DNA from: a virus
DNA length: 25,644 nucleotides
Virus record (IMG/VR): IMGVR_UViG_3300011420_000028
Coordinates: 1 to 25,644 of that record
Reading direction: 5' to 3' (one strand)
This document shows positions 1 to 25,644 of the stretch, in pieces. Both the position numbers and the translations under genes were made by a program. Position 1 is the stretch's first letter. Each line of letters opens with the position of its first letter. The notes beneath the pieces are model-generated. The model made no database searches and was not told where the DNA came from. It worked only from the letters and a program-made list of their open reading frames with translations.

Positions 1-501
1 GGTAAGTTTTATCACGAGTGGTATATGGATTTCTATAATACTATACGTACTCAGCGAATACGTGATGATACGGGTACAATACAAAGGTTCGGGGAAAGCG
101 TATTAAAAGTAGCCATGCTTCTATCAATGAGTCAATCACCTGAATTAGTAATAGATATGCCAACTATGGTAGAAGCTGTTAAGCAATGCGAAACACTTAT
201 TGGTAACGTAAGAAGAACTACAATGGGTAAGAAAGGAGCAGCTACTAATCTACAACTTAAAAACTTAATGATAGAGGAATTACTTAATCGTGACCCACAT
301 GCCATTAGTAAAGATGTGGCAATGAAAAAGTTTTGGATGCATTATAATGTTACTGAAGATTTCGTTGCGCTTATAGGTGCCTTGTTTGATGCTGGCACTA
401 TAACAATAGAAAATTGGGGTAATACTGTAATGTATGTTATGAATGACAAACAAGTAGAAGAATTAAAAGCATGGCACGCTGCTAAAAAAGGACAGGGTTA
501 A
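1..501 (+). CDS. DUF3987-like replication ATPase/helicase, C-terminal fragment
   Basis: The reading frame is open from base 1 (reads GKFYHEWYMDF), so the gene begins outside the window; the ATG at 25 is probably internal. The visible 166 residues have a helical block (RFGESVLKVAMLLSMS, then an acidic 'thumb' helix) followed by a roughly 65-residue segment resembling a winged helix. This matches the C-terminal layout I know for DUF3987/YfjI-type phage primase-helicase ATPases, where a KvAmLLa helix precedes a small DNA-binding domain. The P-loop part is not in the window, so the assignment rests on the tail only. It heads a rightward cluster, and the next gene starts 2 bases after its stop. 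Its last codons (KKGQG) double as the SD region of the next gene. Confidence 0.5.
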   Translation, partial: GKFYHEWYMDFYNTIRTQRIRDDTGTIQRFGESVLKVAMLLSMSQSPELVIDMPTMVEAVKQCETLIGNVRRTTMGKKGAATNLQLKNLMIEELLNRDPHAISKDVAMKKFWMHYNVTEDFVALIGALFDAGTITIENWGNTVMYVMNDKQVEELKAWHAAKKGQG

Positions 502-503
502 TT

Positions 504-812
504 ATGAAAATTGATACATATAGAGACCAAAAAGATTCAACATTAACAATTACTATTGCTGAATATACACTTCATTTAGAGAGAAATATTAGTAGATATT
601 TAAATGAAACAGTATCATACGCACTAAGAACTACTGTTGACAAAGCAATTCATGAAAAACATGGTGAAATACTTAATGAAGTAGATAAACAAATTTTTAG
701 TGATGAAACTAAAGAGTTAATTAAGGAATTAATCCGTAAAAGATTAGATGCTGCCTTAACTGAACATATTAATGATATGCTTAGTAAAGAAAAACAGAAG
801 GGACAAGGTTAA
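504..812 (+). CDS. Small charged alpha-helical protein, unknown
   Basis: A 102-residue protein that I do not recognise. It is rich in Glu, Lys, Ile and Leu, and its second half (about residues 45-95) looks like continuous amphipathic helix with coiled-coil character. No Cys, signal peptide or membrane segment is seen. It starts 2 bases after the upstream stop, with an SD-like GGACAGGG in the end of that gene. It ends in KGQG, like its neighbour, because the next SD is encoded in its last codons. It probably belongs to the early/replication transcription unit; function unknown. Confidence 0.7.
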   Translation: MKIDTYRDQKDSTLTITIAEYTLHLERNISRYLNETVSYALRTTVDKAIHEKHGEILNEVDKQIFSDETKELIKELIRKRLDAALTEHINDMLSKEKQKGQG

Positions 813-813
813 A

Positions 814-1245
814 ATGACTATTAGAGAATTGCTATCATTGATACTATCATTTAATTATGTCAATGGAAAAACTGCTGCAGATTTAGGTTATGTAAATGCT
901 GGTACTGATAAACGTGTAGGTGGTTCACTAGGTAAATTTGCTGGTCAAATTCAATCAGGTTTATCCTTCAAGTCAACTACTAAACCTGTAAAGAGTGTAG
1001 AGAAAATTGGCGGTATATGGATAGAGACAGCAGAAGCACCTAATGGTAGACAACATATTTCAATAGCAGTTAGGAGAGATAAAACACATTGGTTAACTGT
1101 TCGTTTTGGTTGGCGTTATGATGGTAATTGGGGTGATAGCGGAACTGTTGGATATAATCCTAATCCTGAAATTATAGGTGGTTATATATTCGATGCGGTA
1201 ATAAAACTTAATGCACCAATATCATTTATTGAAGGGGTTGAATAA
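814..1245 (+). CDS. Unknown phage protein, 143 residues
   Basis: I chose the ATG at 814 rather than the one at 772 because AGAAGGGACAAGG lies just upstream and because starting at 772 would overlap the previous gene by 41 bases. The first 15 residues are hydrophobic (TIRELLSLILSF), which fits an amphipathic helix better than a full membrane span. The middle holds a Gly/Lys-rich segment and then beta-like Trp- and Tyr-rich strands (HWLTVRFGWRYDGNWG, GYNPNPEIIGGYIF). No catalytic motif is recognised. It sits in the rightward small-gene cluster after the replication-type gene. Confidence 0.65.
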   Translation: MTIRELLSLILSFNYVNGKTAADLGYVNAGTDKRVGGSLGKFAGQIQSGLSFKSTTKPVKSVEKIGGIWIETAEAPNGRQHISIAVRRDKTHWLTVRFGWRYDGNWGDSGTVGYNPNPEIIGGYIFDAVIKLNAPISFIEGVE

Positions 1246-1249
1246 TTAT

Positions 1250-1414
1250 ATGGGACGAGCTATATATAAATGTGCGAAATGTGGTGTTAGACAGTACGAG
1301 GCCGAACTGATTTATGATAGTACTGTAAAAGATTTTGTCTGTAGAAAAACTGAAATATGTCAGAATCCTAGTTATTCAACTAAAAGTAAAAGAAGGAAGG
1401 TATTAGCTAAATGA
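1250..1414 (+). CDS. Small zinc-ribbon protein
   Basis: A 54-residue basic protein with a CxxC pair near the start (CAKC, about residues 8-11) and two more Cys (C30 and C36). This spacing could hold one zinc ion as a small ribbon. The C-terminus is Lys/Arg-rich (KSKRRK), suggesting nucleic-acid contact. The ATG at 1250 is preferred over an upstream Met at 1211 that lies inside the previous gene; GAAGGGG lies 12 bases upstream. The stop overlaps the next start in an ATGA junction at 1411-1414. Small zinc ribbons like this are common and unassigned in phage early regions. Confidence 0.6.
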   Translation: MGRAIYKCAKCGVRQYEAELIYDSTVKDFVCRKTEICQNPSYSTKSKRRKVLAK

Positions 1415-1548
1415 AAAAGAAAAATCCGAATGACACAACTATACGCAACATTAATGCACTAAAGAGAAGGATTAAACGATTAGAATTAATTACTAAACTG
1501 AATCGTAATGACATAGCATTTGTTTTAACAAGGATGTTTAAGAAATGA
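1411..1548 (+). CDS. Small basic protein, unknown
   Basis: A 45-residue, strongly basic protein (MKKKNPND..., then a KRRIKRLE helix). It starts in an ATGA overlap with the zinc-ribbon gene and ends in an ATGA overlap at 1545-1548 with the next gene. AAGGAAGG lies about 10 bases upstream. These couplings and the SD are the main support for coding. It is probably a single helix with a short tail; no family is recognised. Confidence 0.55.
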   Translation: MKKKNPNDTTIRNINALKRRIKRLELITKLNRNDIAFVLTRMFKK

Positions 1549-1856
1549 CATATCAAACAGCAGAAATATACTTAAAGGAATTAGCAGTTACTCATCAGGT
1601 TAAGCTATATGAATCATCAAATGCGAGTGTATTGTTTCCTATTGGCATTAAGATAAATGAAGATAGAATGAAGGTAGAACACGGATATGTATGTTATCTA
1701 ATAGATGATGATGAGCATATATATGCCATACAAATATTCATTGATGCTAATATGAATTATGGTGCATTAATGCGTATATTTGGTCAGGCTGTTATTAATT
1801 TCAGAAATGAATTAAAGAAATTAGTAAGCAGCTCTAGTACGCCTCCTAGTTCTTGA
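1545..1856 (+). CDS. Unknown protein ending the rightward cluster
   Basis: A 103-residue protein of mixed alpha/beta character with an acidic stretch (LIDDDEHIY). Its start overlaps the previous stop (ATGA), and AAGGATG lies upstream. No family is recognised. Its last 12 codons, which encode a Ser/Pro-rich tail (VSSSSTPPSS), overlap tail-to-tail with the end of the large leftward gene. The low-complexity tail suggests that the end of this protein is shaped by the opposing gene rather than by its own function. Confidence 0.6.
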   Translation: MTYQTAEIYLKELAVTHQVKLYESSNASVLFPIGIKINEDRMKVEHGYVCYLIDDDEHIYAIQIFIDANMNYGALMRIFGQAVINFRNELKKLVSSSSTPPSS

Positions 1857-4664
1857 GCGTGATGCACTAGGTTCATATTCATCAAATACTTGTACGCTTT
1901 CACCAAATAGTGCGCCTACACCAGCGAATCCACTAAACAATGAAGGGTCTTCTCTATAAAGGTCCTTCATTGTTGTTATCATGTTAGGTGTAATAGCTTC
2001 TAGAAAATAATTCTTTGATGTCTCATGAATACTACTACCTGCTTTACTAAAAGAACTAAAATCTGTACCAAATCGTTTCATTTCCTTACGAGCAGGTTTA
2101 CCAACTGGTGTACGATTACGTGCGAAATCTATAATAGCACCTGGTATAGGAGCCATTTTATTACGCACGAAATTAGCTGCTACATCCAGTTCGGTCTCAG
2201 CTTTAAATCCCTCACCTAAATTTTTAGTTCTACCAGGTCTACCATTGTTCATAGGTGCAGTTTTAGTACCAGATAGTAATTGATAAGTAACACGAATGAA
2301 TGGTTGTAATCCTGCTGTCGTATCTATTCTAGTATTACCTACTACAATCTTACCAAAATCAGAACTAGATGGGTCCATTGTAACATCTGCGCCGAGAGAT
2401 TTAGCTAATCCTACACCAGTAGCCCAATATGCTGTAGTAGCTACCAGTGATTTAATATATTCCTTCTGTATAGCTGCATCAGCATTCTTAAAACCTAATG
2501 CGGCTTTGGGTAAATCAACAATAGCTTTACCACCTTGACCCAGCATCTTAAGACGTGATGATATAAATCGTGGACTAAAGAATATATTATTCCACATTAC
2601 AGCATTCTTTTCCTGGTCAATCTTACCTAACTTATAATCACCATGTCCAATTTTACTTAGGTCTAATTTCAAATCACCTCGACCAGTAGCCTCATTAATA
2701 AATTTAGATATTTGGTCCGGCGACATGTTCATATCAGCTTTTTTAGATGCATCATACATAGAGTCGAATGTATCGCTTCTTAGCTTATTAAGAAATGTAG
2801 TATATCCTCTATTAGTACCTCTAATAGCCTTACCAATACCGGGTATTTTTTCAGCTAGAGAAGATATAATAGCTTCCTCTCTATTAGTAATATCATCAAG
2901 ACCAGTAAATGCTAATCCACTTTTTGTTTGTAATTCAAAAGTAGGCTTAGCTTTTAATGCTGCCTGACTAGCTTGAAATGCATCTTCAGAAAAAGTTGAC
3001 TTAAACATAGGTACTATTGCCTGAGAAAATTTATTATCAGTAATACCTCCTTTATGAATAAGTCCTTTACCCTGACGTAATGGTGCAGAGAAATCTATAG
3101 CAGCCCATAATGATTTAGGTAGACCCATAATTTCGCTGCCTAAATGACTTTTCTTTTCTTTAGGGTCTAAGTTAATAATACCACGTGATTCATCTGGAAC
3201 GAAATCATTCATTGATGCTTCTCTAATAGGTGTTACATTTTTCATATCAGGTAGTATATCACTACTCATTATTTGAGGTGCTTTTTTATCAATATCCGCT
3301 ACTAAACGAGCCAAATCTAGTGGGTCATCAACATCATAATTTCTTGGATTTATATGTGCATCAACTGCTCTTTTCCATATTGCTTGTATTTCAGGTGTTT
3401 TAGCAGCATTAGTAGGCGAAATAAAAGGTGGTAATGTAGATTGTCGTGTACCCATACTAAAACCACTAGTAGGTCTGCTTCTAGTAGATGGTGCTAATTC
3501 TGTTTTAACAGGAGAATCACCTATAAATTCCTCACCTGTTTGAGGATTAATACGTACGTTTTGTTCATCAGCCATCTTAAATATAGATGGAATTTTAACA
3601 GGGCCGGGGGGTTGACCACCTACCATATTCTTAATTTGGCTTCTAACTCTTTTACCTTCTAATACTAATGCAGCTTCATCTAATCCGGTAGCACCCTTCA
3701 AAAACTTCATGTAATCTGCATTACGAGCGGATGGTTTAGATTGAGCAATGATATATAGAGCCTTATCTATGTCACTCTCAAATGCAGGTTCATAGCTGTT
3801 ATAACCAATATTGAATCGTGGTTTAGCACCTACTAAATCATTACTTAATCTAGTTACTCGCGGTTTATTAACAGGTAATTCAGCACCTGGTAATTGTCTA
3901 GGAGGAATAGAACCACCCATATTTTCAGCAAATGTAGGTAATGCAGTATTGCGTGATGCCATAGCATCATCAGCTAATTGAACAGTTGGTATACCAGCTA
4001 TCTCATCTAAATTAGGTAATGGTTCATAACCCATTATATTACCCATAGAGCTATCACCTTTTAATGGGTCACGTACTGCTCTATATCTAGGTTTATTAAT
4101 AGGTGGCATATCTACTGAAAATTCAGGAGGCAAACGATTAGGTAATGCATTATCAATAGTATTAACAGGCGGCATCATATCAGCAGCTTTATCAGCTAAT
4201 TTAGCACCTGCTGACTTAGGAATAGCTCTTTTAGCAGCTCGCGCCCATGCACCACCACCTATAACACTAGTAGCTAATCCTAATGGAGATGTAGCACCAC
4301 CTACTACAAAATCAGAAATATCACCTAATGTATCTCCACCATATTTATGACTGAATTTACTTATATCTTCCTCTACATCAGGCATTATAGATGTAGTGCT
4401 CCATTTAGCTATACTAGACATTGATGGCAGATTAAAGTAATCTGGCTTACTAGCTGGATTAGGCTCATTATTAGTATCTAAATCAGGCAAAGATACATTA
4501 TCTCGTCTAGCTGGTTCAAATGTACTTCTAGGTGGTGGCTTTTGTTTAGCTTTATATTCAGCCACAATTCTATCTATATCAGCAGGCGTAGGAGTACCAT
4601 CGAAATCAAATTCGATTAACTCACTAGTATCAGGATTCCGAAGTTTATACCTTCTTGGAGCCAT
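1821..4664 (-). CDS. Large internal virion/ejection protein with LPD38-like region
   Basis: A 947-residue protein and the last gene of the leftward cluster. The N-terminus (YKLRNPDTSELIEFDF, then ADIDRIVAEY) resembles the short region that opens many large phage virion proteins. Residues around 110-135 are Gly/Ala-rich and hydrophobic. Near 764-773 the motif DPSSSDFGKI, followed by VGNTRID and GLQPFIR, matches a signature I associate with large polyvalent protein-associated domain 38 (LPD38), often found in phage internal or ejected proteins. A hydrophobic segment (SLVATTAYWATGVGLAKSLG) lies just before it and could insert in a membrane. The C-terminus is Arg-rich. It starts 1 base after the neighbouring gene. 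The role in DNA ejection is inferred from position and family. Confidence 0.65.
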   Translation of the reverse strand: MAPRRYKLRNPDTSELIEFDFDGTPTPADIDRIVAEYKAKQKPPPRSTFEPARRDNVSLPDLDTNNEPNPASKPDYFNLPSMSSIAKWSTTSIMPDVEEDISKFSHKYGGDTLGDISDFVVGGATSPLGLATSVIGGGAWARAAKRAIPKSAGAKLADKAADMMPPVNTIDNALPNRLPPEFSVDMPPINKPRYRAVRDPLKGDSSMGNIMGYEPLPNLDEIAGIPTVQLADDAMASRNTALPTFAENMGGSIPPRQLPGAELPVNKPRVTRLSNDLVGAKPRFNIGYNSYEPAFESDIDKALYIIAQSKPSARNADYMKFLKGATGLDEAALVLEGKRVRSQIKNMVGGQPPGPVKIPSIFKMADEQNVRINPQTGEEFIGDSPVKTELAPSTRSRPTSGFSMGTRQSTLPPFISPTNAAKTPEIQAIWKRAVDAHINPRNYDVDDPLDLARLVADIDKKAPQIMSSDILPDMKNVTPIREASMNDFVPDESRGIINLDPKEKKSHLGSEIMGLPKSLWAAIDFSAPLRQGKGLIHKGGITDNKFSQAIVPMFKSTFSEDAFQASQAALKAKPTFELQTKSGLAFTGLDDITNREEAIISSLAEKIPGIGKAIRGTNRGYTTFLNKLRSDTFDSMYDASKKADMNMSPDQISKFINEATGRGDLKLDLSKIGHGDYKLGKIDQEKNAVMWNNIFFSPRFISSRLKMLGQGGKAIVDLPKAALGFKNADAAIQKEYIKSLVATTAYWATGVGLAKSLGADVTMDPSSSDFGKIVVGNTRIDTTAGLQPFIRVTYQLLSGTKTAPMNNGRPGRTKNLGEGFKAETELDVAANFVRNKMAPIPGAIIDFARNRTPVGKPARKEMKRFGTDFSSFSKAGSSIHETSKNYFLEAITPNMITTMKDLYREDPSLFSGFAGVGALFGESVQVFDEYEPSASRSRTRRRTRAAY

Positions 4665-4665
4665 G

Positions 4666-5592
4666 TTATCTTTCTAGTACAAAACCATGAGATGGCCTAG
4701 TATTTGAACCTGGTTCAAGATTAATATTACCATACCTACGTGGCTGCATATATCGTTGTATTTGAGCTTCAACTAATTCAGAAGTTTCAGGTAATGGTAT
4801 ACCATTATTATCAAACCATTCAGGATTTTCATTAGCAACTCTATCTACAGCATCTCTACGTCTTGCTGCTAATTGAGTATCAGATGGACTATTACCTGAA
4901 GCATTATCAGCAGCGCGGTCACCAATCATTGACCCAACATTTCTTTCGTATGCACCTACTCGTCTATCTTCCATTCGTAATTTCGCTTCAGCTACTTTAG
5001 TTTGCTGTTCAAATTTACTCTGGTCAAGTAGTAATCTAGTTTTAGTAGTAGCATCAGTGGCTTCTGCTATTTTAACTGCAAACTCAGCACGCTTTCTAGC
5101 TGTTTCAGCATTAAATATTTGCGTCCTAGAATTTGTTTCAGCTATACCAGTTCTAGCTGCATTATTAGTTGTTCGTTCATTCAATCCACCATATAGTCTA
5201 CGTTGAGTATTGAATGTATTTTCTAGCTGGGCCGAAGATTTCAATGCATCTTCTTTACCCTGCCATTCTTCCATAGCATTACGATATGGTGCTCGTGCAA
5301 TTCTATTCGCAGCGTCATATGCTAGTAATGGATTACCACTCTGATAACCAGTTAATACACCGCTAGTACCAGCTAATAGTTTACGCCATATAGAAGGAGC
5401 ATAATCCTCCTGTTTAGGCATACCTCTAATATGGTCAGCATATTCATCTAATGCAGGATTATTAAAACTAAAATCCTGTGGAGGTGGTGCTCTCCTATTA
5501 ACTAATGGAGGTTCTTCTTGCTGACCAAAAATTATATTGGCCCAGGGATTTTTAACCCTGCTACGAGTAAAGAAATCATCTTTTAGTGGCAT
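4666..5592 (-). CDS. Probable internal virion (ejection) protein, coiled coil
   Basis: A 308-residue protein. The first ~90 residues are proline-rich and look disordered. Residues about 110-215 form a long Ala/Glu/Lys/Arg helical region (RKRAEFAVKIAEATDA and onward) typical of coiled coils. The rest is low complexity, with no enzyme motif. AGGAG is placed well before the ATG and overlaps the stop of the upstream gene. It lies between two other large virion-like genes at the end of the late cluster, the usual place for podovirus ejection proteins. The exact role is inferred. Confidence 0.55.
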   Translation of the reverse strand: MPLKDDFFTRSRVKNPWANIIFGQQEEPPLVNRRAPPPQDFSFNNPALDEYADHIRGMPKQEDYAPSIWRKLLAGTSGVLTGYQSGNPLLAYDAANRIARAPYRNAMEEWQGKEDALKSSAQLENTFNTQRRLYGGLNERTTNNAARTGIAETNSRTQIFNAETARKRAEFAVKIAEATDATTKTRLLLDQSKFEQQTKVAEAKLRMEDRRVGAYERNVGSMIGDRAADNASGNSPSDTQLAARRRDAVDRVANENPEWFDNNGIPLPETSELVEAQIQRYMQPRRYGNINLEPGSNTRPSHGFVLER

Positions 5593-5600
5593 TATTACTC

Positions 5601-6749
5601 CTAATACGTGTATGGTGCTGCTGTTCGTTTACGAGCATCTTGTACACCAGTATAAGCATTAATACCAATATTAGCCCATTGTGCTGCTCTATCCCAACCT
5701 GATGGTCCCTGTTGCTGTTGTTGATTAGCACCAGGTAATAATCTAGCATATTGGTCGCCCATCATACCACGATTACGATATATATTATCATCGTATCTTG
5801 CTAATTCAGCAGGACTAGAACCGTATACACCTTCTAATCCACTTAATCCAAGTACTTTCATCTTATCTCTATATTGTTGTGCTTGTAACGCAGATGCTTT
5901 ATTAGCATTTGATGCTGATGCACGAGATGCTGCATTAGCATTAGATATAGATTGTTTACGTGCTGCAATTCCTTCTAAACCGCCATATCCAAATTTACCA
6001 ATATCAGTTAGTCCACCTAATCCAGCTAATCTACCCTGTTGTATTTGAGAGGATAAACCTGATTCAGCATCAGATAATGCAGATGCACCTTGAAATCTAC
6101 CAGTACGAACTGCATCAGAAATATCCATTTCAGTATCACGTGCCGCTGTACTACTAGCTATTGCACTATCTCTGGATAATCTAGAATTAGCTGAATCATA
6201 ACCAGTACCATAACCACCTGTTACATTCCTGCGCCGTGCTAACTCACTCTTAATATTATTGTAAAAACTTCCAATAGGTGCTACACCTCTTGAACGTATA
6301 TTAGACTTATCAGCATCACTAACACCACCAGTTCGCGCAAATTCATCGAATACTCCATTACCGCGTATTCGAGCAGCATTCTCATCAGTGATACCGCCTG
6401 TTCTAGCAAAATCTCTATATCCACCCATTGATTCATGTATGCCCTTAGATAGGGGGTTATATCCTGCTTCTAATTTTTTATATAATGGGTCTAATTTATA
6501 TGATGCTGCTGATACTCCACCGCCTCCACCTGCACCACCTATACCAGTATTTAATCCTGTACCGTCTATAAATCCTCTATAACCACCTGCTATTTCTCCA
6601 CGTAGAGAATCAGCAAATGATTTTTCTGCATGACGTTCGGGCGTTGTATAACCTTGAACTTCATTATGCTCTCTATCTAATCTTTCTCTTTCTTGAGAGA
6701 GCATGGCATCGTTTACTGCTTGTGTCTTTTCTTTATTCTTACTACCCAT
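5601..6749 (-). CDS. Probable internal virion protein, Gly/Ser/Ala-rich with tandem repeat
   Basis: A 382-residue low-complexity protein. It has a glycine-rich run (GIGGAGGGGG), two copies of a segment beginning FARTGG[IV][TS]D about 26 residues apart, Ala/Ser-rich helical stretches in the second half and a short QQQQQ tract. The N-terminal 30 residues are charged and helical. The start overlaps the previous gene by 8 bases and has a strong SD (AGAGAGG). Similar Gly/Ala-rich proteins with FA.TGG-type repeats lie beside ejection proteins in other podoviruses, so I read it as a small ejection protein. No enzymatic feature is seen. Confidence 0.5.
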   Translation of the reverse strand: MGSKNKEKTQAVNDAMLSQERERLDREHNEVQGYTTPERHAEKSFADSLRGEIAGGYRGFIDGTGLNTGIGGAGGGGGVSAASYKLDPLYKKLEAGYNPLSKGIHESMGGYRDFARTGGITDENAARIRGNGVFDEFARTGGVSDADKSNIRSRGVAPIGSFYNNIKSELARRRNVTGGYGTGYDSANSRLSRDSAIASSTAARDTEMDISDAVRTGRFQGASALSDAESGLSSQIQQGRLAGLGGLTDIGKFGYGGLEGIAARKQSISNANAASRASASNANKASALQAQQYRDKMKVLGLSGLEGVYGSSPAELARYDDNIYRNRGMMGDQYARLLPGANQQQQQGPSGWDRAAQWANIGINAYTGVQDARKRTAAPYTY

Positions 6750-7140
6750 TTGTTTGCCTCTCTAACAGATTAATTTTTAATAATTGTTCACATTTCTCAA
6801 ATTTGAAATGTTTAATCATTAGATTCATATAGTTACTATCAGATGGAAACATGTAATACTTATCGAATCCCTCATCTAATGCTTTGAATTCAGCTACATT
6901 AAATAATTCCTTTAATACTGTAATCCTATCTCGCATAGGTCTATCAGTATCCATTATCATAACAGCTTCGAGTATTACTTCTAAACAGCCGAATCCGACT
7001 ATCTTACCGTCTATCTCTATTATAGCTGCCCCGAGTACATGTTCAAGATTAGGTCTATTAAATGTACCAGCATGACATCTATTATATATCTCGTCTATAG
7101 CAGCAGCATCAGATGGAATGTATTTACGTATATTTATCAT
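6742..7140 (-). CDS. GNAT-fold protein next to ejection proteins
   Basis: A 132-residue protein. It has the layout of a small GNAT acetyltransferase: INIRKYIPSDAAAIDEIY at the start, a beta strand with DGKIVGFGCLEV, a strand ending in MIMD, then a helix and the terminal FDKYYMFPSDSNYMNLMIKHFKF. I chose the ATG at 7140 because AGAAGG lies 5 bases upstream; an earlier Met at 7161 would extend into the endolysin gene. T7 gp13, also next to internal core proteins, is a known GNAT-like virion protein, so a structural role is as likely as catalysis. The acetyl-CoA loop (Q/RxxGxG/A) is not clear. Confidence 0.65.
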   Translation of the reverse strand: MINIRKYIPSDAAAIDEIYNRCHAGTFNRPNLEHVLGAAIIEIDGKIVGFGCLEVILEAVMIMDTDRPMRDRITVLKELFNVAEFKALDEGFDKYYMFPSDSNYMNLMIKHFKFEKCEQLLKINLLERQTNG

Positions 7141-7141
7141 A

Positions 7142-7492
7142 TTACCTTCTAATACCATCACCTATTGAATAATGATTACCATCGCCAAAATGGCCACCCC
7201 AATGACATACAAAATCTTTACCAGCAGATTGCATTTCCCACCAGGTTCCTAATTGTCTATGTGCTTCTGTAGTTTTTTGGTATATACCATCTTTAAATAG
7301 ATTTAGGTCTATAGCTAATTTATCAATATGCAAGCTATTTTTAAGACCTACACCTAATTTACTTAATCTTAATGCTTCTTCTCTACTTCTAAGTGCTTCA
7401 CCTAAAGTAACTTGATAACCAAGTCGTCTAGCTTCATTAATAAGTGATGGCACCATAGCAGCAAAAATCATTTGTTTCTGTAAAAGTTTCAT
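7142..7492 (-). CDS. Endolysin, M15-family zinc peptidase
   Basis: A 116-residue protein matching the short phage M15 (D-Ala-D-Ala or L-Ala-D-Glu type) peptidases. It should cut peptidoglycan stem peptides at lysis. Visible motifs are GEALRSREEA, then SLHIDKLAIDLNLF with zinc ligands H55 and D62, then WGGHFGDGNHYS with ligand H107. The length is typical for a single-domain enzyme without a cell-wall binding module. The ATG at 7492 follows a strong AGAGGTG and forms an ATGA overlap with the upstream gene; an alternative start at 7522 would sit inside that gene. There is no signal peptide, so it needs a holin or another route across the membrane. Confidence 0.85.
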   Translation of the reverse strand: MKLLQKQMIFAAMVPSLINEARRLGYQVTLGEALRSREEALRLSKLGVGLKNSLHIDKLAIDLNLFKDGIYQKTTEAHRQLGTWWEMQSAGKDFVCHWGGHFGDGNHYSIGDGIRR

Positions 7493-7860
7493 AACGCACC
7501 TCTTTGTATTCTTACCAACCAATCTATAGTATTTAGTGCATTCTTAAGTGATGCACCTGTTTTCCATGGCACCAATGTAATATAAGTAAATAGAATATCA
7601 AACTCGTATTCATCTATTTGTATCTGTCTAGGTGCATTACCTTCCATCTTATCATCTAATTCTCTTGCCAGTTCTTCAGATGGTAATTTCCTACCACATG
7701 GCAATACATGGCTAATACCTTCTAATTTTTCTAAGATATTAAATTCACGTCTTAATATAGATAATCCTTTTTTCTCTGTAATAGAACCACCTAATACAAA
7801 TCCTTCAAATACATACGTAAAATGCATTGGACCTAACTCATCCTCAAATGATATAATCAT
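7489..7860 (-). CDS. Unknown phage protein, 123 residues
   Basis: An unrecognised soluble protein. The N-terminal part has beta-like segments (MHFTYVFEGFVLGG), then an acidic/basic helix and a C-terminal DWLVRIQRG. No Cys pair, signal peptide or clear membrane helix is visible. It overlaps the endolysin start (ATGA at 7489-7492) and the previous gene's stop by 4 bases (7857-7860), so the three genes are probably translated as a coupled set. The place between a small hydrophobic protein and the endolysin suggests late expression, but does not show a lysis role. Confidence 0.6.
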   Translation of the reverse strand: MIISFEDELGPMHFTYVFEGFVLGGSITEKKGLSILRREFNILEKLEGISHVLPCGRKLPSEELARELDDKMEGNAPRQIQIDEYEFDILFTYITLVPWKTGASLKNALNTIDWLVRIQRGAL

Positions 7861-8312
7861 CTATTTCTCCTATAATGAGATAACGTATCACGCCAATCTT
7901 CATCTGCTGATTTACTATTTGCACTTCTAGCAAAATTACTACTACCTAATGCTAATTGACTTGCACCCATATTTGATTTAATAGCATTTGCAAGTTTAGG
8001 ATATTTCTTACCTATTAAACTAGCAATACCACCTATACCTAGTGATGTTCCTGCTACAGCTAATGATGTTTTTAATGGATCGTTATTAAGACTACTATAT
8101 AATGGATTACCCTCAACACCTGTACCTGATTTTAGCATTTTATAGGTACCAGCCGAATCAGTAATAGCACCTATTAATGATAATATTTCCGGACTCATAG
8201 TAGATGGTCCTAAACCGCCTAATCTAGATTTAGATTTCTTATCAGGTTTTACACGTCTAGCATATCTATCTAAGTTTTCTTCATTAAAAATAGCATCGTT
8301 ATCAAATGGCAT
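7857..8312 (-). CDS. Small protein with glycine-rich hydrophobic segment, possible membrane protein
   Basis: A 151-residue protein. The first ~35 residues are highly charged. A central region has GTYKML...GVEGNPL followed by a Gly/Ala/Leu-rich hydrophobic stretch at about residues 84-100 (LAVAGTSLGIGGIASLI). The EgNPL pattern followed by a hydrophobic helix resembles small DUF5658-like membrane proteins, and similar genes occur near phage lysis genes. I start at 8312 because AAGGATTGAT precedes it; the region upstream in this frame is only the shadow of the fibre gene. A holin-like role is possible but unproven: there is one weak segment rather than two or three strong ones. Confidence 0.55.
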   Translation of the reverse strand: MPFDNDAIFNEENLDRYARRVKPDKKSKSRLGGLGPSTMSPEILSLIGAITDSAGTYKMLKSGTGVEGNPLYSSLNNDPLKTSLAVAGTSLGIGGIASLIGKKYPKLANAIKSNMGASQLALGSSNFARSANSKSADEDWRDTLSHYRRNR

Positions 8313-8313
8313 A

Positions 8314-9279
8314 TCAATCCTTTTTACACCAGATAACATCAAGATATGAGGGCACATTTGATGATGAACCACTTGAGCCTGTGATTGCGCTGTTACCACC
8401 TGATGCTGTACTGCCAGTAACAGCAGGAGCAGTATTACCTGTAGATGGAGGGTCAAATGTATGAGTATGAGATGCAGATGCAACATCAGTAACACCACCA
8501 GCAGAATCCACATCAGCAACAGTGCTACTAGGACCACTAGTAGTACCAGCACCAACAGAATGATTATGTGATGCTCCAGCTAATGTACCAGCAGCATGTG
8601 TATGTGATGGTCCTACATAACTACCAGCAGCATGAGTATGAGTATCAGCGCCACCACTACCACCGTATGAAGCAGCACCACGAGGAAATCTACCATCTAA
8701 TGCAGCAAATCTAGTCCATCCACTAGGACAGGCAACATCAAATAATGCTATTAATCCAGCAGGTAATGTACCTACAGGTGCGGCCCATGTTTGGTCGCCA
8801 CGTAAAAATACAGTATTATTTGCTGTACCTGAACCTAATCTAGCTGTTGGTACTGTACCTGATGCTAAATTATCTGCATTAAGATTAGTTAATGACGCGC
8901 CCGAACCACTAAATAAAGTAGCTGTAACAGTGCCACCAACACCTAATGCTGTTAATCCACTAATTGAACCACCAGTTATTGCAACAGCATTATCATTTTG
9001 TACTGCTAAACTACCTATACCTAAATTAGTACGTGCTCCAACAGCAGTAGCACTACCAGTACCACCGCCTGCTAATGCTAATATTTTATCAGTCCATACA
9101 CCAACTATACGTTCCTGAAATTTATTAGCTACTCGGTCATACTTCATTGCTGTATCAGGTATATTACTACCATCTGTAGCAAACAGACTTACAGCATCAA
9201 CTAACTTATTGTTAATTACTTGTAATACACCAGTAGCATAATTAGATGTATTTGTAGGTAATGACCAGTTTTCAGGCAT
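8314..9279 (-). CDS. Tail fibre with collar-like tip and HxH metal-binding repeats
   Basis: A 321-residue fibre protein. Residues 70-165 hold fibre-type repeats (GGGTGSATAVGARTNLGIG, TNLNADNLASGTVPTARLG). Residues 174-204 match a tail-collar motif (GLIALFDVACPSGWTRF, DGRFPRGA). The tip is His-rich, with HTH at 214 and 226 and HNH at 238 (exact 12-residue period) and another HTH at 271, ending in NVPSYLDVIWCKK. In T4 gp37 and related fibres, HxH motifs hold iron in the trimer core and the protein binds the host receptor, so this is probably the receptor-binding fibre. The start overlaps the upstream gene by 8 bases. Confidence 0.75.
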   Translation of the reverse strand: MPENWSLPTNTSNYATGVLQVINNKLVDAVSLFATDGSNIPDTAMKYDRVANKFQERIVGVWTDKILALAGGGTGSATAVGARTNLGIGSLAVQNDNAVAITGGSISGLTALGVGGTVTATLFSGSGASLTNLNADNLASGTVPTARLGSGTANNTVFLRGDQTWAAPVGTLPAGLIALFDVACPSGWTRFAALDGRFPRGAASYGGSGGADTHTHAAGSYVGPSHTHAAGTLAGASHNHSVGAGTTSGPSSTVADVDSAGGVTDVASASHTHTFDPPSTGNTAPAVTGSTASGGNSAITGSSGSSSNVPSYLDVIWCKKD

Positions 9280-9547
9280 TAGATTTTTCTTTCTCTATTC
9301 GTCTTTTCTCATTTTTATCTGCTCTTAATGCTAATCTTTTAACATTTAGTTCACCAGGAGACATAGTAGCAACAATTTCCATATCCTCAGCGGCTTCACG
9401 ATTTCGTTTTCGTTCGGCTAAATAAATCTCTATAAATCTTTCTAGTTTACGTGGAAATTCTTCCTGAAGATACTCAATAGTATCTCGTTCACTATTATTA
9501 CCGTCTAGCTCGAATTTATTATTTGATGATTTAATAATAGTAATCAT
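9272..9547 (-). CDS. Small charged helical protein between two fibre genes
   Basis: A 91-residue protein, mostly helix and rich in Glu, Arg and Lys (FPRKLERFIEIYLAERKRNREAAEDMEI). The ATG at 9547 forms an ATGA overlap with the stop of the collar-like gene. A Met at 9562 is also possible but would overlap that gene further; no clear SD is present, so translation may depend on coupling. No family is recognised. Its place between two tail proteins suggests a small tail component or a fibre chaperone; this is inference only. Confidence 0.6.
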   Translation of the reverse strand: MITIIKSSNNKFELDGNNSERDTIEYLQEEFPRKLERFIEIYLAERKRNREAAEDMEIVATMSPGELNVKRLALRADKNEKRRIEKEKSNA

Positions 9548-10083
9548 GCCGTTCGTTCCCAAAAATAAACTGTATAATAAGGTTGCAAGTTATTATGAGC
9601 ATTACCACTACCTGCATTCTGAATACTTATGCCAGTAACAGCAGAATCTGTAACTTTTTCAGTAACATTATTAGCTACTGTTAATGCGTCTGATGCACCA
9701 CCACCTGATTGAGTAAAAACATTAGTAGTATGAGTATGTCCGGGGTCAGTAACTCCATGATTATGTGCTGCTAACTCAGCAGTAGTTAAAGCATGAGTTT
9801 TAGCACCACCAGTTTCTCTAACAGTATCAAATTCTACTTGACCAGAATCAAATCCTACTAATACTCTACCTGCTGCTAATGCAACCCAAGTTCCATAACC
9901 TAATTCAGTAGCGGGATTAACACCAGTAACATTAGTATATATACTACCTACTTTAAATGCTTCCGGTGCTACTTCAGTATGTCCACTTAAATCAAGTTTG
10001 GCAAATGGCCCGGCCTCTAATCCTGTAGTGGAATATTCAAAATAACTACTAGCTACGTTATATCTAATGTGTCTACCAGCCAT
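9544..10083 (-). CDS. Baseplate/tail collar-like protein
   Basis: A 179-residue protein with the sequence pattern of the collar-type baseplate domain seen at the end of many phage baseplate and fibre proteins: FKVGSIYTNVTGVNPATELGYGTW, then GRVLVGFDSG, FDTVRETGGAKTHALT, AELAAHNHGVTDPGHTH and a final HNNLQPYYTVYFWERTA. The His-rich centre may bind metal, as in the fibre gene downstream. It starts in a TAATG overlap with the upstream gene. It probably forms part of the tail tip or fibre-attachment collar. Family assignment is good; the exact structural position is inferred. Confidence 0.7.
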   Translation of the reverse strand: MAGRHIRYNVASSYFEYSTTGLEAGPFAKLDLSGHTEVAPEAFKVGSIYTNVTGVNPATELGYGTWVALAAGRVLVGFDSGQVEFDTVRETGGAKTHALTTAELAAHNHGVTDPGHTHTTNVFTQSGGGASDALTVANNVTEKVTDSAVTGISIQNAGSGNAHNNLQPYYTVYFWERTA

Positions 10084-11129
10084 TACGTAATTCCACGTGC
10101 TTTCCAGCTAATCAAATAATCAACTCTTTGTCCACTACTATCATATATCAGCACTTTGAACTGAGTAGGATTAGGAATATCAACAAAATCATAAATGGGA
10201 TAAATAGGCTCGATACTATCCGCAGTAATCGTAATACTATTAACATCCTTAAATACCTTGTTAAATAGTACTATAGTACCACCCACATCATCTTTATCAG
10301 CATTAACTTGTCCGCTATCTGTTTCTACCTTAACATTAAGATTTACTTCTAATTCATAAAACTCAAGTAATGCGTGTGGAGTAGAGCCAGTAAAAGTAAA
10401 TTTAACCTTAACATATCTAGCACTTGCAACAAATAGGTTTCTGCCACTTACATATGCAGTATAACCAATTCCATCAGTACTATAAGCTATTTCAGAACTT
10501 ACTACTGTTGTACCTGCTATTTGATTTTGGTTCCATATTAATGTAACAATTACATCATCAAATATCGCACCAAAATCAAATATTCGTTCATATGTTCCTA
10601 CTAATGGTGCGGGCTGTAAATATATTGGATAACCAGCATTAATTTGGTCTTGTATAGTTGCCCAGCCATTATCAACAAAATGAGCACCCCACGAACATAC
10701 TGGATAAATTGGTGCTATTGTTTCTTTTAATAGTCTAGGTAGCCATATATTACCTTTAACATTCCTAAACCTATTAACTACATTTCTAGTATTACCATTA
10801 ACTACTTGTATAGTTTTAGGTCGTGGTATTACTGGTCCTGCTACAGCTACATTTCTAGGACCAAATTTAATTACCTTACCATTATGATACTGTATAGCGC
10901 GATTAACAACTAATACCTGTTTAGGGTATTTCGCTACAACTGGTGGAACTACAATAGTTTCATGTGGTATAGGCTGTATAATTACTGAGCCACGTCGAGG
11001 TTCAACTTGATTACTAGCAATAACATTAAGTGAAGGGATTAATGGTGTGGCTGCTACTACAGCAGCTATAACAGGTATTTGACCGAACCAAGGTCTACGC
11101 CTGCTGATTGGTAACCACACCTTAATCAT
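10083..11129 (-). CDS. Tail tip/fibre protein with discoidin-like domain
   Basis: A 348-residue protein. The first ~130 residues are rich in Val, Pro, Arg and Asn, with an early hydrophobic stretch (IPVIAAVVAATPLIP). Residues about 145-255 look like a beta-sandwich of the discoidin/carbohydrate-binding type, including DFGAIFDDVIVTLIW, SSEIAYSTDG and ARYVKVKFTF. The last ~55 residues (FKDVNSITIT, DFVDIPNPTQFKVLIYD, YLISWKARGI) match a C-terminal domain I recall from tail-tip and fibre proteins. It probably contacts the host surface or the next fibre. It is followed by a 1-base overlap with the collar-like gene. Confidence 0.55.
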   Translation of the reverse strand: MIKVWLPISRRRPWFGQIPVIAAVVAATPLIPSLNVIASNQVEPRRGSVIIQPIPHETIVVPPVVAKYPKQVLVVNRAIQYHNGKVIKFGPRNVAVAGPVIPRPKTIQVVNGNTRNVVNRFRNVKGNIWLPRLLKETIAPIYPVCSWGAHFVDNGWATIQDQINAGYPIYLQPAPLVGTYERIFDFGAIFDDVIVTLIWNQNQIAGTTVVSSEIAYSTDGIGYTAYVSGRNLFVASARYVKVKFTFTGSTPHALLEFYELEVNLNVKVETDSGQVNADKDDVGGTIVLFNKVFKDVNSITITADSIEPIYPIYDFVDIPNPTQFKVLIYDSSGQRVDYLISWKARGIT

Positions 11130-11135
11130 TTTTTA

Positions 11136-11588
11136 TTACTCATCACCAGCTAAACTAACTACAACAGTTTGTGCTTGTGCAGCAGTGCATTTAACACCAA
11201 CTCTATTACCACCTTTAACAGGTATTTCCTGACTTAATGGGAAAAACTGTTTCATACCGGTTTGTGGATGAACTAAAAATTCATCAATTAATGCATCATC
11301 TGTAGCAGGTTCGGACGAAAATGCATTTCTAGCTGTAGTTTGTAATGTTTCATCATCAGCATCATTTTCTTTAACTACTGTGGCTGCCGCTGATGTTCCT
11401 GCACCGGTCTGTCTAAATATTTTACAATTAACTGGCGTGTCTGTAGCTAATACTCCTTTGAATGTAACGCACAATTCAGTGATTTTAACACGATGATTGG
11501 CAGCAGCAACAACTTGTAATACTGTTTCTGCTACACCTGCACCCAATGCTTGCTCACCACTACTCGCACGAAATCTTACTCCTGACAT
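11136..11588 (-). CDS. Small beta-rich structural protein
   Basis: A 150-residue protein with an Ala/Thr/Val-rich composition typical of beta-sandwich virion proteins (GAGVAETVLQVVAAANHRVKITE, then NRVGVKCTAAQAQTVVVSLAG at the end). A strong AAGGAG lies before the start. Such proteins occur as fibre-associated or decoration proteins; the location among tail genes favours a tail role. No catalytic motif or signal peptide is visible. Confidence 0.55.
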   Translation of the reverse strand: MSGVRFRASSGEQALGAGVAETVLQVVAAANHRVKITELCVTFKGVLATDTPVNCKIFRQTGAGTSAAATVVKENDADDETLQTTARNAFSSEPATDDALIDEFLVHPQTGMKQFFPLSQEIPVKGGNRVGVKCTAAQAQTVVVSLAGDE

Positions 11589-11604
11589 TGTTTATTCTCC
11601 TTTT

Positions 11605-12711
11605 TTACTGAACTATAATATGACCTGGATGAATAACTTTTACACCACCTAATGCGGCACCTCCACCACCTGATGCAGTCTCATCTAAATCTAATGCAGT
11701 ATCAACTAATATAGGAAGCATAACCGCAACTTCATCCGTCTGAACTGTAAATGCTGTAGGGTCATCGCCTGTTCCAGCAACCATTCTCCAATTACTAGGA
11801 ACTATAGCATCTATATATGCAGCATTAACAGCAAATGAGCGTAAATCGTAATCATTAGAGTTATCTCCGCCATTAGAAGCCTGCCTCAAAATTATGTATA
11901 TATCTGTATTAGCTGCTAATAGAACAGCCGATGAGAACCAAAATATCGCCTCATCTGAATTTACTAGAACTGCTGCTGCAATAGATGTGGAGTATTTTTC
12001 AGTAGAACCCTCATAAATTACACATTCTAAATTAGCAGGAGAGCCCGTCTTACTAATTTGACATTTAATTGCCTGTATTTTAACTTGACAACCAAATCTC
12101 ATTTTTAGTCCTAATCTGTTGGTGCCAAATATATCAGCTTCTCCTGATGCAGCATTAATAGCTGTTATAGGATGACCAACATAATCTCCATTAGAATGTT
12201 TTACAACTGCGATTGGAGTAGCAAGTTGTGCTGCCGATGTAGTCCAGTTAGTTCCATTATGATGCCTAAGTTTTTCTAGTCCTTTCCTTATTGCTGTTGT
12301 TCTAAACGCAAAAAAATCTGTTGCAGATAAAGAACCACCAGAACTACGCTTTACTACTATCCAAACTGGAACTCCAATAGTTAAAGCTCCCGTATCAGTA
12401 GCTAAAGCCTTTTCACCAATCCAACCATCAGCAGCTATACCAGCCCATTCAGCAGAAGCAGTTCCTAAAAGTGTTCCTGATGGAGCATCTGCACTATCAG
12501 ATTGAACCTCAACAGTAAAATTAGTATCAGTAATAGTTCCGCCTATATTTGCATGAATATCAATATGAGTTATAGGAGACGCAGACTGTGGAAAATGTTT
12601 CCATGCAATCATTTCAGCATCAGCATCCATATTATGAGACGAACTGATATTTGCAGCAGCCCAACCTGACATTTCAAGAGGACTTAGTGTAAATGGATAT
12701 GAAGCAGCCAT
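11605..12711 (-). CDS. Tail-associated structural protein with duplicated beta-sandwich
   Basis: A 368-residue beta-rich protein. Two halves look alike. Residues about 40-130 read ITHIDIHANIGG, FTVEVQSDSADAPSGTLLG, GVPVWIVVKRSSGG, FFAFRTT. Residues about 195-290 read VKIQAIKCQISKTGSPA, LECVIYEGSTE, NTDIYIILRQASNGG, DLRSF. This suggests an internal duplication of a jelly-roll-like domain, as in choice-of-anchor and carbohydrate-binding domains. The C-terminus is Gly/Ala-rich and ends in VIHPGHIIVQ. The start has GGAG and overlaps the upstream stop. It may be a fibre or decoration protein that binds sugar; this is inference. Confidence 0.5.
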   Translation of the reverse strand: MAASYPFTLSPLEMSGWAAANISSSHNMDADAEMIAWKHFPQSASPITHIDIHANIGGTITDTNFTVEVQSDSADAPSGTLLGTASAEWAGIAADGWIGEKALATDTGALTIGVPVWIVVKRSSGGSLSATDFFAFRTTAIRKGLEKLRHHNGTNWTTSAAQLATPIAVVKHSNGDYVGHPITAINAASGEADIFGTNRLGLKMRFGCQVKIQAIKCQISKTGSPANLECVIYEGSTEKYSTSIAAAVLVNSDEAIFWFSSAVLLAANTDIYIILRQASNGGDNSNDYDLRSFAVNAAYIDAIVPSNWRMVAGTGDDPTAFTVQTDEVAVMLPILVDTALDLDETASGGGGAALGGVKVIHPGHIIVQ

Positions 12712-12950
12712 TAATTTAATTCAACTCCAATAAGACTATTAAAAGTTGCTCCCTTTGCCATTCTAAACGCTATCCATAAAAATAATAGAGTTTGTTTAGG
12801 AGTAAAAGGAGAAATTTTAGCTACCTCTGCTGCTAATTCCTGAACTTCATCTTTCACTAAAGGCATAGAAAACTGTTGACCATCAATATCGACAGTTAAT
12901 ACACCATGACTACAACTTGAAGGAGTATAACTAACTATCTTGAGGGGCAT
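12711..12950 (-). CDS. Small unknown protein, 79 residues
   Basis: An unrecognised protein. The first half is beta-like (PSSCSHGVLTVDIDGQQFSMPLV). The second half has a hydrophobic helix (TPKQTLLFLWIAFRMAKG) that is too interrupted to be a sure membrane span. A clear AGGAG lies before the start at 12950. It overlaps the next gene by one base, and its start lies within the end of the upstream small gene. It sits between an Fn3 tail protein and a beta-rich tail protein; the role is unknown. Confidence 0.55.
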   Translation of the reverse strand: MPLKIVSYTPSSCSHGVLTVDIDGQQFSMPLVKDEVQELAAEVAKISPFTPKQTLLFLWIAFRMAKGATFNSLIGVELN

Positions 12951-13173
12951 TTTTTCTCCTCAACTTTAAGAACTTAACGATTTTATCCCATTCATCTGGT
13001 TCAGCAATTCGCATTCTTAAAGCGTGATACAGACTACTAGACTTACTTCTCTCAGTCTCTTTATGTATAAATGCCTTTTTAACTTCTGATGGTGTCATAT
13101 ACCAAACTCTAGCAATCGCTTCTCTCATTCCACATGGTTTGAAATTATGCATCCACGGTTTTTGAGGAGACAT
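12931..13173 (-). CDS. Small basic protein, unknown
   Basis: An 80-residue basic protein (PWMHNFKPCGMREAIARVW, then helices ending in KIVKFLKLRRKN). It might contain a helix-turn-helix, but I see no clear match. There is no good SD before the ATG at 13173; it starts 8 bases after the upstream stop and may rely on coupling. It overlaps the following small gene by 20 bases. The pair of small genes interrupts an otherwise structural block. Confidence 0.5.
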   Translation of the reverse strand: MSPQKPWMHNFKPCGMREAIARVWYMTPSEVKKAFIHKETERSKSSSLYHALRMRIAEPDEWDKIVKFLKLRRKNAPQDS

Positions 13174-13181
13174 TTATATTA

Positions 13182-13967
13182 TCAACACACATTAGCAAGC
13201 AGTTTACCATCTTGAATCATTGTATTAACTTTCGTACCAGATAAATCATCAACTAACTGAGCCAATAAATCAAAATCAGGTGGTTGTCTTACTTCAACTG
13301 ATATAGTACTTTCTGGTCCAACATTACCAGCTATATCAACAGGCTTAAATTTATATTCAAAAGTACCACCAACAGATTCAAATACTACAGCAAATGTTCC
13401 CTTAGTTTTACCTACTAATACAGCACCTTTATATATAGTATAATAATCAATATCAAATGTGCTAGTTGGTTCGGTCCAGCTAAATAAGATGTTATTATCA
13501 ATTACTGCACTAGTAACACTAATAGCACCAATAGCGGGAACTACAACATCTAATGCTAATGCAGCAATACTAACATTACCATCAAAATCTATTCCTTTAA
13601 TCCAATAACGTGTAGTACCTACTACTAATGGGTCAAGAACAGCACTTAATGTACTAGTTGTTAATACATGTGTTGCAGTATCCCAATCAGCACCACCTAC
13701 TTTAATCTCATAATGAAATATACTTAAATCAGGCTGTTCCCATTCTAATATTACATTCCTACGTGTAAATCGATAAGTAAATACTATTACGTTCGGTGCT
13801 ATTGCAAGTCCACTCTCAGGTACAGATGCTAATTCACTTACAACTGCTTCAATATTAGTATCTAGCTTATCTAAAGCTTTAGCTACTGCACTCAAAGCCT
13901 CATATATCTTAGGCTGAGTCTTTTGTAAACCGGTAATAAGACTTCTAATTCTGTCAATTTCATTCAC
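13182..13967 (-). CDS. Tail protein with two Fn3-like domains
   Basis: A 261-residue protein. Residues 1-45 form an amphipathic helix (IDRIRSLITGLQKTQPKIYEALSAVAKALDKLD) that could trimerise as a coiled coil. Residues about 55-145 and 146-230 look like tandem fibronectin type III domains, with the typical ILEWEQPDLSIFHYEIKVGG and FSWTEPTSTFDIDYYTIYKG strands. Fn3 repeats are common in phage tail tips and fibres, where they aid binding to carbohydrate surfaces. The gene follows the nozzle-like gene directly, so it is probably a fibre or adaptor joined to the tail. AAAGG lies upstream. Confidence 0.65.
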   Translation of the reverse strand: MNEIDRIRSLITGLQKTQPKIYEALSAVAKALDKLDTNIEAVVSELASVPESGLAIAPNVIVFTYRFTRRNVILEWEQPDLSIFHYEIKVGGADWDTATHVLTTSTLSAVLDPLVVGTTRYWIKGIDFDGNVSIAALALDVVVPAIGAISVTSAVIDNNILFSWTEPTSTFDIDYYTIYKGAVLVGKTKGTFAVVFESVGGTFEYKFKPVDIAGNVGPESTISVEVRQPPDFDLLAQLVDDLSGTKVNTMIQDGKLLANVC

Positions 13968-15800
13968 TTATTGCGGCCTTTGTGACCATAATGCTTTGAA
14001 GTAAATGATTAAACTACTTAATTCAAATGTTTCATTAATACTAGTCATGGAAAATTTAATAGCCATCTTTTCTGCTACATAATTAACTTTCCTTAGTATC
14101 TCTTTACCTGGTGTTGCTGTAACATTAAAATTAGGTGGATGAGTTATTACTGAATTATCTAATCCAGTCAATTCAACTTCAACAGAACCACTACCAATCA
14201 TTCTAACTATGAAAGCATTAAAATGATTAATTACCCCATTACTCTTATCTGGAGCTAATCCCATCTTTACATAATTCGTTATTACAGTTCCATTATCATT
14301 AATAAGTCCAACTGTTTGCTTATAAATGTTATCACCAGCTATCTTCAGAATTGGACTCTTACTTACTGTATCTATTAAGATACTAGTAGGAGCAAATGGA
14401 AATGCCCAGGGTGACCATTGTATTTTCTTATAATCTAATCCATCACTACAATCAGCAAAAAGTATATGTGATGGGTCTGTTGCTGCATCTAATGGAACGA
14501 GAACATATATATACTTATTGATACTATCATAAGCTACTTGTACTTTATGGAAATTGGCCTGATTGATTCTTTTCCATAATGCTTCTATTTTCCATGATAG
14601 TTCGGGCACCTGAAATGAACCGTTAAATAGTATAAGGCCGCCCCGACTAGCTATAAAGAATACATCAGTGCTAGTACCACTCTTATCTAATATACTACTA
14701 ATGCCATGAACTTCAGTACCAATTCCAGGGTCTAATGATATTGGGTCCCATGTATTAGGACTATCACCATTATCAGATGTAACATAGGACATTAGAGATT
14801 TAGTAAATCCTAGTAAATCTCTATGTTCAACAGCATTAGTGATGCCTAGTCCATCTTCAGGACCAATTATCATAGCACTATCAGCTTCATCAAATACTTC
14901 TGGTTCATTTTTAGTTGATAAACGTACTAGAAATTGATTCTCATCAAAATTAGCCATTCCTAATCGCCCCTTGTAAGTAAATAATACTAAACAAGAGGGC
15001 AATTCAGTTAAAATGTAAAATAGATATAATGCATCGGCTGATAATTCGCTGTCATAAAAGTTAACAGTAAGTGGTAGGTCAGAATTATTATGAATAGTCC
15101 CATTAGGAACAAAAAACCATTCTTGACCAAATTGATTACCATTATAATCGGCTATTGCACGTGTGGCAATTACGTGTTTTCTAACTGTACCAGCAGGACC
15201 ATTAGGTATTGATAGGTCAACTTTTTTGGTACCGTCAGCAACAACGAATGGGAATGTAACTGGGCCGGGCTTAGTTAAAAATCCACTAGCTGTTTCATAT
15301 ACAACAGCGAATAAATGAGTACCAGCCTCAACAATACCAGTAGTAGCACTATTAACAGCAGTAAATGCACCTGTAGGAGCTATACCTGCTGCGGCTCTTA
15401 TAGTAGTGCCATCCCATACATAAACTTTTTCACCTGGTAAACCCTTGATTCCGTTATGTGGACTTATATAAATTCTGTTATAAACATTTATTGCACTGAA
15501 ATCTGTCATTGCTGCGATAGTAAGAATAGGTACACCTAAATTAGTACTATCGTATAAATTGCCACCCGCTTTAAGTATTAAATCTCGTGATGCCTCACCA
15601 ATTCGTTTATAACTATGAGTACGTAATACATTTCCTGATGCGAGTGTTTGTTCTAATCCATCTCTTGTTTTAACACCATTATCAGTAAATTGCATATTTA
15701 AGCAATCCTGAAAATGGTCTGGTGGACAAGAATCATTTGTGCCTCTATCCCAGAGTCCTTTGAACTTTCTGATGAGATATGGCTGATATTCTTCAAACAC
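13968..15800 (-). CDS. Tail nozzle/stabilisation-like protein
   Basis: A 610-residue beta-rich protein with the features of podovirus nozzle proteins (P22 gp10, T7 gp12 type): an N-terminal FKGLWDRGTNDSCPPDHFQDCLNM segment with DNGVKTRDGL, followed by repeated beta-propeller-like blades (GEKVYVWDGTT, YKGRLGMANFDEN, DVFFIASRGGLILFNG, YDSINKYIYVLVPL). These proteins close the head and form the tail tube end. Translation begins at GTG 15800, with GAGG 9 bases upstream, inside the last codons of the endonuclease VII-type gene. The original ATG seems to lie at 16222, cut off by the inserted gene. P22 gp10 is shorter and T7 gp12 longer. Confidence 0.6.
   Translation of the reverse strand: MFEEYQPYLIRKFKGLWDRGTNDSCPPDHFQDCLNMQFTDNGVKTRDGLEQTLASGNVLRTHSYKRIGEASRDLILKAGGNLYDSTNLGVPILTIAAMTDFSAINVYNRIYISPHNGIKGLPGEKVYVWDGTTIRAAAGIAPTGAFTAVNSATTGIVEAGTHLFAVVYETASGFLTKPGPVTFPFVVADGTKKVDLSIPNGPAGTVRKHVIATRAIADYNGNQFGQEWFFVPNGTIHNNSDLPLTVNFYDSELSADALYLFYILTELPSCLVLFTYKGRLGMANFDENQFLVRLSTKNEPEVFDEADSAMIIGPEDGLGITNAVEHRDLLGFTKSLMSYVTSDNGDSPNTWDPISLDPGIGTEVHGISSILDKSGTSTDVFFIASRGGLILFNGSFQVPELSWKIEALWKRINQANFHKVQVAYDSINKYIYVLVPLDAATDPSHILFADCSDGLDYKKIQWSPWAFPFAPTSILIDTVSKSPILKIAGDNIYKQTVGLINDNGTVITNYVKMGLAPDKSNGVINHFNAFIVRMIGSGSVEVELTGLDNSVITHPPNFNVTATPGKEILRKVNYVAEKMAIKFSMTSINETFELSSLIIYFKALWSQRPQ
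15792..15799. repeat. 8-base direct repeat, nozzle-side copy
   Basis: TTCAAACA on the + strand. It matches the copy at 16214-16221 and lies at the start codon of the nozzle-like gene (GTGTTTGAA on the minus strand). The two copies flank the endonuclease VII-type gene and look like the footprint of its insertion. Confidence 0.55.
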
Positions 15801-16197
15801 GAATTAATGCCTCAAAAAGATAGTCAATAGCTTTTTGTAACAATATAGGATTATCTTTAAAAAATCCTAAACCAGTATTACAATTAAAACACAGCAAACC
15901 ACGAACTATATTTTCTTTATGGCAATGGTCTAAATTTAATTTTTCAAAAAATTCACCACAAATCTTACACTTACCTTCTTGTTCTTTATATAGATTGTTA
16001 TATACTTCTATATCTATACCATAATAATCTTTAAAATGTTTTATTCTATTTTGTTCAGGAGTTCTTTTAGTTGAAGAAGATTGATTATAACATAATTTAC
16101 ATTGGGATTTGGGTCTATTGTCCAAACCTATATTTCTTACTGAAAAATCTGAAATAGGTTTTTCTATTTTACATTTATTACAAATTTTAGTATTCAT
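15793..16197 (-). CDS. Endonuclease VII-type HNH endonuclease, probably a homing element
   Basis: A 134-residue protein from ATG 16197. The N-terminus has a zinc-ribbon pattern (C6, C9, C33, C36). The catalytic part has C77/C80, then LDHCHKENIVRGLLC with D90-H91 and H93, then C103/C106 and NCNTGLG. This is the recombination endonuclease VII signature (zinc plus HNH, cuts DNA at junctions or mismatches); free-standing phage members often act as homing endonucleases. A TTG at 16218 would add seven residues, but the ATG is more likely; AAAGGGA lies about 12 bases before it. The gene sits exactly between the Ala-rich structural gene and the nozzle gene, overlapping the GTG of the latter by 8 bases. 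Confidence 0.85.
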   Translation of the reverse strand: MNTKICNKCKIEKPISDFSVRNIGLDNRPKSQCKLCYNQSSSTKRTPEQNRIKHFKDYYGIDIEVYNNLYKEQEGKCKICGEFFEKLNLDHCHKENIVRGLLCFNCNTGLGFFKDNPILLQKAIDYLFEALIRV

Positions 16198-16213
16198 ATA
16201 GACCCAAATCCCT

Positions 16214-16221
16214 TTCAAACA
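16214..16221. repeat. 8-base direct repeat, distal copy
   Basis: TTCAAACA on the + strand, paired with the copy at 15792-15799. On the minus strand it reads TAATGTTTGAA: the TAA stop of the Ala-rich structural gene overlaps an ATG, followed by the same TTTGAA codons as the nozzle gene's N-terminus. Confidence 0.55.
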
Positions 16222-16659
16222 TTAGAATCTTTCTAATACATAAATAGCATGAACGTCAACATGTGTTGCTGTAGTAGCTGTAGCACCAGTTTTATTAATG
16301 GTCAATGCAGTATTTACATCATTAGCAGTAAAAGATGCACCATCAGCTAATACAACTGCGTTAGCTGCACCAGCACGAACTACAGCAGATTGTGTGAGAG
16401 CTGCAATAGCTACAGCAAGTAACTTACGTGATACACCTGCTAATGTAGCAAGAATATCAACTGTTGTAGTAGCACCTACTGCACCACCAATAGCTGTCAT
16501 TCTAGCATCAATTAGCCTAAGTTTATGTCCTGGTATAGCAGCTACTAATACTGCACCAGCATTTACCTCTGCAATAGTAAATCTCTTATAAACAGATAGT
16601 GAATGTTCTACGTTAGCATCTGACCAAACATGAAGTACTCGTTGAATAAAATCCCACAT
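16222..16659 (-). CDS. Small Ala/Thr-rich structural protein
   Basis: A 145-residue protein with an unusually Ala/Val/Thr-rich composition and alternating beta-like strands (AGAVLVAAIPGHKLRLIDARMTAIGG, then ILATLAGVSRKLLAVAIAAL and ATATTATHVDVHAIYVLERF). It looks like a beta-sandwich virion protein, such as a decoration or tail-associated protein. A strong GAGGTG lies before the ATG at 16659. Its stop overlaps what looks like the original ATG of the nozzle gene (TAATG at 16220-16224), so the two were probably coupled before the endonuclease gene came between them. Confidence 0.6.
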   Translation of the reverse strand: MWDFIQRVLHVWSDANVEHSLSVYKRFTIAEVNAGAVLVAAIPGHKLRLIDARMTAIGGAVGATTTVDILATLAGVSRKLLAVAIAALTQSAVVRAGAANAVVLADGASFTANDVNTALTINKTGATATTATHVDVHAIYVLERF

Positions 16660-16693
16660 TGTATCACCTCGCTTGTAAATCTAAGTTACATTT

Positions 16694-17347
16694 CTAATAT
16701 GTTATATGACGAAATGCCCTGTAAGGTTTACGTCTAACAGGATTAGATTGTTCTGCTTTTACCTCAACAGCTACCATTTTAGGTAGCATTTCTCTAGCAA
16801 TAATCTCTAAGCTATCTGCTCTTGAAGCATTACCACCTATAAAACGACTAGCATAAGCAGATGCTTTAGCTGCAAGAAACTCCATTGCTGAATTAATACC
16901 AACAGTACTACCAGAATTTACTAAAGCAGGTAATCCTTTAATATACTTAACTCGCACTTCTCTAATAGCTGTTGAACCTAATAGTTTAATTTCATTCTCA
17001 CGCCAATCCCAATAAATTAAATATTCAGTTCGTTCAGTATCGGGAAGCCAGGGACGTTTATACATATCAGTATAATAAGTCTCACCAACAGCTCGTTCTG
17101 ATAATTCTAATGGTAGCACTAAATCATTTATCTCATTCAATCCTATAACAGGTTCTACTCCTGCTGCAACAGATATTACGGTAGACCATTCTTCTGTAGT
17201 ACTTATACCATTTAGATTCAGTTCTTTTTCAGCCTCACCATATGCTTGCTGAACAAATGGAAACAGTACTTCATCAGTATATAACTGAACATCAGTATCG
17301 TTCAGAAATACTTTTCTAGCTCGTTCTGTTACATCACTTACTATCAT
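16694..17347 (-). CDS. Head-to-tail adaptor protein
   Basis: A 217-residue protein. The N-terminus (VTERARKVFLNDTDVQLYTDEVLFPFVQQAYGEAEKEL) matches the opening of a common phage adaptor family in which an 'ARxxLND' helix precedes a conserved Tyr/Glu helix. Then come beta-like segments (EYLIYWDWRENEIKLLG, REVRVKYIKG) and a C-terminal helix bundle with AMEFLAAKASAYASRFIGGN. The order portal-scaffold-capsid-adaptor-nozzle fits the P22 gp4/T7 gp11 role: joining the portal to the tail. AGGT lies before the ATG. Confidence 0.6.
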   Translation of the reverse strand: MIVSDVTERARKVFLNDTDVQLYTDEVLFPFVQQAYGEAEKELNLNGISTTEEWSTVISVAAGVEPVIGLNEINDLVLPLELSERAVGETYYTDMYKRPWLPDTERTEYLIYWDWRENEIKLLGSTAIREVRVKYIKGLPALVNSGSTVGINSAMEFLAAKASAYASRFIGGNASRADSLEIIAREMLPKMVAVEVKAEQSNPVRRKPYRAFRHITY

Positions 17348-17352
17348 GTTTG

Positions 17353-18027
17353 TTACCTATTAACTACTTCAGGGGTAGCAAATCTATCCTTCATAGTTTT
17401 ATAAACACTTTCATTGAGAATATACTTGCAATTTTTACACATAATTGCTGCAGGATTAACAATCTCGTTGCATGAGGGACATGCCATAATATTCTCAACC
17501 TGAACATCAATATCCCATTCTTTACGCAGGTTAAGAAATTTAGCTGCTTTTCGTTGCAACTCACTAACTGCACCAGGTGATTTAATTTTACCGAAATCAA
17601 TATCAGCCTGACGAACTAATTCAATAAACCATCGTTTCTGTTGCTCGCGCACTTCCTTTATCTTATCATAATGCTTAAGAATAACTTCTTCTGGAGTCAA
17701 CTTATTATGCAACCAAAAAATAGCAGGCTGAGCTATACCAAGAGTAATATCTATACAGGAAGCGACTTCATCCATACAAATAGCTTGTGCAAGTTCTTCA
17801 GATGGAATAGTTTTCTTAATCCATCCATCATTTCTATCACCAGCCTCGCCACCTACATAATACTGACACATTGTACTACCAACATGCAGTAGTTCAATAT
17901 CTTTCCATACGTCTTTAACTTCAGGTATTCTAAAATTACCTGGATAGCAATGAGGAATATTCTTATTTACTACAAATGGTAAACAAGAAACAACTGTGCA
18001 AATATGGCCTTCATACTGTTCTTCCAT
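17353..18027 (-). CDS. Conserved head-module protein with C-terminal zinc ribbon
   Basis: A 224-residue protein. Residues 1-110 are mixed alpha/beta with several Cys (C10, C15, C27). Residues 112-170 are helical and charged. Residues 183-200 form a clean zinc ribbon (CPSC...CKNC), then a short tail. AAAGGATAA lies before the start, and the gene is 5 bases from both neighbours. I recognise the type as a conserved phage protein of unknown role found next to the capsid/adaptor genes. The zinc ribbon could bind DNA, RNA or the portal, which also carries one. No enzyme motif is seen. Confidence 0.6.
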   Translation of the reverse strand: MEEQYEGHICTVVSCLPFVVNKNIPHCYPGNFRIPEVKDVWKDIELLHVGSTMCQYYVGGEAGDRNDGWIKKTIPSEELAQAICMDEVASCIDITLGIAQPAIFWLHNKLTPEEVILKHYDKIKEVREQQKRWFIELVRQADIDFGKIKSPGAVSELQRKAAKFLNLRKEWDIDVQVENIMACPSCNEIVNPAAIMCKNCKYILNESVYKTMKDRFATPEVVNR

Positions 18028-18032
18028 TTTAA

Positions 18033-18578
18033 TTATCCTTTGAATATAGGTCCATTTAAGAAAACGGGTTTAACGAAATTAACGTATTGATTATTCATAT
18101 CTAATACGCTGCCTTCATCTACACCTAATATCTCGTCCATCTCTTTAATATCAGCATCTAATTGAGCCTGTTCCTCAGCTTTGAAATTTCGCTTAATAGT
18201 TTCTCTTATACCATTCAATTTGCATTCAACTACATGTTCAACTGCTTGCCATATGGGATAAAGAGGATTCTTATCTTTATCCATAAATGTCCATAATGGT
18301 TCATATGAATCTCTTATAAATGGTCTATCAGGAAATGTGCCATAATCAAAAAATTTCAATTCCTCAAGTACATGTTTACCTTTGATATATTCATATTTCT
18401 TGCAATATCTATATTCACGTGTTTCTTTCAAATATATTTCGCCTAGATGGACCACAAAATCTTCGTATCGGTTTTCATATTGCGTATCTGAAAACACAAC
18501 ACGGAAATTTGGTCGACCATCCAAACTAAGGCCGTACTTTTCAGCTAATCTTTTGTTTATTACTTTTAACGATTCCAT
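18033..18578 (-). CDS. Conserved head-module protein, unknown
   Basis: A 181-residue protein beginning MESLKVINKRLAEKYG, with a mixed alpha/beta core (PNFRVVFSDTQYENRYEDFVV, then aromatic-rich DSYEPLWTFMDKDKNPLYPIW) and a Glu/Asp-rich helical end. I see no catalytic or metal motif. There is no SD before ATG 18578; the sequence upstream is AT-rich and directly follows a strong hairpin, so its translation may be controlled by that RNA. It lies between the capsid gene and the adaptor, suggesting a head-completion role. Confidence 0.6.
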   Translation of the reverse strand: MESLKVINKRLAEKYGLSLDGRPNFRVVFSDTQYENRYEDFVVHLGEIYLKETREYRYCKKYEYIKGKHVLEELKFFDYGTFPDRPFIRDSYEPLWTFMDKDKNPLYPIWQAVEHVVECKLNGIRETIKRNFKAEEQAQLDADIKEMDEILGVDEGSVLDMNNQYVNFVKPVFLNGPIFKG

Positions 18579-18593
18579 AAATTTTAATTATAT

Positions 18594-18640
18594 GAGGATG
18601 ATGCCCAGAGGCTCCCCCCAGCTTTTTAGGCACCACCCTC
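18594..18640 (-). other. Strong RNA hairpin H2 before the 18578 gene
   Basis: On the minus strand GAGGGTGGTGCC (5' arm) pairs with GGCATCATCCTC (3' arm): 12 pairs, two of them G-U. The loop of 23 bases holds a small inner GCU/AGC stem around GGGGGG. On the + strand the two wobble positions become A-C mismatches, which points to a role in leftward RNA. No U-run follows, so it is not a standard terminator. It ends 15 bases before an ATG that lacks an SD. Confidence 0.6.
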
Positions 18641-18645
18641 ATAAT

Positions 18646-18702
18646 GGTTGCTAATATATGAACTCTCTGGTCGTTTGGAGGACCGAGATATACTAGCTAA
18701 CC
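18646..18702 (-). other. Long bulged RNA hairpin H1 after the capsid/HNH genes
   Basis: A 57-base fold on the minus strand. Pairs are GGTT/AACC, (1-base bulge) GCTA/TAGC, one G-U, TATAT/ATATA, CTC/GAG and GGTC/GACC, separated by two 3-base bulges (TTC and AGA) on the 3' side, with an 8-base loop. In total 21 pairs. It begins 7 bases after the stop of the broken endonuclease gene and is followed 5 bases later by H2. No U-run follows. A possible RNA-processing, stability or attenuation element. Confidence 0.6.
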
Positions 18703-18709
18703 AGTCTCA

Positions 18710-19199
18710 TTAATTAACATCTTTACTTATAAATTTTTCATTTTGTATAGCGAAGGCTTCTTTTACTCTGGCTTTATGTTTTTTATCTCTATCTTTAAGA
18801 CAAATTCTACATGACCTATTACCATTTGGTCTAATATAAGTATTTTCTTCTGTAAATTCGTGTCCGTTTACGCAATGAGTTACACCAGAATATCTACCAC
18901 GGCCATTTCTAAGTGTTGAAATATCTTGAGAATTTTCATAATACGTACCTATATAAATATGTTCTGGATTCCAACAATTTTTATTAGGACATATTAGTTT
19001 TATGACAGACTACAAAATCAGCGCTATTTTCATAACCTAAAAATAGTTTAGCTGATAATACATGAACATAATGAAACATATAATCTATTTGAATTTGACC
19101 ATAACCATCTAAATTTGTACCTAAATATAGCCAACAACCTGTAGAGGAGTCAATTGATGTTCGCTTATCAAGAATTTCCTTTATTCTTTTTACGTCCAT
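18710..19199 (-). pseudogene. Frameshifted HNH homing endonuclease
   Basis: The first frame runs from ATG 19199 (GAGGAG about 9 bases upstream) to a stop at 18984: GCWLYLGTNLDGYGQIQI ... DFVVCHKTNM, a typical HNH_3 start. The rest of the protein continues in another frame from 18991 to a stop at 18710: CPNKNCWNPEHIYIGTYYEN, then a second Cys cluster (HCVNGHEF ... CRIC). Joining the frames without the 7 bases at 18992-18998 gives HKCPNKNC.NPEH, the family's canonical catalytic and zinc motif. So the gene is broken in the middle of its active site, by a recent mutation, a sequence error or frameshifting. Free-standing homing endonucleases of this type are common beside capsid genes. Confidence 0.75.
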
Positions 19200-19250
19200 T
19201 TTATCAACTCCTCTACATGAAGTAATTAACGCTAATGACTATGCTGGAAA

Positions 19251-20543
19251 TCAATATCCGCTTGGAATTGCAAGACCATCAATATATGTCTCTGCTGCTG
19301 GATTTGAAACATAAATGTTCAAACCTGAACAAAGATAGAAAATATCAGCGGCAGCAACGCCACCATCTGTATCACGAATTTCAAAGAACTTACGTCCTTG
19401 TTTATCCGTGTAATATCCAACAGGCTGTACTTCAATACGACCCCATGCAGACTCAAGAATGAAATCAATACGCTTTTTATTCCAGCTAAAATGTGTCTTA
19501 ACAGGAGCGCCTGCTAATTGCATGTTATTCTGGTCAAAATACATATTGAGACCCTGAGACTTAGTAGTCATATTGATAGTAGATACCAACTGGCCACTAC
19601 GCTCATATGCATCCTGTTGTGCCGGATGCATCCATGCACGTAATGTTTTCAACTGTTCATTACCTACACGATTACCAGACTTATTAAGTGCCTGTCTAGC
19701 AAAAGGTAGAGCAAATGATGCACCAGCAGCATTAATACGATTAGCACGAACTTGTGGCAATGTTGCCCTATCAAGTCCAAGCCACGTACCTGTAGATGCA
19801 TCTGAATGATGATACATTACGCCAAATATTGATACAGGAGGAGTAGCTGTAAGACCACCAACTACAACTTTATCTGTAGCAATAGCACCAGCAGCAGCCG
19901 AATTGAATCTTACTTGTTTGTTACCAATATCGTAAAATTCAATTGGACCTTCACCTGCAACTGCACCCAAACCTGCAAATGGTCTACGTGTAGTAAGTGC
20001 AGCATTATATACAGAATAGTATGACGCATCACGTAGCAAACGAATATCGAATCCATCACCAGTAGTATCAGCAAATGTATATGTATCTTTACCACCTGAA
20101 CTACCAACTGTAGTAATAGTGCCCAATACACCATCACCAGCAGTCATAGCTAAACTATCCATATGTCGTCTATATTCGGCCATTGATGTAGCAACAAGAT
20201 GCCTAAATGTGCTAAGAATAGCTTTTCTTGCGCTATCTGTAGCCCAGTCAGATTTCTTAGTCCACTCAACACCCATCTTATTGTATACAGCAGGAATTAA
20301 TCCCTTATCGAATTTCGGACCAGTACCACGTCCTAATCCACCACCATCAGGATTAAAATGTCCAAATTTACCACCGGGTCTAATTTCTAGTGGTACACGT
20401 GCATCTCTAGCTGATACTTCTACACCAGGTCTTTTACCTACAACTGTAGACCAGAATGTACCTTCTCTTTCAAACAATAGAGCAACTTTAGGATTTGTTC
20501 GCTCCAATTCGTTTGATAAGACATCTGCTTCATCTGTTGGCAT
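19251..20543 (-). CDS. Major capsid protein
   Basis: A 430-residue protein, called mainly by position (directly after portal and scaffold-like genes) and by length and composition, both normal for an HK97-fold capsid protein. Visible features are a charged N-terminal arm (TDEADVLSNELERTNPKVALLFEREGTFW), a Gly-rich loop (KFGHFNPDGGGLGRGTGPKF), a long helix (ARKAILSTFRHLVATSMAEYRRHMDSLAM) like the spine helix, and a C-terminal region with repeated beta segments. A typical AAGGAG lies 30 bases upstream of the ATG, too far to act normally. An in-frame TAG six codons and more upstream rules out a longer start. The next gene is the broken homing endonuclease. Confidence 0.8.
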   Translation of the reverse strand: MPTDEADVLSNELERTNPKVALLFEREGTFWSTVVGKRPGVEVSARDARVPLEIRPGGKFGHFNPDGGGLGRGTGPKFDKGLIPAVYNKMGVEWTKKSDWATDSARKAILSTFRHLVATSMAEYRRHMDSLAMTAGDGVLGTITTVGSSGGKDTYTFADTTGDGFDIRLLRDASYYSVYNAALTTRRPFAGLGAVAGEGPIEFYDIGNKQVRFNSAAAGAIATDKVVVGGLTATPPVSIFGVMYHHSDASTGTWLGLDRATLPQVRANRINAAGASFALPFARQALNKSGNRVGNEQLKTLRAWMHPAQQDAYERSGQLVSTINMTTKSQGLNMYFDQNNMQLAGAPVKTHFSWNKKRIDFILESAWGRIEVQPVGYYTDKQGRKFFEIRDTDGGVAAADIFYLCSGLNIYVSNPAAETYIDGLAIPSGY

Positions 20544-20660
20544 TTTATACTCGTTTCTTAACTAACTAATCAGCTCCTTATATGTTTATATATCATTATG
20601 TTTTGCTTTATCATTATGTTCAGCAGCCCACGCTGATTTAAGGCTTTTTAACTATAATGA
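20544..20660 (-). promoter_or_regulatory. Capsid-gene leader with mini-ORF and distant SD
   Basis: The longest gap between intact genes in the late cluster apart from the HNH/hairpin region. It holds a 14-codon frame on the minus strand (20570-20614, MIKQNIMIYKHIRS) whose end carries AAGGAG (20574-20579), a 12-base tandem repeat, an inverted copy of the repeat core near 20654-20661, and a short CAGC/GCTG hairpin. I see no clear -35/-10 promoter. It may control high-level capsid translation or carry a late promoter of unfamiliar type. Confidence 0.4.
20591..20620. repeat. 12-base direct repeat in the capsid leader
   Basis: TATCATTATGTT occurs at 20591-20602 and 20609-20620, an exact copy with an 18-base period. 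On the minus strand each copy contains an in-frame ATG of the mini-ORF. The inverted core ATAATGAT occurs at 20654-20661. It could be a protein-binding site or a repeated promoter element, although AT-rich sequence makes chance partial matches likely. Confidence 0.55.
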
Positions 20661-22016
20661 TTAATCAGCAGCTAATATGTCATCATCACTTGTCTTATTC
20701 CAATCAATCTTTTTCGGGTCATTTGGAATAGTACTTCTATTTTTATTCCTATCATTCGTTGACGGAATAATCTTCTTGCCTTTATTATCTCTTTTAATAT
20801 CTTGTTTATCAGCCGGTGCATCTGCCCTTACTTTATTTCTAATACCAGGAACTATTCGCTTGGCTTTAGCTAAATAAGTATGAGCAATTCTACTCTTAAT
20901 TTCTCGTGTAAATCCCTCTCTTACACCTTTTTTCCACAAAGCTGCCATTTGACCCTGAAATGCTCTATCGTTTTTTAATACCTGACCAACTCTTTCAATA
21001 ATTTTATCAGTCAATGCCTCTTTAACGAAAGTATTATAAACATTACCAGGGTCAAGTCCATCAGTAATAATCTCTTTTAGCTTTCGTTCGGTATATTCAA
21101 ATACTGCCGATTCATGTTCCTGTAGTCTTTTCCTATTCTCGTTATTTCTATCTTCCTGTAACTTAATCTTTTCAGGGTCTTCTTCTTTTTTCCTACCATT
21201 ATTAAATTCAGGAATGTTAGAATCGCTAAATATAAACTGACTCATATATTGAGATGCCAGTTTCAGATTCTTATCACCTGTCTTAGATGCATGATTAAAT
21301 GCAGCTTTAAGTGCTCCACCAATAATAGGGTCTGTAACTCTATAATACAAATCTTTACTAGCATCTTTCAATTTAACTAGAAAGTTGTTACTAAATTCCT
21401 CTAATACATTATCACCAGTTTTCTTAAGAGCAACAACAAGTTCTGTTGGGTCACCCTGTAATGTAGTAGCTGAAATTTCATCTAATAGTTCAGCTTTTTC
21501 TCTTGCTTCTTGTGCATCCTCTACTGAACCAAATAGCTTATTGTATTCTTTATTCTGAAACAGAACATCTTTTAACTCAGGAAAATGCTTATAGATGTCC
21601 TTATCATAATCTTTAAGTGCTCGTGGACTTAAATCTTTAGCCTCTATAGGCTTATTCTTTTCAGCTTCCTCTCGCGCTTTCTTTTCTTCTTCAGTTTCTT
21701 CTTTCTTATCTTTGTCATCTTCATCATCGTCTGATTTATCATCAGAGTCTTTATCATCTTTATCAGCGCGTTTTTTGTCCTTGTCTTCATCTTTATCGGA
21801 TGAATCGTCATCAAAATCGTCATCGTCATCTTTATCTAAATCGTCTTTATTATCATCGTCATCTAAATCATCTTTATCGTCTTTATTATCTGGGTCATCT
21901 AAATCTTCAAGAATAGCTATATCATCTTGAATGTCATCTGTAGCAGCACCGCCACTACCATCTCCATCTGGAGCATAAAATAATTTAAGCATGAATGAAT
22001 TAAGCAAATTGTTCAT
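20661..22016 (-). CDS. Scaffold-like protein, very acidic N-terminus
   Basis: A 451-residue protein between portal and capsid genes, the normal place for a scaffold that shapes the procapsid. Residues 27-120 are almost only Asp, Lys, Glu and Ser. The centre (about 125-270) is helical. Residues 280-370 form a charged coiled-coil-like region (KIKLQEDRNNENRKRLQEHE), and the C-terminus is basic (KAKRIVPGIRNKVRADAP and onward), as in scaffolds that contact the capsid shell. ATG 22016 is chosen for its GAGG at 9 bases, although it overlaps the portal stop by 17 bases; ATG 21992 has no SD. No protease motif (catalytic Ser/His) is evident. Confidence 0.65.
   Translation of the reverse strand: MNNLLNSFMLKLFYAPDGDGSGGAATDDIQDDIAILEDLDDPDNKDDKDDLDDDDNKDDLDKDDDDDFDDDSSDKDEDKDKKRADKDDKDSDDKSDDDEDDKDKKEETEEEKKAREEAEKNKPIEAKDLSPRALKDYDKDIYKHFPELKDVLFQNKEYNKLFGSVEDAQEAREKAELLDEISATTLQGDPTELVVALKKTGDNVLEEFSNNFLVKLKDASKDLYYRVTDPIIGGALKAAFNHASKTGDKNLKLASQYMSQFIFSDSNIPEFNNGRKKEEDPEKIKLQEDRNNENRKRLQEHESAVFEYTERKLKEIITDGLDPGNVYNTFVKEALTDKIIERVGQVLKNDRAFQGQMAALWKKGVREGFTREIKSRIAHTYLAKAKRIVPGIRNKVRADAPADKQDIKRDNKGKKIIPSTNDRNKNRSTIPNDPKKIDWNKTSDDDILAAD
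21700..21930. repeat. Low-complexity GAT/AAA-rich tract
   Basis: An imperfect trinucleotide-like stretch (tcatc, cgtctttatc and similar on the + strand) encoding the Asp/Lys-rich N-terminus of the scaffold-like protein. It is prone to slippage, so its length could vary among relatives. Confidence 0.6.
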
Positions 22017-24144
22017 TATTCTCTACCTCATCTGAAAATTGAGCCTCTTGCTCCATTTGTTGCATTTGCAACATAGAAATAGCAATTTTATGCTGTCTTG
22101 CGTGTTCCTTAACCATTTCCCGACCTTCAGGATTACTCATCTTAGCGTCTATACCATAATCACTATTGAGCCAGGCAATACATGCATCATATTCAGTCTG
22201 ATGCACATCTAAATCTGCATCAATTTCAACTGGTATACCTTCCATAATTTCCTGAATTTCATCAAGCTGTTTATTTCTATCATCATCACCAGGAATATAT
22301 AGTTCAGGAAAGCCCATATACTTAGCAATAAGTCCAGCATTCTCAGGATGTGTAATAACAGTCTGAATAGCAGGATTCTGAAATTCTATTAACTTAAGCA
22401 ACGAATCTTTCTTCTGCATGAAAGACATTGGGAATGCTGTATTCGTTTCTGGTTCAACTGAACCAATTTTACCAAGCATATTAGAACGCCTAATCCAAAT
22501 ATTAACCCAGTTGCTACCACTCTTTTTAACAAATTTCTCATCTTCACGCATCTCATTAACAAATATTCGTGTAGCTTTCTCATTAATTCCTGCCCAAAAT
22601 ACTGATGTGATTTTCCATACAATAGATAATCGCATTAATGCTCGGGATTGCGATGATTGATATTCTCCCAGCGTGCGCGAGCCACCCTGTTGTACTCCAC
22701 CATATATAGAAGGAAAATCTCCTAATACGAATTGACCATCCTGGTCTAATGATTTCTTAAATTCTTCAGCTTCTTTAGGATATATAGCTGTTTTTAATGT
22801 AGCAAATGAATCACCTAATGCTCTACCTGCTGGCATTGCTTTAATAGGAAATATTTGGCCCGGTGCAGCTTCAGATTTACCATATGCCTTAAAATCTAAT
22901 ACAGCAGGGTCAGCAAATGTATCAGGTATACCATATTCCATTGCCTGAAGCTGTAATATTACAATTTCACTTCTAATATCTTGTACAGCTTTAGCAGGTA
23001 ATCCTAATGGCTCTGTATGAATATGATTACTTAATGGAGACTGGCTAATAATCCAATGCGCATCCATTGATTCATTGTCAGCCTCTACAAGAAGGTCATT
23101 CATCATTAAGAAATAGCAACCTTTAGGAAATTTCTTTTTTAACTCTTTAGCTCGTTCAGGTGATGATGCTAAATTAAATTCCCATGAGCGTAACCACACA
23201 CGACGCCATGTAACAATTTGATTAGATTCTTCCCAGTCAAAATCTGAATCAAGACGCGCCCATCTACCAGTTTCGTATCCATTACCATTATTAGGTATTT
23301 CTTCACCAGCTTCATCCTGAGCATATTCTTTATCAGAATCAGTCTCAAGTATGAGATAACCACATTCTTTCTGTGTCTTAACGAAATGAGGAACACGAAT
23401 ATTCATCATTCCGTAAATTTCAATGCACGGTCGCGGTTTAGGTTCCTGTTTATAACCTAATATAACTGGTACTTCTTCTTCATCAGTTTCAATAAATGGT
23501 ATTACTTCCTGCTGACAATATTCACATAAAACACTACCAGGCATGGTAGGTTCCATACCCATTTCTTCAGGTCTAATAGCACTAGCTAAATCAGCACCAC
23601 AATTAGGACAAATTTCATTATCAGTATATTGTGCTCGTCTACCATATTGAGGTACGTTATACATGCCATTATCTTCATCTGCCTTACTATATACGTAAGC
23701 CGCGACCGTACCTTGATTATACATCAGGAACAATGTCCTGATTAGTAGTAAAACAGCTTTCTGTTCCTTATTAATTAATTCACTTATTTGTGTCCATACT
23801 CTTGCTGTGTTGAGGTCATCTTGGTTTTCAGCATCATCCGGTACAAAAATAGTTTGTGGCAAATCTTGACTAAGCGCTGCGATAATCGATTCGCCATGCG
23901 CGCGATATATGTTAATAACCTTATCAGCATAATAAGTATCCAAATCTGTATTGATATTCTGGTCATTTATATTACGCCAATCTTTAACTGCGGCATCCCA
24001 AAAAATATTATGTATGTTCTTCCAATATAGGTCGAGCATCTTTAATAGACGCAAATGTCTATCTCTAACACTTTGGTCTCGTTTTTCAAGTGTACTTAAG
24101 ATAGTCTTAAGTTCAATCTTTAGTTCGTCAGATATTGTAATCAT
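22000..24144 (-). CDS. Portal protein with inserted zinc ribbon
   Basis: A 714-residue protein, the size of P22-type portals. It forms the dodecameric ring through which DNA is packed and ejected. The N-terminal ~150 residues are helical (LDLYWKNIHNIFWDAAVKDWRN, then a helix ending in SQDLP). A zinc ribbon with C179/C182 and C207/C210 is inserted in what should be the wing domain. The central GGVQQGGSRTLGEYQSSQSRALMRLSIVWKI segment matches the conserved stem/clip region of such portals. The C-terminus is helical and Gln/Met-rich, like a barrel. It follows terminase and the small coiled-coil gene, with an ATGA overlap. Confidence 0.85.
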   Translation of the reverse strand: MITISDELKIELKTILSTLEKRDQSVRDRHLRLLKMLDLYWKNIHNIFWDAAVKDWRNINDQNINTDLDTYYADKVINIYRAHGESIIAALSQDLPQTIFVPDDAENQDDLNTARVWTQISELINKEQKAVLLLIRTLFLMYNQGTVAAYVYSKADEDNGMYNVPQYGRRAQYTDNEICPNCGADLASAIRPEEMGMEPTMPGSVLCEYCQQEVIPFIETDEEEVPVILGYKQEPKPRPCIEIYGMMNIRVPHFVKTQKECGYLILETDSDKEYAQDEAGEEIPNNGNGYETGRWARLDSDFDWEESNQIVTWRRVWLRSWEFNLASSPERAKELKKKFPKGCYFLMMNDLLVEADNESMDAHWIISQSPLSNHIHTEPLGLPAKAVQDIRSEIVILQLQAMEYGIPDTFADPAVLDFKAYGKSEAAPGQIFPIKAMPAGRALGDSFATLKTAIYPKEAEEFKKSLDQDGQFVLGDFPSIYGGVQQGGSRTLGEYQSSQSRALMRLSIVWKITSVFWAGINEKATRIFVNEMREDEKFVKKSGSNWVNIWIRRSNMLGKIGSVEPETNTAFPMSFMQKKDSLLKLIEFQNPAIQTVITHPENAGLIAKYMGFPELYIPGDDDRNKQLDEIQEIMEGIPVEIDADLDVHQTEYDACIAWLNSDYGIDAKMSNPEGREMVKEHARQHKIAISMLQMQQMEQEAQFSDEVENNEQFA

Positions 24145-24449
24145 TTCTTATCTGATTTTAATTTTGATAAACTAGCTTGCTCAAGAGAATGCTTCATACG
24201 ACCAGGTGATACTGGCCTCATTATTGACTGATATTCAATAGCATCTCTTTCATTCTGTTCAGCTATACCTAATTGTTTATGTAACATTCGTTCATATTTA
24301 TCACGTTCATTACGTGCTAATTCAACTTCTAACTCAAGATTAAATATTCTTTCCCTATAAATACTTACAACCTCATTATGATGTTGCTCATACTTATTAG
24401 GCTTACCTAGATAAGTGACGATGAAACCTACGAACTGGCTGCATGGCAA
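24141..24449 (-). CDS. Small coiled-coil protein between terminase and portal
   Basis: The firm part is the region after the terminase stop: KYEQHHNEVVSIYRERIFNLELEVELARNERDKYERMLHKQLGI, a helix with a conserved 'ERDxYExxL' pattern, then MRPVSPGRMKHSLEQA. Small proteins with this pattern sit beside terminase or portal in many phages; their role is unknown. The start is not clear. No ATG lies between the terminase stop and the helix, so the candidates are TTG at 24449 (given here), ATG 24515 or ATG 24560, each lying within terminase and none with a strong SD. A longer form would carry a hydrophobic N-terminus (ILPCSQFVGFIVTYLG), which would fit a membrane anchor. The end is an ATGA overlap with the portal. 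Confidence 0.5.
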   Translation of the reverse strand: MPCSQFVGFIVTYLGKPNKYEQHHNEVVSIYRERIFNLELEVELARNERDKYERMLHKQLGIAEQNERDAIEYQSIMRPVSPGRMKHSLEQASLSKLKSDKK

Positions 24450-25644
24450 TATCAGCAGCTTGTTCAATACGTTCCATACTGCGATATAACTCCGTTGTAT
24501 CCCCTGTTTGAGCATGTTGAGAAATGACAGCATCAATAGTTTTACGGATTTCAAATTCATTTGATGATTCTTTCACATATGAACTAACTGACCATAACAA
24601 ATCCCGTAACGCATCATATAAATCATCACCTTTGAATTCTGCTACATCTTCTGTGTTCTTATTCTCTCGTTGTTCATACTGACAGTTCGGTATAATTTCC
24701 TGTAAGTCACGTGTTTCATCTCGAAATAGTTGCAACTTAGGAAGATTATCCTCAACTTCCGGTATAAACATCTCATTATATTGTTCATACCGTTCTTGCC
24801 CATAATTTCTTAATATTGCCTGTGCTAATCGCTCATTATATGATTGCTGTAATATCTTAGCTGGTATTACTTTCCACCTAAGATACTCATGAATTAATTG
24901 CTTACCACCTACTCTATCACGCTTACCTAATGTGCATTTAACAGGAAAATTATTAGCCTGTAATGCATTGTTAACTTGTTCTTCAATAGTTTCTGGCTCT
25001 CCTCTTTGTTGAGCTGCTGAGTGACAAATACTAATTCTTCTAATAGATTGGACTTCATCGACTGATAAATTAACCAGGTCTCTCGTCCAATCCTTGATAT
25101 ATCTTTCACGCTGATTATAGGTTCTATAAATAAATATTTGTCCGTTCGGCGCGATAGCTGCCCATAATATTGCTGTAGCAGCATCCCAACCCCAATCTAT
25201 TGATACAATGCGCGGCCACCATTTAGGTATTTCAAATCTATCAACTAAATGACATGCATTAGCTGGTTCATTAGCAAATGGTTGTACACGCCATTCAGTA
25301 AATACTTGTCCTGCAAATGCATGCCAATCACCTAATGCTGCTTTTCGTTCAGCTTCAGGTAATAGCTGAATCTTAAGATAATATGTTGGGTCGATGTGAC
25401 TATTATCATTTATATCAGCAGGAACAAATATACGTTCTAAGTATTCCCATTTTCCTGTTCGTGGGTCTTGTATTCTTTCTCTAATTCTTTTGAAACCAAA
25501 CGGCGCCGGTTTAATAAAACGCTTATAAACCCACTGATTACCAATATTACCAGGGTTACCAGCACTCCTAACAATTGCAGGTAAAAATGGGTCACTACTT
25601 CTGACGCGTGTGAAAGATAAATAGTTATACTGAAAAGGAAGAAA
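24403..25644 (-). CDS. terL: Terminase large subunit, C-terminal part
   Basis: The frame is open from the window edge to a stop at 24403 (413 residues); the N-terminal ATPase lies outside. The first visible residues (LPFQYNYLSFTRVRSSD ... AGNPGNIGNQWVYKRFI) match the end of the ATPase domain, where most families have SNPGG.gH.WVK.rF. The nuclease domain starts at IVSIDWGWDAATAILWAA, with the first metal-binding Asp, and continues through YRTYNQRERYIKDWTRDL. The C-terminal LPKLQLFRDE ... NTEDVAEFKGDDLYDAL matches the usual end of terminases. The enzyme cuts the concatemer and drives DNA through the portal encoded downstream. No internal in-frame ATG occurs before 24771. Confidence 0.85.
   Translation of the reverse strand, partial: FLPFQYNYLSFTRVRSSDPFLPAIVRSAGNPGNIGNQWVYKRFIKPAPFGFKRIRERIQDPRTGKWEYLERIFVPADINDNSHIDPTYYLKIQLLPEAERKAALGDWHAFAGQVFTEWRVQPFANEPANACHLVDRFEIPKWWPRIVSIDWGWDAATAILWAAIAPNGQIFIYRTYNQRERYIKDWTRDLVNLSVDEVQSIRRISICHSAAQQRGEPETIEEQVNNALQANNFPVKCTLGKRDRVGGKQLIHEYLRWKVIPAKILQQSYNERLAQAILRNYGQERYEQYNEMFIPEVEDNLPKLQLFRDETRDLQEIIPNCQYEQRENKNTEDVAEFKGDDLYDALRDLLWSVSSYVKESSNEFEIRKTIDAVISQHAQTGDTTELYRSMERIEQAADIAMQPVRRFHRHLSR

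Follow-up and report, generated by a model that had tools for sequence, protein, structure and literature searches.

Hairpins behind the capsid gene of an IMG/VR virus as probable 3' punctuation of the capsid mRNA

Introduction

Two adjacent RNA hairpins lie downstream of the capsid gene and ahead of the next head gene in the IMG/VR virus record IMGVR_UViG_3300011420_000028, and they raise the question of what such an element could do in the middle of a structural operon. The whole record of 25,644 bases, possibly a genome fragment, was analyzed and is referred to here as the window. An original prediction had offered four mechanisms, namely an RNase III site, an attenuator, a 3'-end stabiliser, or a protein-binding translational switch. 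The hairpins were compared with those of relatives that have a similar capsid protein.

Results

The locus and its genes

The leftward gene order is terminase, portal (assigned from its size and order), an unnamed 451-aa protein, the capsid protein, and a 181-aa protein (Table 1). The terminase is distantly related to the terminases of Pelagibacter phage HTVC033P and Arthrobacter phages. Searches against named phages with the capsid and portal proteins of the window gave no match for either, and alignment of the capsid protein against prokaryote genomes gave no relative. The capsid protein is identified through its predicted structure, on which the identity rests. An earlier prediction based on 7 sequences was too poor, but a model built from 23 relatives was usable (mean pLDDT 61). 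This model matched HK97-fold capsid proteins, including phage capsids in the PDB, and the predicted major capsid protein of Arthrobacter phage Jasmine was among its best matches (E 1.1e-17). The expected location of the hairpins after the capsid gene was borne out. An endonuclease VII-like gene was also observed inside the structural operon.

Table 1. Coordinates of the features discussed in the text (window unless another sequence is named)
Feature	Position	Strand	Remarks
H1	18645..18703	-	14-15 bp outer stem and short inner stems, loop CUCCAAAC
H2	18591..18643	-	15-17 bp stem (UAUGAGGGUGGUGCC / GGCAUCAUCCUCAUA), G-rich loop
Major capsid protein, 430 aa	19251..20543	-	HK97-type fold by structure comparison
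Next head-region gene, 181 aa	18033..18578	-	No Shine-Dalgarno (SD) sequence
Inserted HNH endonuclease gene	18710..19199	-	Frameshifted near 18985; not part of the hairpin element
Likely H-type pseudoknot	20618-20652; L013 2899-2943; L014 2886-2930; L042 2882-2926; L016 2876-2918	- (window)	
AT-rich motif region	20544-20600	-	
Small genes, candidate decoration proteins	L014 4679-4966; L042 4432-4719; L031 4356-4718; L033 4268-4618; L034 4279-4638		
Endonuclease VII-like gene	15793-16218	-	PHROG 2633, E 2e-37

The stretch that holds the hairpins had been described as gene-free, which is incorrect, as a frameshifted HNH endonuclease gene adjoins H1. Its reading frame runs from 19199 to 18984, continues in another frame to 18710, and ends a few bases before H1. 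It takes up the interval from the capsid gene to H1, so that the capsid stop is ~550 nt away from H1. In L013 (a contig shared with L005) there is no HNH gene and the hairpins begin 5 nt past the capsid stop, while in L012 (a contig shared with L004) and L004 the HNH gene is mostly deleted and, in L004, the hairpins are kept. Since L013 lacks the gene and L012 has lost most of it, the hairpins are older and the HNH gene was inserted. L004 has a ~460 bp deletion within the gene, and L003, which is 99.9% identical, has the same frame break; the gene is thus a decaying insert adjoining the capsid gene.

The position of the HNH gene directly ahead of H1 could suggest that the hairpins are the remnant of a mobile element, such as an intron or HNH-associated DNA, that no longer has a function. 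However, the presence of both hairpins in L013, their survival in L004, and the selection on the stems described below make this idea hardly credible, and the relatives that lack the HNH gene largely refute it. A group I intron or another HNH-linked element was rejected on the same ground.

Two strong hairpins on the leftward strand

Both predicted hairpins were found on the leftward strand. The whole hairpin region has a minimum free energy of -57 on this strand, compared to a mean of -35.9 in shuffled sequences (z -6.1; 0 of 200 shuffles as low), and folds less well on the + strand (z -3.9). In 70-nt windows it is the strongest - strand fold of the 25.6 kb record, with 0 of 5075 windows elsewhere as low, and in a survey of 80-nt local folds over the record H2 was in second place. 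The genome-wide rank of the fold energy is not decisive alone, because in GC-rich genomes the coding DNA folds equally well. The hairpins fold as described. H1 has 22 pairs when the bulge and inner loops are counted, one of them G-U, and H2 has 15 contiguous pairs from its base, or 17 by stem scan, two of them G-U. They are separated by about 1 nt and not by 5 bases.

The hairpin is conserved at the capsid boundary

Relatives of the capsid protein were gathered by protein alignment, and 22 of them have the complete gap up to the next gene. A hairpin is present at the same boundary in 21 of the 22 and therefore is not due to chance; in most, it ranks first or close to first among the folds of the locus. 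L032 has a complete gap and no hairpin, and the hairpin of L015 is weak. H2 is the one conserved family-wide, while H1 is kept in the closest relatives; L014 and L042 have a first hairpin comparable to H1, and most relatives have a single hairpin. In most stems the 5' arm is rich in purines and in G (GUAGGGUGG-like), and the 3' arm is rich in C. The C-terminus of the capsid protein is conserved and, in the relatives, is encoded directly 5' of the hairpin region; homologues of the 181-aa gene come after the hairpin in nearly all of them, and the hairpin is equally close to the next start codon and to the capsid stop.

Small genes (about 95-120 aa) were observed between the capsid and 181-aa genes on either side of the hairpin. 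In L033 and L034 the small gene directly follows the capsid gene and precedes the hairpin and the next head gene; in L014, L042, and L031 the hairpin stays beside the capsid gene, with the small gene downstream.

Of 96 other same-strand gaps in the related genomes, with genes called by simple ORF picking, 27 also contain strong hairpins; therefore, the element is not peculiar to the capsid gene. Hairpins occur most regularly at the capsid boundary, but not only there. A DNA similarity search of the hairpin region in named phages returned chance matches only, and pattern scans of viral contigs with the H1 loop region and the hairpin of the GC-rich clade returned the known relatives and a chance coding match (L074). 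The view that the hairpins belong to no known RNA family agrees with a scan of Rfam (release 15), in which no family exceeded the gathering threshold.

Pairing is conserved, with selection on the leftward RNA

The compensatory changes that were proposed as a check were found both between the window and L013 and within a GC-rich clade. When 30 outer pairs of the window were compared with L013, 29 were still paired, four had changed on both sides, and G-U pairs of the window had become G-C or A-U; 6 of 500 shuffles were as good. For H2 alone, the simulated chance that all pairs are kept is 0.003. In the GC-rich clade (L017, L018, L019, L023, and L041), whose stems were aligned by hand because MAFFT failed to register the two arms across clades, all 69 cells are paired and 7 of 14 columns show two-sided change, with 0 of 20,000 shuffles as good. 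These shuffle counts ignore the kinship among the sequences and are not probabilities.

The original prediction had noted that the wobble pairs are G-U on the leftward strand only. This asymmetry is real. In 20 of 22 gaps the fold of the coding strand is better than that of the complementary strand, and the stems of the GC-rich clade contain 14 G-U and no A-C; thus, the wobble argument was confirmed on further sequences. Together with the covariation, the strand bias upholds the proposed selection on leftward RNA. Covariation across this uncultured phage group shows that selection maintains the pairing of the post-capsid hairpin rather than its sequence.

Most hairpin tails, including those of the window, lack a U-run

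The prediction that neither hairpin is followed by a U-run held for the window. A U-run is absent behind H1 and H2 and in 17 of 21 hairpin tails overall, the tail length of 10 nt being our choice, and L026, L035, and L040 have four U in a row. The window hairpins do not show the combination expected of an intrinsic terminator, a GC-rich stem with a U-run at once after it, and a simple terminator scan of the window did not list the site. Because neither the window nor most relatives have the U-run, the hairpins are unlikely to be a simple intrinsic terminator here. The comparison also covered cultured or complete phages whose capsid protein is structurally similar, or is a sequence relative of such a protein. 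At this position a U-tailed, terminator-like hairpin was found in Arthrobacter phages Jasmine, Adat, and Casserole and in podovirus record ctEqG8, and a U-less hairpin in Microbacterium phage Shocker and in ctLwi270.

These observations bear on the proposal that the hairpins are a partial terminator, at which the polymerase pauses or ends so that only some transcripts go on. In T7 a terminator of this kind follows gene 10: a hairpin directly behind the major capsid gene and before genes with lower expression, which has a U-run and stops T7 RNA polymerase. The U-tailed hairpins of the distant cultured relatives, and the four-U tails of three capsid relatives, speak for an attenuator. Its weak point is the missing U-run in the window, as well as the result of the terminator scan. 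Moreover, U-tailed hairpins occur in other gaps of related genomes (G003 7123 and G005 47141), so these phages can carry proper terminators. An attenuator is thus considered rather unlikely for the window.

Translation and loop-loop contacts

The gene that starts at 18578 indeed has no SD, although many other genes of the record have one, and the end of H2 lies 12 nt before its start codon. Because of this short distance, an effect on translation of the SD-less gene is possible: the hairpin could cover the ribosome landing site, and translation could be low or coupled to that of the upstream gene. The distance is about 3-15 nt in most relatives, and an SD-like GGAG is present just 5' of the hairpin in L013, L016, and L030. 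However, L014, L042, and L031, which have an inserted gene, keep the hairpin at the capsid stop, far from the start of the 181-aa gene, and in the GC-rich clade an AGG lies between the hairpin and the start codon. Control of translation is accordingly judged unlikely.

The loops could also meet. The H1 loop (UCCUCC) may kiss the H2 loop (GGGGGA) to form a compact tertiary element that acts as a protein- or ligand-binding switch. A 7-bp loop complementarity is found in the window and L013 although the stems vary, and shuffled loops match it in 2.8% and 0.6% of trials. Only two distinct sequences have this feature and the paired loop parts are identical in both, so there is no covariation for the contact; L014 and L042 lack matching loops and most relatives have one hairpin only. 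Such a switch is highly doubtful.

Structures upstream of the capsid gene

A likely H-type pseudoknot was observed just past the stop of the gene that precedes the capsid gene in five distinct relatives, and it is possibly more interesting than the post-capsid hairpins. It has two stems of four pairs with the core AGCGAA-CACUUAAAA-CCG-UGGUG-CGGGCU; all 40 cells are paired, 5 of 8 columns show two-sided change, and 1 of 20,000 shuffles was as good, with the stems registered by hand. The pseudoknot had no match in Rfam and was not seen in the GC-rich clade, where the gap is too short. A recurring AT-rich motif like TATATAAACATATAA is located 30-45 nt before the capsid start in the window, L013, L014, L042, and L016 and could be a capsid promoter. 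In the AT-rich clade, a pseudoknot ahead of the capsid gene and kissing hairpins behind it might together form a phage-specific module for stability or autoregulation of the capsid mRNA, but we regard this as very unlikely.

Discussion

Of the four mechanisms offered for the hairpins, the 3'-end stabiliser or processing site fits best, and no evidence favored the protein-binding switch. We consider it somewhat probable that the hairpins are 3' punctuation of the capsid mRNA, of the stabiliser or processing type known from SRPS operons. They would fold within the leftward polycistronic transcript and most likely block 3'-to-5' exonucleases; they may also mark an endonucleolytic cut site, and a double-stranded stem of about 15-20 bp would suit processing by RNase III. 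The capsid cistron would then outlast the later genes. We propose that protection of the 3'-end, perhaps with cleavage, lets the capsid protein be made in excess, in larger amount than the products of those genes. The analysis shows the structure, strand, and position of the hairpins, their conservation, and their covariation; the effects on RNA stability, cleavage, and expression are what we infer. The post-capsid hairpin is real but a fairly ordinary RNA "full stop", which probably protects the capsid mRNA and lowers later expression.

Stem-loops at the 3' ends of strongly expressed genes in clostridial operons set transcript ratios (PMC4423207, PMC8219983). In these operons a stem-loop is classed as a stabiliser if its U content is 5 or less and its U run is 3 or less, and in a reporter test a U-less stem-loop raised the ratio of upstream to downstream transcript (PMC8219983). 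By this rule H1 and H2 of the window, and 17 of 21 tails overall, would be classed as stabilisers. Two further marks of an SRPS stabiliser, a stable stem-loop in the gap after a gene within the operon and orthologous counterparts in the corresponding gap of related operons, were also found.

In distant relatives this site has a U-tailed hairpin that would also terminate transcription, so it appears to serve for stepping expression down after the capsid gene. Some phages may do this through termination, and this one through stabilisation or processing. On the best reading, a punctuation hairpin and a terminator would be interchangeable in evolution. Phages with similar capsid proteins have either a U-tailed or a U-less hairpin at this place, and these hairpins form a natural series for apportioning the post-capsid step in expression between termination and mRNA stabilisation.

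The window hairpins are located between the capsid gene and the next genes like the T7 terminator, and unlike it they lack a U-run. They share with the hairpins of Jasmine, Adat, and Casserole the place after a major capsid protein of matching predicted fold, the purine-rich 5' arm, and a 14-15 bp stem, although the latter are U-tailed and so terminator-like, the downstream gene differs, and the capsid sequences are too distant for BLAST. In comparison with SRPS stem-loops, the element belongs to a phage, and the window and its closest relatives have two tandem hairpins. In other respects it resembles those of SRPS operons: a very stable stem-loop without a U-tail lies in an intra-operon gap, 3' of a gene whose product has to be made in excess, and its position is conserved in related operons while its sequence changes.
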